A stretch of 64,000 nucleotides of DNA from Flavobacteriaceae bacterium (GTDB lineage: Bacteria > Bacteroidota > Bacteroidia > Flavobacteriales > Flavobacteriaceae), in contig JAGYKX010000005.1 in the NCBI GenBank assembly GCA_018401115.1, positions 496,001 through 560,000 on the forward strand, written 5' to 3'. Below the pieces are notes generated by a model. The model was not told the origin of the DNA. It worked only from the letters and a program-made list of their open reading frames with translations, and did not search any database. Positions 1 through 64,000 of the stretch are shown here, one piece after another. The position numbers were made by a program, and so were the translations under genes. Positions within the stretch are counted from its first letter, which is position 1, and the number at the start of each line of letters is the position of its first letter.

Positions 1-173
1 ACCCTTCCTTTTAAAGCATTAAATACCCATGCATTGGCAAAAAAACCAATACCCACTGCGGCAAAGCCCCATCCTGCAACATCGTCATATCTAAAAGCGC
101 CAAGGCCTATGAGTAAAACGCCCATAAAACACATAATAAATGTAGCCCAAGCTAAAACGGTATTCTTATTCAT
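1..173 (-). CDS. Small two-helix membrane protein, CAL67264-like (3' end cut by window)
   Basis: Reading from an ATG at 173 on the minus strand gives about 57 codons open to the window edge, too short for most ORF callers. The product begins MNKNTVLAWATF and has two hydrophobic stretches (about residues 7-26 and 37-52) joined by a short polar loop containing FRYDD. This matches my memory of a small flavobacterial membrane protein family named CAL67264, of unknown function, that normally ends just after the GRV reached here, so only the stop codon may be missing. It lies downstream of, and on the same strand as, the Gfo/Idh gene, with 76 bases between. The family name is recalled and not searched. 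Confidence 0.65.
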   Translation of the reverse strand, partial: MNKNTVLAWATFIMCFMGVLLIGLGAFRYDDVAGWGFAAVGIGFFANAWVFNALKGR

Positions 174-249
174 AATATAGTTCTAATTAGTAAGCCACAA
201 ATATCGTAAAAATTGGCTTTATGTTACGTTATTGTTAAGAAGATCACGA

Positions 250-1230
250 TTAAATAGCCCTATTTATTGTTTTTTTAGCAGCTGATTGAACCGCATCTAA
301 TAATTCAGAGAGGTTTAAACTATCTTGATGGGTCCATTTTGGATGTTCCGTCCAATCCTGTAATAATGCCTCGTGTACTGCTTTAATTTCATAGGTATAT
401 CCTCTTCCAAGCGTTGGCAGAGAAACACTTTCAATGTCATTATCATTCTCTTTTTCCACTTTAAAGCCTTGGCTTTCATGCCATCTTGAATCAATCGTAA
501 TCAATCCCTCACGACCGCTAATTTGCGCCACCATAGAAGATTTAGCGGTAAAGCCGCTATACAATACCGCTTTGGCTTTTTTATAGTTAAAAATCATCGC
601 AGTTTGCAACTCTGTTCCGGTCTCGTTAAAATTAGATGTGGCCATGATACTTTCAGGTATACCCAAAAGCAAATAGCTCAGAAAAATAGGGTAAATACCT
701 ATATCTAGAAGGGATCCTCCACCAAGGGCAGGGTTTAAGACCCTACTTTGAGGGTCTCTATCCATGGCGTAAAATCCAAAATCTGCTTGAAGGTACTGAA
801 TTGTACCAATTTCATTGGTGTTAATTCTATTTACAACAGCTTCTATGCTGGGGTTAAATCTGGTCCAAAGGGCCTCCATAAAAAACACTCCTGAAGATTT
901 AGCTTGAGAAATCATTTCCTTGACTTCTCTAGAATCTAAACCCAAAGGTTTCTCACAAAGTACATGCTTTCCCTCTTTCATGGCTTTTATAGCCCACTCT
1001 CTGTGGCTGCTGTGTGGGGTAGCAATATAAACCACAGACACCAAAGGATCTTTTAATAATTCCTCATAGGAGCCAAAAGCTTTCTCTGCTAAATATTCCC
1101 TTGCAAAGTTATTGGCTTTCTCCAATGATCTTGAGGCAACCCCGTATAACTTGGCCTCTGGCACCAAAGCTAAATCCTTCACAAAATGGTGTGCAATACT
1201 GCCCAATCCAATAATTCCCCAATAGGTCAT
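250..1230 (-). CDS. Gfo/Idh/MocA family NAD(P)-dependent oxidoreductase
   Basis: A 326-residue cytoplasmic dehydrogenase-type protein. The N-terminal Rossmann fold shows GLGSIA at residues 8-13, and the family lysine lies in the EKP motif at about 93-95, followed by the C-terminal alpha/beta domain with a DIGIYP segment. Members oxidise or reduce sugars, inositols or dihydrodiols with NAD(P). The arrangement around EALWTRFNP resembles the trans-1,2-dihydrobenzene-diol dehydrogenase branch, but the substrate cannot be read from sequence. Length is normal. It diverges from the acyl-CoA carboxylase gene, and a TANNTTTG element lies 38 bases upstream of its ATG. Confidence 0.9.
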   Translation of the reverse strand: MTYWGIIGLGSIAHHFVKDLALVPEAKLYGVASRSLEKANNFAREYLAEKAFGSYEELLKDPLVSVVYIATPHSSHREWAIKAMKEGKHVLCEKPLGLDSREVKEMISQAKSSGVFFMEALWTRFNPSIEAVVNRINTNEIGTIQYLQADFGFYAMDRDPQSRVLNPALGGGSLLDIGIYPIFLSYLLLGIPESIMATSNFNETGTELQTAMIFNYKKAKAVLYSGFTAKSSMVAQISGREGLITIDSRWHESQGFKVEKENDNDIESVSLPTLGRGYTYEIKAVHEALLQDWTEHPKWTHQDSLNLSELLDAVQSAAKKTINRAI

Positions 1231-1267
1231 TTTCTTATAAAATTTGATTAGAATATAGATTCTCCTA

Positions 1268-1275
1268 CAAAGTTA
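1268..1275 (-). promoter_or_regulatory. Bacteroidota -7 element for the Gfo/Idh gene
   Basis: On the minus strand the bases read TAACTTTG, an exact match to the TANNTTTG -7 box used by the main sigma factor of Bacteroidota. It lies 38 bases before the ATG at 1230. I did not find a convincing TTTG -33 box at fixed spacing. Confidence 0.45.
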
Positions 1276-1302
1276 ATCAATATTACAACGTATATTTATG
1301 GT

Positions 1303-1310
1303 TAAATTTG
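1303..1310 (+). promoter_or_regulatory. Bacteroidota -7 element for the acyl-CoA carboxylase gene
   Basis: TAAATTTG matches TANNTTTG and ends 25 bases before the ATG at 1335. This supports the ATG over the TTG at 1308, which would fall inside the promoter. Confidence 0.5.
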
Positions 1311-1334
1311 CTAATAAAAAGACTTTGTAGCCCT

Positions 1335-2960
1335 ATGAGCACCAAAAATAAAACCAATTTAAGTCACCACAATGAAAGTGTAAAAACTTTAGAGAATACT
1401 TTAGAAAAAGTGATGTTAGGTGGTGGTGAAGCCAAATTAAAAAAGGAAGCTGAAAAGGGCAAACTTTCTGCCAGAGAGCGCATTGCTTATTTATTGGATA
1501 AATCCACTCAAATTGAAATTGGCGCACTCGCCGCTTTAGATATGTATTCAGAATACGGTGGCTGTCCTAGCGCTGGAGTAGTGGTTGTCATGGGATATAT
1601 TGGTGGTAAACAATGTATTGTAGTCGCTAATGATGCAACTGTAAAAGCAGGTGCTTGGTTCCCTTGTACTGCCAAAAAAAATCTAAGGGCCCAAGAAATA
1701 GCCATGGAAAATAACATTCCAATTATTTACTTGGTAGATTCAGCAGGGGTTTATTTGCCTTTGCAGGACCAAATTTTCCCAGATAAAGAACATTTTGGTC
1801 GGATTTTTAGAAACAATGCTAAAATGAGTAGTATGGGTATTGTTCAAATAGCTGCTATTATGGGAAGTTGTGTGGCTGGAGGGGCTTACTTACCTATCAT
1901 GAGTGATGAAGCCATAATAGTAGACAAAACCGCTAGTATATTTCTGGCTGGCAGCTACTTGGTCAAAGCAGCCATTGGCGAAACTATTGATAATGAAACT
2001 TTAGGGGGAGCAACAACGCATTGTGAAATTAGTGGCGTAACAGACTACAAAGCTAAAAATGACAAAGACGCTTTAGATAAAATTAAAAATCTAGTAAATA
2101 AACTTGGTAAAACAACACTGGCAGGATATAATAAAATCGCTTCTAAAAAACCGATTGTTTCCCATATAGAAATGCTTTCAAGCCTACCTATTTCCAGAAC
2201 AGACCAATACGATATGATGGAAATAATTAAAGGACTGGTAGACAATTCTGCCTTTGAGCCTTACAAAGAAGACTATGGTAAAACCATATTGACTGGCTAT
2301 GCAAGAATTGACGGATGGGCGGTTGGAATTGTAGCCAATCAGAGAACGGTCGTTAAAAATGCAAAAGGTGAAATGCAACTAGGTGGAGTTATATACTCCG
2401 ACGCAGCAGACAAAGCAACCCGCTTTATAGCCAATTGTAATCAGAAGAAAATTCCCTTAGTATTTCTTCAAGATGTGAGTGGTTTTATGGTGGGAAGTAA
2501 AAGTGAGCATGGCGGTATTATAAAAGATGGGGCTAAAATGGTCAATGCAGTGAGTAATTCTGTGGTACCTAAATTCACCGTAATTATTGGAAATAGCTAT
2601 GGTGCGGGAAATTACGCCATGTGTGGAAAAGCTTATGATCCAAGACTTATAGTTGCTTGGCCTTCTGCAAATTTAGCAGTCATGAGTGGTAATTCTGCTT
2701 CTCAGGTACTCTTACAAATTGAAAAAGCCAAATTAAAAAAAGAGGGCAAATTAATAAATCCCAAAGAAGAACAAGCGCTCTTGACTAATATCCAAGAAAA
2801 ATACAACAAACAAATATCGCCTTATTACGCTGCTGCAAGACTATGGACAGACGCTATTATTGACCCTAAAGACACTAGAAAATGGATCTCAATGGGAGTA
2901 GATGCTGCTAATAACGCACCACAAAAAGAAAAATTCAATATGGGGGTCCTTCAAGTGTAA
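1335..2960 (+). CDS. Acyl-CoA carboxylase beta (carboxyltransferase) subunit
   Basis: A 541-residue biotin-dependent carboxyltransferase subunit that moves CO2 from carboxybiotin to an acyl-CoA. Both crotonase-like halves are present. The N half has the AYLP and GSCVAGGAYLP segments, and the C half has VSGFMVG and NSYGAGNYAMCG, which form the oxyanion holes. The DKEHFGRIF stretch and overall order resemble methylcrotonyl-CoA carboxylase more than the propionyl enzyme, so the substrate is left open. I chose the ATG at 1335; an upstream TTG at 1308 overlaps the promoter. No biotin-carrying alpha subunit lies nearby, so the partner must be encoded elsewhere. Confidence 0.92.
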   Translation: MSTKNKTNLSHHNESVKTLENTLEKVMLGGGEAKLKKEAEKGKLSARERIAYLLDKSTQIEIGALAALDMYSEYGGCPSAGVVVVMGYIGGKQCIVVANDATVKAGAWFPCTAKKNLRAQEIAMENNIPIIYLVDSAGVYLPLQDQIFPDKEHFGRIFRNNAKMSSMGIVQIAAIMGSCVAGGAYLPIMSDEAIIVDKTASIFLAGSYLVKAAIGETIDNETLGGATTHCEISGVTDYKAKNDKDALDKIKNLVNKLGKTTLAGYNKIASKKPIVSHIEMLSSLPISRTDQYDMMEIIKGLVDNSAFEPYKEDYGKTILTGYARIDGWAVGIVANQRTVVKNAKGEMQLGGVIYSDAADKATRFIANCNQKKIPLVFLQDVSGFMVGSKSEHGGIIKDGAKMVNAVSNSVVPKFTVIIGNSYGAGNYAMCGKAYDPRLIVAWPSANLAVMSGNSASQVLLQIEKAKLKKEGKLINPKEEQALLTNIQEKYNKQISPYYAAARLWTDAIIDPKDTRKWISMGVDAANNAPQKEKFNMGVLQV

Positions 2961-3074
2961 ACGCCTACGCGTCAAGTGTCCTGAAAACTCTTGCAATCTA
3001 GCCAATCTCAACGCATACACACTGAGAAATTATGAGCCGTAATTTTTCATTACTAAAGGCCACTTAGAAAAATT

Positions 3075-4421
3075 TTAGTTTCCTAATTGAGGGGAAACTC
3101 TTGGAATTAATAGAAAACTGGTTTGTCTTCCATTTACATACCTAAAACCTTCCTCTCCAACAAAACCTGCCTCTTCAAACATAATTCTGATGTCTCTTTT
3201 CCACTCTGGGATATAAACTGTATTGTTTAACTCAATAGCATAAACTGTATTAGGATTTAATGGGTAGGCATTTCCGTCTGCTTTATCAATACCGTTCTGT
3301 GAATCCCACATACCTATAGTTGTACCGGCCGAGTGACCGTATAAACCCAAGGGATGCGTGTAAATCGCTGGTCTCAGTCCATTGCTCTTAGCCTCGCTTA
3401 GGGCATTGGATAATATGGTGTTTCCTACTAAACCTAGCTTCATGTTTTTAGTGAGATAATCTTGAACTTTATTTCCTGATGCTAGCGCCGATACTAGAAA
3501 ATCAGGTGCTTTTAACTCTTCTGGCTTTAGAACATAAGCCAATTCCTGACAATCCGTATTGAGTCTCAAATAGGTAATCCCAAAATCACAATGCAGTAAA
3601 TCTCCCGGTAAAATAACTTCTTTTTCGGGCCTTCCTGAAAAAGAATACAAATGAGATACTAAAACTTCTTCACTTCTTTGAATATCTACTGTGGGGTGAA
3701 ACCATGTTTTTAACCCTAAATCGGATACCTTTTGACGCATCCACCATTCCACATCTGTTGTAGTAGTTACCCCAGGAGTGATTACTTTTTCTGAAAAAGC
3801 TTCCGCGATTATTTCATGTGTAATAGAAACCAATTGGTTGTATATCACCATTTCTTTTTCTGTTCTAGTCTCTATCCAACCTACGGCTAATTGCTCGGCA
3901 GAAACAACCTTAGCATGCATATTTTTGGGTAAATATGTCATAAACTCATCGTAATCTGTCTTGTCTAATCCATCTGCTATATTGTGGTCTTTAGAAAAAT
4001 TTAAGCCAATTTTTTTTGGATTGCGTTCTTTTATAAGTGCAATAAGTCTGTCCCATTGATCTGGTGTTTTTTCTTTATCCCAGGCACTTATAATTTGCTT
4101 TCCTACATTGTAGCGTGCAACAGCTAATTTTTCAATAGTATTATTTTTTTTATCCCTGTAGAATAATAAAATTGTTCTTCTCCTAGCATTGAGCCAAGTG
4201 GCTGGTAACATAGTTTTTATCACAGGATCTTCATTGTATTCTCTCGAGATAACAAGCCACATATCAATCCCAGCTTGATCCATTAATTTAGGTAGTAATT
4301 GATCAAAGCGTTCCTCTAAAATTTCATCAATTACTGTGGCCTGCTCCCTCACCGATAAAATGGCCTGTGCATGATTAGAAGTAATTGTAAAAAAAACAAA
4401 AATGGCTAAAAGATATTTCAT
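3075..4421 (-). CDS. Secreted M24 family metallopeptidase (Xaa-Pro aminopeptidase-like)
   Basis: A 448-residue protein with a Sec signal peptide (MKYLLAIFVFFTITSNHAQA, likely cut after AQA), so it probably acts in the periplasm. The C-terminal pita-bread domain keeps the five expected metal ligands: Asp in CDFG, Asp in LNTDCQ, His in YGHSAG, Glu in AIELN and Glu in MFEEA. Family members remove N-terminal residues before proline or related bonds. The N-terminal third is a creatinase-like domain. It is a single-gene unit converging with the acyl-CoA carboxylase gene. Substrate specificity is unknown. Confidence 0.9.
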   Translation of the reverse strand: MKYLLAIFVFFTITSNHAQAILSVREQATVIDEILEERFDQLLPKLMDQAGIDMWLVISREYNEDPVIKTMLPATWLNARRRTILLFYRDKKNNTIEKLAVARYNVGKQIISAWDKEKTPDQWDRLIALIKERNPKKIGLNFSKDHNIADGLDKTDYDEFMTYLPKNMHAKVVSAEQLAVGWIETRTEKEMVIYNQLVSITHEIIAEAFSEKVITPGVTTTTDVEWWMRQKVSDLGLKTWFHPTVDIQRSEEVLVSHLYSFSGRPEKEVILPGDLLHCDFGITYLRLNTDCQELAYVLKPEELKAPDFLVSALASGNKVQDYLTKNMKLGLVGNTILSNALSEAKSNGLRPAIYTHPLGLYGHSAGTTIGMWDSQNGIDKADGNAYPLNPNTVYAIELNNTVYIPEWKRDIRIMFEEAGFVGEEGFRYVNGRQTSFLLIPRVSPQLGN

Positions 4422-4439
4422 AGGTCAAAAGTGAATGGT

Positions 4440-4565
4440 TATAGATAATTGGTTTGGTTGATTGTAGTGGATTGAAGTTGGTCACTTATAGTTGATTGGT
4501 TACAGTTGATTGGTTTGGTTATAATTAAATGCTTATAGTCACTTGTGATTGGTTGGTTGGTTGGC
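4440..4565. repeat. Short degenerate GATTGGTT repeats in an intergenic gap
   Basis: The 303-base gap between the menE stop (4725) and the M24 start (4421) holds no gene. It contains imperfect copies of a GTTGATTGGTT-like unit. AGTTGATTGGTT occurs exactly twice (4490-4501 and 4504-4515), several partial copies lie on either side, and GGTTGGTTGGTTGG occurs at 4551-4564. The rest of the gap shows nothing I recognise. Confidence 0.6.
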
Positions 4566-4724
4566 TCAATTAACTCATTTAGTGGACTCATTAGCCATTA
4601 CAATTTAAGCATTTTATCCAAAAGTCTGATTTAAACACAGACGTCAATACTACATTCAAAAAAGTTAGCTGCAAAAGAGATTTCTACTGTTCAGAGGTGA
4701 CCCAACTAATTAGCAATCTAAGAT

Positions 4725-5816
4725 TTATAGATGGTGCATAATGTATCCTAGAGCCAAAGTGTCTTTTCTACGAAGCTTTAAGCTATGGCTATATAAAAAT
4801 TTAGGAACCGTTAAAATCCCTTTAGGCCTATGAAATTTCTGGTCAAAGCTAATTTTAGTCAAATTTGCTTGCGCATTTTTTAAATCTTCATTTAATACGA
4901 CTAACACCAATTGTTCTCCAAGTAAATCATGCGGAATTCCGAAATAAAAGAAAGGAAAGGAAAAATATTTTTCATGGGCTTTCTCCAGAGATTCTGGGTG
5001 AATCTTCACGCCACCAGAATTAATCACAAAATCTAGGCGTCCCATCCATTCAAAATGCGAAGCATCTAAAATTCGTACAACATCTGTAGTTTCAATGGGG
5101 TCAGGACCAATATAAGGTGCTATTACGCTTAAACATCCACGCGCATTCTCTTCAATAGTAATCTGGGGCAAAACTGAAAATATCACTTGATCCTCTACCT
5201 TTAGCTTTGCTATGGCAATGTGACTTAAGGTCTCTGTCATTCCATAACTCAAAAACATTTCAGTAGGTTGATCTTGAATGGCTGCGATTACTTTTCTTTT
5301 AAGACTTTTATTTAAAGGTGCTCCGCCAATTAGAATTTTTTTGCAATAGCTTAGAAAAGATATACTCCCCTCTAATTGGGGCGGAACCATTGCCACAAAA
5401 TCAAAAGTAGTCTTAAAAAAATCAAGGGGGCTGTTAGAAGGAGGACATACCCATAAATCCAAACCTAATGAAAGCGCACGTACAACCATCATTTTCCCTG
5501 CAATAAATTGCGTAGGGAGACATAGAAGTATTCTATTTCCTGGAATTAAATTAAAAAACTGACCAGTGAGTTGGGCATGAGCTTGCATGGCACTTTTTTT
5601 AAAACTCAATGACTTAGGAGTTCCCGTTGAACCAGAGGTAAACACGCTAATTTCATCCCCTTCACTCAACCACTCTAACAAAAAAGTTCCTAGTTGTTCC
5701 AGATAGGTTTTTTCACTTAACAAAAGCGATGTTGCATAAATTCTTAGGCCTTTTTCATTAAATGACCTGCCTTGGATAGAAAAATTTGGATGCAAGCAAA
5801 AAAAGGTATTATTCAT
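4725..5816 (-). CDS. menE: o-Succinylbenzoate-CoA ligase-like AMP-binding enzyme (MenE)
   Basis: An ANL-superfamily adenylating enzyme of 363 residues from the chosen ATG at 5816 (MNNTFFCLHP). A longer frame runs upstream into the preceding CPBP gene and is not used. The P-loop FTSGSTGTPKS, the YGMTET motif and the C-terminal GRLDFVINSGGVK hinge are visible. It would activate o-succinylbenzoate with ATP and CoA in menaquinone synthesis. The protein is shorter than typical MenE (about 450 residues) but matches the compact flavobacterial form. It lies 7 bases after the CPBP gene and two genes after menC, which supports the assignment. Confidence 0.85.
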   Translation of the reverse strand: MNNTFFCLHPNFSIQGRSFNEKGLRIYATSLLLSEKTYLEQLGTFLLEWLSEGDEISVFTSGSTGTPKSLSFKKSAMQAHAQLTGQFFNLIPGNRILLCLPTQFIAGKMMVVRALSLGLDLWVCPPSNSPLDFFKTTFDFVAMVPPQLEGSISFLSYCKKILIGGAPLNKSLKRKVIAAIQDQPTEMFLSYGMTETLSHIAIAKLKVEDQVIFSVLPQITIEENARGCLSVIAPYIGPDPIETTDVVRILDASHFEWMGRLDFVINSGGVKIHPESLEKAHEKYFSFPFFYFGIPHDLLGEQLVLVVLNEDLKNAQANLTKISFDQKFHRPKGILTVPKFLYSHSLKLRRKDTLALGYIMHHL

Positions 5817-5823
5817 AGACTGA

Positions 5824-6720
5824 TTAGGGCGTTTTAACGGAGCCAAATAATTTATTGACCCAACCTTTCCATTGGTACTTCTTAGCAAATAGCAATAGGA
5901 ATAATGGGTAAAAAACACCTAAAACTAGGTATATATCATTTCCAATGGTCGGTGTAGCCACATCTATATATATAGAGTCTGTTTGAAATGCAGTCCAATT
6001 AGAAGTCATTAACAAAGCTGCTACAAGGTTATTTGCAGCATGAAATCCAAGAGCTAGCTCTAAACCTTCATCCATTAAAGTAATTATACCTAGAAAAAAT
6101 CCTGTACCCACATAATAGGCTAAAATACCATATCCTAAAGTTTCCACCTCAGGATTACCAATATGCATGAGTCCAAAAGTAAGTGATGTAAAAATGAATG
6201 GCACCGCTTTAGATTTAAAAAAAGCTCCCAAGCCCTGCATCATATAAGCCCTAAAAAGATATTCTTCAAAACTAGTTTGTAGCGGGATGAGCAAAATAGC
6301 TACTGCTGCTAATTTTAAAAATGGCACCAAATTAAAATTATATACATAATCTTCAGGGCTACTATATACCCCAATTAATGTAGTAGCAATTACGATAAAT
6401 CCCCAGATGCAGAATGACGTAAATACCCTAGACCAATCTATGGAACTCCTAGAGGTAGTAAGACTCGTTAGAGACTGCCTATGCACCCATTTTACCCATC
6501 CTAAAATCATGAGCAAGCCTACGGCAAATTGAAGTAAACTTTCCATTAAAAAGGGGGTAGCTCCCTTTTCTTCAACGGCGGCTTGCATTAATGCTGTCAC
6601 ATCTATATCCATAGAAGTAATCACAGCATAACTCAGTCCCATCATGGCAAAAAATGATACTGGTATTGGAAGGTATTTCCAAAAACCCAATTGTCCCTTA
6701 AAAGCTTGTGCTACATACAT
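5824..6720 (-). CDS. CPBP family intramembrane metalloprotease
   Basis: A 298-residue polytopic membrane protein with about eight hydrophobic segments. The CPBP (Abi/CAAX-type) signature is complete: the EExxxR motif in FEEYLFRAYM, the FGLMHIGN histidine motif and the HAANN motif. Relatives are glutamate-type intramembrane proteases or immunity-like proteins, and most have no known substrate. It overlaps the end of menC by 10 bases and ends 7 bases before menE, so it is almost surely co-transcribed with the menaquinone genes. A role in menaquinone synthesis is not implied by the sequence. Confidence 0.88.
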   Translation of the reverse strand: MYVAQAFKGQLGFWKYLPIPVSFFAMMGLSYAVITSMDIDVTALMQAAVEEKGATPFLMESLLQFAVGLLMILGWVKWVHRQSLTSLTTSRSSIDWSRVFTSFCIWGFIVIATTLIGVYSSPEDYVYNFNLVPFLKLAAVAILLIPLQTSFEEYLFRAYMMQGLGAFFKSKAVPFIFTSLTFGLMHIGNPEVETLGYGILAYYVGTGFFLGIITLMDEGLELALGFHAANNLVAALLMTSNWTAFQTDSIYIDVATPTIGNDIYLVLGVFYPLFLLLFAKKYQWKGWVNKLFGSVKTP

Positions 6721-7769
6721 AAATCATCTATAATTTTAGTGCTCCAAAACGCCTTTGAGTCATAGGCTAAGGTACCTTTTTGGGCCCTCAGTGGAGCAGG
6801 TATATTGTTGGTGTATAAACTCCCAGTCCCAAGACCTTGTGGCAATATAGTGTTTTTTAAAAAGACCCATTGTGCAATGGCGTTTAGGCCTATATTGCTT
6901 TCTAAAGCAGAGGTAGCCCACCAACCTATTCCTCTACAATTTGCCAATTGAATCCATTGGTCACTTCCTTTAAACCCCCCAATAAAACTTGGTTTTAATA
7001 TAATATACTGAGGCTTAACAGTGTCCAAAAGATGTTTTTTTTGCGCAATAGTCAAGCAGCCAATAAGGGATTCATCTAAGGCCACTGGAATAGGAGCGTC
7101 TGCGCATAAGGTAGCCAAATCATTGATTGATTGTACTGGAAGGGGTTGTTCTATAGAATGCACCCCTATTTCCTGAAGAGAATCCATCACTTTATAAGCT
7201 GTTTTAAGATCAAAGGCCCCATTGGCGTCTACACGAAGCTCAATGACTTCCTCTGGATATTGTTGTCTTATAGACCTCAGTAAGGCCAATTCCTGATCTA
7301 CATCTATGGCCCCTATTTTCATTTTTACACAATTAAAACCATTATTTAAAATAGCCCCAATCTGCTGAGACATAAAATTTTGATCACCCATCCAAATAAG
7401 ACCATTAATAGGAATAGGTGTTTGCGCTGAAATAAATGGGGAAGGAAATAGGATAAAAGGATGGCGAGACTGCAAGGATAAAAATGCTTGCTCCAAACCA
7501 AATTGAATGCTAGGAAAATGCAAAAGATCCGTCCAAAGTGATTCCAGGCCTAAATGAATATGGTTACAAGCCCAAGAGAGTTTGTTTTCATAATCTGGAA
7601 CGTCGTCATAACTTAAACCTTTCAAAAGACCGCACTCACCATAACCAATCCGATTGTTTGCAGTAATTTTTATAAAATAGGATGTTTTAGTTTTTAAGAC
7701 CCCCCTAGAAGTTCCGCTGGCTTGTTTAAAAATTAAATCGTATTTACAATAAGTGGCCATCATTTTCAT
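6711..7769 (-). CDS. menC: o-Succinylbenzoate synthase, enolase superfamily (MenC)
   Basis: A 352-residue enolase-superfamily enzyme that dehydrates SHCHC to o-succinylbenzoate in menaquinone synthesis. The barrel shows the acid/base lysine in KMKIG, the metal ligands in RVDANGAFD, EQPLP and ALDES, and the second lysine in ILKPS. Early SGTSRGVL is typical of the family's capping loop. Start choice is uncertain among three nearby Met codons (7769, 7763, 7760). The last codons overlap the CPBP gene. Sister dipeptide epimerases look similar, but the menA/menE/menD neighbours favour MenC. Confidence 0.88.
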   Translation of the reverse strand: MKMMATYCKYDLIFKQASGTSRGVLKTKTSYFIKITANNRIGYGECGLLKGLSYDDVPDYENKLSWACNHIHLGLESLWTDLLHFPSIQFGLEQAFLSLQSRHPFILFPSPFISAQTPIPINGLIWMGDQNFMSQQIGAILNNGFNCVKMKIGAIDVDQELALLRSIRQQYPEEVIELRVDANGAFDLKTAYKVMDSLQEIGVHSIEQPLPVQSINDLATLCADAPIPVALDESLIGCLTIAQKKHLLDTVKPQYIILKPSFIGGFKGSDQWIQLANCRGIGWWATSALESNIGLNAIAQWVFLKNTILPQGLGTGSLYTNNIPAPLRAQKGTLAYDSKAFWSTKIIDDLCM

Positions 7770-7807
7770 AGCTCATAAAAATAACCAAAATCTACTTAAA
7801 TACGCAT

Positions 7808-8563
7808 TTATCTATTCATAGTATTGATTAAAAAATCTTTAAAATCTTTTGTGATAGGAATTTTCTTTTGACCTATAATAACATCTTTGGCATTAATAGA
7901 ATTAATATGCTCAATATTAACGATATAAGATTTATGCGCCTTATAAAAAAGCTTTGAGGGTAACTTAGTGTGATATTCTTTTAAGGAAGAACGAACCACA
8001 AAATTTTTATGTATAGTATAAACCTCTAAATACACATTATCTGCTTTAATATATAAGATTTCAGAGAAGGATATTCTATGGTAAATATGCTGTTTTTTAA
8101 TGAAAATACTATCAGAAAGTATAGCTGTTGTATCAGTATCTGAATCCAAGACAGTACTCTCTTTAGAAGTTGACAGTTGCTCTCTAAAATTAAAAAGCGC
8201 TATTTCAATCGCTGTAAAAAGGTCTTCTTTGTCAAATGGTTTCACCAAATACCCATTAGGAGTAACTTTCTTAGCTTCTGCCACTGTAACCCTATCTGAA
8301 TTGGAAGTCATAAAAATAAATGGAATGTTTCTAGTATCCCTTATATGTCCCCCTAATTCAATACCGGTTTCTTTACCAGATAATAAAATGTCTATCAATA
8401 CCAGATGTATCTTTTTTAAACTTAAAATTTGCACTGCTGCATTGTAATCAGATACAGATTCTACCTTATCATACCCTAATTTAGAAAGCATCCTAATCAC
8501 ACTGTCTACAACAACTAAATTATCTTCTACTAATAAAATTTCAGGGTCATTAGGCAATAGCAT
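7808..8563 (-). CDS. LytTR family response regulator
   Basis: A 251-residue regulator with an N-terminal receiver domain (phospho-acceptor Asp in LVLIDILLSG, switch Thr/Ser in FMTSN, Lys in YLVKPFD). After a linker of about 30 residues comes a C-terminal LytTR DNA-binding domain (about 150-250, with YIKADNVYLEVYT and VRSSLKEY). No histidine kinase lies next to it. It is placed between menA and menC, 38 bases upstream of menC, an unexpected member of a biosynthetic run. Whether it controls the men genes is unknown. Confidence 0.9.
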   Translation of the reverse strand: MLLPNDPEILLVEDNLVVVDSVIRMLSKLGYDKVESVSDYNAAVQILSLKKIHLVLIDILLSGKETGIELGGHIRDTRNIPFIFMTSNSDRVTVAEAKKVTPNGYLVKPFDKEDLFTAIEIALFNFREQLSTSKESTVLDSDTDTTAILSDSIFIKKQHIYHRISFSEILYIKADNVYLEVYTIHKNFVVRSSLKEYHTKLPSKLFYKAHKSYIVNIEHINSINAKDVIIGQKKIPITKDFKDFLINTMNR

Positions 8564-8584
8564 ACAGTGAGTTATGCTTCTAAT

Positions 8585-9511
8585 TTACAACAAATTATTA
8601 TAACCTATTAAAAAACATATGGACCATAAAAAAGTAAGTAATGCTACTTTTTTAAGCTCTGGATCCAATAATGAAGGTGAAGTAGTTTTAAAAACTTTAA
8701 TCGCATGAAAAAGCAATGGTATAAAAACCAATAATGGCAATAAGTTTAAATAACTATCAAAAGAAAAATAGGCTGCTGCAAGACTGACTAGAAAAGCCAA
8801 GATCAAAAGTAATAAATGATATCTTTTACCCCATTTATACCCGAATTTAACCACTAGGGTATTCTTATTACTTAAACGGTCGTTTTCATGATCTCTCAAA
8901 TTATTGAGGTTAAGCACAGAAACACTTAAAGAACCTAGGACAACAGCTGGGAGTAAATCTAATGGAGAAATGTGAAAGGTGTATAAAAATTTACTTCCTA
9001 AAACGGAGACTAATCCAAAAAATAAAAAAACAAATAAGTCTCCAAAACCTTTATAACCGTAGGCGCTTCCCCCTACAGTATACCTAATTGCAGACCAGAT
9101 ACTGGCTATTCCCAAAATAAAAAACAACACAAAATAAGGCCAGTTAGACATACCGAAAGAGACCAACAACAATAATAAAACCGAAAAAAGGGATACTACA
9201 GACAAGCTAACTATGCCTATTTTTAATTGAGAAGAAGTTAAAAGTCCTAATTGCAATACCCTTTTAGGACCAAGCCTTTGATCATTATCTGTTCCTTTTA
9301 AACCATCCCCATAGTCATTAGCGAAATTAGAAATGACCTGAAACAATAAGGTACACCATAGCGAAAGAGCACCTATATATACGTTAAACGCCCCTTCACT
9401 TATGGCTAGAGCAGCACCTGCTATTATTCCAGAAAAGGATAAGGGTAGGGTTCTCAGTCTAGCTGCTTGCAACCATATTTTAAGTGAATTTGTATCAAAC
9501 GACATGCGCAA
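8585..9511 (-). CDS. menA: 1,4-Dihydroxy-2-naphthoate polyprenyltransferase (MenA)
   Basis: A 308-residue UbiA-family membrane enzyme with about eight or nine transmembrane helices. It attaches the polyprenyl tail to DHNA, giving demethylmenaquinone. Both Asp-rich prenyl-diphosphate binding motifs are present: NDYGDGLKGTD near residue 65 and LRDHENDRLS near 205. The ATG at 9511 or the Met two codons later (9505) may be the start. It follows the S1-domain gene by 11 bases and lies inside the men locus. Confidence 0.93.
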   Translation of the reverse strand: MRMSFDTNSLKIWLQAARLRTLPLSFSGIIAGAALAISEGAFNVYIGALSLWCTLLFQVISNFANDYGDGLKGTDNDQRLGPKRVLQLGLLTSSQLKIGIVSLSVVSLFSVLLLLLVSFGMSNWPYFVLFFILGIASIWSAIRYTVGGSAYGYKGFGDLFVFLFFGLVSVLGSKFLYTFHISPLDLLPAVVLGSLSVSVLNLNNLRDHENDRLSNKNTLVVKFGYKWGKRYHLLLLILAFLVSLAAAYFSFDSYLNLLPLLVFIPLLFHAIKVFKTTSPSLLDPELKKVALLTFLWSICFLIGYNNLL

Positions 9512-9522
9512 TATTTAAGGCT

Positions 9523-10359
9523 TTAAGCCTCTAGAAGGTATATTCCCTCTGAGGTTATTTTAATCGTTCTGTTTTTATAAAGAGTCCCTATGGCTTTTTT
9601 AAAAACCTTTTTACTCATTTCTAAATAAGCTTTTATTTCTTCCGGAGCAGATTTATCGTGAAGGGGTAAAAAACCCTTGTGGGCAGAAAGCAAGTCCAAT
9701 ACTTGTTTTGCAGCCGGTTCTAATACGGCTATACCAAGAGGTTGTAAACTAATGTCTAATTTAAAATCTTCTCGCTGTAATTTCACATAGGCAGTCAAAG
9801 TGTCTCCCACTGAGATAGGCTTAAAGACTTCATTATGGTACACCATGCCTTTGTGTTTATTTTCCACAATAACATCCCATCCAATATCTGATTGTCTGGT
9901 GACCAATATAGAAACAGCGTCACCTTGCTCATAATTAGCCGTACTATTGTCTAGAAACTTATCTAACTTATTAGATCCTACAAGTCTAAAAGTAAATGGA
10001 TCTAAATAGCAATAAACTACATAAGATTGACCCGCAACCATTTTTGACCTTTGCTCCTTAAAAGGGACCAATAGGTGTTTTTCTAGACCCCATTGCAGAA
10101 ATGCGCCAATAGCATTAACTTCCTCTACCCTTAAAAGTGCAAATGAATTTCTTTCTATATAAGGAACCAGGTTTGTAGCAACTGGTCTTTCATCATAATC
10201 TAAATAGCAAAAAACAGATAATTTATCTCCAATTTCCCAATCCTGAGGAACATACTTATTGGGTAACAAAATATCTGTGCCTTCGTTATCTCCAAGAAAT
10301 AAACCTACAGAAGTATCTCTTAGAATCTCTAATTCATTGAATTTACCGAGTACAATCAT
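9523..10359 (-). CDS. S1 RNA-binding domain protein, CvfB family
   Basis: A 278-residue soluble protein of the CvfB/YitL type: tandem S1-like beta barrels (about residues 1-60, 65-130 and 145-210) and a C-terminal winged-helix region that includes KKAIGTLYKNRTIKI. CvfB homologues bind RNA and affect virulence-gene expression in staphylococci, but no molecular role is known in Bacteroidota. It sits between menD and menA with its own TANNTTTG element upstream, so it may head a sub-operon with menA. Confidence 0.85.
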   Translation of the reverse strand: MIVLGKFNELEILRDTSVGLFLGDNEGTDILLPNKYVPQDWEIGDKLSVFCYLDYDERPVATNLVPYIERNSFALLRVEEVNAIGAFLQWGLEKHLLVPFKEQRSKMVAGQSYVVYCYLDPFTFRLVGSNKLDKFLDNSTANYEQGDAVSILVTRQSDIGWDVIVENKHKGMVYHNEVFKPISVGDTLTAYVKLQREDFKLDISLQPLGIAVLEPAAKQVLDLLSAHKGFLPLHDKSAPEEIKAYLEMSKKVFKKAIGTLYKNRTIKITSEGIYLLEA

Positions 10360-10373
10360 AATTATATAAAACG

Positions 10374-10381
10374 CAAAAATA
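10374..10381 (-). promoter_or_regulatory. Bacteroidota -7 element upstream of the S1-domain gene
   Basis: Minus-strand TATTTTTG matches TANNTTTG and lies 14 bases before the ATG at 10359. This would give a very short leader and a second promoter inside the men locus. Confidence 0.45.
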
Positions 10382-10439
10382 CAGTTAAAATAGCGGAAAC
10401 CGGTTTTTAACGTAGTTTAATTTAATAGATGAACCAAGA

Positions 10440-12230
10440 TTAATAATACGCTTTAAGCGTCATAAAGAAGTTAATTAAAACGCCTTCATTTTCTGTTCTA
10501 GGGGTTTTTACTTCCAAAAGGCTAGGCCCATTGTTTCTTTGAAAAAAAGTAGCTAATTCATTTGTTAAACTGTCTTTATCTTGAGCGCTATAATATTTAA
10601 ATCCGTGTAAGCTACAAAGGGCCTGGGCACTGAGGTCGTGAACCGTTTCAAAATAAGTCTTAAAATCTTCACTATCCGACTTTCCAGGCAATACCCTAAA
10701 AATACCTCCACCTTGATTGTTGATCAGAATAATCTTAAAATCCTTTGGAGTGTACTTATTCCACAAACCATTGCTGTCGTAAAAGAATCCCAGATCACCT
10801 GTAACCAATGTTGTTTGCACTTGGGAAGCCACACTAGCACCTATGGCTGTAGCAGTACTCCCATCAATCCCAGAAGTTCCTCTATTACAGTACACGGTTA
10901 CAGAAGATTTCACAGAAAATAATTGTGCATACCTTATAGTTGCACTATTGGATAAATGCAATATCGTTTTGTTCGGTATGGCTTTTAATAAATGATAAAA
11001 CGCATAAAAATCCGAAAAAGGACAAGAGGCTGTATAGGTGTCAATGTGTGCCTTATAACTATTTTTGTAGCGAAGTGCTCTTTTTTTTGGTGTGTCAATC
11101 GTAGGTATTTCTTGAGAAATAGGCTTGTGGAAAGCTGGACTAAAAAATGCATCGGCCGTAGGCCTAAAACAAGTGAAATTGGTAAAAAAAGGATTCACAA
11201 CGATCTCATTTTGTATCTGCCAATGTAGTTTTGGGGCGTGTTGGTTTAAGAAATTTTTTATTTTTTTTGAAACTACTGCCCCACCTATAGTCACCAAAAG
11301 ATCTGGCGATAAGGCATGCCCAATAGCTTCCGCGTCCAAGTGAGTTTCCATTGGGGCAATAATATTATCTATACTGTCAATAAATTCTGGATGGTGCACA
11401 TTAGAGGTGGTTTCTGTAAAAACCAATACTCTAGGATCATTAGAAAACCATTGCACCAATTCATTGGACAAATAATCCGGTGCATTTGGATACAAAACAC
11501 CTACAATAACCATAATTCGTTTTGCGCCATCCCATACAGCCTTTAATTCAGGGTCAGAGAGTGTTTTATACACGGCTTCACTGTCTGAATGAGACACATA
11601 TGCTTCTGTAACCAGAGGCGCTAAAGCACATTCATACAAAGGAGCTTCTTGATATAGTGGCTCTTCGAAAGGGGTGTTTAAATGAATGGGTCTATTGGTA
11701 GCTTTTAACTGACTAAATGCTGTAGCTAATAAAGCGTGATTTTTGTGGCTAATGACTTCTTGAGTATATTGTAAGTTCTCGGGCATAAAGCGATTGTAAC
11801 GCTCCTTAGCATGAGAAGCATCTTGAATTAATGGGGTAGAAAACACTACGTGCTTGCCATAAACACCCTCTTGCTTAATGGTTTGTCCATAGCCCTTACC
11901 TATGAGATAAGAAGGCCTGTCTGCAGAAATTACGATCAGCGGAATTCCTGAATAATAGGCCTCCGAAACCGCGGGATAATAATTCAATAACGCACTTCCT
12001 GAGGTACACACTAATACGGTGGGTTCCTGATTTCTTTGCGCTAAGCCCAAGGCAAAAAATCCAGCAGCGCGTTCATCTACAATACTATAGCAATCAAAAA
12101 AGGGGTCTGCTAGAAAACTGATGGTCAATGGAGCGTTTCTAGATCCGGGAGATATAACTATCCTAGAAATACCCTGTGCTTTACAATGTAAAACAACAGT
12201 TTGCGCTAAAGGAATACTAGAGTATTGCAT
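10440..12230 (-). CDS. menD: 2-Succinyl-5-enolpyruvyl-6-hydroxy-3-cyclohexene-1-carboxylate synthase (MenD)
   Basis: A 596-residue thiamine-diphosphate enzyme that joins isochorismate and 2-oxoglutarate in menaquinone synthesis. The N-terminal domain shows ISPGSRNAPL and the conserved DERAAGFFALG. The C-terminal domain carries the ThDP/Mg site, with GDLGFFYDSNGLW as the GDxx...N motif. Length is slightly above the typical 555-580. It lies 50 bases after menF and shares its strand. Antisense open frames inside it look like shadows. A TACTTTTG match starts only 5 bases upstream of the ATG, so a near-leaderless message is possible. Confidence 0.95.
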   Translation of the reverse strand: MQYSSIPLAQTVVLHCKAQGISRIVISPGSRNAPLTISFLADPFFDCYSIVDERAAGFFALGLAQRNQEPTVLVCTSGSALLNYYPAVSEAYYSGIPLIVISADRPSYLIGKGYGQTIKQEGVYGKHVVFSTPLIQDASHAKERYNRFMPENLQYTQEVISHKNHALLATAFSQLKATNRPIHLNTPFEEPLYQEAPLYECALAPLVTEAYVSHSDSEAVYKTLSDPELKAVWDGAKRIMVIVGVLYPNAPDYLSNELVQWFSNDPRVLVFTETTSNVHHPEFIDSIDNIIAPMETHLDAEAIGHALSPDLLVTIGGAVVSKKIKNFLNQHAPKLHWQIQNEIVVNPFFTNFTCFRPTADAFFSPAFHKPISQEIPTIDTPKKRALRYKNSYKAHIDTYTASCPFSDFYAFYHLLKAIPNKTILHLSNSATIRYAQLFSVKSSVTVYCNRGTSGIDGSTATAIGASVASQVQTTLVTGDLGFFYDSNGLWNKYTPKDFKIILINNQGGGIFRVLPGKSDSEDFKTYFETVHDLSAQALCSLHGFKYYSAQDKDSLTNELATFFQRNNGPSLLEVKTPRTENEGVLINFFMTLKAYY

Positions 12231-12280
12231 AGTAACAAAAGTAGGTGCTAATCATTAAATTAAAAAAAATAGGTGGTGTA

Positions 12281-13417
12281 TTAAATGACTTTTTTTATAG
12301 TTTGGGCTTTTAATAAGGTCTCTTCCCATTCTTTCTCCGGAAGGGAGCTAGAAGTAATTCCTGAGCCCACGAAAACAGTTGCTACTCCGGATAGATATTC
12401 CATACACCTTAGATTGACATATAAATCTGCCTCAATAGCAAGCGAATCCTTAAAACCTAAAGAGGGTTGGGCCAAATGGGTGTGCACAAGACCTAAGTAG
12501 CCCGCGTAAAATTTGCGATCCATAGCTTCATTTTGCTGTATAAAATCATGCGCTTTATCTCTAGGAAGTCCACAAACGGCTGGTGAAGGGTGTAACGCGT
12601 CTATTAATTCAGTCAGTGATTTAGGGCCTATTTGAGCCACATTAATATCTGTTTTAAGATGAGATACTTGGGCTGCATTCACCTGATATGTATTAGTTTT
12701 ATTTACCTCAAGGCCTATGGCGGTGAGTCGTGTTTCAATATCTAGGGCAACCATTGCTTGCTCCTCAATCTCTTTTGAAGTCCATTTTTTAGAAAACAAT
12801 GCAGTAGAGGCAGCATCCCTTTTAATGGTTCCTGCTAAAGCAGCTGTTTGTAGGGATTTATTTTCTATTCGCAACAAACGCTCAGGAGTAGCACCTATCC
12901 AAATGCCCAAGGCGGGGTGATGCCATAAATAACAAAAAGCACTATCGTAACTGGCCAATAAACCTTCAAATATGGTAATAGGAGTCTTGTTTGTTTCAAA
13001 AGAAGCAGCACGCGCTAATACTACCTTTTTAAATTGATTGCGCCCAATCTCATCCAAGGCGCTTTGCACTAAATTCACATGGGCTACTCTTAAAGTGTCC
13101 AAATATTCAGACACATTAGTATACACTTTTTTATGCACCTCCAAAGGCACTTTTTTTTGGCTTGCAGAAGAAATTATTGGCTTAAAAGTAGCGCTCATAT
13201 AGCCATCAGGCTTTAATAAGTAAGGCGCTTTTTCATGAGAATATGTGGCCATGACAAAACCAAAAGCGGCATCAGAGGTTAAATGATCTAGTGCGTCTGT
13301 CTCTTGCCACAGCAAGTGAACTTGAGCCTCATTTGGAGATTTAAAAGCTACAAAAGGCAATCCCTTATTTAAAAAACGCGCTATATTATTTAATAGATCC
13401 TCTATTGCGTAGGTCAT
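12281..13417 (-). CDS. menF: Isochorismate synthase (MenF/EntC type)
   Basis: A 378-residue chorismate-binding enzyme converting chorismate to isochorismate, the first step of menaquinone synthesis. The catalytic half shows KKVVLARA, GATPERLLRI, AALAGTIKRD, HPSPAVCGLPRDKA and the final GSGITSSSLPEKEWEET, all in the expected order. It is shorter than E. coli MenF because the N-terminal domain is reduced, which is common in Bacteroidota. It starts 5 bases after the thioesterase stop and is followed by menD, so these three genes form a tight unit. Confidence 0.93.
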   Translation of the reverse strand: MTYAIEDLLNNIARFLNKGLPFVAFKSPNEAQVHLLWQETDALDHLTSDAAFGFVMATYSHEKAPYLLKPDGYMSATFKPIISSASQKKVPLEVHKKVYTNVSEYLDTLRVAHVNLVQSALDEIGRNQFKKVVLARAASFETNKTPITIFEGLLASYDSAFCYLWHHPALGIWIGATPERLLRIENKSLQTAALAGTIKRDAASTALFSKKWTSKEIEEQAMVALDIETRLTAIGLEVNKTNTYQVNAAQVSHLKTDINVAQIGPKSLTELIDALHPSPAVCGLPRDKAHDFIQQNEAMDRKFYAGYLGLVHTHLAQPSLGFKDSLAIEADLYVNLRCMEYLSGVATVFVGSGITSSSLPEKEWEETLLKAQTIKKVI

Positions 13418-13422
13418 ACCAA

Positions 13423-13839
13423 TTAGTTTCTTGGAAGGGCAATAGTGGTTAGCTTGTTGACAGATATTAATTGACCCGCTTCATCCGTAATTTTTATATC
13501 CCATAATTGCGTTGTTCTCCCTTTGTGAAGTACTGTGGCTTTAGCATAAACAAAACCAGAAGCAATACTTTTAACGTGGTTTGCAGCAATTTCTATGCCC
13601 CTAACTTTATAATTTTTAGCATCTAAAAACAAGAAGGATGCCGCACTGCCTACACTCTCTGCAAGAGCCACCATGGCGCCACCATGCAATACACCGTCTG
13701 GCTGGTGCACTTTTGGCCCCACAGGCATTTTGGCCGTTAAAAAATCTTCCCCAACGTCTACATAAGAAATATCAAGTGTTTCCATTAAAGTATTGGAGCA
13801 CCTATCATTACACGCTTTAAGAATGGTTACTTTGTCCAT
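13423..13839 (-). CDS. Hotdog thioesterase, probable DHNA-CoA thioesterase (MenI-like)
   Basis: A 138-residue PaaI/YdiI-type hotdog-fold thioesterase from the Met at 13839; a longer frame to 13863 adds eight residues and is less likely. The QPDGVLHGGAMVALAES segment places His52-Gly-Gly and the catalytic Glu61 exactly as in E. coli YdiI/MenI, and NHVKS and KLTTIAL also match that enzyme. Lying 5 bases before menF, it most likely hydrolyses 1,4-dihydroxy-2-naphthoyl-CoA, the step between MenB and MenA. PaaI phenylacetate thioesterase is the main alternative, but no paa genes are here. Confidence 0.82.
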   Translation of the reverse strand: MDKVTILKACNDRCSNTLMETLDISYVDVGEDFLTAKMPVGPKVHQPDGVLHGGAMVALAESVGSAASFLFLDAKNYKVRGIEIAANHVKSIASGFVYAKATVLHKGRTTQLWDIKITDEAGQLISVNKLTTIALPRN

Positions 13840-13887
13840 GTTTTTTTTAGTAAAATTAAACAATAATAAAGGACTGACACAATTGTA

Positions 13888-13895
13888 TATCTTTG
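13888..13895 (+). promoter_or_regulatory. Bacteroidota -7 element for the GNAT gene at 13917
   Basis: TATCTTTG is an exact TANNTTTG match, 21 bases before the ATG. Confidence 0.5.
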
Positions 13896-13916
13896 ATTTA
13901 ACTAATATTTATATCT

Positions 13917-14459
13917 ATGTTACCATTAGAAAACCATTGGGTTCGTTTAGATCCCTTAAGTACAAGTCATACAGACGATCTTTGGGAGGTTGTAAAAGAT
14001 TTAGATATTTATAAATACAGCCCAAATGACCTGAGCACAAAAGATCAATTAGCCGCTTATATAGCCTTAGCTGTAGCGAACGAAGCGGCTGGGAAAGACA
14101 TTCCCTTTGCGATTTTCAACAAAATATCTCAAAAATATGTAGGTAGCACCAGGTTTGGATACATAGATCCATACCATAAAACACTTCATATAGGTTGGAC
14201 TTGGTTGGCAAAAGAAGTTCAGGGTACAGGGCTCAACAGCGCCTTAAAACACCTCATGCTTTCGCATGCATTTAAGGCCATGAAAATGCGGAAAGTTATT
14301 TTTAGGGTAGACGCACTCAATATAAGATCCAGAAAGGCGGTAGAGAAACTTGGGGCAACACTAGAGGGAATTCTTAAAGAAGATGTGTTTGTAGCCCAAA
14401 AAAGAATTAGAGACACCTGTTGTTATGCCATATTCTCTCAAGATTACTCCTCAAAATAA
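13917..14459 (+). CDS. GNAT N-acetyltransferase, RimJ/RimL-like
   Basis: A 180-residue acetyltransferase. The N-terminal strand with LEGxx-like NHWVRLDPLS resembles RimJ/RimL and spermidine-type enzymes. The acetyl-CoA loop is in EVQGTGLNSALK (about residues 99-110), followed by NIRSRKAVEKLGATLEG, the typical motif of this subgroup. The substrate is unknown; N-terminal protein or small-molecule amines are both plausible. It is divergent from the thioesterase/men unit, and its 3' end overlaps the converging gene at 14444 by 16 bases. Confidence 0.88.
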   Translation: MLPLENHWVRLDPLSTSHTDDLWEVVKDLDIYKYSPNDLSTKDQLAAYIALAVANEAAGKDIPFAIFNKISQKYVGSTRFGYIDPYHKTLHIGWTWLAKEVQGTGLNSALKHLMLSHAFKAMKMRKVIFRVDALNIRSRKAVEKLGATLEGILKEDVFVAQKRIRDTCCYAIFSQDYSSK

Positions 14460-15358
14460 ATAATCTTTCTGGTCGTGTAAGTATTGTCTGGGGTAGTAAT
14501 TTTTTTAATCCAATTTTTAAAAGGACTCCCATCTAATTGGTATAAATTTTTCTTTGTTTGACGCACTACACCCCTTTCAAAAATCTGTTCAATTGGGTGG
14601 TTATTACTGTTGTATTTTGTCCTTACGGACGATGTCTTTATGGGGGTATACAAACTGTCTCTTTTATCATAAATGGTGTTGTGAAATTCAATTTCTAAGC
14701 CTTTTTTATTGAACATTCGTTGTTCCATGGAGCTGGGCATTCCGTTGTCAAATTCCTTTATGTTCAACTGAGTCAAAGTTCCACCAGCCTTAAAAAAAAT
14801 AGAATCTACTTGCTTTAAAGGCAAACTGTCTTGCCAATAAGCGGTAGATTTTTTGGTGCCCAAAGAATCCCAGTCATGGGTAATTAAAGTAATAAAACGC
14901 CCCTGAGTATTTGTTCTCACCACTCTAGTTAACTGCCCGATACTATCATAACGATAAATAAATTGCGCTACAAAAGTTCTGTCATAACCAATGATTTTCT
15001 CTTTGATTTTATCTTGTGGCACGCTGTCATAACTATAAAAATTTGCCATTGAAGTGGCTTTATCCAACTCCCCATTGACATAATTTTCTACCCTTCGCTC
15101 TACAAGCTTGTTTTTTTCATATTTGTAGTAGGTGGTCTCACTGTCATTTTCTCCAAAAACGGTTGCTGCTTCTATCAGCTGGCCAGTTTTGTTAAATTGG
15201 TATTGCTCTTGTCCGTATTTTGTAAACACAAAACACGATTTCACAGGGCCTTTTAGATCAAAATCTGACCGGTCATAAGTGATTATTTCTTGAGACCACA
15301 CCATTATATGGGTGAAAAGAAACCCTATAAAAAAAGACATTCTGAAATGACATTGCAT
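14444..15358 (-). CDS. Secreted YD/RHS-like repeat hypothetical protein
   Basis: A 304-residue protein with an N-terminal hydrophobic export signal ending near MVWSQ; the start may be either Met1 or Met7. The mature part is a chain of short beta-type units of the form tyrosine, a few residues, 'G ... L' turns (for example YGQEQYQFNKTGQLI, YRYDSIGQLTRV, MFNKKGLEIEF), resembling YD or MORN-like repeats. I do not recognise a named family and assign no function. The gene is transcribed toward GNAT and overlaps its end. It lies downstream of dnaK but beyond that gene's terminator. Confidence 0.75.
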   Translation of the reverse strand: MQCHFRMSFFIGFLFTHIMVWSQEIITYDRSDFDLKGPVKSCFVFTKYGQEQYQFNKTGQLIEAATVFGENDSETTYYKYEKNKLVERRVENYVNGELDKATSMANFYSYDSVPQDKIKEKIIGYDRTFVAQFIYRYDSIGQLTRVVRTNTQGRFITLITHDWDSLGTKKSTAYWQDSLPLKQVDSIFFKAGGTLTQLNIKEFDNGMPSSMEQRMFNKKGLEIEFHNTIYDKRDSLYTPIKTSSVRTKYNSNNHPIEQIFERGVVRQTKKNLYQLDGSPFKNWIKKITTPDNTYTTRKIIYFEE

Positions 15359-15381
15359 GCTGTAAAGGTAGTGTATTCAAC

Positions 15382-15412
15382 AAAAAAAGGCAGCCTAACG
15401 GCTGCCTTTTTA
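15382..15412. terminator. Rho-independent terminator after dnaK (bidirectional shape)
   Basis: A perfect 7-bp stem GGCAGCC / GGCTGCC (15389-15395 and 15400-15406) with a TAAC loop, flanked by an A run on the left and a T run on the right. It lies 20 bases beyond the dnaK stop on the minus strand. Confidence 0.9.
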
Positions 15413-15431
15413 TAGTGTAAATGAAAAGTAA

Positions 15432-17339
15432 TTATTTTACTTCTTCAAAATCTACATCTTCTACATTATCTGCATCTGCACTCGCATTAGGCTGAGAACC
15501 AGCAGCACCAGCGTCTCCACCTGCAGCACCAGCTTCTGCCTGAGCTTTATACATTTCTTCAGAAGCAGCTTTCCAAGCCTCGTTAATTTTATCTAAAGCT
15601 GGCGTTATTTGTGCCAAGTCTTTAGTTTCAAAAGCTTTTTTAAGCTCCTCTAAAGCAGCCTCAATTGGAGCTTTTTTATCTTCTGAAAGCTTTTCTCCAA
15701 ATTCTTTGAGTTGCTTCTCAGTTTGGAAAATCATTCCGTCTGCCTCGTTGAGTTTGTCTACTGTTTCTTTTGCTTTCTTATCAGACTCTGCATTGGCCTC
15801 TGCCTCTGCTTTCATCTTCTTAATTTCCTCTTCTGTTAAACCAGAAGAAGCTTCTATTCTAATGTCTTGTGTCTTATTAGTGGCTTTATCTGTAGCAGAT
15901 ACTTTAATAATACCATTGGCGTCAATATCGAAGGTTACTTCAATTTGAGGTGTACCACGCTGTGCAGGTGGAATACCATCTAAATGAAATCTACCGATGG
16001 TTTTATTGTCCGTAGCCATAGGTCTTTCTCCTTGTAATACATGTATTTCAACCGATGGCTGATTATCTGCAGCAGTAGAGAAAACTTGTGATTTCTTAGT
16101 AGGAATAGTTGTATTAGATTCTATTAGCTTAGTAAAGACACCCCCCATAGTTTCAATACCTAATGAGAGTGGCGTAACGTCTAATAACAATACATCTTTA
16201 ACATCTCCAGTTAATACACCTCCTTGAATGGCTGCTCCAACGGCAACTACTTCATCAGGGTTTACCCCTTTAGAAGGCTTCTTACCAAAAAACGCCTCAA
16301 CAGCGTCTTGAACAGCAGGAATTCTTGTAGAACCTCCCACTAAGATAATTTCATCTATATCACTTTTAGATAAACCAGCAGATTTAAGCGCAGACTCACA
16401 AGGTGCTATAGTTCTTTTTACCAAATCTTCAATTAATTGATCAAACTTCGCTTTGGTAAGGGTTCTCACTAAGTGTTTAGGTCCTGAAGCAGTAGCAGTT
16501 ACATAAGGAAGATTAATTTCTGTCTGAGCAGAAGAAGATAATTCAATCTTCGCTTTCTCAGCAGCCTCTCTCAATCTTTGAAGCGCCATAGCGTCTTTTC
16601 TTAGATCTATATCTTCTTCAGATTTAAACTCGTCTGCCATCCAATCAATGATTTTCTGGTCTACGTCATCTCCACCTAAGTGTGTATCTCCATCAGTCGC
16701 TAAAACTTCAAAAACACCATCTCCTAATTCTAGGATAGAAACATCATGAGTTCCTCCACCGAAATCGAAAACAACAATTTTTTGTTCCACATCTTTTTTA
16801 TCCAAACCGTAAGCCAAAGAGGCTGCAGTAGGCTCATTAATAATACGCTCAACGGTTAAACCAGCAATTTCACCTGCTTCTTTGGTCGCTTGCCTTTGGG
16901 CGTCATTAAAATATGCTGGAACTGTAATGACAGCTCTAGACACAGACTGACCAAGGTAGTCCTCAGCGGTCTTTTTCATTTTTTGAAGGATCATAGCAGA
17001 CAATTCTTGCGGCGTATATAAACGTCCGTCTATGTCTACTCTAGGCGTGTCGTTGTCTCCTTTTAATACTTTGTAAGGCACACGTCCAGCTTCTTTACTA
17101 GATTCTGAGAATTTATTTCCCATAAATCGCTTAATAGAATAGATGGTTTTGTGAGGGTTAGTCACTGCTTGTCTTTTAGCAGGATCTCCTACTTTAATTT
17201 CACCACCTTCTACAAAGGCTATTACAGAAGGAGTTGTTCTTTTTCCCTCAGCGTTTGGAATTACAACAGGCTCATTACCCTCCATTACGGAAACACAAGA
17301 GTTTGTTGTTCCTAAATCTATTCCGATAATTTTACTCAT
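15432..17339 (-). CDS. dnaK: Molecular chaperone DnaK (Hsp70)
   Basis: A 635-residue Hsp70 that folds and refolds cytoplasmic proteins using ATP. Visible are the N-terminal [12 protein letters not shown] phosphate loop, the [13 protein letters not shown] and [11 protein letters not shown] nucleotide-binding motifs, the [12 protein letters not shown] segment, the [15 protein letters not shown] linker, the substrate domain and an alanine/glycine-rich tail ending [10 protein letters not shown]. One odd residue is His in GGTHD, where Phe is usual (GGTFD). No grpE or dnaJ is adjacent. It is a single-gene unit with an elaborate upstream region (17391-17496) and its own terminator. Confidence 0.99.
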
Positions 17340-17390
17340 GTCAATATATTTATTTTGTTTGCAATCCTTTTAAAGTTCCCCTATCCTATT

Positions 17391-17496
17391 TCAAGTATTA
17401 TGCCATGATAAAATTGCTGACAAGCTGACAGTTTTATGTTTGTCAACCTTTAAAAAAGGTAACTTCTTGACAGAAAAACCGAAAGAAATCTGTCAA
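17391..17496 (-). promoter_or_regulatory. dnaK upstream region with a sigma-54-like element and TGACA/TGTCA repeats
   Basis: On the minus strand the bases at 17405-17391 read TGGCATAATACTTGA. This has GG and GA with the 10-base spacing of a sigma-54 -24/-12 promoter; the consensus ends GC, so one key base differs. Upstream lie TGACA at 17418-17422 and 17426-17430, TGTCA at 17441-17445, and an 8-bp inverted repeat TTGACAGA / TCTGTCAA at 17467-17474 and 17489-17496. No CIRCE element or clear TANNTTTG box is seen. The cluster is a candidate stress-control region; the regulator is unknown. Confidence 0.5.
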
Positions 17497-17556
17497 AAAA
17501 GGTGGAATTGAATTGTGCTTTTTACGGAAGGGTGATGTGATAGCAAGTACAATATA

Positions 17557-17598
17557 AATCTGCAGGATCCTAAAAAATACTTAAGGATCCTGCAGATT
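17557..17598. repeat. Perfect 15-bp inverted repeat between dnaK and sdaA
   Basis: AATCTGCAGGATCCT at 17557-17571 and its exact reverse complement at 17584-17598, separated by 12 bases (AAAAAATACTTA). There is no T run on either side, and the genes here diverge, so it is not a gene-end terminator. It sits 39 bases before the putative sdaA -7 element, where an operator or an upstream RNA hairpin could lie. Confidence 0.85.
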
Positions 17599-17636
17599 CA
17601 TTTACACTTTGGCTAAAAAATCATTGAAACAAAACA

Positions 17637-17644
17637 TATCTTTG
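17637..17644 (+). promoter_or_regulatory. Bacteroidota -7 element for sdaA
   Basis: TATCTTTG matches TANNTTTG, 39 bases before the sdaA ATG. A TTTG at 17608-17611 is a possible -33 box, though 25 bases is a long spacing. Confidence 0.5.
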
Positions 17645-17683
17645 TAATGTTCAAAAGACAGTGAACCAATTGAATGTATACCT

Positions 17684-19108
17684 ATGGAGTGCATCAGTAT
17701 TTTTGATATGTTAAAAATTGGTGTGGGGCCTTCTAGTTCTCATACCTTAGGTCCATGGCGTGCTGCTGAAAGGTGGCTTTCTGAGTTATCAGAAGAAACC
17801 AACCTTTCACAAATAACCCATATAAAAGTATCCATATATGGTTCACTCTCACTGACCGGTAAGGGTCATGCTACAGATTACGCTCTAATGTTAGGCCTAT
17901 CTGGTTATGATCCTGTGCACATTCCCACGGAAGAAATTCCAGCTGCTATAGCAGCTATAAAGGCAAATAAATCTCTGCTGCTCAACGGGATGTTTCCAAT
18001 TAATTTTAATCCAGAAACGGATTTGGTGTTCGAAAAGAATTTTTTGCCTTTTCATGCCAATGGCATGGAATTTCATGCCACCACAATTAATGGAGCAATT
18101 CATTCAGAAATCTACTACTCTATTGGTGGTGGTTTTGTAGTAAAAGAAGCCCAAGAAAATGCCAAAGAGAATAAAGTTCAATTCAATAGTTTCCCCTATC
18201 CAGTAGAAAAAGGAAAGGCATTATTGACATATTGTAAAGACACCAATCTCTCTATTTCTTCATTGGTCCTAGAAAACGAAAGATCTTTAAGGTCGGACAG
18301 TGAAATTGACCAAGGAATTCATGATATATGGAACATCATGCTGGCTTGTATGTACGAGGGTTGCCACACTGAGGGTAAGCTACCAGGGGGCTTAAACGTG
18401 AGAAGAAGGGCCTTTGACCTTCATTTTACCCTCATAGGGCAAAGCACATATAATGATAAGGAAAGCTGGCTCAATGAAATTAGAAAAACAGACGTAAAAT
18501 TTAGAGAAATCTTAAAATGGGTAAGCTGTTTTGCACTAGCAGTGAATGAGGTAAATGCAGCTTTAGGAAGAGTTGTTACGGCCCCTACAAACGGTAGTGC
18601 GGGAGTAATACCTGCGGTACTCATGTATTATCTGACCATCGAAAATCACGAAGGATCTTTTGATGAAATTAAACGTTTCTTGTTGGTTGCTGGAGAAATT
18701 GGTAGTATTTTCAAAAAAGGAGCTACTATTTCTGCTGCCATGGGAGGCTGTCAAGCAGAAATTGGTGTTTCCTCTGCAATGGCAGCAGCTGCACTCACTG
18801 AATTATTAGGCGGAACTCCTGAGCAAGTGCTTATAGCTGCTGAAATAGCCATGGAGCATCACTTAGGAATGACCTGTGATCCCATTGGTGGTTTGGTTCA
18901 AATTCCCTGTATTGAAAGAAATTCTATGGGTGCCATTAAAGCTATCAATGCTGCGGAACTCGCTTTAAACTCCAATCCTGAAAACGTTAAAATTCCTCTG
19001 GATAAAGTTGTAGAAACTATGTGGGAAACGGCCAAAGACATGAGCAGTAAATACAAAGAAACCTCTACTGGAGGTTTGGCTGTTGGTGTATTTTTGAGTG
19101 ATTGCTAA
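17684..19108 (+). CDS. sdaA: L-serine ammonia-lyase, iron-sulfur type (SdaA)
   Basis: A 474-residue single-chain L-serine dehydratase converting serine to pyruvate and ammonia with a 4Fe-4S cluster. The N-terminal domain opens with [20 protein letters not shown], the classic beta-domain start. The catalytic domain shows [28 protein letters not shown]-like [14 protein letters not shown] and [16 protein letters not shown], which contain cluster-binding cysteines. It is of normal length and monocistronic, diverging from dnaK across a 344-base regulatory gap that holds no other gene. Confidence 0.97.
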
Positions 19109-19195
19109 TTAATGATACTTACCCAGATATAATAAAGACCATTTAATGATATTTTGTAGAAAACACCTTACTTTTACAGCATAAAACATTTAAAA

Positions 19196-20014
19196 ATGTC
19201 TGTAGCTAAAAAAGACTATAAGAAAATTACGGTCCAATCTCTCACGGAGATGAAGTCCAATAGAGAAAAAATATCTATGCTTACTGCATATGATTTTACC
19301 ATGGCTCGTATTGTAGATCAATCCAAAGTAGACGTAATATTAGTAGGTGATTCTGCCAGCAATGTCATGGCAGGACATGAAACCACACTTCCCATTACCT
19401 TAGATCAAATGATTTATCACGCTTCTTCAGTAGTTAGAGCTGTTTCAAGAGCTTTAGTTGTTGTAGACATCCCTTTTGGAAGTTATCAGAGTGACCCAAA
19501 AGAGGCCTTGAGATCTGCCATTCGAATCATGAAAGAAAGTGGGGGTCATGCAGTTAAATTAGAAGGTGGAGAAGAAATTAAAGAATCCGTAAAAAGAATT
19601 CTAAATGCGGGTATTCCAGTCATGGGTCACCTGGGTTTAACCCCACAATCCATCTATAAATTCGGCACATACACGGTTAGAGCAAAGGAGGAAGAGGAAG
19701 CGAAAAAATTAATTGAAGACGCCTTACTGCTTGAAAGACTCGGTTGCTTTGCAATTGTTTTAGAAAAAATACCCGCCACTCTTGCAGCAAAAGTAGCTGG
19801 TCAATTAACTATTCCGGTTATTGGTATTGGTGCTGGTGGTGAGGTAGACGGACAGGTCTTAGTTATTCATGATTTATTGGGAATGACCCAGGAATTTTCT
19901 CCTAGATTTTTAAGGAGATATATGGACTTATACCATGGAATGACTGAGGCCATTGGATCCTATGTAAATGATGTAAAGAGTCGTGATTTCCCTAACGAGC
20001 AAGAGCAATATTAA
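19196..20014 (+). CDS. panB: 3-Methyl-2-oxobutanoate hydroxymethyltransferase (PanB)
   Basis: A 272-residue enzyme transferring a hydroxymethyl group from methylene-tetrahydrofolate to 2-oxoisovalerate, the first committed step of pantothenate synthesis. The TIM barrel shows [10 protein letters not shown], the metal-binding [38 protein letters not shown] and [15 protein letters not shown], all typical. Start ATG at 19196. A weak TTTTG/TACTTTTA pair lies about 45 to 20 bases upstream. No panC or panD is adjacent. The folate donor would come from reactions such as GlyA, encoded at 34.0 kb. Confidence 0.97.
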
Positions 20015-20052
20015 GTCTACATCAATAATTTTATGCCAGGGAATACTATTAT

Positions 20053-20170
20053 TCTAGTTAAATCTAGACTTAGACCATTCTAGATCAATTATGACATAGA
20101 TTATTCTAGATGAATGAATAGTATGTCTTTTGGGACTATTATAAATCAATTTAGTGTTAAACCCTTCTAG
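20053..20170. repeat. Cluster of five TCTAG-core sites between panB and rluA
   Basis: The 233-base gap after panB carries TCTAG at 20053, 20063, 20079, 20105 and 20166. Three of them extend to TTCTAGATCAA or TTCTAGATGAA, a partly palindromic unit (TCTAGA core). No gene is visible in the gap. The sites could be a regulator array or decayed repeats. Confidence 0.6.
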
Positions 20171-20247
20171 ATCAAATAATAATGTGCCATTTGTGGCTAT
20201 TTATTTCACATAAATTTTACTGTTTAAACCTATTTAAACCCTTTTTT

Positions 20248-20925
20248 TTGAATTCTTTAGATATATTATACGAAGACAACCATCTGATCGCTATTAATAA
20301 AAAAGCGGGGGAGTTGATACAAGGAGATAAAACAGGAGATACCCCCTTAAGTGAAACGGTAAAAGCTTTTATAAAACAACGAGACCAAAAGCCTGGAAAT
20401 GTTTATCTAGGGGTGCCCCACCGATTAGATAGACCCACTTCTGGAGTTGTAATTTTTGCGAAAACTTCGAAAATACTTCCTAGAATGAATGCGCTTTTTG
20501 CCAGTCAAGATACGCACAAAACATATTGGGCTTTGGTACAACCTTCTCCAAAAAATGAATCTGAAATATTGACACATTGGATGGTTCGCAATACAAAACA
20601 GAATAAATCTTATGCCCATAAAAAAGAAGTTCCTAATGCCAAATTGGCTAAACTTAAATACAGTATTATCAAGGAGCTAGACAGATATACCCTTTTAGAA
20701 ATACAATTATTCACGGGTAGACACCACCAAATTAGGGCACAACTATCTGCTATTGGTTGTTGTATAAAAGGAGATTTAAAATACGGCGCTCCAAGATCTA
20801 ACCCTGATGGAAGTATTCACCTGCATGCTAGGTATTTATTCTTTGAACATCCTGTTAAAAAAACAGCCATTTCAATCACTGCACCCACCCCAAAGGAAGC
20901 TCTTTGGGCAGCCTGTGAAAGTTAG
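20248..20925 (+). CDS. RluA family pseudouridine synthase
   Basis: A pseudouridine synthase of 225 residues from the proposed TTG at 20248, giving the usual N-terminus NSLDILYEDNHLIAINK. An in-frame ATG at 20182 would add 22 atypical residues. The catalytic Asp is in PHRLDRPTSGVV, and the family motifs RHHQIRAQL and KYGAPR follow. It isomerises uridine in rRNA or tRNA; the S4 domain is absent, as in the RluA and TruC-like branches. The position modified cannot be told. It is separate from panB and has no tightly linked neighbour. Confidence 0.9.
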   Translation: MNSLDILYEDNHLIAINKKAGELIQGDKTGDTPLSETVKAFIKQRDQKPGNVYLGVPHRLDRPTSGVVIFAKTSKILPRMNALFASQDTHKTYWALVQPSPKNESEILTHWMVRNTKQNKSYAHKKEVPNAKLAKLKYSIIKELDRYTLLEIQLFTGRHHQIRAQLSAIGCCIKGDLKYGAPRSNPDGSIHLHARYLFFEHPVKKTAISITAPTPKEALWAACES

Positions 20926-20955
20926 TTGAGCTTATTTTTATTTTAAAAGCTAGGC

Positions 20956-22500
20956 CTATCTTATTTTTAACAAGGCTTTTTCTCTTATAATATCGGCCAC
21001 AGGCCTACCACTTAAATGACTTTCTAACCAGGAGAGAACATCTAAATATAAAAAAGCCCTTTTCTCATAAGGATGGTCTTCGTAAACTTTAAGTTTGGTG
21101 TGCAATTTTTTAAATGCATCTTGTAAATCAGATGGGTATATTTGGCCCAAATTTCTCAAAAATACAATCATTTCTTTTTGCACTGCATGAAGGTCATTCA
21201 TCTTTAATAGAAACTTATAAGTGCTTTTAAGTTGAATTTCCAAATGATAATCCATCCCAGATTCGTAATGAGCCACAAGGCTCAATACCCTTGCAAAACA
21301 CATAAGGTCTTCTCGCATTTTAAGGTGTTTGTTTTGAATTATTTTTTTTAAATAAACAATACAATTCTTGTGATCCCCTACCCCAAAATACAAACAGGCA
21401 ATTTTATAATACAACAGCATAATGTGATGTTGGTCCAACCTGTCTTGGTGTTTGTCTATCCCATAATTAATGGCTTGGACTAAATATAAACCTTGCTTAA
21501 AAGTGCCTTCCAGAAAATGAAGGTTCAATTTATTTGAATTTAAGTATAAAAATGACAGCGCGCTTATATTGTCATTTTTAGGGAAAAAGTCACTCTGCAA
21601 TACCGCCTCCATATGGTCTAGTGTCTCTTTAAACTGAGAGCTGTACTTGACATAGAAAAGTGATTCTAACAAATAGTTATTCCCTTTAATGTAAAAGACA
21701 GGGTGTAGCTGTATCATGTCTTTTTGTTCCGTAAATAACTGGACCCATTTACTGGCATATTTGTAACTAGAGAGGAAATCTTGAGTGAGAAAACTATACC
21801 ATAGATACGCTTTATACAACCATAATTTCTCTCTAAAACCCAATTGGTCTATCTGGTGTTCTGGTAAATTTTCATGAAAGTAAGAAGTGATTTTACTCAA
21901 GTCTTCATCTGATCTAGCATAGCCCACCTTAAGCATCATAGCATATAATTCCAAGGACAAATTAGACAATTTACTAGCCATATTGTTTTCAAAAGATAGC
22001 CGGCTAGACTGTGTGACCAATTCTTGTGCTCTGTCTGGAATACTCCTGGTAATATATTGGGTTTCTATGACTTTTTCTAACTCAACTATCTCATAAGCGA
22101 TATTTTTTTCTTGTTGCTCAATAGCGAGTGTCTTGGCTTTCTCTAATATTTTTAAACTCTGTTTGTACAACCCCTTTTGATACAAAATGGTCGCGAAATC
22201 CAGTTGTTCTCTTAACTGAACCCTAATATTTTGATTGACTGGATTAAGTCTTAGCGATACTAATATTTGCTTGTATAAATGCGCTTTTAAATTAGATAAT
22301 TGGGTTTTTTTGACAATACCACTATCTAGAATTACGGCTTCTTCATATTGCTTTGCGCGATCTATAAGATTGAATAAAGCCAAAAATTTTGCATCTGTGT
22401 TTACACCCAATCTACCTACATAAAGTTTGAATTGCCTTTTTTCAGATTTTGAAAGTGATTTAACTAAAACAAATAAAGGGTCTTTATGTAGATTTGTCAT
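20956..22500 (-). CDS. Alpha-helical repeat (TPR-like) conserved hypothetical protein
   Basis: A 514-residue cytoplasmic protein with no signal peptide or membrane segment. It begins MTNLHKDPLFVLVKSLSKSEKRQFKLY, a start I associate with a family widespread in flavobacteria but unnamed. The body is almost all helix-forming sequence, with repeated pairs rich in Leu, Tyr and Lys that resemble tetratricopeptide units (for example ILYQKGLYKQSLKILEKA). No catalytic motif is seen. It diverges from leuA, sharing a 144-base intergenic region. It may be a scaffold or regulatory protein, but this is not shown. Confidence 0.8.
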   Translation of the reverse strand: MTNLHKDPLFVLVKSLSKSEKRQFKLYVGRLGVNTDAKFLALFNLIDRAKQYEEAVILDSGIVKKTQLSNLKAHLYKQILVSLRLNPVNQNIRVQLREQLDFATILYQKGLYKQSLKILEKAKTLAIEQQEKNIAYEIVELEKVIETQYITRSIPDRAQELVTQSSRLSFENNMASKLSNLSLELYAMMLKVGYARSDEDLSKITSYFHENLPEHQIDQLGFREKLWLYKAYLWYSFLTQDFLSSYKYASKWVQLFTEQKDMIQLHPVFYIKGNNYLLESLFYVKYSSQFKETLDHMEAVLQSDFFPKNDNISALSFLYLNSNKLNLHFLEGTFKQGLYLVQAINYGIDKHQDRLDQHHIMLLYYKIACLYFGVGDHKNCIVYLKKIIQNKHLKMREDLMCFARVLSLVAHYESGMDYHLEIQLKSTYKFLLKMNDLHAVQKEMIVFLRNLGQIYPSDLQDAFKKLHTKLKVYEDHPYEKRAFLYLDVLSWLESHLSGRPVADIIREKALLKIR

Positions 22501-22644
22501 CGTATTATTAAAGTACTAATCTATTGTATATAAGTAACTTAACAAAGGTCTATGGGCGCTGTGTATTGTAAAACAAATACTAAAATTCGGTTTACTCACT
22601 AGCAATTATTATCTTCGTTAGTAAGACCAAATTACGGAAATATA

Positions 22645-23805
22645 ATGAGTAAAGACAAGGTATTTATTTTTGACACCACTTTGAGAGATGGCGAACAGGT
22701 TCCTGGTTGTAAATTAGACACCCCTCAAAAACTAGAAATAGCTGCGAGACTAGACGAATTAGGTGTAGATATTATTGAAGCTGGCTTCCCTGTGTCTTCA
22801 CCTGGTGATTTTAATTCAGTTAATTTAATATCAAAATTAGTAAAAAACGCTTCTGTCTGTGGATTGACTAGAGCTGTTAGAAAAGATATTGAAGTAGCTG
22901 CTGAAGCGCTTAAATATGCTAAAAAGCCTAGAATTCATACCGGTATTGGCACGTCTGATTCACACATAAAATTTAAATTCAATTCCAATAAAGATGCTAT
23001 CATTGAAAGGGCTGTTGCCGCCGTTTCTTATGCAAAAACTTTTGTTGAGGATGTTGAGTTTTATGCTGAGGACGCTGGTAGAACAGACAATGAGTTTTTG
23101 GCTAGGGTATGTGAAGCTGTCATAAAAGCTGGTGCTACAGTACTTAATATTCCCGACACCACCGGATATTGTTTACCTGAGGAATACGGTGCTAAAATTA
23201 AATATTTAAAAGAACATGTAACAGGTGTTCACAAAGCAGTTTTGTCTTGCCATTGTCACAATGACCTTGGGTTGGCTACTGCAAATGCAATTGCGGGAAT
23301 CCAAAATGGGGCAAGACAGATTGAGTGTACTATAAATGGCATTGGAGAAAGAGCTGGAAATACTGCGCTAGAAGAAGTAGTGATGATTATGAGACAGCAC
23401 CCTGATTTAATGTTAGACACTAATGTTAACAGCCAGTTACTCAATGATACCAGTATTATGGTTTCTAGAAATATGGGGATGATGGTTCAGCCTAACAAGG
23501 CTATTGTTGGTGCAAATGCGTTTGCTCACAGTTCTGGAATTCATCAAGATGGTGTCATTAAAAACAGAGAGACTTACGAAATTATTGATCCTGCAGAAGT
23601 AGGCGTTACAGAGTCTTCCATTGTTTTAACTGCCAGAAGTGGCAGGGCTGCTTTGGCTTATAGATCAAAAAATGTGGGCTATGAGCTTACTAAGACACAA
23701 TTAGATAAAATTTATGCGTTGTTTTTAGATTATGCAGATTCTCATAAAGAGGTTACAGATGAAGGTATTCACGAAATTATGGCTCAATCAGGATTTGAAT
23801 TTTAA
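22645..23805 (+). CDS. leuA: 2-Isopropylmalate synthase, short form (LeuA)
   Basis: A 386-residue DRE-TIM barrel enzyme that condenses acetyl-CoA with 2-oxoisovalerate, the entry to leucine synthesis. It shows [13 protein letters not shown] near the start, metal-binding [26 protein letters not shown] and HSSGIHQDG, all intact. The C-terminal leucine-sensing domain of about 120 residues in classical LeuA is missing, which is usual for flavobacterial forms. A near-match to the -7 box (TATCTTCG, 22610-22617) lies upstream. The next gene, 24 bases on, is a catalytically dead LeuB relative; leuC and leuD are not in the window. Confidence 0.92.
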
Positions 23806-23829
23806 TGTGCTGCTAATTATTGAAAACTT

Positions 23830-24900
23830 ATGAACTTAAGGGTAGCGCTTTTAACACATCAAGGAGAAGAAAACACCGCCATGGATCAGGTCGTTAAATG
23901 TATTCGCGCTATTGAAGAAAACTACAACCATCTTTTCACAATACATACTTTTACCCCTGAGTTTAGAAACAATTTGACTCTATTGGACCAAGCAACCATA
24001 AATAGTTGTAAAAATTCAGATGCTATATTAAGTTCATTTCCTGTTTCAAAAAATGCATATCACATTTCAAAAGAAGGAATTAAAACTAATATGCTTGATA
24101 TTTTTAATTGTTATGCAAGTGTTTTACCTACTCTTCCCTTCCCAAAGCAAGTTAATTTTGGGAAATATGCTTCGGATAAAAATGTAGATATTGTGGTTTT
24201 TTCTGCACTTAAAGCAGGAAATTATGCTGCTGTAGAAATAGCTACTAAGTCAGGTGTAGATACCTTTCACTCCAATATTCAAAGTGTTAATCAACTGTTT
24301 CATTTAGCTTTTAAGACCGCAAAAAATAGAAAACAAAAATTACATATTGCTATACCTGAAGGGCCGTATAAAAAATCTATTTGGGCAAAATCTGTGGCTG
24401 AGATTGCCCCTAGTTATCCCATGGTTAAGACATTTATGTGTGATATTTCTGTAATCATACAAACTGTATTGAAAACCCCTGAAAACTTAGATTGTATTTT
24501 TACTGATCGCGCTCATGGGAAAATCGTAAACAGTTTGAATAATAATTTATTTGGACTAGATAAACTACTTCCCAATGGTCATATGGGAATTGGCGTAAAT
24601 CTTTTTGAACCATTAGAGGAAATAAACAGTTCACTTAAGAACAGAAGCAATCCTATACCTCTAATCTATTCTTTGGCATTACTCCTCTCTAGATTTGGGC
24701 TGCAAGAAGAATCTGGAGCCATTCAAATGGCTGTTAATAGTGCTGGTGAAAGGGCTATGTTCACTTGCTCAGACACGCTGCCAAAAGGCATTAACTGTGA
24801 CCAATTAGGTGACTATTTGGCTGCTGCTATTATTGATTCAGAAGACATAGGAGTATTGAATGGCGAGAATATAGATTTAGGAAAATCTACCATTATTTAG
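23830..24900 (+). CDS. LeuB-fold pseudoenzyme (isopropylmalate dehydrogenase relative lacking catalytic residues)
   Basis: A 356-residue intact protein that aligns along its whole length with 3-isopropylmalate dehydrogenase: HLAFKTAKNRKQKL, EIAPSYP, LLPNGHMGIG, FEPLEE, the LSRFGLQEE helix and the QLGDYLAAAI end all match. The active site is gone. The substrate arginines become Leu89, Leu99 and Ser125; the catalytic Lys becomes Ile175; two metal Asp become Lys231 and Ser235; the N-terminal GDGIGPE loop reads THQGEEN. Only Tyr132 and Asp205 seem kept. There is no stop or frameshift, so it looks maintained. A regulatory or structural partner of LeuA is one possibility. Confidence 0.8.
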   Translation: MNLRVALLTHQGEENTAMDQVVKCIRAIEENYNHLFTIHTFTPEFRNNLTLLDQATINSCKNSDAILSSFPVSKNAYHISKEGIKTNMLDIFNCYASVLPTLPFPKQVNFGKYASDKNVDIVVFSALKAGNYAAVEIATKSGVDTFHSNIQSVNQLFHLAFKTAKNRKQKLHIAIPEGPYKKSIWAKSVAEIAPSYPMVKTFMCDISVIIQTVLKTPENLDCIFTDRAHGKIVNSLNNNLFGLDKLLPNGHMGIGVNLFEPLEEINSSLKNRSNPIPLIYSLALLLSRFGLQEESGAIQMAVNSAGERAMFTCSDTLPKGINCDQLGDYLAAAIIDSEDIGVLNGENIDLGKSTII

Positions 24901-24963
24901 ATCAGTCGTTTTCCAAATTAAATGCCCCCACAGTTAGTTGCTTCTAAAAAAGCTAGGTCTTGG

Positions 24964-25017
24964 TTGCAACAAATTCTTACATTTTATAGACTTACATAGG
25001 ACCCCTATAAGTTGCAA
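24964..25017. repeat. Nested inverted repeats upstream of pheT
   Basis: An outer pair TTGCAAC (24964-24970) and GTTGCAA (25011-25017) encloses an inner pair ATAGG / CCTAT (24996-25000 and 25004-25008). The block lies just upstream of the pheT -7 element, so it would act as DNA or as the 3' end of the leuA transcript. It could be an operator or a weak terminator. Confidence 0.5.
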
Positions 25018-25021
25018 TGTT

Positions 25022-25029
25022 TATATTTG
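25022..25029 (+). promoter_or_regulatory. Bacteroidota -7 element for pheT
   Basis: TATATTTG matches TANNTTTG exactly and ends 21 bases before the pheT ATG at 25051. It lies inside the extended open frame that begins at 25012 and so argues against that earlier start. Confidence 0.55.
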
Positions 25030-25050
25030 TTGCTTTATTATTACACTACT

Positions 25051-27477
25051 ATGAAAATATCATACAACTGGCTTAAAGAATTTATTGCAACTGATTGGAA
25101 TGTGGAAAAAACATCACAATTATTGACAGATTTAGGCCTTGAAGTAGAGGGCGTAGTACCTTTTGAATCTATAAAAGGAGGCTTACAAGGTGTTGTAGTT
25201 GGACATGTACTGAGTTGTGAAAAACATCCTAACGCAGACAAATTACAATTGACTAAAGTATCTATAGGAAACGACACTACCTTACAAATTGTATGTGGCG
25301 CTCCCAACGTTACTAAGGGAGTTAAAGTTGCAGTAGCCACAATTGGCACTACACTATATACTCCAGAAGGAGAAGCTTGGGTCATAAAAAAAGGGAAAAT
25401 TCGAGGAGAGGAAAGTCATGGTATGCTTTGTTCTGAAAATGAACTTGGATTAGGACAAAATCATGATGGTATTTTAATTTTGGAAAATGACCTCAAAGAA
25501 GGTACCCCATGTAGTAGTGTATTTAATGTAGTGAAAGATGAGGTTATTGAAATTGGATTAACACCTAATCGGGCAGACGCCATGAGTCATTTTGGTGTAG
25601 CTAGAGATTTAAAAGCTGGTTTAAAACAACAAGGTGTATCTAAAGAACTTATCACTCCTTCAGTGATGCAGTTTTCTGTAGACAATAGGCTTTCTACTAT
25701 TCAAGTTAAGGTAGACACACCAGAATTAGCTCCACGATATTCTGGTATTACTATTAGTGATTTAACAGTAAAGGAAAGTCCTGATTGGATAAAAAACAGG
25801 CTTAAGGCTATTGGGCTTAATCCTATTAACAATGTTGTGGATGCAACAAATTATGTAATGCATGAATTAGGTCAACCACTACACGCTTTTGATTTAGATA
25901 AAATTGAAGGAAAAAAAATAATCGTTAAAACACTTAGGGAAGGGACTAATTTTACTACACTAGACGGGGTTGAAAGACAGTTATCTTCTGAAGATTTAAT
26001 GATTTGTGACGCAAAAAAACCCATGTGTTTAGCGGGTGTTTTTGGAGGGCAAGACTCAGGAGTTAGTGAAAAAACATCAGCTATTTTTCTAGAATCTGCC
26101 TATTTCAACCCAGTTTCTATTAGAAAATCAGCCAAGAGGCATGGGCTAAGCACAGATGCTTCTTTTAGGTTTGAACGAGGTATTGATATTAACCTTGTAG
26201 AAGAAGCTTTAAAAAGAGCAGCGCTGCTCATCAAAGAATTAGCAGGGGGACAAATCAGTTCGGATATTGTAGATCTATACCCGAAAAAAGAGGAAAATTA
26301 CCAAGTGTTTTTAACCTTTAAGAGAATATATTCACTCATAGGAGAAGAAATCCCTACAGATACTATTAAGAGTATTTTAAGTTCATTAGAAATTCGTGTA
26401 AACAATGTGACAGAATCTGGACTGGGGTTAACCATCCCTTTTTACAGGGTAGATATTCAAAGAGAAGTAGACGTTATTGAAGAAATTTTGAGGGTTTATG
26501 GGTACAACAATATTCATTTCTCAAAAAAGATAAATGCTTCTATCGCTTTTACAGATCCAAAATCAGATCATATTATTCAAAATAAAATTGGTGATTCATT
26601 AGCAGCTCAGGGATTTCATGAAATTTTAACCAACTCCCTCACTTCTCCTAAGCTACTAAAATATACTCAAGATATTGACCTACAACAGTCAGTAAGTATA
26701 TTGAATCCATTGAGTAATGACTTAAGCATATTAAAAACTTCAATGTTATTTACGGGCTTAGAAACTGTTTCCTATAATATCAATAGAAAAACAAATCGTT
26801 TAAAACTATTTGAATTTGGTAAGACTTACCACCAAATCGAAGAAGACAGAATAGAACACAAGCATTTAAGCATCTTAATGACGGGAAAGAAAGCTCCTGA
26901 GAATTGGTTAAGTTCAGATGAAAAGTTTAGCTTCTTTGATCTTAAAACTGTTGTAGAAAACATATTGGAAAGGCTAGGTATTCAAAAATGGAAAATCTCA
27001 GAAGCCTCTTCTGACCTTTTTTCAGAAGGTATAAGTTACAATGGCAGAAAGGAAACTCTTGTTAACTTTGGGGTACTCTCCAATAAGCTTCTTAAAAAAT
27101 TAGACATAAAACAGGAAGTTCTTTATGCTGATTTTAATTGGGATGCAATTCTTAAATCACTTACAAAAGAAGCGGTGAAATTTAAAGAAATTCCGAAGTT
27201 TCCTGAAGTATCTAGAGATTTTGCTCTATTGATCAAAAACAATGTAACTTTTGAGCAGGTAGCTAAAACTGCTAAAAATACTGAAAAAAAATATTTAAAA
27301 CAGGTGGGCTTATTCGATGTGTATACAGGAAAGAATTTACCCGAAGGCACTAAGTCATATGGGGTTAATTTTGTACTCCAAGACCAAAATGCGACACTAG
27401 AAGAAAAGCAAATAGACATAATAATGCAAAAGCTTCAATCTGCTTTTGAAAAAGACTTGGAAGCTACGCTTAGATAA
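25051..27477 (+). CDS. pheT: Phenylalanine-tRNA ligase beta subunit
   Basis: The 808-residue beta subunit of the alpha2-beta2 enzyme that charges tRNA-Phe. From the ATG at 25051 it begins MKISYNWLKEFI. Order: an OB-fold tRNA-binding domain (about 40-150, GLEVEGV through GADN-like HPNADKLQ), the B3/4 editing domain with the NNVVDATNYVMHELGQPLHA run (about 260-280), the B5 domain, a catalytic-like core, and the C-terminal FDX-ACB anticodon-binding domain with KFPEVSRDFALL. Length is typical. pheS is not nearby. A strong terminator follows and is shared with the converging ABC-F gene. Confidence 0.97.
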   Translation: MKISYNWLKEFIATDWNVEKTSQLLTDLGLEVEGVVPFESIKGGLQGVVVGHVLSCEKHPNADKLQLTKVSIGNDTTLQIVCGAPNVTKGVKVAVATIGTTLYTPEGEAWVIKKGKIRGEESHGMLCSENELGLGQNHDGILILENDLKEGTPCSSVFNVVKDEVIEIGLTPNRADAMSHFGVARDLKAGLKQQGVSKELITPSVMQFSVDNRLSTIQVKVDTPELAPRYSGITISDLTVKESPDWIKNRLKAIGLNPINNVVDATNYVMHELGQPLHAFDLDKIEGKKIIVKTLREGTNFTTLDGVERQLSSEDLMICDAKKPMCLAGVFGGQDSGVSEKTSAIFLESAYFNPVSIRKSAKRHGLSTDASFRFERGIDINLVEEALKRAALLIKELAGGQISSDIVDLYPKKEENYQVFLTFKRIYSLIGEEIPTDTIKSILSSLEIRVNNVTESGLGLTIPFYRVDIQREVDVIEEILRVYGYNNIHFSKKINASIAFTDPKSDHIIQNKIGDSLAAQGFHEILTNSLTSPKLLKYTQDIDLQQSVSILNPLSNDLSILKTSMLFTGLETVSYNINRKTNRLKLFEFGKTYHQIEEDRIEHKHLSILMTGKKAPENWLSSDEKFSFFDLKTVVENILERLGIQKWKISEASSDLFSEGISYNGRKETLVNFGVLSNKLLKKLDIKQEVLYADFNWDAILKSLTKEAVKFKEIPKFPEVSRDFALLIKNNVTFEQVAKTAKNTEKKYLKQVGLFDVYTGKNLPEGTKSYGVNFVLQDQNATLEEKQIDIIMQKLQSAFEKDLEATLR

Positions 27478-27509
27478 AAAAACGCCTTCTTAAAGAAGGC
27501 GTTTTTTTA
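27475..27509. terminator. Bidirectional terminator between pheT and the ABC-F gene
   Basis: Stem CGCCTTCT / AGAAGGCG (27483-27490 and 27494-27501) with a 3-base loop, an A run before it and seven T after. It is placed 6 bases after the pheT stop and about 20 bases after the converging gene's stop. Confidence 0.92.
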
Positions 27510-27519
27510 TCTACAATGA

Positions 27520-29175
<1,656 letters not shown>

Positions 29176-29301
29176 TTAAATTTTGCTGGGCTTTGTTTAT
29201 GGTTACTAATAAATAAGAATAGTCAAAAAGCGGTGGCATAATAAGAAGCTAGTACTTGGTATTTTAACTTGACCTTAACAATATTGGCTATGGTCCATTT
29301 G

Positions 29302-29309
29302 TACCTTTG
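29302..29309 (+). promoter_or_regulatory. Bacteroidota -7 element for the lipoprotein gene at 29326
   Basis: TACCTTTG matches TANNTTTG and ends 16 bases before the ATG at 29326, which supports that start over the TTG at 29269. Confidence 0.5.
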
Positions 29310-29325
29310 TTTCATAGGATTATTT

Positions 29326-30708
29326 ATGAAAAAAGGACTCTTAATATTAGTCTGCGTGTTAGCATATAGTTGCGGTGTTATTGACAAACGCCCTTCTCCC
29401 GTGTATTTTGGTGGAGAAATTGTCAATCCTACTACTCCATATGTGGTGTTGTTTAAAGACGACCAAGTCATTGATTCTGCCAAATTAGACAGAAGCAATC
29501 GCTTTAAAATTAATTTTATAGCTGAATCTGAGGGACTTTACCACTTTGATCACAGTCCTCAGTTTCATTATGTATATTTAGAAAAAGGAGATAGTCTTAA
29601 TCTGAGACTTAATACTTTAGAATTCGATGAATCTATTGTGTTTTCTGGTAAAGGAGAGGAAATAAACAATTTTATAGTAGAATTGTTCCTCGCAAATGAA
29701 GAAGACGATCTAATTGTAAATCAATATTTTCAATTAGAACCCGATGTGTTCCATGAAAAAATTGAATCTATTAGACATGAGAAATTGCAACAACTTTCTG
29801 TGCTTCTCAAAGAGGTGTCTCTATCTCCTAGAGCTACTGCATTAATTAATGCAACTATAGATTACAATGCATTTATCTACAAAGAAAAATATCCTTTTTA
29901 CCACAAGAGAGCGACACATGAGGAAAACCTACACAATATTCCTTCCAAATTTTATTCCTACAGAAAAGAGCTGAGTCTCAATAACAAGGACCTCATATAC
30001 TTTAGGCCTTATTATAACTTCATGAAATACCATTTAGGTAATTTGGCCTATATGGAATGTAAAGAATTTTGTCTTAACAACTCAGATACCAAAGGGGCCA
30101 TTCATTTTAATGAGCACAAGCTAAAACTCATAGACAGTTTAATTCAGGAGAAAAAATTAAAAGACAATCTTTACAGAAATGTGGTGATGCACTATTTGAT
30201 TAAGGTAAGAGATACTCCAGAAAACACTTTGAGTTTTATGGAGACATTTAAAGCATACAGTCCGGTAAATACTCATATGGATGAGATTGACCAATTGTAT
30301 AAGGATGTTATCAACCTACAGCCCAACAATAGCATTCCTAACCTTATGGTCCAAAATTCAGATGGCAAGTCTATTGGATTGAATGACATCTCTAAAGATA
30401 AAAAAGTGATTTTTTACTTCTGGAGTGCCAAACATGAAAACCATTTTAAGAATGTTCAAGCAAGACTAAACTCTATAGCCTCCCAATATCCGGAACATAC
30501 TTTTATTGGCATTAATCGAAGTACAGACTACAATCAATGGCAAAGCATGATAGAGCTTTACAAACTAAACAGAGCGAATCAATACAGGTCGGAAGATTAT
30601 GAAATGCTCAAAACGAGTTTGGTTATTGACCACATGAACAAAAGCATCATCATTGAAAACGGACTTATTGTAAATGGTTTTGCAGATATTTTAAATCTGA
30701 ACTACTAA
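29326..30708 (+). CDS. Thioredoxin-fold lipoprotein lacking the CxxC motif
   Basis: A 460-residue predicted lipoprotein. From the ATG at 29326 it has a short signal and a lipobox ending LAYSCG (Cys16). Residues about 25-120 form a beta-rich domain like the DUF4369 region of TlpA-type proteins, and a helical middle follows. The last 120 residues resemble the AhpC/TlpA thioredoxin fold ([17 protein letters not shown], then [16 protein letters not shown]). Where redox-active TlpA has WCxxC, this protein has WSAKH, so it cannot act as a thiol oxidoreductase by the usual route. The 3' end overlaps the converging transaldolase gene by 4 bases. Function unknown. Confidence 0.82.
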
Positions 30709-31358
30709 TTACCTTTATTGTAGTCTGCTAAAAATTTGGCCAATCCTATATCTGTTAAAGGGTGCTTTAATAAGCCCTCTATCGAAGACAATGGACCAGT
30801 CATAACGTCTGCTCCAAGCTTGGCACAATCAATGACATGCATGGTATGTCTTACAGATGCGGCTAATATTTGAGTCTCAAAAGCATAATTGTCATACACC
30901 TGTCTTATTTCAGCTATGAGATTTAAACCATCTGTAGCAATGTCGTCCAAACGACCGATAAATGGAGAGACATAAGTTGCTCCAGCTTTTGCAGCTAATA
31001 ACGCCTGACCAACAGAAAAGACCAAAGTACAGTTGGTTTTAATTCCTTTGTCTGAAAAATATTTAATCGCTTTTATACCTTCTTTGATCATGGGCACTTT
31101 CACTACAATTTGTGGATGTAGCGCTGCTAAAGCCTCTCCTTCTTTAACCATACCCTCAAAATCAGTAGCAATTACTTCTGCAGAAACATCTCCTGTTACA
31201 ATATCACATATAGCCACATAATGCTTTAAAATATTGTCCTTCCCTGTAATGCCTTCTTTAGCCATTAAAGAAGGATTGGTGGTTACACCGTCTAAAATAC
31301 CTAAGTCTTGAGCTTCTTTAATCTGATCTAAATTGGCGGTGTCTATAAAAAATTTCAT
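30705..31358 (-). CDS. tal: Transaldolase, small fructose-6-phosphate aldolase-like type
   Basis: A 217-residue TIM-barrel enzyme of the short transaldolase/FSA group. It begins [16 protein letters not shown] and has [14 protein letters not shown], the Schiff-base lysine in IVVKVPMI (about residue 86), [29 protein letters not shown] and AASVRH. It exchanges dihydroxyacetone units in the pentose phosphate pathway; short proteins of this kind in Bacteroidota are usually called transaldolase, though FSA activity cannot be excluded. It is a single gene with an ATG start at 31358. Confidence 0.95.
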
Positions 31359-31436
31359 GTGATTTGTTTTAAAGGAAAGAGTTAATGAATGTTATAAAGA
31401 TTAAATATAAGTCATTGTATTTAATCAAAAAACAAT

Positions 31437-32249
31437 TTACAAGTTATAATGTTTTAAAAGCATCTTTTCGAATACTTTGCTAGGTAGAAGTTTTTTGAGT
31501 ACTAAAGAAAATTTCTGCAATGGACTCCCTACCACATAATGAACTTTAAGCTTTTTGGATTGCATTATTTTATATACTGATTTTGCCACTACTATTGGAT
31601 CTGAACCTTCGGAAACATCTGCGTTCATTTGATCCAGATTTTGTTGATACAAAGGGTGGTAAGGAGATGTTTTTTCAGGAGCTACATGGTATCGGCCAGC
31701 GGCAATATTAGTCGCAAAGTCACCGGGGGCCAAAGTACAGCAGTGAACACCAAAAGGTTTAAGTTCCATGCTATAAGTCTCTGTAATAATACTCAAAGAA
31801 GCTTTTGAAGCGGAGTAAATACCTCTGTATGGTAATCCCATCGCTCCAGCGATGGATGTAATATTAATAATCAATCCCGATTGCTGCTTTCTCATTGTTG
31901 GCAAAACAGCTTCAATAACCCGCATTGGTCCTTTGAAATTTGTATCGTAACAATGGTCAATAGCCTCGTATGGGGTCTCTTCTAAGGGACCTGTGATACC
32001 CACTCCAGCATTATTTATCAAAACATCTATACGCCCAGAAAGGGATAAGACTTTATTCACAGCAGCCTGTATTGTGTCTGGTTTAGAAACATCTAAGGCG
32101 AGTAAACGAAAATGGTTAAAATCTTTGTATTGGTCTGTATTTCTTGCAGTTCCATATACTTTACAACCTTTTTCAGTGAGGTAAATACCAATGGATTTTC
32201 CAATTCCTGAAGAAGCACCTGTGATAAAAATTATGGGAAGGGGTTTCAT
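31437..32249 (-). CDS. Short-chain dehydrogenase/reductase
   Basis: A 270-residue classical SDR. The cofactor motif TGASSGIGKS (about residues 10-19), the NNAGVG motif and the catalytic Ser, Tyr and Lys (SIAGAMGLPYRGIYSASKASL) are all present. TARNTD after the second strand suggests NADPH preference, which is an inference. The C-terminal part has a hydrophobic and basic tail, as in enzymes acting on lipids or retinol-like substrates. The substrate is unknown. It lies between transaldolase and the SRP RNA gene, all on the minus strand but separately promoted. Confidence 0.92.
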   Translation of the reverse strand: MKPLPIIFITGASSGIGKSIGIYLTEKGCKVYGTARNTDQYKDFNHFRLLALDVSKPDTIQAAVNKVLSLSGRIDVLINNAGVGITGPLEETPYEAIDHCYDTNFKGPMRVIEAVLPTMRKQQSGLIINITSIAGAMGLPYRGIYSASKASLSIITETYSMELKPFGVHCCTLAPGDFATNIAAGRYHVAPEKTSPYHPLYQQNLDQMNADVSEGSDPIVVAKSVYKIMQSKKLKVHYVVGSPLQKFSLVLKKLLPSKVFEKMLLKHYNL

Positions 32250-32281
32250 ATCTGTTTATGTAAACAAAGAAACAAAAAAAA

Positions 32282-32377
32282 GGGCAAGCTACCTACATCG
32301 CACCGCTACAACCACATACCCTTGCTGTGTTCCCACCCTGGGGGATTCTGCAGGAGCTGGTCGTATAGAACTTGCCC
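32282..32377 (-). ncRNA. ffs: Small bacterial SRP RNA (4.5S RNA)
   Basis: The minus strand can fold into one long hairpin closed by GGGCAAG at the 5' end (32377-32371) and CTTGCCC at the 3' end (32288-32282). The tip carries the conserved SRP domain, CAGGGTGGGAACACAGCAAGG, with the GGAA tetraloop and the AGCA asymmetric loop that binds Ffh. A TATATTTG promoter box sits directly upstream and a T run follows the 3' end. Length of about 96 is normal for the small form, which lacks the Alu domain. The plus-strand open frame across it is a shadow. Confidence 0.9.
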
Positions 32378-32380
32378 ATG

Positions 32381-32388
32381 CAAATATA
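32381..32388 (-). promoter_or_regulatory. -7 element of the SRP RNA gene
   Basis: Minus-strand TATATTTG matches TANNTTTG immediately before the predicted RNA 5' end, and so sets that end near 32377. Confidence 0.6.
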
Positions 32389-32476
32389 ATTAAACCTTAA
32401 AGCTTTCCGAATTTTTCAGGGATCATTTTAACATCTAATTTATATTAAATACCTTGTGAATTATAAAAATAATATA

Positions 32477-33517
32477 ATGAAAATACCTAAAATATTAAGC
32501 CTCAGTTTTTTAAGCATTCTTATGTTTGCTTGTGGTGGGACTCAAAAAAAATTACTCCCCTACAGTTTAAAATTATCTAATAAAGACAAGCGCTATAAGC
32601 ATGGAGATTGGGCTGGTTTCAAAGTAATATCCAATGTAGATAAGGCTCCCGAAACCCTAACGTTTTTTCTAGATGGAAAAGCTTTAGAGACTAAAGGAGA
32701 TAGTGTTAAACTCATAGCAAATAGCCTGGGAAACAAAACTTTAGAGTTGAGGATTAGTGGAGAGAACAATACCTATAAGCTTTCTGAAAAAATAAAAATT
32801 TTTGCAGAAAAAGGACCGGATCTTTTCACTTATACTATACTAAACACCTTCCCTCACGACATAAACGCCTACACTCAAGGTCTAGAGTTTTACAAAGATA
32901 CTTTATATGAAAGCACAGGGCTTAGGGGATTCTCTAGCCTTAGAAAAGTAGATTTTAAAACAGGTAAAATACTCAAGAAATTAGATCTTCCAGAAGCTAT
33001 ATTTGGGGAAGGAATTACCATTTTGAATGACCGTATTTATATGCTGTCCTGGCAAAGTGGAAAAGGCTTTGTATTCGATCCTGCAACTTTTAAAGAGCTG
33101 TCTCAATTCTCTTACGGCCAAAGCAAAGAAGGATGGGGACTCTGTAACGACGGCGAAAAACTCTTTAAGAGTGATGGTTCTCAAAAAATTTGGTTTTTAG
33201 ACCCTCAAAACCTTAGTGAGGTGAGTCATATTGAATTGGCTACCAACAAAAGCTTTTTTAAGAACACCAATGAATTGGAATATGTTAATGGTCTTATTTA
33301 TGCCAATGTATACTTAAAGGAAAGTGTCATGATAATTAACGCTACCTCAGGTGCCATAGAAGGCGTGGTTAATTTTGCTGGATTAAAAAAACTAGTCACC
33401 CCCCACCCTGAGCTAGATGTGCTCAATGGAATTGCTTACCACCCAAAAAGAGGCACTTTTTTTGTCACAGGAAAAAAATGGGATAAAATGTTTGAAGTAC
33501 GTATAGAGAAGAAATAA
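32477..33517 (+). CDS. Glutaminyl-peptide cyclotransferase-like lipoprotein (glutamine cyclotransferase family)
   Basis: A 346-residue protein from the ATG at 32477; a GTG 21 bases earlier is less likely. It has a lipoprotein signal with Cys in LMFACGG. After about 100 residues of beta sandwich-like sequence comes the glutamine cyclotransferase five-bladed propeller, opening TILNTFPHDINAYTQGLEF and containing YESTGLRGFSSLRKVD and NELEYVNGLIYANVY. The plant papaya-type enzyme forms pyroglutamate at peptide N-termini; bacterial members may do the same outside the cytoplasm. The stop codon overlaps the next gene's ATG (TAATG). Confidence 0.92.
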   Translation: MKIPKILSLSFLSILMFACGGTQKKLLPYSLKLSNKDKRYKHGDWAGFKVISNVDKAPETLTFFLDGKALETKGDSVKLIANSLGNKTLELRISGENNTYKLSEKIKIFAEKGPDLFTYTILNTFPHDINAYTQGLEFYKDTLYESTGLRGFSSLRKVDFKTGKILKKLDLPEAIFGEGITILNDRIYMLSWQSGKGFVFDPATFKELSQFSYGQSKEGWGLCNDGEKLFKSDGSQKIWFLDPQNLSEVSHIELATNKSFFKNTNELEYVNGLIYANVYLKESVMIINATSGAIEGVVNFAGLKKLVTPHPELDVLNGIAYHPKRGTFFVTGKKWDKMFEVRIEKK

Positions 33518-33903
33518 TGTTTGAAAAAAAAATAAGGGTACAACAAAGTGATTTGGACGAATTAGAGCATGTAAACAATGTTAAGTATGTAGGCTGGGTT
33601 CAAGATATTGCTTTAGAACATTGGAACAAAAAGGCGCCTCTTGAAATGCGGAAAGCATGGGTTTGGGTAATGACAAAACATTGTATAGAATACAGAAAAG
33701 CAAGTTTTTTAGGAAATAACATTAGTGTAAAAACTTATTTGGAATCTTCTAATGGAGCTATAGCTAATAGAATAGTTGCGTTTTATAATGAAAATGATAC
33801 CAAAGCCTCAGTGACCTCAACCACCTCATGGTGCCTCTTAGATGCTAGCACATTTAAACCCAAAAGAATTCCAGAAAATGTGTCGGCTGTTTTTATGAAA
33901 TAG
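33517..33903 (+). CDS. Acyl-CoA thioesterase, hotdog fold (4HBT/FatM type)
   Basis: A 128-residue hotdog protein beginning MFEKKIRVQQSDLDELEHVNNVKYVGWVQD. The DxxxHVNN pattern is the signature of YbgC/4-hydroxybenzoyl-CoA thioesterase-like enzymes, with the Asp as likely catalytic residue. It presumably hydrolyses an acyl-CoA or acyl-ACP; the substrate is unknown. Its ATG overlaps the previous stop codon, so translation is likely coupled with the cyclotransferase, although the two are not functionally linked in any way I know. Confidence 0.88.
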   Translation: MFEKKIRVQQSDLDELEHVNNVKYVGWVQDIALEHWNKKAPLEMRKAWVWVMTKHCIEYRKASFLGNNISVKTYLESSNGAIANRIVAFYNENDTKASVTSTTSWCLLDASTFKPKRIPENVSAVFMK

Positions 33904-33954
33904 CATAATGCTTTTAGCTAAAATGGTGTAACAATTTATTTGTGCATTGAATAT

Positions 33955-33992
33955 AAAAAAAGGGGCTGTCATAAACGACAGCCCCTTTTTTA
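33955..33992. terminator. Bidirectional terminator between the thioesterase and glyA
   Basis: A perfect 9-bp stem GGGGCTGTC / GACAGCCCC (33962-33970 and 33977-33985), loop ATAAAC, with an A run on one side and a T run on the other. It serves both converging genes. Confidence 0.92.
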
Positions 33993-34010
33993 ATATATGT
34001 ACTAGAATAA

Positions 34011-35285
34011 TTAAGCATTAAATAAAGCCCTATGCCCCATTAACGCATTCACTTCATCCTTAACCTCTGCTATAGCTGTTTCATTATCTATATTAGATAA
34101 AACCCTGTCTATAAGATCTACTACTGTTTTCATATCTGATTCATTTAACCCCCTTGTCGTTATTGCTGCAGTTCCAAATCTAATTCCAGATGTAACAAAA
34201 GGAGATTTGTCGTCAAAAGGAACCATATTTTTATTGGCAGTAATGTCTGCTTGAACTAGGGCATATTCTGCTTGCTTGCCGTTAATTCCTTTATTTCTGA
34301 GGTCTATTAACATCATATGATTGTCTGTACCGCCAGAAATAATATCATAACCCTTAGCTACAAAAGCTGCTGCCATAGCTGCTGCGTTTTTCTTTACCTG
34401 CAACATATAATTTAGAAAATTATCCGTTAAAGCTTCTCCAAAAGCAATAGCTTTAGCTGCAATGATATGCTCTAAAGGACCACCTTGGTTTCCTGGAAAT
34501 ACGGCTAAATCTAACAAAGAAGACATTTTTCTTAAAGAACCATCTTTTAAAGTAATCCCAAAAGGATTGTCAAAATCATTACCCATAAGTATTAGCCCAC
34601 CTCTTGGACCTCTCAAAGTTTTATGTGTTGTAGTAGTTACTACATGGCAATGTGGGATTGGATCGTTTAATATACCCTTTGCAATTAGTCCAGATGGATG
34701 TGAAATATCTGCTAAAAGTAGCGCACCAACTTTATCTGCAATGGCTCTAAATCTTTTAAAATCTATATCTCTTGAGTAAGCAGAAGCTCCTGCGATAATT
34801 AATTTAGGCTGCTCTTTAATTGCAATGGCTTCAATATTGTCATAGTTTAATAATCCCGTTTCTTTTTCTACCCCATAAAAAGTTGGGTTGTAAAGGCGTC
34901 CTGAAAAATTAACTGGAGAACCGTGGGTTAAATGTCCACCGTGAGACAAATCAAAACCTAAAATAGTGTCTCCGGGTTTTAAACAGGCGTGAAAAACAGC
35001 TGCATTGGCTTGAGAACCTGAATGTGGCTGAACATTAGCATAAACAGCTCCAAAGAGCTCTTTTGCACGGTCTATAGCAATTTGCTCCACCTCATCTACT
35101 ATTTCACACCCTCCATAATATCTTTTACCAGGGTACCCTTCAGCATATTTATTGGTCAATACAGATCCCGCAGCCTCCATAACTTGTGGGCTAGTAAAGT
35201 TTTCAGAAGCTATTAGTTCAATACCTTCTATCTGTCTGGCTTCTTCTTCTTTTATTAAATCAAAAATAAGGGTGTCGCGTTGCAT
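34011..35285 (-). CDS. glyA: Serine hydroxymethyltransferase
   Basis: A 424-residue PLP enzyme interconverting serine and glycine with tetrahydrofolate, the main source of one-carbon units. The ATG at 35285 gives [18 protein letters not shown]; the frame extends 14 codons upstream without support. It shows [32 protein letters not shown], the PLP lysine in [16 protein letters not shown], and [17 protein letters not shown] element lies 26 bases upstream. It is the second one-carbon gene in the window, after panB, which uses its product. Confidence 0.98.
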
Positions 35286-35310
35286 AATGAGCAGTTTATA
35301 ATTTAAGCCA

Positions 35311-35318
35311 CAAAAATA
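35311..35318 (-). promoter_or_regulatory. Bacteroidota -7 element for glyA
   Basis: Minus-strand TATTTTTG matches TANNTTTG, 25 bases before the ATG at 35285. It lies within the longer open frame and so supports the shorter start. Confidence 0.5.
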
Positions 35319-35399
35319 CGAATACAAGGATTATAAATGGACTCCTTAGCTAACAAAATAATCGATTTTATTAAATGATATTAACAATTTGGAAGTATC

Positions 35400-35792
35400 T
35401 TAAAGATACTTTTCAATTGATAATTGTAGTAAATCGTAATGTGAATCGTTGGCGACAACAGTTTCATTTTTTAACAAAATTAATTGTGGTGATTGGTGTA
35501 GTACCTGAAATCTACTGGCTACTTCATTAGAAACATCCCTAAAAGACAATAAGTCCAAGAAATGAAAATCTGCCCTACCATGAAAAACTCCTAGTGACTT
35601 TTCTAGCTGTCTTAATACCATACTACTAATCCCACAACTGGAGGAGTGTTTGTAAATAATTTGTAACCGCCGCTTTGACTGGGCTGAAATTTCCTCTAAT
35701 TGTCCTTCGCTTTGTAATGGTTTCCAAGACAAAGTAGGTGCATTTTTGATCTCTTTATCTGAATCGTTTGTTTTAAAAAAATTTTTAAACAT
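35400..35792 (-). CDS. ytxJ: Monothiol bacilliredoxin-like protein, YtxJ family
   Basis: A 130-residue thioredoxin-fold protein from the Met at 35792. The segment YKHSSSCGISSMVLRQLE carries a single cysteine where thioredoxins have CxxC, and SPQLILLKN supplies the cis-Pro. This pattern matches YtxJ, a monothiol bacilliredoxin linked to bacillithiol, the low-molecular-weight thiol of Firmicutes and many Bacteroidota. It would remove bacillithiol from oxidised protein thiols. It lies alone between glyA and clpB; its presence hints that the cell makes bacillithiol. Confidence 0.82.
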   Translation of the reverse strand: MFKNFFKTNDSDKEIKNAPTLSWKPLQSEGQLEEISAQSKRRLQIIYKHSSSCGISSMVLRQLEKSLGVFHGRADFHFLDLLSFRDVSNEVASRFQVLHQSPQLILLKNETVVANDSHYDLLQLSIEKYL

Positions 35793-35962
35793 AGAGGCTT
35801 GTTTTTCAATGGGTAAATTAAAAGACAAAATTACAGTAAAAATTTAAATATAACTGACTAAATGTCTTGTTTTTAAGGGAGTTAAGTGACCTTTTGTCTG
35901 TTTTAACGCTTTGGTCCAAACATTGCAGTATTCATTTTAATTAACCCTTAAAACAACACTGT

Positions 35963-38563
35963 ATGCAACTTAATAACTTTACCATCAAAGCCCAAGAGGC
36001 AATAGGAGAAGCCCAACAAATTGCCATGGGGTATTCACATGCAGAAATTGATGTAGCGCATTTATTTAAGGCCTTATTAAAAGCAGACCAACATCTTATG
36101 CCTTTTCTATTAAAGAAAATGGAGGTAAATGTACCCATACTACAACAGATATTAGATAAAATGTTGGTTCAAAAAGCTGCTGTACAAGGAACTGAAATAG
36201 GTTGGTCTAGAGAAGCCAGCGCTGTATTACAAGAAGCCATTCAGGAATCAAAAAAAATGAATGACGACTATGTGACCCTGGAACATATATTCTTAGCCAT
36301 TTTTAACACAAAAAATCAAATGGCTCAAGTATTAAAAGACCAAGGAGGAAACTCAAAAAATTTAGAAGCAGCGATTCAAGAATTAAGAAAAGGAAATAGA
36401 GTAGCTTCAAATGACGCAGAAGCCACCTATAATGCACTTGAAAAATATGCTAAAAATTTAAATGTACTCGCAGAAAGCGGGAAATTAGACCCTGTGATTG
36501 GAAGAGATGAAGAGATTAGAAGGGTCTTGCAAATTTTATCTAGAAGAACAAAAAACAACCCCATGCTTGTAGGAGAGCCTGGAGTCGGTAAAACAGCCAT
36601 TGCAGAAGGGTTGGCACATAGGATTGTTCAAGGCGATGTTCCAGAAAATTTAAAAGGAAAGACCTTATATGCCTTAGATATGGGTTCTCTGATTGCTGGG
36701 GCAAAATACAAAGGAGAATTTGAAGAGCGACTTAAATCTGTTATTAAAGAAGTTACAGACGCCAATGGAGAGGTATTGCTTTTCATAGATGAAATTCACA
36801 CCTTAGTTGGTGCAGGTGGCGGAGAAGGTGCAATGGATGCAGCCAACATATTAAAGCCCGCATTGGCAAGAGGTGAGCTCAGGGCTATAGGCGCCACTAC
36901 TTTAGATGAATTTCAGAAATACTTTGAAAAAGACAAAGCCCTTGAAAGAAGGTTTCAAAAAGTACTAGTAGATGAGCCCAACACAGAGAGTGCTATCTCT
37001 ATTCTGAGAGGTATAAAAGACAAATACGAAGCACATCATAAAGTACAAATTAAAGATGAAGCTATTATAAGTGCGGTTCAGTTGTCTCAACGCTATATTA
37101 CCAATAGATTTTTACCGGATAAGGCCATAGATTTAATGGATGAAGCTGCCTCAAAACTCAGAATGGAAATTAATTCTAAACCAGAAGAATTAGATCAATT
37201 GGACCGAAAAGTACTTCAATTAGAAATTGAATTAGCCGCCATTAGAAGGGAAAAAAGCAAAGAGGCTGTTAAGTCTTTAGAAATGGATCTAGCCAATTTG
37301 AAAGAGAAAAGGAATGAGATATTTACAAAGTGGGAAGGAGAGAAAAATGAGATTGAAGCGATTCAAAAAATTAAAAAATCACTAGAAGATTTAAAACTTG
37401 AGGCAGAACGTGCAGAGCGAAATGGAGATTTTGCTAAAGTAGCCGAAATTAGGTATGGTCAAAGCAAAAGCTTAGAGGATCAACTAGCTGTACTGCAAGA
37501 AAAATTGAATAATCAAAACAATGAAGACAACTTGATCAAAGAAGAAGTTACTAGTGAAGACATTGCAGAAGTAGTTTCTAAATGGACCGGTATACCCGTG
37601 ACTAAAATGTTGCAGACAGAGGTAGAAAAACTGCTAAATTTAGAAGAAGTACTTCACAAAAATGTAGTGGGTCAAGAGGAAGCTATTATAGCTGTATCTG
37701 ATGCTATTAGGAGAAGTAAAGCAGGCTTACAAGACACAGATAAGCCATTAGGATCTTTCTTATTTTTGGGAACTACAGGGGTTGGAAAAACTGAATTGGC
37801 CAAAACATTGGCCCAATTCTTATTCAATGATCCCAATGCAATGACACGAATAGACATGAGTGAGTATCAAGAAAAGCATGCCGTTAGTAGGTTGGTAGGA
37901 GCTCCTCCAGGTTATGTAGGATATGAAGAAGGCGGGCAGTTAACAGAAGCCATTAGAAGAAAACCTTACTCAGTTGTTTTATTAGATGAAATTGAAAAAG
38001 CCCATCCAGATACTTTTAATATACTTCTTCAGGTGTTAGATGAAGGCAGGTTAACAGACAATAAAGGAAGGGTGGCAGATTTTAAAAATGCGATCATAAT
38101 AATGACTAGTAATATTGGAAGTAGTTTTATTCAAGATGCTTTTGATCATGAAAAAGACATTGAAAAGGCTACAGAACTTGCTAAAGAAGGCGTTTTAAAT
38201 GCCTTAAAACAACAAGTTAAGCCTGAATTCTTAAATAGAATAGACGACATAGTCATGTTTAGTCCTCTTACACAAGACAATATTAAAGAGATTGTACAAA
38301 TTCAAATAAAACAATTACAGAAACAGTTAAGTGATAAACAAATTACTATTGATATTAGTCCAGAAGGTATGACAACACTTGCTCTTAAAGGCTATGATCC
38401 TCAATACGGCGCTAGACCACTTAAAAGAGTGATTCAAAAAGAAGTACTAAACAAACTCTCTAAAGAAATGTTAGCTGGTGAAATACAAACCGACAGTGTG
38501 GTATTAATAGATAGTTTTGAGGGTGAAATTGTGTTTAGATCCCCTGAAAAGATCCATATATAA
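35963..38563 (+). CDS. clpB: ATP-dependent disaggregase ClpB (Hsp100)
   Basis: An 866-residue double AAA+ ATPase that pulls proteins out of aggregates together with DnaK. The N domain (1-145) with two Clp repeats starts NNFTIKAQEAI. NBD1 has Walker A GEPGVGKTA (about 206-214) and Walker B LLFIDEIH. The long coiled middle domain (about 405-525) is the mark of ClpB as against ClpA or ClpC. NBD2 has GTTGVGKTE and VVLLDEIEKAHPD. It has its own terminator. Upstream DNA (35860-35900) has looser TGAC/GTC pairs like those at dnaK. Confidence 0.98.
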   Translation: MQLNNFTIKAQEAIGEAQQIAMGYSHAEIDVAHLFKALLKADQHLMPFLLKKMEVNVPILQQILDKMLVQKAAVQGTEIGWSREASAVLQEAIQESKKMNDDYVTLEHIFLAIFNTKNQMAQVLKDQGGNSKNLEAAIQELRKGNRVASNDAEATYNALEKYAKNLNVLAESGKLDPVIGRDEEIRRVLQILSRRTKNNPMLVGEPGVGKTAIAEGLAHRIVQGDVPENLKGKTLYALDMGSLIAGAKYKGEFEERLKSVIKEVTDANGEVLLFIDEIHTLVGAGGGEGAMDAANILKPALARGELRAIGATTLDEFQKYFEKDKALERRFQKVLVDEPNTESAISILRGIKDKYEAHHKVQIKDEAIISAVQLSQRYITNRFLPDKAIDLMDEAASKLRMEINSKPEELDQLDRKVLQLEIELAAIRREKSKEAVKSLEMDLANLKEKRNEIFTKWEGEKNEIEAIQKIKKSLEDLKLEAERAERNGDFAKVAEIRYGQSKSLEDQLAVLQEKLNNQNNEDNLIKEEVTSEDIAEVVSKWTGIPVTKMLQTEVEKLLNLEEVLHKNVVGQEEAIIAVSDAIRRSKAGLQDTDKPLGSFLFLGTTGVGKTELAKTLAQFLFNDPNAMTRIDMSEYQEKHAVSRLVGAPPGYVGYEEGGQLTEAIRRKPYSVVLLDEIEKAHPDTFNILLQVLDEGRLTDNKGRVADFKNAIIIMTSNIGSSFIQDAFDHEKDIEKATELAKEGVLNALKQQVKPEFLNRIDDIVMFSPLTQDNIKEIVQIQIKQLQKQLSDKQITIDISPEGMTTLALKGYDPQYGARPLKRVIQKEVLNKLSKEMLAGEIQTDSVVLIDSFEGEIVFRSPEKIHI

Positions 38564-38587
38564 TACAGTTCATTTCTGCTATTATTA

Positions 38588-38621
38588 GAAAAAAAAGGCC
38601 ATCTTGATGGCCTTTTTTTTA
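38588..38621 (+). terminator. Rho-independent terminator after clpB
   Basis: Stem GGCCATC / GATGGCC (38597-38603 and 38606-38612), effectively a CTTG tetraloop, flanked by an A run and then eight T. It is about 30 bases after the clpB stop. Confidence 0.9.
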
Positions 38622-38640
38622 TATTTATAAAAAAATAATA

Positions 38641-39249
38641 ATGCCTACAAAAGCAGACAGGACCAAGCAGTTTATCATAGAAAAGGTGGCCCCATTATTT
38701 AATAAACACGGTTACGCAGCTACCAGTCTTTTCAATATCACAGAGGCTACTGGACTCACTAAAGGAGCTATTTATGGAAATTTCATTAACAAAGAATCCT
38801 TAGCGCTTGCAGCTTATCAGTACAACAGTCATAATTTAATCAGTCAATTAGGAAAAGTCATTCAATCAAAGACGCATCCACTAGAAAAATTGAGTGCTTT
38901 TACCAATTTCTATAAAAATTACCGACAATTCACAACGCCTATTGGCGGATGCCCAATTCTTAATGTCGGTGTTGATGCTCTAGAAAATAATAGTGCTTTA
39001 TCCGATTCTGTGAAAGAGACTATTAAATTACTAGAAAAAATGGTCACTAAAGTACTCACCAATGGAATTGAAAATGAAATTATTCATGTAAGGGTGTTAC
39101 CTGCTCAATTTTCAAAACAATTAATCACTATGCTTCAGGGAGCTGTAAGTATGTCTAGTATCACTGGAGATTATAAATACCTCACTAATACTGTAATGTA
39201 TTTGGATCAATTGATCATAAGAGAAATTAAACTCGTCAAAAACTTTTAA
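38641..39249 (+). CDS. TetR/AcrR family transcriptional regulator
   Basis: A 202-residue repressor-type regulator. The N-terminal helix-turn-helix (about 10-55) reads FIIEKVAPLFNKHGYAATSLFNITEATGLTKG with GAIYGNFINKESL, very typical. The C-terminal ligand domain contains GGCPILNVGVDA, like the TetR_C regions of the QacR/YcdC-like groups found in Bacteroidota. The ligand and targets are unknown. The next gene starts one base after its stop, so it is probably co-transcribed with the histidine phosphatase. Confidence 0.92.
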   Translation: MPTKADRTKQFIIEKVAPLFNKHGYAATSLFNITEATGLTKGAIYGNFINKESLALAAYQYNSHNLISQLGKVIQSKTHPLEKLSAFTNFYKNYRQFTTPIGGCPILNVGVDALENNSALSDSVKETIKLLEKMVTKVLTNGIENEIIHVRVLPAQFSKQLITMLQGAVSMSSITGDYKYLTNTVMYLDQLIIREIKLVKNF

Positions 39250-39250
39250 A

Positions 39251-39769
39251 ATGAAAAAATACATTAGCCTATTTTCCTTGTTGCTCATTTCTCTATTCAA
39301 TGTCACAAACCTTAATGCTCAGCAAAAAAGCGAGCAAACCACCACTGTCTATTTAATTAGACATGCAGAAAAAGACCGATCCAATCCCAATGAAAGAAAC
39401 CCCCACTTAACAGAACAAGGGTCGCAAAGAGCTGAAAAATGGGCCCGCTTTTTTGAAGATGTCCCTATAGATGCAATTTATAGCACAAATTTCCACAGAA
39501 CACAAGAAACAGCTGCCCCAACTGCCAAGCAAAAAGGACTAGAAGTAATCTCCTATGGTGCTAGAAAATTAGACCCAACTCCATTTGTTGATAAACACAG
39601 AGGTCATAATATTTTAATTGTAGGACATAGCAATACAACACCTGCTTTTGTCAATGCTTTTTTAGGTGTGAAAAAATATGAAAATCTATTAGATTCTGAT
39701 AATGGCAGTGTATTTTTAGTTCGTTATAGCGATACAGAGAAAATCGCAGTACAGTACCATGTAGATTAA
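39251..39769 (+). CDS. Secreted histidine phosphatase family protein (phosphoglycerate mutase-like)
   Basis: A 172-residue protein with a Sec signal peptide (MKKYISLFSLLLISLFNVTNLNA, likely cut before QQ). The phosphohistidine motif is IRHAEK in place of the common RHGE, followed by NPHLTEQGSQRAEKW, the catalytic TNFHRTQETA arginine region and the second His in LIVGHSNTTPA. It resembles SixA and secreted phosphatases and would act in the periplasm. The substrate is unknown. It follows the TetR gene by one base. Confidence 0.9.
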   Translation: MKKYISLFSLLLISLFNVTNLNAQQKSEQTTTVYLIRHAEKDRSNPNERNPHLTEQGSQRAEKWARFFEDVPIDAIYSTNFHRTQETAAPTAKQKGLEVISYGARKLDPTPFVDKHRGHNILIVGHSNTTPAFVNAFLGVKKYENLLDSDNGSVFLVRYSDTEKIAVQYHVD

Positions 39770-39794
39770 GCTACTTAAATGTATTTTTACACTT

Positions 39795-40256
39795 ATGCAA
39801 CCTAAGATAAATATTAGAAATAAAAGAGCCAGATTTGAATACGAACTCCTAGATCAATACAATGCTGGTATTGTTCTTGGTGGTACTGAAATTAAATCTA
39901 TTCGACTGGGGAAAGCCAATATTACGGAGAGTTTTTGTGAATTTAACGATCGTGGTGAGTTGTTTATTGTCAATATGCAAGTGGAGGAGTACAGTCATGG
40001 AACACATTACAACCATAAGCCAAAGGCACTGAGAAAACTCCTACTTCAAAAAAGAGAATTAATCAAATTACATAAAGAAGTTAAAAACTCTGGTCTAACT
40101 ATTGTTCCCCTTCAGCTTTACCTTACAGATAAAGGTTTGGCTAAACTAAATATTGCCCTAGCTAAAGGAAAAAAACTTTACGACAAAAGAGAGGCGATCA
40201 AAGAAAGAGATACAAAGAAAGACCTGGCTAGAATTAGGAAGAGTTTCAATGCTTAA
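39795..40256 (+). CDS. smpB: SsrA-binding protein SmpB
   Basis: A 153-residue protein that delivers tmRNA to stalled ribosomes. It shows NKRARFEYELLDQYNAGIVLGGTEIKSIR, the KANITESFCEF motif, SHGTHYNHKPKALRKLLL, VPLQLYLTDKGLAKLNIALAKGKKLYDKRE and a lysine/arginine-rich tail RDTKKDLARIRKSF, all canonical and of usual length. The last 8 bases overlap the start of the next gene in another frame, implying coupled translation. tmRNA itself is not in the window. Confidence 0.98.
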   Translation: MQPKINIRNKRARFEYELLDQYNAGIVLGGTEIKSIRLGKANITESFCEFNDRGELFIVNMQVEEYSHGTHYNHKPKALRKLLLQKRELIKLHKEVKNSGLTIVPLQLYLTDKGLAKLNIALAKGKKLYDKREAIKERDTKKDLARIRKSFNA

Positions 40257-41649
40257 GCTCTTATTTAAAATTTATTTAGTTCATCTTAGAATTTCAATTT
40301 TTTGTTTTTTCTTTTGTGCCGTCATATTGAAAGGCTATGGCCAAAAACTAGCCAAAACTTTAGCCCCACAATACCAATGGGAATATAGTTACAGTGCCGC
40401 TCTATCTTCCTCCCCATTTGATAGTTTACGCCCAAGAACACCCTTTCAAAACTGGGCATTAGGATATGCTTGGGAAAAACCTTTTCCAGATAGAAGTAAT
40501 AAAAAGTTTTATCTGAGTCCTATACTTCCACAGATAAACTTAAACCGCGTTCAAGGATTTGAAACCAGTATAATCGCAAATTTTAAAATAAACCCTCATA
40601 CTTTTTTAAAAGCAACATTGAATTATGGGTTTTCTGATCGAATATTCAGACCAACTTTAGCCCTGAGAAAGGACTTTAACCCGCAACACACTTTAACTTT
40701 AAAAGCTGGGAATGAATTGCGTCAATTCAATAAATCTCCTGCGATTGTTCCTAGGGCTAACAGCATTAATAATTTATTTTTTAGAAATAATTATGCCAAA
40801 CTCTACGCCAAAAATTTTTTATCGCTCACCCATTATTTCAAAGGAAAAAAAACACACGATTTCAAACTAAAAAATAATTTTAGCTTAACTGAAAATTCTG
40901 CCGTTTATAACAGTGAAAATACCTACTTATTTAAAAGCAATGAAATAGTAGAAAAGGAGATTAATGATATTTCTCCTAATGGCATTTCTTTTGGAGGGTT
41001 TAATTCGATTAGTCAAATTGAACATGAGCTTGTGGTTCAATTCGGAAGAGAAAACACCTCTAAAACCTATTTTAGCCACCTTGGCATAGCTATAAAAAAT
41101 AACGTCCCTTTGAATAATCCTGAGTTACTTTACATCAATGAAAGTAGCGTTAATGATATTAGAAAAATATATAAGCCCTACACTTATTGGTCGTTACAAC
41201 ACAAACAATTGATTGTATTTAGTGACTTAGGTCATTTCAAAAGTTTTGTGCAATTAGGTGGTTTTATTAAAAACTCAGCACTTCCTTTTACAGATCTAAA
41301 ACATTTTAATGGCAATGAAACATCTGTAATGAGGGGAGCATACTTAGAGGTGTTTGGCCTATTACCATACTATGAGTTCAGTACAAATGGAAAATACCTT
41401 CAAGGGCATTTAGAGCACAATTTCAAAGGGGGCTTGTGGCAAAAAATACCCCTTATAAAAGTGCTGGATTTTCATACTATAGTGTCCTTCAAGACACTTT
41501 ATACTCAAGGGAGAAACCCTTACCAAGAATTAGCTATTGGGCTTGGAAATATTGGCATAGGAAAGACCAAAATACTGCGGGTAGACTTTTTCAAATCATT
41601 ACACAAACAAGAGGTGAATACTGCTATTAGGGTTGGATTGGTTTACTAA
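40249..41649 (+). CDS. Outer-membrane beta-barrel protein related to the C-terminal half of DUF5686
   Basis: A 466-residue protein with an export signal (hydrophobic residues about 10-30, ending near GYGQ). The rest alternates polar and aromatic residues in about 10-12-residue strands, as in outer-membrane barrels. The end (LPYYEFSTNGKYLQGHLEHNF, IGLGNIGIGKTKILRVDFFKS) closely resembles the final barrel of DUF5686 proteins. Those are usually about 800 residues with an N-terminal carboxypeptidase-like domain, which is missing here. It may be a natural short form or a truncated copy. Its ATG lies inside the end of smpB. Confidence 0.75.
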   Translation: MLKLLFKIYLVHLRISIFCFFFCAVILKGYGQKLAKTLAPQYQWEYSYSAALSSSPFDSLRPRTPFQNWALGYAWEKPFPDRSNKKFYLSPILPQINLNRVQGFETSIIANFKINPHTFLKATLNYGFSDRIFRPTLALRKDFNPQHTLTLKAGNELRQFNKSPAIVPRANSINNLFFRNNYAKLYAKNFLSLTHYFKGKKTHDFKLKNNFSLTENSAVYNSENTYLFKSNEIVEKEINDISPNGISFGGFNSISQIEHELVVQFGRENTSKTYFSHLGIAIKNNVPLNNPELLYINESSVNDIRKIYKPYTYWSLQHKQLIVFSDLGHFKSFVQLGGFIKNSALPFTDLKHFNGNETSVMRGAYLEVFGLLPYYEFSTNGKYLQGHLEHNFKGGLWQKIPLIKVLDFHTIVSFKTLYTQGRNPYQELAIGLGNIGIGKTKILRVDFFKSLHKQEVNTAIRVGLVY

Positions 41650-42287
41650 TTCTTATTTTCTAACAAAGGAACAAACTTAAAGGATCCATAGGTCTTACGC
41701 TCAAATTTTAGCTCACTTAGTCTAGTGTAACGAGTCATTTCTTGCTCTTTGTCTCCTACAGGTATGATTAAATTTCCCCCAATTTTTAGCTGTTCTAAAA
41801 GAGGTTTTGGAACAAAGGGTGCTCCAGCTGTCACAATAATACCGTCAAAAGGGGCCTCAGTCTCTAGCCCAATATAGCCATCTCCAAAAAGATGCTGCTT
41901 TGGTCTATAACCCGCTTTTTTAAAAAACAATTGAGCCTTTTTAAACAGCTCAAGCTGTCTCTCAATGGTGTAGACCTGAACGCCCAACGCTAGTAAAATG
42001 GCTGTTTGGTAACCGCTACCTGTTCCTATTTCTAAAATTTTATCCCCTTTTTTAAGTTGTAATAACTCTGTTTGAAAAGCCACAGTATATGGATGTGAAA
42101 TAGTCTGGTCTGCCCCTATTGGAAATGCTTTGTCTAAATATGCATGAGATTCAAAACTTGAATCTAAGAACAAATGCCTAGGTACTTGCCTAATCGCATC
42201 TAATACCTTCGCATCTACAATCCCTTTTTCTTGAAGTGTTTTGGCTAAAATATTTCTTAAACCCTGATGTTTAGGTGAGTTGAGCAA
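41646..42287 (-). CDS. pcm: Protein-L-isoaspartate O-methyltransferase
   Basis: A 213-residue SAM-dependent repair enzyme that methylates isoaspartyl residues in aged proteins. It shows the ILEIGTGSGYQTAILL SAM motif, the GADQTISHPYTVAFQTELL substrate region and FDGIIVTAGAPFVPKPLLEQL. The proposed start is TTG at 42287, since no ATG occurs upstream in frame and the resulting N-terminus (LNSPKHQGLR) aligns with the family. It converges with the barrel gene and overlaps it by 4 bases. Confidence 0.95.
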   Translation of the reverse strand: MLNSPKHQGLRNILAKTLQEKGIVDAKVLDAIRQVPRHLFLDSSFESHAYLDKAFPIGADQTISHPYTVAFQTELLQLKKGDKILEIGTGSGYQTAILLALGVQVYTIERQLELFKKAQLFFKKAGYRPKQHLFGDGYIGLETEAPFDGIIVTAGAPFVPKPLLEQLKIGGNLIIPVGDKEQEMTRYTRLSELKFERKTYGSFKFVPLLENKN

Positions 42288-42370
42288 GTCTTTGTAATTT
42301 AATTTCGAAGATAAGAAATCTATAAAAATGATTAATTACAAAATCTACAAAAAGAATGGGTTCATATCCT

Positions 42371-42378
42371 TATTTTTG
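42371..42378 (+). promoter_or_regulatory. Bacteroidota -7 element for the operon starting at 42398
   Basis: TATTTTTG matches TANNTTTG, 19 bases before the ATG. It likely drives the run of plus-strand genes to 46014 or beyond. Confidence 0.55.
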
Positions 42379-42397
42379 TAGATAAAACTAAAACAAT

Positions 42398-43357
42398 ATG
42401 CTCAAAATTGGCGTTCTTGGTGCAGGACATCTCGGTAAAATACATTTAAAATTAGCACAAGAATCTTCTAAATATCTTTTGGTGGGTTTTTATGATCCAG
42501 ATGTTAAAGCAAGTAAACAACTCAGTGAACAAATGGGATACCATTATTTCCAATCCATTGAATCACTGATAGATGCAGTAGACGTGATAGATATAGTAAC
42601 ACCTACCCTGTCCCATTTTAATGTGGCGCAAAAAGCGATTACCAAAGGAAAACATGTTTTTATTGAAAAACCTATTACAACAACCTTAGAAGAAGCCAAT
42701 ACTCTAATAGCATTGGCTGAGAAACACGGAGTAAAAGGACAGGTAGGGCATGTAGAGCGTTTTAATCCTGCGTTCAAAGCTGCAAAAGAGCACATTGTAA
42801 ATCCAATGTTTATTGAAACACACCGCTTGGCCGAATTTAACCCAAGGGGTACAGATGTACCCGTTGTTTTAGATTTAATGATACATGACATAGATATTAT
42901 ACTCAGTGTAGTTCCATCTGAAGTAAAGGAAATTCACGCTAGTGGTATTGCTGTTATTAGTCAATCTCCAGATATAGCCAATGCAAGAATTCTTTTTGAA
43001 AATGGATGTGTAGCTAACCTCACTGCAAGTAGAATATCTATGAAGAATATGAGAAAATCTAGGTTTTTTCAAAAAGACGCATACATATCTGTAGATTTTC
43101 TCGAAAAAACCTCCGAAATAGTTAGAATGAAAGATGCCCCTAAAGATATTGGCCCTTTTGATATGGTGTTACAAAATGCAGAAGGAGATCAGAAACAAAT
43201 CTATTTTGAAAAACCTGCTATAAAACCCAATAATGCTATTTTAGAGGAATTAGATTCATTTGCTATGGCAATATCTAATAATAGTACTCCAGTGGTCTCA
43301 TTACAACAAGGTGGAAAAGCACTTGAAATTGCACAAAGAATTATAAATTGCTTTTAA
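42398..43357 (+). CDS. Gfo/Idh/MocA family oxidoreductase
   Basis: A 319-residue NAD(P)-binding protein, the second of its family in the window. The nucleotide motif GVLGAGHLGKIH is at residues 5-16, and the EKP motif lies near 91-93 followed by VGHVERFNPAF. This matches the UDP-N-acetylglucosamine 3-dehydrogenase/virulence-factor-like branch in general shape, but the substrate cannot be decided. The stop codon overlaps the next gene's ATG (TAATG), so the gene is translationally coupled to the hydroxyacyl-CoA dehydrogenase. The pairing is common in flavobacteria, to my memory. Confidence 0.9.
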   Translation: MLKIGVLGAGHLGKIHLKLAQESSKYLLVGFYDPDVKASKQLSEQMGYHYFQSIESLIDAVDVIDIVTPTLSHFNVAQKAITKGKHVFIEKPITTTLEEANTLIALAEKHGVKGQVGHVERFNPAFKAAKEHIVNPMFIETHRLAEFNPRGTDVPVVLDLMIHDIDIILSVVPSEVKEIHASGIAVISQSPDIANARILFENGCVANLTASRISMKNMRKSRFFQKDAYISVDFLEKTSEIVRMKDAPKDIGPFDMVLQNAEGDQKQIYFEKPAIKPNNAILEELDSFAMAISNNSTPVVSLQQGGKALEIAQRIINCF

Positions 43358-44253
43358 TGAATCAGATAAAACACATTGCAGTAATTGGTGCTGGAACTAT
43401 GGGGAGTGGAATTGCTCATATTTTTGCACAATACGGTTTTAAAGTTTCACTTATTGACAGAGAAACATCTATCCTAAAAAAAGCCCTTGAGATCATTGAG
43501 GAAAATCTCACAAGACAAGCTAAAAAAAATCAAATTAAAAGTGCTGAAATACCTCAGATATTATCCAGCATCAGCTTGCATAGCAAGCTAGAAGAAGGAA
43601 TTATAAATGCTGATTTGGTTATTGAAGCAATTATTGAAGACTTAGAGGTTAAAAAACAATTATTTAGAAGTTTATCTAAAATAACAGATGCAAATACTAT
43701 TCTTGCTTCCAATACCTCCTCTATCAGTATTACCCAATTAGCACAGGCCACATCTAAGCCTGAAAAAGTGATTGGAATGCACTTTATGAACCCTGTTCCT
43801 TTAATGACTTTAGTAGAGGTTATTTCTGGTCTAAATAGCAGTCAAAAGACCATTGATACCGTTGAATCACTGATACAAAAAATTGGCAAAACCGCTGTTC
43901 ACGCGAAGGACTATCCTGGATTTATTGCCAATAGAATTTTAATGCCTATGATTAATGAGGCCATTGAGACCCTCTTTCAAGGGATTGGCAATATTGAAAG
44001 TATTGACGCAATTATGAAAGGGGGTATGAGACATCCTATGGGACCTTTACAACTAGCAGATTTCATTGGTTTAGATGTGTGTTTATCTATTCTTAATGTA
44101 TTGTACGATGGTTTTAAAAACCCTAAATATGCTCCTTCCCCTCTACTGATTAATATGGTGAACTCTGGATTATTAGGCATGAAATCTAAAGCCGGATTCT
44201 ATCTTTATGAAGATCCAAAAAATCCCATTGTAAATCCAAGTATTAAAATATAA
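43357..44253 (+). CDS. 3-Hydroxyacyl-CoA (3-hydroxybutyryl-CoA) dehydrogenase
   Basis: A 298-residue dehydrogenase from the ATG at 43357, preferred over the TTG three codons upstream. The NAD motif AVIGAGTMGSGIAHIF is at residues 9-24. The catalytic region shows SNTSSISITQLA, GMHFMNPVPLMTLVEVI and DYPGFIANRILMPMINEA, then GMRHPMGPLQLADFIGLD. It oxidises (S)-3-hydroxyacyl-CoA or runs in reverse, in short-chain beta-oxidation or butanoate metabolism. It is a monofunctional short form with no hydratase domain. It sits in the middle of the 42.4-46.0 kb unit. Confidence 0.94.
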   Translation: MNQIKHIAVIGAGTMGSGIAHIFAQYGFKVSLIDRETSILKKALEIIEENLTRQAKKNQIKSAEIPQILSSISLHSKLEEGIINADLVIEAIIEDLEVKKQLFRSLSKITDANTILASNTSSISITQLAQATSKPEKVIGMHFMNPVPLMTLVEVISGLNSSQKTIDTVESLIQKIGKTAVHAKDYPGFIANRILMPMINEAIETLFQGIGNIESIDAIMKGGMRHPMGPLQLADFIGLDVCLSILNVLYDGFKNPKYAPSPLLINMVNSGLLGMKSKAGFYLYEDPKNPIVNPSIKI

Positions 44254-44255
44254 GT

Positions 44256-44912
44256 ATGTCTATTTCAGAAAACCTAAAGTTTTTAAAAAATGAGCTCTCA
44301 GAAACGGTTAGCCTAGTTGCGGTATCTAAAACAAAACCATTAGAAGACTTAGAAGAGGCTTACGGATTTGGACAGCGAATTTTCGGGGAGAACAAAATAC
44401 AGGAAATGACAGAAAAGTGGCAGCTTTTACCTAAAGATATTGAATGGCATATGATAGGTCATGTCCAAACAAACAAGGTGAAATATATGGCGCCATACGT
44501 CTCTTTAGTACACGGTGTAGACAGGATTAAAGTTTGGAGTGAAATACACAAACAAGGACTTAAAAACGATAGAATAATTCACTGTCTTCTGCAAGTTCAT
44601 ATTGCAGAAGAAGAAACCAAATTTGGGTTTTCAGCAGAAGAAATAAAAGAAATTATTGCCAGTAAAACACTTTTAGAATTTCCTAATGCCAAAGTTGTTG
44701 GATTAATGGGGATGGCCAGCAATTCAGATGATAAAGATAAGATTAGGGGTGAATTTAAGGTGCTTCGAAAATTATTTGACTTAGCTAATGAATTGGGATG
44801 TGATTTTGAAGTACTCTCTATGGGTATGAGCGGAGATTATACTATTGCAATTGAAGAAGGAAGCAATATGGTCAGAGTAGGTAGTAAAATTTTTGGCCAT
44901 AGAAATTATTAA
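44256..44912 (+). CDS. YggS family pyridoxal phosphate-binding protein (PLP homeostasis)
   Basis: A 218-residue alanine-racemase-fold PLP protein. The PLP lysine is in LVAVSKTKP (about residue 26), followed by GENKIQEMTEK, EWHMIGHVQTNKVKY, GLMGMAS and LSMGMSGDYTIAIEEGSNMVRVGSKIFG, the full family pattern. YggS/PLPBP binds and buffers PLP and affects amino-acid balance without known enzymatic activity. It starts 2 bases after the preceding stop. The next gene starts 1 base after its stop. Confidence 0.95.
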   Translation: MSISENLKFLKNELSETVSLVAVSKTKPLEDLEEAYGFGQRIFGENKIQEMTEKWQLLPKDIEWHMIGHVQTNKVKYMAPYVSLVHGVDRIKVWSEIHKQGLKNDRIIHCLLQVHIAEEETKFGFSAEEIKEIIASKTLLEFPNAKVVGLMGMASNSDDKDKIRGEFKVLRKLFDLANELGCDFEVLSMGMSGDYTIAIEEGSNMVRVGSKIFGHRNY

Positions 44913-44913
44913 T

Positions 44914-46014
44914 ATGAAGTATGCCATTCTCGACATAGAAACAACTGGTGGAAAATACAATGAGGAGGGAATTACTGAGATTGCCATTTATCAATTTGAT
45001 GGGAATGAAATTACAGACCAATTTATTAGCCTTGTAAATCCAGAAAAAAGCATTCAGGCCTTTGTTGTAAAACTGACTGGTATTTCTAATAAAATGGTCA
45101 TAGGTGCACCTAAATTTCATGAAATAGCTAAAAGAATCATTGAAATTACGGAAGATTGTATTCTCATTGCGCACAATGCACAGTTCGACTATAGAATTCT
45201 AAAAACTGAATACAATCGATTGGGTTACGATTATCAAAGAAAAACACTTTGTACGGTAGATTTATCCAAAAAACTCATTCCAAATATGGAATCTTACAGC
45301 TTAGGTAAATTAGTAAGGGCTTTAGGAATTCCTGTATCTGATAGGCATAGAGCCAATGGAGACGCTTTAGCTACACTTAAATTGTTTAAACTGCTTTTAT
45401 CTAAAGAAGAGGACAACCAAAGTATTTCAGAACTTACCCGATCTGAAAACACAGGCATATTGACCAATAAACAAATAGATTTATTGGATCAAATACCTGA
45501 TGAAACTGGTTTAGTCAGTTTTCTTGACAAGGAGGATCAAGTCATATATGTCTTGGCCAGTGATCAATTAAAAAAAGACATTACCCAGCTATTTACCAAA
45601 CAATCTAGTATAGCTAAGAGTGTAAACAAAAAAATGAGGCAAGTAAAAATTACCCTAACAGGAAGTCTTTTAATGGCTCAAATGAAATATCAATTGGCAT
45701 TGACAAAGTTTAGACCCAAATACAATAGAATGCCTACAAAGAAATCTGTACAAACAGCTGTGGAGATGAACTATCCTTTTCAAGATGGTTTAATGATTGA
45801 CCGAGGCAGAAACGAAGGGGAAAAGAGTGTTTATAGGATAAAAAGCAACAAATTGTACTCCATGGGATATGTTGAATTGAATTACCAACTTAACAATGTA
45901 GCCATTTTAGATCAATTACTCAATACGGTAATAGAAAACAATCCATTGAAAAAAATACTTCTCAGCAGCCATTTAAAAAAACCACTGAAATTACATTCCT
46001 TAGAAGTCAAATAA
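44914..46014 (+). CDS. DnaQ-like 3'-5' exonuclease fused to a degenerate GIY-YIG domain
   Basis: A 366-residue protein. Residues 1-165 are a DEDDh exonuclease like the DNA polymerase III epsilon subunit: Asp7/Glu9 in LDIETTGG, Asp92 in HNAQFDYRIL, and His145/Asp150 in DRHRANGDA. Residues about 196-271 align with the GIY-YIG nuclease of UvrC/Cho, but GIY is GLV, YVG is YVL, the catalytic Arg is missing from LKKDITQ, and the late Glu is not evident (GSLLMAQMKY). The exonuclease should be active and the second domain not. The fusion is common in Bacteroidota. The start at 44914 is preferred over 44893. Confidence 0.88.
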   Translation: MKYAILDIETTGGKYNEEGITEIAIYQFDGNEITDQFISLVNPEKSIQAFVVKLTGISNKMVIGAPKFHEIAKRIIEITEDCILIAHNAQFDYRILKTEYNRLGYDYQRKTLCTVDLSKKLIPNMESYSLGKLVRALGIPVSDRHRANGDALATLKLFKLLLSKEEDNQSISELTRSENTGILTNKQIDLLDQIPDETGLVSFLDKEDQVIYVLASDQLKKDITQLFTKQSSIAKSVNKKMRQVKITLTGSLLMAQMKYQLALTKFRPKYNRMPTKKSVQTAVEMNYPFQDGLMIDRGRNEGEKSVYRIKSNKLYSMGYVELNYQLNNVAILDQLLNTVIENNPLKKILLSSHLKKPLKLHSLEVK

Positions 46015-46096
46015 TTAAATTATCTTAATAAAGCAATAAGTCAATCTATTACTGCACATATATATACTATTATCTTTTAATAAAAACAAACTGATT

Positions 46097-46918
46097 TTGA
46101 AATCGAATACTTTAAAAAAAATCAAAATAAAAGTTCACGAAATCATTTACGAAGCAGACACCCCTATGGGGAAAGCTTTTGATGTGCTGTTGGCAGCTTT
46201 AATTCTTTTTAGTGTACTTATTGTTATGCTGGAAAGCGTGGCGAGTATAGATTTACAATACCACAAACTACTCTTGGGGTTTGAGTGGGGAATTACCCTC
46301 TTTTTTACTTTGGAATACTTTGCAAGGGTTTTTTCCATTGAGAAGCCTAAAAAATACATATTTAGTTTCTATGGCATCATTGACCTTTTGGCTACAATAC
46401 CGCTGTATCTATCCTATATTTTGGCAGGATCACAAGTCCTATTAGCTTTAAGAGCATTTAGGTTATTAAGAATATTTAGAATTCTAAAGCTAGTGAGTTT
46501 TTTAGGAGAAGCTTCTGTATTAAAGCAAGCGCTTAAAGACTCTAGGAATAAGATTTTAGTGTTTATTTACGCGGTGCTCATACTTTGTGTGATTATGGGT
46601 ACTTTCATGTATTTGATCGAAGGCAGTAAAAGTGGCTTCACTAGTATACCCAGAAGTATTTATTGGACCATAGTAACCTTAACAACGGTTGGCTATGGAG
46701 ACATAGCGCCACAAACAACGCTAGGACAATTTGTAGCTTCCATGATTATGATTCTCGGTTATGGAATTATAGCAGTGCCTACGGGTATAGTTACGGTAGC
46801 ATTTAATAAGAATAAAAATGCTGCTGTAATAACAAACACGCAATCATGTCAGCAATGTGCTACAGAGGATCATAAAGATGGTGCGGTATTCTGCTTTAAC
46901 TGTGGCGCAAAATTATGA
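46097..46918 (+). CDS. Voltage-gated potassium channel with a C-terminal zinc ribbon
   Basis: A 273-residue six-helix ion channel, starting at a TTG (46097) because no upstream ATG is in frame; Met24 is an alternative. S4 is the arginine-rich RAFRLLRIFRILKL (about 119-132), and the pore has the K+ filter TTVGYGD (about 197-203), followed by S6. After the last helix comes a short tail ending in CQQC...CFNC, a probable zinc ribbon of about 20 residues. Relatives are KvAP/Kch-like. The gene after it, miaA, overlaps its stop by 4 bases (ATGA). Confidence 0.92.
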   Translation: MKSNTLKKIKIKVHEIIYEADTPMGKAFDVLLAALILFSVLIVMLESVASIDLQYHKLLLGFEWGITLFFTLEYFARVFSIEKPKKYIFSFYGIIDLLATIPLYLSYILAGSQVLLALRAFRLLRIFRILKLVSFLGEASVLKQALKDSRNKILVFIYAVLILCVIMGTFMYLIEGSKSGFTSIPRSIYWTIVTLTTVGYGDIAPQTTLGQFVASMIMILGYGIIAVPTGIVTVAFNKNKNAAVITNTQSCQQCATEDHKDGAVFCFNCGAKL

Positions 46919-47847
46919 GTGTTAAAAAGCATTTAATTTCTATTATTGGACCAACTGCCATAGGAAAAACTAATTTAGCCATAGCGCTGTCTAAAAAGTT
47001 TCATGCTCCTATTTTGTCTTCTGATTCTCGTCAATTTTATAAAGAAATGTATATTGGGACTGCAGTACCTTCAAAAGAAGAACTTTCTGCTGCACCACAC
47101 TTTTTTATACAACATAAAAGCATTAAAGACAACTATAGTGTTGGTGATTTTGAAAGAGAAGCCATGGACTTTTTAAAAAATCATTTCTTAAAAAATGACG
47201 TAGCTATTATGGTTGGAGGCAGTGGCTTATATACAGATGCTGTTTGCAAGGGTTTAGATGAATTTCCAGAAATACCAAATCAAATAAGAGCTGATTTAAA
47301 TGAATCATTAGCTCATTTTGGACTTGAAAAACTCACTAATAGGCTTAAAGAATTGGACCCAAAATCATATGAACAAATTGCTATTGACAATCCAGTTAGA
47401 GTCATAAGAGCTCTTGAAGTTTGCCTTGCATCCGGAAAACCCTATAGTAGCTTTTTAAACCAACCAAAAAAGAAGAGACCATTTTTAGTCCATACCATAA
47501 ACATTTCTGCACCAAGAGATACTTTATATGAAAGAATAAATCTAAGGGTAGACCTAATGATTAAAAACGGACTTGAAGAGGAAGTAAGGGGCTTATTTGA
47601 TCAAAAAAAATTGAATGCACTTAACACAGTTGGCTACAAAGAGTTCTTTAATTACATAGAAGGCAAAATAACAAGAGAAACAGCTATTGAAGAAATTAAG
47701 AAAAACAGTAGACGTTTTGCAAAAAGACAATTGACTTGGAACCGAAAGAATACAGAAGCTCTTGTAGTAAACTATAAAAATGCATTGGAAGAAAGTATGA
47801 CTTATCTAAAAAAAGTCATACCTACTCCACAGAATATAAATAGTTAA
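46915..47847 (+). CDS. miaA: tRNA dimethylallyltransferase (MiaA)
   Basis: A 310-residue enzyme that adds a dimethylallyl group to A37 of tRNAs reading UNN codons. It shows the P-loop GPTAIGKTNL (about 12-21), SSDSRQFYKEMYIGTA, VGGSGLYTDAVCKG, IDNPVRVIRALEV and LNTVGYKEFF with the closing RRFAKRQLTWNRK. All are canonical and the length is normal. It is translationally coupled to the K+ channel gene by an ATGA overlap and converges with the response regulator, with only 6 bases between the stops and no clear terminator. Confidence 0.97.
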   Translation: MSVKKHLISIIGPTAIGKTNLAIALSKKFHAPILSSDSRQFYKEMYIGTAVPSKEELSAAPHFFIQHKSIKDNYSVGDFEREAMDFLKNHFLKNDVAIMVGGSGLYTDAVCKGLDEFPEIPNQIRADLNESLAHFGLEKLTNRLKELDPKSYEQIAIDNPVRVIRALEVCLASGKPYSSFLNQPKKKRPFLVHTINISAPRDTLYERINLRVDLMIKNGLEEEVRGLFDQKKLNALNTVGYKEFFNYIEGKITRETAIEEIKKNSRRFAKRQLTWNRKNTEALVVNYKNALEESMTYLKKVIPTPQNINS

Positions 47848-47853
47848 ATTGGT

Positions 47854-48564
47854 TTAGACCTCTTTTTTTATGACCAATCTAAAACCTTCTCCATGTATGT
47901 TTATAATTTCTACGTTAGGATCTTGTTTTAAATACTTACGTAACTTAGCAATATAAACATCCATACTTCTAGAGGTAAAATAATTGTCGTCTCTCCATAT
48001 TTTAGTTAAAGCCAATTCTCTGGGCATTAAATCATTTTCATGAAGCGCTAACATGCGAAGAAGCTCATTTTCTTTAGGAGAAAGTTTTACTGGATCCTCT
48101 GTATTAAATTGTAAAAATCTTAACTTAGAATTTAAATTAAAATTCCCAATGGTAAATTCAAATTGTTTACTATCTGCAGAAGTAGCAACAGATTTTCTCT
48201 GAAGAATTGCTTTTAATTTTAAAAGGAGTACTTCTGAGTCAAAAGGCTTGTTCAAATAATCATCTGCTCCAGCTTTATATCCAGCTAGAACGTCTTCTTT
48301 CATTGTTTTAGCTGTCAAGAATACGATTGGTATTTGTTCATTTTTTTCTCTAATTTCTCTCGCTAATGTGAATCCATCCTTGTAAGGCATCATGACGTCT
48401 AAAATACACACATCAAAATCTTCTTTTTTAAATTTTTCAAAACCTTCCATACCATTTTTAGCTAGAACAACGTCAAAATCATTCATTACTAAATAATCTT
48501 TGAGAATACTTCCAAAGTTTGGATCATCCTCTACCAATAAAATTTTTTTATTTGCTATTTCCAT
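47854..48564 (-). CDS. OmpR/PhoB family response regulator, RprY-like
   Basis: A 236-residue two-component regulator. The receiver domain has the acidic pair EDD (12-14), phospho-acceptor Asp in VCILDVMMPYKDG (about 56), Thr in VFLTAK and Lys in DYLNKPFD. The winged-helix output domain (about 140-232) shows LSPKENELLRMLA and SRSMDVYIAKLRKYL. It lies 11 bases after its cognate histidine kinase gene, and the pair resembles RprX/RprY of Bacteroides. Its target genes are unknown. Confidence 0.94.
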   Translation of the reverse strand: MEIANKKILLVEDDPNFGSILKDYLVMNDFDVVLAKNGMEGFEKFKKEDFDVCILDVMMPYKDGFTLAREIREKNEQIPIVFLTAKTMKEDVLAGYKAGADDYLNKPFDSEVLLLKLKAILQRKSVATSADSKQFEFTIGNFNLNSKLRFLQFNTEDPVKLSPKENELLRMLALHENDLMPRELALTKIWRDDNYFTSRSMDVYIAKLRKYLKQDPNVEIINIHGEGFRLVIKKEV

Positions 48565-48575
48565 AAGTCATAATT

Positions 48576-50162
48576 TTATTTATTATTAATTGGTAGTTCA
48601 ACAAAAAATGAACTGCCCTTCCCTTTTTCACTTTTCGCGTAGACCTTGCCGCCGTGGTTTTCTACGATTTTTTTAACATACGCCAAGCCTAAACCATGTC
48701 CTTTAACATTGTGAATATTTCCCGTATGTTCTCTATAAAATTTCTCAAATACTTGCTTTAAAACTGCAGGACTCATCCCTGCACCTTTGTCCTTAATTTC
48801 AACTGTGACAAACGAGCCTTTAACGGACGTAAATACGTCTAATTCAGGCCTTTCTGGAGAGTATTTAATCGCATTGTCAAGTATATTAACAAAAACATTA
48901 GTTAAATGCATCTCATTGGCTATAATATGGACTGATTCTGTCTCAAAATGAGTATTTACATAACCTTTTCTGTCAGAAACAATTAAACTAATGTGTGTTA
49001 TTGCGTCCTCTAATATTTCGTGAATTAAATGAGGGGCTTTTTGAATTTCTAACTGATTTTTATCCAGCTTAGATATTCGTAATACATTTTCTACCTGCGC
49101 ATGCATACGCTTATTTTCCTCTTTGATCATAGTAGCATAACGAATTACCTTTTCATGGTCATCTATAATTTTAGGGTTTTTTATTGCTTCTACAGCTAAA
49201 TTAATTGTAGCAATAGGAGTCTTAAATTCATGGGTCATATTGTTAATGAAGTCAGACTTAATCTCAGAAATTTTCTTTTGCTTAATCAATTGGTACATTA
49301 CTGAAATAAATGCAACAATAATCACTAATGTAAAAACAACCGAGAGTAAGGCCATACCAAAAATTGAACCTAATAAAAAAGTGTTCTTCTTAGGAAAACT
49401 TAGGTGTAAAGAAAAGTTACTATTACCTAATCCATCTTCAAAAAGAGGTGCTTTATAAGGAGAATTTGGGTCGTACTTAAACCTATTAGATTTAATCCTT
49501 GTAGGTAAATCCTGGCTATAAACACCATATTCAAATGGTATGTCTAACCCCCTGTTTCTTAACTCTTTATCTAATTGCAATGCTACTTCTTGCTTAGTAA
49601 CCCTATTATGAATAGGAATTTTACTGGCACTTTCTTTATACACGTTGTCAAATACAGCTCGATCTGTTTCAGAGAGCCCTTCATTAATAATCAGCTTTTC
49701 TATTGGAGTAATTGTGTAAGTGCTTCCGTCTAAGCCATAGTTTTCTTTAAATCTAATTCTTGACCTTTGACTAGTATAACCTTTTAATACAGTGCTATCC
49801 ATACCTGTTACATTGTCAAAAAAACTTGAGGCAATATTGTAATCTTCTTCTAAAATACCATGGGAATAAACCATGGTTTCATTAGTGTTTAAGTTCCTAT
49901 CAAAAAAGAAAAAGTTTTTTAAATGCGAACTCTTAGGCGTACCTAAACTGTCCTTTAACTTTAGAAAATTGTCGTAATAAGAAGAAATTTCTCTTTTGGC
50001 AATTTTATCTGTCACTTTAACGAGAACCTCTACTACAATAGTTTTAAATTCTTCCTCCTTAAAATCTACAGATTTTTTAATCCAATACCCCTGAATAAAG
50101 ATAATGCCTAGCAAGGCAATACTCATAAACACCATTAAGGGAATTAGAATACGTTTTTTCAT
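48576..50162 (-). CDS. Membrane sensor histidine kinase, RprX-like
   Basis: A 528-residue kinase with two membrane helices (about 5-25 and 272-296) enclosing a periplasmic sensor of about 245 residues of no named type. There is no evident HAMP domain. The H box FINNMTHEFKTPIATIN (His about 313), the N box VFVNILDNAIKYSPE, and the G boxes IKDKGAGMS and GHGLGLAYVKKIV are intact, so it should be active. It is the first gene of a two-gene unit with the RprY-like regulator. The signal sensed is unknown. Confidence 0.94.
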   Translation of the reverse strand: MKKRILIPLMVFMSIALLGIIFIQGYWIKKSVDFKEEEFKTIVVEVLVKVTDKIAKREISSYYDNFLKLKDSLGTPKSSHLKNFFFFDRNLNTNETMVYSHGILEEDYNIASSFFDNVTGMDSTVLKGYTSQRSRIRFKENYGLDGSTYTITPIEKLIINEGLSETDRAVFDNVYKESASKIPIHNRVTKQEVALQLDKELRNRGLDIPFEYGVYSQDLPTRIKSNRFKYDPNSPYKAPLFEDGLGNSNFSLHLSFPKKNTFLLGSIFGMALLSVVFTLVIIVAFISVMYQLIKQKKISEIKSDFINNMTHEFKTPIATINLAVEAIKNPKIIDDHEKVIRYATMIKEENKRMHAQVENVLRISKLDKNQLEIQKAPHLIHEILEDAITHISLIVSDRKGYVNTHFETESVHIIANEMHLTNVFVNILDNAIKYSPERPELDVFTSVKGSFVTVEIKDKGAGMSPAVLKQVFEKFYREHTGNIHNVKGHGLGLAYVKKIVENHGGKVYAKSEKGKGSSFFVELPINNK

Positions 50163-50256
50163 CTCAATTTTAATATGTTAACAAAATTAATTATTACTAT
50201 TTAATTAAGACATTTAATAAACATAATATTAACATTTAAGTTAATATTTAATAATA

Positions 50257-50859
50257 TTATAATAATATAATTAATTTATTGTGAATTTCTTTAGTTTTTA
50301 ACAGTGTTTTTGCTAAGTCTTGATTTTGAATGACAAAATCTGCTTTTTTCGCATTTTCATTGTCTGATAATTGCGCATTCATAATATCCGATACCTGTGA
50401 TATAGTCTTTGAATCTCTTTTTACGACTCTTTTAATTCTATCATCTACAGGTGCAGTAACCAAAATCAATACGTCAAAAGCAGCTTCCTTGTGATTTTCA
50501 AAAATCAAGGCTGATTCATATACTACATAGGGTAGTTTATTGTTTTTATTTGACACGCTTAATAACCACTTTTCAAAGTCTGCATTCACTGCAGGGTGAA
50601 CAAGTTCATTCAGTTCATTTCTTTTTATTGGATCACCAAATATCTGAGAAGAAATGTAAGATTTATTCAGACCTCCATCTGTTAAATAAGCCTCTTTACC
50701 TAGAAGAGACTCAATGGCATCTTTTAAAACTAAATCAGCTACCATAAGCTGTTTAGCTGTTACATCTGAATGATACACTGGTATGCCAAATGATTTAAAA
50801 AAATCACATACTGTAGTTTTACCCACCCCAATACCTCCAGTTATAGCAACTACTTTCAT
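50257..50859 (-). CDS. coaE: Dephospho-CoA kinase
   Basis: A 200-residue kinase for the last step of coenzyme A synthesis. It has the P-loop GGIGVGKTTVCDFF at about 8-21, the HSDVTAKQL acceptor region, LVHPAV, YVVYESALIFE and VLILVTAPVDDRIKRVVKRD, all in family order. It starts 1 base after the stop of the YbbR-like gene and is co-transcribed with it. panB (19.2 kb) and coaBC (56.4 kb) are other CoA-pathway genes in the window but are not linked. Confidence 0.95.
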   Translation of the reverse strand: MKVVAITGGIGVGKTTVCDFFKSFGIPVYHSDVTAKQLMVADLVLKDAIESLLGKEAYLTDGGLNKSYISSQIFGDPIKRNELNELVHPAVNADFEKWLLSVSNKNNKLPYVVYESALIFENHKEAAFDVLILVTAPVDDRIKRVVKRDSKTISQVSDIMNAQLSDNENAKKADFVIQNQDLAKTLLKTKEIHNKLIILL

Positions 50860-50860
50860 G

Positions 50861-51826
50861 CTAATTATTATTCGTTAATATATATTCAACGCCTATTGAT
50901 TCCGCTAAATATGCCTTAAAAATACCCTTATTCTTTATTTTTATTCTAGGCATTAAAACATTTGTGACCTGATTTTTTTCAAAAGGATATTCAACATACA
51001 ACTCCACATCCGTGTCACTAATATTTCTAAGCAACTCTATGGGAGCAGCAACAATCACAGACAATTGACTGGGGAAAAATTTAATCCTATATTTAGCAGG
51101 AAGTCCAATAGCCTTTACATTTAATTCAAAAGAAAGTTCTGAAAAAGAGGCTGTCTCTATAGAAACTTTTACTCGGCTAGGAATAAAGTTTAATTGCCCA
51201 CTTTCTGAAATATCTCTCAAAGGTATTAGGGTATCTAAAGACCTATTTAACTGACTAATCATTAATTTTTCTGTCGCGACAAAATCCAGGGCAGAAATAT
51301 CACTCAAAGCTCCAAGCACTGTGATACTATCTGTTTCTAGTGAAACTGTTTTTAAATAATAATTAGGAGCAGTCTTAATATCACTTTCCAAACGAATGGC
51401 TATTTTTCTTTTAGCTAATTTTACAAAATCAACCATTATAGGCGTACCCGATTCAAAACCGATCAATTCAATCCCTTCCTCAATTTGTGATTTAAATTGA
51501 GCCAACTGTATGGACTCATTTAAAACATATGTTCCCTTGCTAGACAAAACAGCATTATTGATGTCTAACACCAAAAGCGGCTTAAACAGTGTTAATGACA
51601 AAAGCCTAAAACCACTTGAGCGCACTAATAAGTTTACTTTTGTAGGCAATTCATTAGACAATTGATAGTTGTTATTGGAATTTTCAAAATTTAAATTAAA
51701 TGGAACAGCTCTGAGATAAGTTTCGTTTAAATTTTTTAAAAACCATACAAAAGAGGCTGCAAGTAAAAACAGGACAAATCGCCTGACTTGATTTTTTTTA
51801 AAAAAAATAATATTAAATTTATTCAT
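50861..51826 (-). CDS. YbbR-like domain protein
   Basis: A 321-residue protein from the Met at 51826; the longer frame adds 13 residues. There is one N-terminal transmembrane helix (about 16-31, after a basic segment), then repeated beta-rich domains of about 80 residues with the YbbR look (for example LPTKVNLLVRSSGF and LPAKYRIKFFPSQLSVIV). YbbR/CdaR in Firmicutes regulates the diadenylate cyclase CdaA, but no cdaA is adjacent here; in Bacteroidota this protein is usually next to coaE. It overlaps the end of the glycosyltransferase gene by 8 bases. Confidence 0.8.
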   Translation of the reverse strand: MNKFNIIFFKKNQVRRFVLFLLAASFVWFLKNLNETYLRAVPFNLNFENSNNNYQLSNELPTKVNLLVRSSGFRLLSLTLFKPLLVLDINNAVLSSKGTYVLNESIQLAQFKSQIEEGIELIGFESGTPIMVDFVKLAKRKIAIRLESDIKTAPNYYLKTVSLETDSITVLGALSDISALDFVATEKLMISQLNRSLDTLIPLRDISESGQLNFIPSRVKVSIETASFSELSFELNVKAIGLPAKYRIKFFPSQLSVIVAAPIELLRNISDTDVELYVEYPFEKNQVTNVLMPRIKIKNKGIFKAYLAESIGVEYILTNNN

Positions 51827-52829
51827 CCCCTCTTTTAAAGTACAAGTTAGGAAAGATTTCTTCAAAAGGTTTATTTGAAAGTTTAAGACGAATTTTAGTT
51901 TTTAAAAAACCCCATCCGTATCCAAACATTTGAATAAAGAGCGCTGGAATTACACTAAGTGCTACCAGAAAACTTCCTTCCTTAATAAAGGCAGCAATAA
52001 ATAACAACCCAATATACAATCCCACTAATACTAATGGCCATTTAAAGCCTAGTATACCTAAAATTACCCCCGCGATCATGAATAAAATAAATAAGGTTGG
52101 CAGCCAAAATGTAGGTTTAGAATACTTTGGATATTGCTTCATTAAAATAGGGCGAACACTGCCAAATGCATGAACTTGCTTAAAAAACAAACGCCAACTA
52201 ATTCTTCGCTTATGAAATACAAATGCGGCTTCAATAAAAGATGAAACATACCCTAATTCCCATAATCTTATAGTTAAATCAGGATCTTCTCCAGGATGAA
52301 TTCTTCCAAAACCTCCACTACTCAAAAAAGCTTCTTTAGAAATACCCATATTAAAACTTCTAGGCTCAAATTTTTGGATGGATTTAGCACTCCCCCTTAT
52401 GCCTGCAGTTGTTAAGAAAGAAGTCATGGTAAAATTAATTGCTTTTTGCAGTGAAGAAAAAGTATGATCTGCAGCATCAGGGCCACCAAAAAAATCTACT
52501 TTATGAATGGACAAAAAAGACTTTACCGCGCTTAAGTACCCTACAGGCAAAACACAATCGGAATCTAGAATGATATAATAATCTCCTTTAGCCCTTCTCA
52601 TTCCAAAATTTCTTGACGCGCCAGGACCTGAATTAGGTTTAAAAAAATATGAAATATGCAATCTATTTTTAAATGAGGCTACAACCTCTTCACTGGTTAT
52701 AGTTGAGCCGTCTTCTATGACTAAAACCTCAAAACCTTTCGTGTCCTGATCACATAAGCTTTCTAAAAGCTCTTTAATTTCTTCAGGGCGGTTGTAAACA
52801 GGAATAACAAAACTAAATGTTTTATTCAT
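51819..52829 (-). CDS. Glycosyltransferase family 2 with C-terminal membrane segments
   Basis: A 336-residue protein, using the Met at 52829. The GT-A domain begins FSFVIPVYNRPEEIKELLESL and has EDGST, ILDSDCVLP (the metal-binding DSD) and FGRIHPGEDPDLTIRLWE. Two or three hydrophobic helices (about 225-295) follow, so it is anchored in the inner membrane. It would transfer a sugar from a nucleotide donor to an envelope acceptor; the identity is unknown. It lies directly downstream of the fabI terminator. Confidence 0.9.
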   Translation of the reverse strand: MNKTFSFVIPVYNRPEEIKELLESLCDQDTKGFEVLVIEDGSTITSEEVVASFKNRLHISYFFKPNSGPGASRNFGMRRAKGDYYIILDSDCVLPVGYLSAVKSFLSIHKVDFFGGPDAADHTFSSLQKAINFTMTSFLTTAGIRGSAKSIQKFEPRSFNMGISKEAFLSSGGFGRIHPGEDPDLTIRLWELGYVSSFIEAAFVFHKRRISWRLFFKQVHAFGSVRPILMKQYPKYSKPTFWLPTLFILFMIAGVILGILGFKWPLVLVGLYIGLLFIAAFIKEGSFLVALSVIPALFIQMFGYGWGFLKTKIRLKLSNKPFEEIFPNLYFKRGDE

Positions 52830-52844
52830 AGTCATTACTTTAAA

Positions 52845-52876
52845 CAAAGAAGCCATCTAAATAGATGGCTTCTTTG
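52845..52876 (-). terminator. Terminator after fabI
   Basis: A perfect 14-bp stem AAAGAAGCCATCTA / TAGATGGCTTCTTT (52846-52859 and 52862-52875). It lies 15 bases past the fabI stop, just before the glycosyltransferase start. Minus-strand transcription ends in a short T run from the stem itself. Confidence 0.8.
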
Positions 52877-52890
52877 CAAAATGCTAGTGT

Positions 52891-53703
52891 TTATTTTGAA
52901 AAGTACTCTATTACTTCTTGACTCACTCCTGTATTAGAAAAACCACCATCATGAAACAGGTTCTGCATGGTCACTTTTCTGGTTAGGTCTGAAAACAAAC
53001 TCACTGTATAATCTGCGCAGTCTGCTGCTGTTGCATTTCCTAAAGGAGACATTTTTTCTGCATAAGAAATAAAACCATCAAAGCCTTTAACCCCTTGACC
53101 TGCCGTAGTTGGTGTTGGAGATTGAGAAATTGTATTTACGCGTACTTTCTTTTCTTTACCAAAAAAGTACCCAAAACTTCTACCTACAGATTCTAAATAA
53201 GCCTTATTGTCTGCCATATCATTGTAATCTGGAAAAGTACGCTGCGCAGCCATATAAGTTAAGGCAACTATACTACCCCATTTATTCATTGCATCTGCAT
53301 GATAAAGTGATTTCATTACTTTGTGAAATGACAAGGCAGAAACATCCCATCCTTTGGTAGTAAAGTCATAATTCTCATCGGTATAAGCCTTTCCTTTTCT
53401 CACATTTACAGACATACCTATAGAATGTAATACAAAATCTAGTTTACCTCCTAATATTTCAGTAGCCTGAGCAACTAAATTGGCTAAATCATCCTCATTT
53501 GTAGCATCTGCAGGAATAACTTGTGCACCAGTTTTTTCTGCAAGATCTTTTATTTGCCCCATCCTCATAGCAATTGGTGCGTTTGTTAAAACAAAAGAAC
53601 CTCCTTCTTCATGAACTCTCTCTGCTGTTTTCCAAGCAATTGAATTTGGATCTAATGCACCAAAAATAATTCCTCTTTTTCCTTTAAGTAAATTGTAAGC
53701 CAT
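52891..53703 (-). CDS. fabI: Enoyl-[acyl-carrier-protein] reductase (NADH), FabI
   Basis: A 270-residue SDR-type enzyme for the last reduction step of fatty-acid elongation. It begins MAYNLLKGKRGIIFGALDPNSIAWK, with the Rossmann motif altered to GALDPNSIAW as in FabI. It shows LDFVLHSIGMS, the catalytic Tyr and Lys in YNDMADNKAYLES (YxxxxxxK) and RVNTISQSPTPT. Triclosan-type inhibitors target this family. It is a single-gene unit with a strong terminator; the upstream recN gene is 42 bases away. Confidence 0.96.
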   Translation of the reverse strand: MAYNLLKGKRGIIFGALDPNSIAWKTAERVHEEGGSFVLTNAPIAMRMGQIKDLAEKTGAQVIPADATNEDDLANLVAQATEILGGKLDFVLHSIGMSVNVRKGKAYTDENYDFTTKGWDVSALSFHKVMKSLYHADAMNKWGSIVALTYMAAQRTFPDYNDMADNKAYLESVGRSFGYFFGKEKKVRVNTISQSPTPTTAGQGVKGFDGFISYAEKMSPLGNATAADCADYTVSLFSDLTRKVTMQNLFHDGGFSNTGVSQEVIEYFSK

Positions 53704-53745
53704 ATGTATATATTTGGTTAATGAGCGTAAAGATATTAAAAATAG

Positions 53746-55404
53746 TTATGCCAATAACTGCTTTGCATGAGCAATAGCTGAGTCGCTCAAGGCCTTTCCT
53801 CCTAGCATTTCAGCTATTGCAACTACCCTTTGCTCTTTATCTAATAAGGTTAATTGAGTTTCGGTTTTTAAGCCATCGTCTGATTTAAAAACCATTAAAT
53901 GATTGTCCCCCTTGGCGGCAACCTGGGGTAAATGTGTGATAGATATTAACTGTATATCTCTTCCCATCTCTTTCATAATTTCTGCTATTTTAGTAGCAAC
54001 CTCTCCTGACACACCTGTATCTATTTCGTCAAAAATTATGGTAGGAAGTGAAACATGGGTAGACAATATTGCTTTAATACCCATCATAATTCGAGATAAT
54101 TCACCTCCAGAAGCTACCTTTTTAAGTGACCCAAAGTCTTGTCCCGAATTGGCAGAAAACATAAAAGAAATTAAATCCATTCCTGATGGCGAGAAGTCAT
54201 CTATTTCCTCCAAGTGCACCTTAAATACTGCTTTGGGCATTTCTAATAAACGCAATTTATCGGTAAGCTTAATAATAAAATCTGGAATTGCTTTTTGTCT
54301 ATTTGATCTAATCTTATAAGCTTTGACTAACAATTCATCTTTTAAATTTGAAACCTTTTCTTTTTGAAGTTTAATATTATCTTCCCCAGATACTACATGA
54401 TCTACTTTAATTTTTAAATCAGAGCGAATCTTCATTAAATCTGCCACGCTATCTACTTGATGCTTTCTAAACAAATCATAAATTTTCTGCAATTTTAGAT
54501 TCACTTCTTCTAACAACTGAGGATCTTCTTGAGTAGATTCAATAGCATTAGACTGTAATTCCTCCGAAAAATCTAGCAACTCAATTTGAATAGCCTTAAG
54601 CCTACTCACTAAATCACTATAATTACCGCCAAATCCGCTGAGCTTTTGAATATGCTGATTTAAGAATTGCAATTGATCTACAATACCAGTATTTTCAGTT
54701 GTTAAAAGCTGTACCGATCGAGACAAGTAATCCGAAATATCAGAAGCGTTTTCTAATTGTAGTTGCTGATGCTCTAGGTCTTCTAAAATGCCCTCTTTCC
54801 AAGAAAAAGCTTCAATCTCCTCTAATAAAAATGCATTGTAATCTAATTGTTTAAGCGCTTGAGCATGATTATTCTCTAAAATCTCGAGTTCATTTATCGC
54901 TTGTCGATAGTTTAAAAAAATGTTTTTGTACTCCTCCAAAAGACCCATGTGACCAGCTAGACCGTCAATCACTCCCAATTGATATTGAGCGTTGAAAATG
55001 TCTAGGGTCTGGTGTTGAGAATGAATATCTATTAAAAAAGAAGACACTTTTGAAAGTACTTCTAGGGTTACAGGAGAATCATTTACAAAAGCCCGAGATT
55101 TTCCACTGGGCAACAATTCTCTTCTGAGAATACAATGATCGGTATAATCTATATCATTTTCTAAGAAAAATACTTTTAAAGCAGGATATTTAACAACATC
55201 AAAAACTGCTTCAATAATACACTTTTTACTTGAATCTCTCAGCAAAGCTGTTTCTGCTCTTTTTCCCAAAACAAGAGATAACGCACCTAATAAAATAGAT
55301 TTTCCAGCACCTGTTTCTCCAGTTATAACGGAAAAACCTGGTCGTAAATCTATCTCTAAATGATCTATAAGTGTAAAATTATGTATCTGGAGTGATTGTA
55401 ACAA
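53746..55404 (-). CDS. recN: DNA repair protein RecN
   Basis: A 552-residue SMC-like ATPase of double-strand break repair. It opens LQSLQIHNFTLIDHLEIDLRPGFSVITGETGAGKS (Walker A at about 30-37). Two long coiled-coil stretches (about 150-240 and 270-370) flank the hinge, and the C-terminal ATPase half has LSRIMMGIKAIL, IIFDEIDTGVSGEVA (Walker B) and SITHLPQVAAKGD. The order and length are standard. An antisense frame of 138 codons at 53903-54319 is a shadow. It follows porD in the conserved bamD-rpoZ-coaBC-porD-recN run. Confidence 0.96.
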   Translation of the reverse strand: MLQSLQIHNFTLIDHLEIDLRPGFSVITGETGAGKSILLGALSLVLGKRAETALLRDSSKKCIIEAVFDVVKYPALKVFFLENDIDYTDHCILRRELLPSGKSRAFVNDSPVTLEVLSKVSSFLIDIHSQHQTLDIFNAQYQLGVIDGLAGHMGLLEEYKNIFLNYRQAINELEILENNHAQALKQLDYNAFLLEEIEAFSWKEGILEDLEHQQLQLENASDISDYLSRSVQLLTTENTGIVDQLQFLNQHIQKLSGFGGNYSDLVSRLKAIQIELLDFSEELQSNAIESTQEDPQLLEEVNLKLQKIYDLFRKHQVDSVADLMKIRSDLKIKVDHVVSGEDNIKLQKEKVSNLKDELLVKAYKIRSNRQKAIPDFIIKLTDKLRLLEMPKAVFKVHLEEIDDFSPSGMDLISFMFSANSGQDFGSLKKVASGGELSRIMMGIKAILSTHVSLPTIIFDEIDTGVSGEVATKIAEIMKEMGRDIQLISITHLPQVAAKGDNHLMVFKSDDGLKTETQLTLLDKEQRVVAIAEMLGGKALSDSAIAHAKQLLA

Positions 55405-55480
55405 GGGTCAATATGGAATTAATAAATGTATTGATAAACACTAAGTAAATATACACTTAAAACAAAAGGTGGAAAAGAGA

Positions 55481-56377
55481 TTATTTAATATCTGACCAAT
55501 AATTTCCAAATAAGGGCGCGAGTGTTTGCAAAGATTTAACCAAGCCCTTGGTGTCAACATTTGGACCAGCGACAAAGAGTTCTTGAATTTCTTTTGCCTT
55601 AGCATCAAAAAAACCTTGAACCAATGTTCTGTGTGTTCCATTGTTGCCAAAAGACTGAATATAGGATATGGCTTTAATTATTTCTGTTTTGGCTTTTAAA
55701 GGATCTCCATACATTTTATCTAAGCCGTTTAAATGATATTCGTACAGTGCTTTCTTAAACATCAATGACTCACTTGACACCAATAAGTTTAAAAATAAAG
55801 GTTTATTAAATGTCTTGTTATTAAGGGTCCATCCAGGAAAACCATTTGCTTGCGCCATTCCCAATACATTCTGAGCTTTTCTGTAGTAATAGTCTCCTCC
55901 ATTAAAGGCATAAGTGTCTGCGTCTAATGCAATTAAAACCCAAGCATAAAATGAAAAAACAGCCACCAAGTTACTATCTACCCTATTTTCGTTTAGAACC
56001 AATGGCGTAAATTCTTGATAATTAAACACAATTGCAGGATCCTTTATTAGCACCAAAGGAGACTCATAATTGGTCTGATAAATGGGCCTTGAACTCTGAA
56101 TTTGCAAAGACCCTTCAAAACTATTGTCTTGATAATTACTAATATTGAGGTATATGTTTATGGCTATACGCTCTGAAGCTGCCATTTTCCTTCCTGAAAA
56201 AGAAGTGTTGTTCATAAACTCAGTCAACTGATTTTCAAGATTTTGAAAGATTACAGTGTTAGATTGATTCACCCTCGTTGCGTCTACTTGAACATAGGCT
56301 TTGAAATCTTGGGAAAATGAAAAAAATAATCCACTAAGGAACATAAAAAGAAAAAAAGTCTTTTTTAAGTCCCTCAT
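55481..56377 (-). CDS. porD: Type IX secretion system protein PorD (DUF4835)
   Basis: A 298-residue exported protein; the Met at 56377 gives a signal peptide (MRDLKKTFFLFMFLSGLFFSFS). The mature start QDFKAYVQVDATRVNQSNTVIFQNLENQLTEFMNN and later YAFNGGDYYYRKAQNV and GFPGW are the DUF4835/PorD hallmarks. PorD is a Bacteroidota-only component of, or accessory to, the type IX secretion machine used for gliding adhesins and secreted enzymes. Its start overlaps the coaBC stop (ATGA), a well-conserved pairing. Core porKLMN genes are not in this window. Confidence 0.9.
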   Translation of the reverse strand: MRDLKKTFFLFMFLSGLFFSFSQDFKAYVQVDATRVNQSNTVIFQNLENQLTEFMNNTSFSGRKMAASERIAINIYLNISNYQDNSFEGSLQIQSSRPIYQTNYESPLVLIKDPAIVFNYQEFTPLVLNENRVDSNLVAVFSFYAWVLIALDADTYAFNGGDYYYRKAQNVLGMAQANGFPGWTLNNKTFNKPLFLNLLVSSESLMFKKALYEYHLNGLDKMYGDPLKAKTEIIKAISYIQSFGNNGTHRTLVQGFFDAKAKEIQELFVAGPNVDTKGLVKSLQTLAPLFGNYWSDIK

Positions 56378-57579
56378 AGTTCCTTCAATATTTCTGACCA
56401 AATATCAGTTGCAACTGCATCCTTAGTTTTTAAAGAGAATGACTTTAAGCCATTTTTTTTAGATAAAAATTGAATTTTATTGGTTTTATGTCCAAAACCA
56501 GCTCCAGGATCTTCTAAAGAATTTAAAACTATTGCGTCTAGATTTTTAGTCTCAAGTTTTTTAGTGCCGTTGCTTAAAACATCTTGAGTTTCTAGAGCAA
56601 AACCTAAAATAAACTGATGTTTTTTAATTTTGGCTAAACCAGCAATAATATCAGGGTTTTTAACTAATTCAATATGAGGATTTACAAAAGATTCTTTCTT
56701 GATTTTGTGATCATGTACATGTACTGGTCTATAATCGGCTACTGCAGCTGCTCCAATAAATACATCTGAGTCCTGAAAATACTCCAATACAGCCTTGTTC
56801 ATTTCTACAGCCGTCCTAATGCGAATCACTTTTATTGTTTCATCTTTAATCTCAAGCGATGTTGGCCCGCTAATCAATATTACTTCTGCCCCTAATTTTA
56901 AGGCCCGCTCTGCCAGTTCATACCCCATTAAACCACTAGAGTGATTTCCAATAAATCGCACTGGATCAATAGGTTCATAAGTAGGACCTGCAGTGACAAT
57001 GACTCGTTTTCCAAATAAAGGCTGTCCCTCTCTAAAGTAATTGACTATAAAGGAAATAATATGCTCAGGTTCCGCCATTCTACCTGCACCACTTAAACCG
57101 CTAGCCAGAAGCCCGTCCTCTGCAGGAATAATAGCATGGCCAAAAGACACTAATCTATCTAAGCTCTCTTTTGTGCTTTTGTGCTTATACATATCTAAAT
57201 CCATAGCAGGCGCTATAAAAACAGGGCATTTAGCAGATAAATAAGTAACTAAAAGTAAATTATCTGACTGACCATGAGCCATTTTAGAAAGGGTATTAGC
57301 TGTAGCTGGTGCCACTACCATAACATCTGCCCAAAGTGCGAGAGCGACATGATTATTCCAGCTCACACTGCCCTGATCATCTTCATTAACAAAAGAAGAT
57401 GGCACAGCATTTTCACTCAGTGTAGCTAATGTAAGTGGAGAAACAAATTGGCTGGCACTGTCCGTAAGAATAACCTTAACGGAAGCGCCAGCCAATTTAA
57501 AAAGCCTTACTAGATAAGGGGTCTTGTAAGCAGCTATTCCACCACTAATCCCAATCAGGATATTTTTCCCCTTAAGCAT
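56374..57579 (-). CDS. coaBC: Bifunctional phosphopantothenoylcysteine decarboxylase/phosphopantothenate-cysteine ligase
   Basis: A 401-residue fusion enzyme for two steps of coenzyme A synthesis. The N-terminal FMN-binding CoaC half (1-180) starts LKGKNILIGISGGIAAYKTPYLVR and has the catalytic His in WNNHVALA and PAMDLDMY. The CoaB half has RVIVTAGPTYEPIDPVRFIGNHSSGLMG, AAAVADYRP, and KIKKE before the C-terminal NTP-binding lobe. It lies 5 bases after rpoZ and overlaps porD by 4 bases. Confidence 0.97.
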   Translation of the reverse strand: MLKGKNILIGISGGIAAYKTPYLVRLFKLAGASVKVILTDSASQFVSPLTLATLSENAVPSSFVNEDDQGSVSWNNHVALALWADVMVVAPATANTLSKMAHGQSDNLLLVTYLSAKCPVFIAPAMDLDMYKHKSTKESLDRLVSFGHAIIPAEDGLLASGLSGAGRMAEPEHIISFIVNYFREGQPLFGKRVIVTAGPTYEPIDPVRFIGNHSSGLMGYELAERALKLGAEVILISGPTSLEIKDETIKVIRIRTAVEMNKAVLEYFQDSDVFIGAAAVADYRPVHVHDHKIKKESFVNPHIELVKNPDIIAGLAKIKKHQFILGFALETQDVLSNGTKKLETKNLDAIVLNSLEDPGAGFGHKTNKIQFLSKKNGLKSFSLKTKDAVATDIWSEILKEL

Positions 57580-57584
57580 AATGC

Positions 57585-57911
57585 CTATATTTCTTTAGAA
57601 GTATCTCTGTAGTAAATTTTACCTTCCAACCACTCTAGAACAGCCATAGCATGGGCTTTAGGTAATTTTTCGTAAAATTTAGACACTTCAATCTGTTCTT
57701 TATTTTCAAAAACTTCTTCTAAACTATCACTGTAAGTAGCAAACTCCTCTAATTTTTCTAGAAGCTCCTTCTTAATTTCAGCATTAATTTGAATGGCACG
57801 CTTTGCAGTAATAGAAATAGCTTCATAGATATTTCCTGTAGGTGCGTCAAACTTGTCACGGTTAACGGTCACTGTAGATGCTGCTGCTTTTGAATTTTTT
57901 AAATCATTCAT
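57585..57911 (-). CDS. rpoZ: DNA-directed RNA polymerase omega subunit, Bacteroidota type
   Basis: A 108-residue protein. The segment NIYEAISITAKRAIQINAEIKKELLEKLEEFA aligns with the omega core (the 'AxxAxxRAxxL' helix of RpoZ), and EWLEGKIYYRDT is a C-terminal feature seen only in Bacteroidota. Omega helps beta-prime folding and polymerase assembly. It starts 17 bases after bamD and is followed by coaBC, a gene order conserved in the phylum. It would not be recognised by E. coli-based searches because the flanks are divergent. Confidence 0.85.
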   Translation of the reverse strand: MNDLKNSKAAASTVTVNRDKFDAPTGNIYEAISITAKRAIQINAEIKKELLEKLEEFATYSDSLEEVFENKEQIEVSKFYEKLPKAHAMAVLEWLEGKIYYRDTSKEI

Positions 57912-57928
57912 GGTGTTTGTCTAATAAA

Positions 57929-58753
57929 TTATTTGGTGATCTCTGAGAGCTCTTTTTCTAGTTTCTCTGAAACTTGATTCGCTTCTTCGAGGTGTTTTGA
58001 GTTAGGATAATATTTAATCAAAGTTGCATAAGCTTCTTTAGCATTCTTGATACGGTCTTTCTTCTTATCAGCAACGCTGTAAAAAGCAATACTGTTTGCA
58101 GTAGCTAATTGATAGTACATTACGTCTTCTCTGTAGGGAGAACCAGGAAAATCTACTAAAAAATTATTCAAAGCCTCTTCAGCCGCAAACAGAATAGTAT
58201 AGTCAAATCCTACGGCAATTTTATAGTATTGTTTGGCAATCTCATAGGCTTTTTGTTCCTTCTTTATTCTGAGCTCTTTAGCCAATATATTAGCCTCTTC
58301 TACGTATGGAGATTCCCCGTATGCATTGATGAAATTTTGAAGTTTTGAGAGCGCTTTGTCTGTATCTGTTTGATCTAAAGAATATTTTGGAGACAACTCG
58401 TAATAACTCTTTGCACTAAAAAAAGCTGCTTCTATTGACTTATCACTATTAGGATACGATTTCAAAAATCTTTCGAACTGATACCCTGCTGTATTGTAAT
58501 CTTTAATCTTAAAATAACTATCTGCGAAAAAAAACAATACGCGCTCTCCCTGAGGCTTACCTATGTACTTAGGCGCAATTTGCTCAAAGAGACGGTTCGC
58601 TTGTCTGTAATCACCCTCTTTGTAAAAACGCTCCGCAGCGTCGTATTTAACCTTTGTGTCTGTAGATTTTAAAGCCTTTTGATATTCATTACATGAAACC
58701 AAACTCAGGCTAGTACAGAGTGTTATAAGGGCTAATTTTTTATTTAAAAACAT
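57929..58753 (-). CDS. bamD: Outer membrane protein assembly factor BamD
   Basis: A 274-residue lipoprotein of the BAM complex, which inserts beta-barrel proteins into the outer membrane. The signal ends SLVSCNEYQKAL, giving a lipidated Cys21. Five tetratricopeptide-like repeats follow (YDAAERFYKEGDYRQANRLFEQIAPKY, then FFADSYFKIKDYNTAGYQFERFLKSYPNS and so on), the usual BamD/YfiO layout. It heads the bamD-rpoZ-coaBC-porD-recN run. A CAAAATTA match lies only 5 bases upstream, too close to call a promoter safely. Confidence 0.94.
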   Translation of the reverse strand: MFLNKKLALITLCTSLSLVSCNEYQKALKSTDTKVKYDAAERFYKEGDYRQANRLFEQIAPKYIGKPQGERVLFFFADSYFKIKDYNTAGYQFERFLKSYPNSDKSIEAAFFSAKSYYELSPKYSLDQTDTDKALSKLQNFINAYGESPYVEEANILAKELRIKKEQKAYEIAKQYYKIAVGFDYTILFAAEEALNNFLVDFPGSPYREDVMYYQLATANSIAFYSVADKKKDRIKNAKEAYATLIKYYPNSKHLEEANQVSEKLEKELSEITK

Positions 58754-58810
58754 CTTGCAAAATTAAGGAATCCAATTGGATATAAAAAACAATTTTTCAC
58801 AAGGTAACAA

Positions 58811-58825
58811 AGCGCTTAAAGCGCT
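58811..58825 (-). terminator. Weak hairpin after dapA
   Basis: AGCGCTT (58811-58817) and AAGCGCT (58819-58825) pair with a very short centre. It lies in the 146-base gap between dapA and bamD, 75 bases past the dapA stop, and only a broken T-rich stretch follows on the minus strand. It could be a weak terminator or an operator. Confidence 0.35.
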
Positions 58826-58899
58826 GACACACTTGAGGGACAAAATTGCAAAATTATAGATGACTTTACCGATGTTCTCAACCTAAACTTAAGTTAAAA

Positions 58900-59790
58900 T
58901 TAAGACACCAATGAACCCAGTATCCTTAGAGATTTTTTTAACTTATTTTGCAATTCCACTGATGCTGGAACTAAAGGTAGCCTCACTTGTAATGGGTAGG
59001 AATCCAAAATATTCATTAATGCTTTTACCCCACAAGGGTTACCTTCTTCAAAAATTGCCTCAATCAGGTCTTGCAATTGTTCATTTAAACGATTCGCCTC
59101 TGAAGAATACCCCTTAAGAGCACTACGTATTAGATCTGAAAATTGGGCGGGTATTGCTTGGCCTATGACTGAAATTACCCCAGAACCTCCAGCTAGAGTG
59201 GTCTGGTAAGCGGTGGCATCGTCTCCAGAGACTACTAAAAAACCCTCTGGCTTGCTAGACAACAACTGTGCAATCTGTTCCATATCTCCTTTAGCCTCTT
59301 TAATTCCAATTACATTTGGATGAGAATGGGCAATTTCTAAAGTAGTTTTTGGCAGCATATTCACCCCTGTCCTAGAAGGAACATTATACAGTATTACAGG
59401 GATTGGCGCTGCATTTGCCACCTCTGAGAAATGTGCTTTCAAGCCTTCCTGAGTAGGTTTATTGTAATAGGGTGTTACCGACAATATAGCGTCAAAATGA
59501 GAAAAGTCTGTAGCTTTAATTTTTTGAACTAGCGCATGGGTATTACTCCCTCCCATCCCTAAAACCAGAGGAACTCTTGAATTGTTCTCTGCCACCACCG
59601 TATCAATAACCAGTTGATGCTCTTGGTCACTCAGTGTGATGGTCTCTGCTGTAGTTCCTAATACCACCAAATAGTTAATACCAGAATTTATATTGTGATT
59701 TACTAATTTTTTTAACGCAACTACATCTACCTCATTTTGTGCGTTAAAGGGGGTCACTAAAGCGGTTCCAGTTCCAATAAATTTAGTCAT
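58900..59790 (-). CDS. dapA: 4-Hydroxy-tetrahydrodipicolinate synthase
   Basis: A 296-residue TIM-barrel aldolase that condenses pyruvate with aspartate semialdehyde, starting lysine and diaminopimelate synthesis. It shows GTGTALVTPFN, VLGTTAET, the YYNKPTQEG catalytic-Tyr region, VILYNVPSRTGVNM and the Schiff-base lysine in VIGIKEAKGD (about 163). DapA feeds the peptidoglycan cross-link. Its start overlaps the upstream DUF6913-like gene by 8 bases, so they are co-transcribed. Confidence 0.97.
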   Translation of the reverse strand: MTKFIGTGTALVTPFNAQNEVDVVALKKLVNHNINSGINYLVVLGTTAETITLSDQEHQLVIDTVVAENNSRVPLVLGMGGSNTHALVQKIKATDFSHFDAILSVTPYYNKPTQEGLKAHFSEVANAAPIPVILYNVPSRTGVNMLPKTTLEIAHSHPNVIGIKEAKGDMEQIAQLLSSKPEGFLVVSGDDATAYQTTLAGGSGVISVIGQAIPAQFSDLIRSALKGYSSEANRLNEQLQDLIEAIFEEGNPCGVKALMNILDSYPLQVRLPLVPASVELQNKLKKSLRILGSLVS

Positions 59791-60310
59791 TATCTACAGT
59801 TAACTTTTGAATATAATTATAGAGTTCTTTGAACAATGATGGCGAATTCTCTGGTAATTGATTTAAGATTACATCTGCTGTCTTATCTTCTTGAAAACCA
59901 ATTCTAATAAGTGCTGCAGTTTTTAAACTCACAAATAAAACACTAGGCTCGTTGTGTGCATGAAAATTAATTAGATAAGTGTATTGTAATTCACAAAAAG
60001 CGCTTACATACGGTTGCACTACACCTTGAAACCAACTTAAATTTTCGTTAAGCCTAAAATAAGCATATTGGCTAGTTCTAGGATTTTTTGAATAACCCAA
60101 AACATTAACCTGTTGCTGTTTTAAGTCAAAACTACTTAAGAGATTTTGCACTAGGCTGTCTGCGTCATACATATCTAAATCAATAATAAGACCAAAAGTT
60201 GTTAATTCATTTCCCCCAATGGGTCTGATTAGATCCTGATGTAACATTCTTGAGCACTTTCGTTTTAAAAACAAAAGCTTAAGAAATTCTACCAACTGAT
60301 CAAAGAACAT
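59783..60310 (-). CDS. DUF6913-like conserved hypothetical protein
   Basis: A 175-residue soluble protein without signal or catalytic motif. An opening basic amphipathic segment (KLLFLKRKCSRML) precedes an alpha/beta region with IGLIIDLD-like FGLIIDLDMYDADSLVQNLL and repeated hydrophobic strands (VNVLGYSKN, CELQYTYLINFH). It is, to my memory, the flavobacterial DUF6913 family that sits between dapA and ligA. Function unknown. It overlaps dapA by 8 bases and has a TANNTTTG element 27 bases upstream, so it heads the unit. Confidence 0.72.
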   Translation of the reverse strand: MFFDQLVEFLKLLFLKRKCSRMLHQDLIRPIGGNELTTFGLIIDLDMYDADSLVQNLLSSFDLKQQQVNVLGYSKNPRTSQYAYFRLNENLSWFQGVVQPYVSAFCELQYTYLINFHAHNEPSVLFVSLKTAALIRIGFQEDKTADVILNQLPENSPSLFKELYNYIQKLTVDND

Positions 60311-60336
60311 ATACCACTATTTGAGTGAGTATGAAA

Positions 60337-60344
60337 CAAAGGTA
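60337..60344 (-). promoter_or_regulatory. Bacteroidota -7 element for the DUF6913-dapA unit
   Basis: Minus-strand TACCTTTG matches TANNTTTG, 26 bases before the ATG at 60310. Confidence 0.5.
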
Positions 60345-60393
60345 CTTATAAGTGTGTTTATTTTTTTGCAACATTTTGTTATATATATAACAA

Positions 60394-62385
60394 TTAAGAA
60401 ATCATTTTTAAAAAGTCCTCTACTGATATGAGTGGAATATCAAGAGATATTGCTTTTGCTTTTTTGCTTGGTCCCATTTGATCTCCAGCCAATAAATAAC
60501 TTGTCTTTGAAGACAGTGAACCAACAACCTTTCCGCCATTTAATTCAATAAGTTCCTTTAGCTCAGGCCTGGAATAAGTTTCGAAAACACCTGATATTAC
60601 AAAATTAAGCCCCGAGAGTTTATGCCCTTGTAACTTAAACTCACTTGAAAGTTCCATCTGTAAGCCATATGACACAAGTCTATTGACCAGTTCATTATTA
60701 TAGGAATCTTCAAAAAACGCCAAAACACTTTTGGCTATTACTTCTCCTATTTCATCTACTGCAATAAGGGACTCGTAATCTGCATCTCTCAGTGCAGAGA
60801 TAGAACCAAAGCTACGCGCAAGTTTTTTGGCAACAGTTTCTCCTACAAACCTTATGCCCAATCCAAAAAGGACTTTTTCAAAAGGTATCTGTTTGGAAGC
60901 TTCTATTCCATTTAACATATTATCTACAGATTTTTGAGCCATTCTGTCTAACTGAATTAACAGTATTGGATTAAGTTTATATAAATCTGCGTAGGATTGA
61001 ATAAGCTTATTTTCGTAGAGAAGTGAAACCGTTTCTTCTCCTAAACCATCAATATCTAAAGCTTTTCTAGATATAAAATGACTTATTTTTCCAATAATTT
61101 GTGGGGGACAATCACGTTCATTCAAGCAAAAATGCTTTGCGTCTCCCGCTACTCGATGTAGGGGACTATTACATTTAGGACAGTGGGTTATATACTTTAG
61201 ACTCAAAGCATTTAAAGGGCGTTTAGAGAAATTTACACCTGTTATTTTTGGAATAATCTCCCCCCCTTTTTCAACAAACACCGTATCTCCTATTCTAATA
61301 TCTAACTTTTCTATCTGATCTGCATTGTGTAATGAGGCTCTCTTTACCACTGTTCCTGCAAGTAGCACCGGGCTCAAGTTTGCTACTGGTGTAATTGCAC
61401 CTGTCCGACCTACCTGATAATCAATGGACTCTACTTCACTCTCTACTGAATCTGCTTTGAATTTATAGGCCATGGCCCATCTTGGACTTTTTGCGGTGTA
61501 ACCTAATTCTGCTTGAAACTCTAGGGAATTTACTTTAACCACTACCCCATCAGTTTCATATGGTAGCTCATGTCTGGCAGTGTCGTAAAACGAGATAAAC
61601 TCTAAAACCTCCTCCATAGTGCTACACATTTTAGCTGTAGTTGGCACCTTAAAACCCCAAGATCTTGCTTTTTCTAAAAAATCGAATTGAGTCTTAATTT
61701 TTGGAAAATCTCCTGCAAATTGATACAACAAACAATCCAACCCTCTTTGCGAAACTATTGCAGGATCTTGAATTTTTAAACTTCCAGAAGCGGTATTTCT
61801 TGGGTTCATGAAAGGCTCCTCTCCATTAGAAATTCTTAAATTGTTTATTTTTTTAAAATTTTCAAAAGGCAAAACAACCTCTCCCCTTATTTCGAAAAAA
61901 CTGGGATAATCTCCCTTTAACGATAATGGTATTGATTTTATAGTCCTTATATTTGTAGTAACATTATCCCCTTGGGTTCCATCTCCCCTGGTAAGGGCTT
62001 TTATTAATTGACCATTTTCATAGGTAAGACTAATGGAGGCTCCGTCATATTTAAGTTCACAAGTATAAGCTATTGGTGTTTCTCCGACTATCTTTTTTAT
62101 CCTAGACTCCCATTCGAATAAATCCTCTTTGTTATAGGAATTATCTAATGAATACATTCTTTGAGAATGAAGCTCCGTATCAAATCCTTTAACGACACTC
62201 CCTACACGCTGGGTAGGAGAATGAGGTAGCTTTCTATCTGGAAAATTTTGCTCTAATTGCTCCAATTCTTTATAGAGCATATCGTATTCGTAGTCAGAAA
62301 TATCTGGAGAGTTCAACACATAATACGAGTGGTTGTGCTTTTCAATAATATGGATAAGCGCTTTTATTCTTTCTTTTGGATTCAT
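60394..62385 (-). CDS. ligA: NAD-dependent DNA ligase LigA
   Basis: A 663-residue replicative DNA ligase that seals nicks using NAD+. Order: the Ia domain with YYVLNSPDISDYEYDMLYKEL, the adenylation domain with catalytic Lys in CELKYDGAS (about 114), an OB fold, a zinc finger (CPKCNSPLH...HFCLNERDC), HhH repeats (DIDGLGEETV, GLGIRFVGETVAKKLA) and a C-terminal BRCT domain (about 590-663, SGLNFVISGVFETYSR). Complete and of typical length. Its ATG overlaps the prmC stop by 4 bases. Confidence 0.98.
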   Translation of the reverse strand: MNPKERIKALIHIIEKHNHSYYVLNSPDISDYEYDMLYKELEQLEQNFPDRKLPHSPTQRVGSVVKGFDTELHSQRMYSLDNSYNKEDLFEWESRIKKIVGETPIAYTCELKYDGASISLTYENGQLIKALTRGDGTQGDNVTTNIRTIKSIPLSLKGDYPSFFEIRGEVVLPFENFKKINNLRISNGEEPFMNPRNTASGSLKIQDPAIVSQRGLDCLLYQFAGDFPKIKTQFDFLEKARSWGFKVPTTAKMCSTMEEVLEFISFYDTARHELPYETDGVVVKVNSLEFQAELGYTAKSPRWAMAYKFKADSVESEVESIDYQVGRTGAITPVANLSPVLLAGTVVKRASLHNADQIEKLDIRIGDTVFVEKGGEIIPKITGVNFSKRPLNALSLKYITHCPKCNSPLHRVAGDAKHFCLNERDCPPQIIGKISHFISRKALDIDGLGEETVSLLYENKLIQSYADLYKLNPILLIQLDRMAQKSVDNMLNGIEASKQIPFEKVLFGLGIRFVGETVAKKLARSFGSISALRDADYESLIAVDEIGEVIAKSVLAFFEDSYNNELVNRLVSYGLQMELSSEFKLQGHKLSGLNFVISGVFETYSRPELKELIELNGGKVVGSLSSKTSYLLAGDQMGPSKKAKAISLDIPLISVEDFLKMIS

Positions 62386-63233
62386 GCGGTTACTTTTGCC
62401 ATAATCATTCTATTTTTCATATATATATCCTGTTTTAGGACAACTTTTTCAAAGCCAATCTCTTTGATGAGTGCAGATGTTTCTTTTCCAAGATATTCAT
62501 TTATCTCAAAAAACAAAAGCCCATCTTCTGATAAAAAATCAAAGGCAAGTTCACTAATTTTGTTATAAAAGATAAGCGGGTCAGTATTTGTCACAAATAA
62601 GGCAAGTTCAGGCTCATATTTCAAAACATTTTTAGACATCTCTTTTTTTTCAAGAGCTCTAACATAAGGTGGATTAGATACAATTAAGTCATATTTCTGA
62701 TCTAAAGATTTTTCAGAAAGTATATTTTTTAGCGACCATTTTATATTGCTGTTGTATTCTTGTGCGTTTTCACGGGCAATTGCTATAGCCTTTTCACTAA
62801 CATCTATAGCTGTTATTTTAGCCTCTGGAAACAATTGTGAAAGGGTTATTGGAATACAACCACTTCCTGTACCAATATCTAAAATCGTTTTAGGTGGAGC
62901 GAACTTAAACTGCTCTTTTATAAATGCTATTAGTTCTAATGTTTCTGGTCTCGGAATAAGCACAGATTCGTTTACCTTAAGCGTTAAGTTTCCAAAATGG
63001 GCTAGACCAGTTATATATTGTATGGGTCTATGCTTCTTTAAGTCATTTAAGGCCTGTTCAAAAATACATAGATTATGGGCAGAAAGCTTATAATCTGGCT
63101 TGAAAGTCAAAACAAACCTATTTTCACCTAATAAATCTTCTATGAGAATATAAAAGAAGTGCCGCACTTCTTCTAAATTAAATAAGTCACTTAACTCCCT
63201 TTCAAAATATATATTAAATTCTTTTAGCAGCAC
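62382..63233 (-). CDS. prmC: Peptide chain release factor N5-glutamine methyltransferase (PrmC)
   Basis: A SAM-dependent methyltransferase that modifies the GGQ glutamine of release factors. It has the helical N domain, then TILDIGTGSGCIPITLSQLFP and the catalytic DLIVSNPPYVR. I propose the GTG at 63233 (283 residues, start LLKEFNIYFEREL), which matches usual N-termini and overlaps the upstream GNAT stop as TAGTG. An ATG at 63263 would add ten unrelated residues and overlap GNAT by 31 bases. It overlaps ligA by 4 bases, so GNAT, prmC and ligA form one coupled unit. Confidence 0.93.
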   Translation of the reverse strand: MLLKEFNIYFERELSDLFNLEEVRHFFYILIEDLLGENRFVLTFKPDYKLSAHNLCIFEQALNDLKKHRPIQYITGLAHFGNLTLKVNESVLIPRPETLELIAFIKEQFKFAPPKTILDIGTGSGCIPITLSQLFPEAKITAIDVSEKAIAIARENAQEYNSNIKWSLKNILSEKSLDQKYDLIVSNPPYVRALEKKEMSKNVLKYEPELALFVTNTDPLIFYNKISELAFDFLSEDGLLFFEINEYLGKETSALIKEIGFEKVVLKQDIYMKNRMIMAKVTA

Positions 63234-63709
63234 TATAAATCTAAAATCATATGAACTGGACAAGAAAAATGTCCTGTATTACCCATAGGGCCATCTAGGT
63301 ATTTAAAGCCTGTTTTAGTATATAATTTTTGCGCTGCTTCCATATAGGGCATGGTCTCTAAATAACACTGTTCAAAACCAAAAATCTTGGCTTGTTCAAC
63401 GCATTTTTCAATCATTTTCTTCCCCAAGCCTTTTCCTCTAATCTCTGACAAAAAATACATTTTTTGAAGTTCACAAACTGGTCCTTCATAATCCTGTAAT
63501 GGCGCTACACCTGCTCCACCTAAAATAATCCCCTGATCTTCAACCACAAAATAGGCATGTTTTTCAGATTGGTAATTTTCATACATTGAATCCAATGCTT
63601 TGTCTGCGTATGCGGTGCCAACTTTAGGAACTCCTAAATCTACCAAAACTGTTCTAATCACTTGAGCCAGAGCAGTATTATCTGAGGGCTTAATAAATCT
63701 TATTTTCAT
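63233..63709 (-). CDS. GNAT family N-acetyltransferase
   Basis: A 158-residue acetyltransferase: MKIRFIKPSDNTALAQVIRTVL at the start, the YFVVEDQGIILGGAGVAPL central strands, and the acetyl-CoA loop in LSEIRGKGLGKKMIEKCVEQA (about 91-111), ending with YLETMPYMEAAQKLYTKTGFKYL. The pattern is like MarR-type or small-amine acetyltransferases; the substrate is unknown. Its stop codon overlaps the proposed GTG start of prmC. It is divergent from ribD at the right edge. Confidence 0.9.
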   Translation of the reverse strand: MKIRFIKPSDNTALAQVIRTVLVDLGVPKVGTAYADKALDSMYENYQSEKHAYFVVEDQGIILGGAGVAPLQDYEGPVCELQKMYFLSEIRGKGLGKKMIEKCVEQAKIFGFEQCYLETMPYMEAAQKLYTKTGFKYLDGPMGNTGHFSCPVHMILDL

Positions 63710-63747
63710 TGAACAAATTGTCCTAAAATAATCTATTTTAATTATAG

Positions 63748-63755
63748 TATTTTTG
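63748..63755 (+). promoter_or_regulatory. Bacteroidota -7 element upstream of ribD
   Basis: TATTTTTG matches TANNTTTG. It lies only 4 bases before the homology-supported GTG, so if used, that message would be nearly leaderless; translation from the ATG at 63781 is the alternative. Confidence 0.4.
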
Positions 63756-63759
63756 CTAT

Positions 63760-64000
63760 GTGAAGATACATGAAAAATACATGTCCCGAGCCATTTTAAT
63801 GGCTAAAAATGGATTGAAATCTCATTTTCCAAATCCGATGGTTGGCTGTGTTATTGTTCATAAAAACAAAGTCATCTCCCAAGGTATTACAAGTCCATAC
63901 ACTGGACCACACGCAGAGGTAAATGCCATTAACAACTTAAAAGATAAAAGTGTTTTATCTCGGTGCACCCTATATGTAACTTTAGAACCCTGTGCGCATT
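63760..64000 (+). CDS. ribD: Riboflavin biosynthesis protein RibD, N-terminal part (cut by window)
   Basis: An open frame to the window edge, translated from a GTG at 63760 (VKIHEKYMSRAILMAKNG); an in-frame ATG is at 63781. It has the cytidine-deaminase-like zinc motifs of the RibD deaminase domain: FPNPMVGCVIV, the PHAEVNAIN Zn/His-Glu motif and LEPCAH, at which the window ends. RibD deaminates the first pyrimidine intermediate of riboflavin synthesis; its reductase domain should lie outside. The 80 visible residues look normal. Confidence 0.9.
   Translation, partial: MKIHEKYMSRAILMAKNGLKSHFPNPMVGCVIVHKNKVISQGITSPYTGPHAEVNAINNLKDKSVLSRCTLYVTLEPCAH

Follow-up and report, generated by a model that had tools for sequence, protein, structure and literature searches.

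A degenerate LeuB-family protein that keeps a conserved C-terminal tail in a Flavobacteriaceae bacterium

Feedback control at the step catalysed by LeuA is usually exerted through the C-terminal leucine-sensing domain of this enzyme. In the superfamily that includes LeuB, the beta and gamma subunits of IDH3 and yeast IDH1 are regulatory subunits, which form a hetero-oligomer with a catalytic subunit. In other systems, a C-terminal peptide is recognised by a TPR solenoid, as in the PEX5–PTS1 and HOP–EEVD pairs. One report describes extra regulatory subunits of IDH3 (PMC5543436). A library search of titles and the starts of abstracts gave no account of a LeuB pseudoenzyme, or of the tail described below, among the matches listed. 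The novelty lies in the LeuB type to which the degenerate protein described here belongs: it carries a C-terminal tail lying beyond all matches to solved LeuB sequences.

The window is the whole stretch of DNA analysed, 64,000 nucleotides from a Flavobacteriaceae bacterium (genome G000), and the features considered in it are as follows.

20956–22500, minus strand: c1, a 514-aa open reading frame, divergent neighbour of leuA and candidate partner (TPR_8 match below cut-off, helical model, association with the leucine locus)
22501–22644, no strand: intergenic region between c1 and leuA, 144 bases, with putative divergent promoters and no Rfam match at the gathering threshold
22645–23805, plus strand: leuA, a short 2-isopropylmalate synthase of 386 aa with no LeuA_dimer domain, 24 bases before the pseudoenzyme gene
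23830–24900, plus strand: degenerate tailed LeuB, a pseudoenzyme of 356 aa (stop codon not counted), assigned from Pfam and NCBIfam matches, site alignment and dN/dS
24862–24897, plus strand: C-terminal tail GENIDLGKSTII (residues 345–356), the best-conserved 12-residue segment, with the STII end

The gene downstream of leuA is an uninterrupted frame, and its product belongs to the Iso_dh superfamily PF00180 (70.9 bits over residues 10–326 against a Pfam gathering cut-off of 27 bits). A chance match is excluded by the family E-value of 1.5e-19. The first-pass annotation had described a full-length open frame of the LeuB family, which agrees with these results. However, the protein scores 59 bits against the 353.2 bits demanded by the LeuB equivalog model TIGR00169 of NCBIfam. 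We aligned it with intact LeuBs of related genomes and scored 20 active-site positions, using what we take to be the residue numbers of Thermus LeuB; 16 of the 20 differ. The substrate arginines are replaced (R94 by Leu89, R104 by Leu99, R132 by Ser125), as are the metal aspartates (D217 by Ser207, D241 by Lys231, D245 by Ser235), the GDGIGPE loop reads HQGEENT and the HGS cofactor loop reads EEI. Tyr139 is retained as Tyr132. Five of these replacements (Leu89, Leu99, Ser125, Lys231 and Ser235) and the missing GDGIGPE loop had already been recognised by eye in the first pass. However, the residue that was taken there for the catalytic lysine, Ile175, is only the neighbour of the aligned position, which is Pro176. 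The protein thus lacks the substrate arginines, the catalytic lysine and the metal aspartates by which a LeuB is identified, as expected of a pseudoenzyme, an enzyme homologue without catalytic residues. An AlphaFold2 model built from four sequences has a pLDDT of 31, and a LeuB-like fold is presumed from homology.

The genome of the window (2.37-Mb assembly, 91% complete) encodes a second PF00180 protein at C5:333255, in which all 20 sites are intact and which scores 436 bits against the LeuB cut-off of 353. With this intact second LeuB in the genome, the window copy ought to be unnecessary as an enzyme of the pathway. The second LeuB has no tail, lies about 186 kb from the window gene and adjoins a 508-aa synthase with a LeuA_dimer domain. 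The best match of this synthase is the CimA model of NCBIfam, at 670 bits and below the cut-off of 950, and its neighbours include presumed leuC, leuD and ilv cluster genes. Here and in all loci examined, the labels panB, pheT, ilvE, ilv, leuC and leuD are our assumption.

Among the 11 other genomes available for the genus, seven carry an orthologue of the window gene, in one case partial. Their identities to the window protein are 96, 92, 82, 50, 34 and 34%, with 85% for a fragment at a contig edge; a contig-level scan of the genomes found three. No internal stop was seen in any copy. In two further genomes of the genus, G002 and G004, leuA is retained and no LeuB adjoins it. The dN/dS ratio, estimated by the simple Nei-Gojobori method on non-independent pairs, is 0.163 between the window and G001, 0.141 for G010, 0.120 for G008 and 0.021 for the orthologue pair G003–G005, with a large synonymous excess in these pairs (Fisher p 2e-8 to 1e-66). 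The pairs window–G011 (0.192) and window–G003 (0.249) were set aside because dS is saturated at 2.5 and 3.1. Across the same four pairs, leuA, panB and pheT give 0.03–0.10. Because the ratios of 0.12–0.16 exceed the leuA values of the same pairs three- to fourfold, constraint on the window's group is relaxed. The window subgroup is therefore less constrained than its neighbour genes; the G003–G005 pair is not, since its 0.021 is as low as the 0.029 of panB and pheT. The gene is nevertheless kept by purifying selection. The first-pass annotation had proposed retention under selection without the enzyme residues, and the orthologues and the unsaturated pairs support this proposal. It had also named the absence of orthologues together with neutral dN/dS as the mark of a decaying copy. 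Both were looked for, and because orthologues are found and dN/dS is 0.02–0.16, simple decay is not what is seen.

Tailed LeuBs are found in many relatives within the family and in some genomes elsewhere in the class, usually beside a short LeuA. They are about 372 aa long and most end in NIxLG[QKR]STII, whereas untailed LeuBs end near residues 351–356. When an intact tailed LeuB is compared with 33 solved sequences, no match extends beyond residue 352 of 372. The first-pass annotation had overlooked this tail. In a comparison of the seven degenerate copies from the genus with 51 tailed LeuBs of one-LeuB genomes, the tail ranks first of 361 12-residue segments, with an identity of 0.652 against a mean of 0.263 and 0.228 for the active site, and the HLAFKTAKNR region comes second. 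In a further degenerate pair, G021 and G243, the tail ranks tenth, outranked by nine segments, with an identity of 0.817 against a mean of 0.406 and 0.273 for the active site. All ten aligned degenerate copies end in STII. The constraint on the tail acts mainly on the protein, because its codons vary synonymously across 99 tailed genes. The last 15 codons of the G003–G005 pair (L010, L009) carry none of the 106.5 synonymous changes of the gene and no nonsynonymous change either, which hints at an added constraint at the DNA or RNA level; of three pairs examined, only this one has unchanged tail codons.

These results bear on the possibility that the gene is a redundant, functionless copy in slow decay whose frame happens to be still unbroken. 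Such a copy could be afforded beside an intact LeuB, and its branches are long: identity to the G003 and G011 proteins is 34–49%, against 85–90% for leuA. Its dN/dS exceeds that of its neighbours in three of four pairs, and LeuB is missing from the locus in G002 and G004. However, slow decay is already disfavoured by the low dN/dS of G003–G005 and the values of 0.12–0.16 elsewhere, by the unbroken frames, and by a tail that is better conserved than the active site, and we consider it improbable. The gene probably encodes a LeuB-family pseudoenzyme retained because of a non-catalytic function that resides, at least partly, in the C-terminal tail, as judged from sequence comparisons.

Active-site erosion is also seen elsewhere among tailed LeuBs. 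The profile is matched by 244 of 299 genomes of the family. Tailed LeuBs were read from 60 genomes in which no second LeuB was found and from 106 with an untailed LeuB, nearly all of the window's family; L031, L109 and L113, which are of unclear status, and loci of other families were set aside before counting, and the two-LeuB count excludes G306 and G270. The nine-residue catalytic core is intact in 60/60 one-LeuB rows compared with 46/106 two-LeuB rows (Fisher p 5e-16, relatedness ignored), and all 20 sites are intact in 44 of the latter. The tail ends in STII or STIV in 58/60 and 106/106 rows, respectively. The 106 rows supersede an earlier two-LeuB sample (13/71 with all 20 sites), which was biased to weak scores. 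The one-LeuB set is itself a sample, in which G014, G026, G050 and G059 were judged by a single profile search; because three of them are 80–84% complete, a second LeuB may be missed in these four. On the tree, the state of the core changed at least nine times, the degenerate groups being left uncounted, and all changed rows belong to two-LeuB genomes. With four starred pairs, an independent-pairs test relating core loss to redundancy had no power. Among the loci set aside, L109 (G097) is a tailless LeuB in which every scored site is intact, and no second LeuB of the untailed type is listed for G097. Candidates from G085, G271, G109, G139 and G302, degenerate LeuBs to judge by score, were rejected, as their frames of 505–516 aa are of isocitrate dehydrogenase size.

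In a large group of tailed LeuBs the metal ligand D245 has become E; the 49 rows with D245E fall within a fully supported clade of 50. Tailed LeuBs with D245E (L019, L093, L120 and others) nearly always carry S275A as well, and always occur in genomes with a second LeuB; they may be inactive or altered. In G510, of another family of the class, a tailed LeuB with D245E (L205) lies beside leuA, and the untailed LeuB is in a separate leuC–leuD–synthase operon (L207). The window's group, in which 13–17 of the 20 positions of each of the seven members are changed, branches beside the tailed LeuBs of G258 and G066 (support 90), in which D245 and N187 are the only scored sites lost.

Two other degenerate lineages are known to us. 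One is a 352-aa tailed LeuB of G021 and G243, two species of a single genus; 15 of its 20 sites are changed in G021 and 14 in G243, and dN/dS between the two is 0.232 (Fisher p 2e-8 or less). Neither another LeuB nor, at E 1e-20, a LeuA was found in either genome. Because c1 divergently adjoins the degenerate LeuB in both and LeuA is missing from both, LeuA was presumably lost before the two species split. They nest among one-LeuB genomes on the tree, so that their core went with the pathway and not by way of a second LeuB. In G387, of another family of the class, the tailed LeuB carries R94H, R132Q, a gap at Y139, K185N, D217Q, D245G and other changes; it retains the tail, and G497, a genome of that genus, holds an intact relative. 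No LeuA was found in G387 at E 1e-20 and no other LeuB at E 1e-100, and neither leuA nor leuC was found in the locus of its degenerate LeuB. The LeuD of G387 (L201:6815–7399) reads ASCEQA where its G497 relative has the SSREHA motif. The trees place the three degenerate lineages apart. An AU test of a single origin rejects the union of the second and third lineages (p 0.015) and rejects neither that of the first with the second (p 0.47) nor that of the first with the third (p 0.27). Separate origins are argued by the tails and gene neighbours, which resemble those of each lineage's own clade.

These lineages also bear on two readings of the window protein. One is that it is a regulatory subunit paired with the intact untailed LeuB, as in NAD-isocitrate dehydrogenase. 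This arrangement has a precedent in the same superfamily, and an untailed LeuB is present in the same genome. However, G021 and G243 have no other LeuB with which the degenerate copy could pair, none was found at E 1e-100 in G387, and the two LeuB genes of the window genome are far apart, so that such pairing is hardly to be expected. The other is that the protein is a changed enzyme with a new chemistry that is independent of the LeuB residues. The protein is under selection, and Tyr139 is kept in 5/7 copies of the window's group. However, Tyr139 is kept in 0/2 of G021 and G243. Within the window's group, identity is lower at the active-site positions than elsewhere in the protein (0.43 vs 0.55), which is unlike an active pocket, and new chemistry is very improbable.

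The short LeuA beside the window gene led the first-pass annotation to guess that the pseudoenzyme is a trans-acting regulator of LeuA, replacing the missing leucine-sensing domain. The premise holds, as the LeuA has no LeuA_dimer match. A length of 386–401 aa is usual for LeuA in this group, including genomes with an intact tailed LeuB. The 24-base gap between the two genes is consistent with the guess, and of 20 loci that hold a tailed or degenerate LeuB, 18 contain leuA; in one of the two others the contig ends. Conserved LeuA columns are also more numerous in the presence of a tailed LeuB (15 vs 2.1 in shuffles), and a relative-rate comparison of LeuA and c1 leans towards more constraint there, both being confounded by relatedness. 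However, degenerate tailed LeuBs persist in G021, G243 and G387, where no LeuA was found at E 1e-20; the window gene has a LeuA beside it, and its role may differ from theirs. Furthermore, LeuA occurs without a tailed LeuB in 20/20 loci fetched from such genomes, one LeuA being cut by a contig end. Since these loci, including those of G002 and G004, keep LeuA and nearly always c1, the job of the tailed LeuB is dispensable. The part of the proposal that concerned retention under selection without the enzyme residues is supported, and the part that rested on LeuA is not supported in the form given. Binding of LeuA by the window protein is possible but weakened, c1 being the better candidate partner, and regulation of LeuA by the protein is rather unlikely. 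An Rfam search of the window found no leader RNA at leuA, and promoter-like sites are in no excess over shuffles. The same window carries a Bacteroidales small SRP RNA (RF04183; 32278–32384, minus strand, 111.8 bits).

No Pfam family matches c1 above cut-off, and TPR_8 is found below cut-off in six of the eight members scanned. A low-confidence AlphaFold2 model from four sequences (47.6) has 25 helices and no strand. c1 is present in 41/51 and 10/26 genomes examined. It is retained where LeuA alone is left; G015 and G007 have LeuA and no c1. Among 28 LeuA-less genomes, c1 is found in 3/3 with a degenerate tailed LeuB and in 1/25 without (Fisher 0.0012, from two lineages only). Across the genomes tested, c1 tracks the leucine locus, and it was not found in 24 of the 25 genomes that have neither LeuA nor a tailed LeuB. 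Its dN/dS between the LeuA-less G021 and G243 is 0.043 over 425 codons. We tentatively regard c1 as the most likely partner of the tailed LeuB, with LeuA as the next candidate.

The sequences show that where a genome also carries an untailed LeuB, mostly next to a second, longer synthase resembling LeuA (CimA-like in the window genome), the tailed LeuB is no longer required as an enzyme. In such genomes it has often lost metal or substrate residues, and in the window's genus nearly all of them, and the tail is retained. A non-catalytic role acting through the tail may be inferred: the tail would be a docking peptide that lets the tailed LeuB, whether or not it is active, regulate the pathway of branched-chain amino acids or serve it as a scaffold. 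More speculatively, the tailed LeuB of the whole class may moonlight, with its C-terminal peptide read by c1. The two would form a regulatory pair of the leucine locus that remains after catalysis has been lost, and even after the other parts of the leucine pathway have disappeared, and enzymes would have been converted to signals several times, the window protein being among the most advanced cases; we hold this wider picture to be possible at best.

The tail common to the window protein and its working relatives suggests a second, non-catalytic job for the LeuB family. The living relatives display graded stages, from an intact enzyme through the change of a single metal ligand and the change of almost all sites to outright loss, and a short peptide that stays fixed amid the erosion of an enzyme points to a function that selection sees. 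This second role of LeuB becomes directly testable, and it may be a pointer to the control of LeuA in a large bacterial group in which LeuA has no sensing domain.

Compared with LeuB as defined by PF00180 and TIGR00169, the window protein is homologous over nearly its full length and branches within the tailed LeuBs. However, it lacks the catalytic, metal and cofactor-loop residues, falls far below the LeuB cut-off and has a tail. The short LeuA of the window differs from a LeuA with a C-terminal leucine-sensing domain. Like IDH3 beta and gamma and yeast IDH1, the pseudoenzyme is a member of the same superfamily that would act beside a catalytic paralogue. However, those regulatory members form a hetero-oligomer with it, whereas here the partner is putative and no second LeuB was found in G021 or G243. 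Binding of the tail by c1, whose TPR matches lie below cut-off, is conjecture, and in this the locus differs from PEX5–PTS1 and HOP–EEVD; it resembles them in combining a conserved C-terminal peptide with a helical neighbour.
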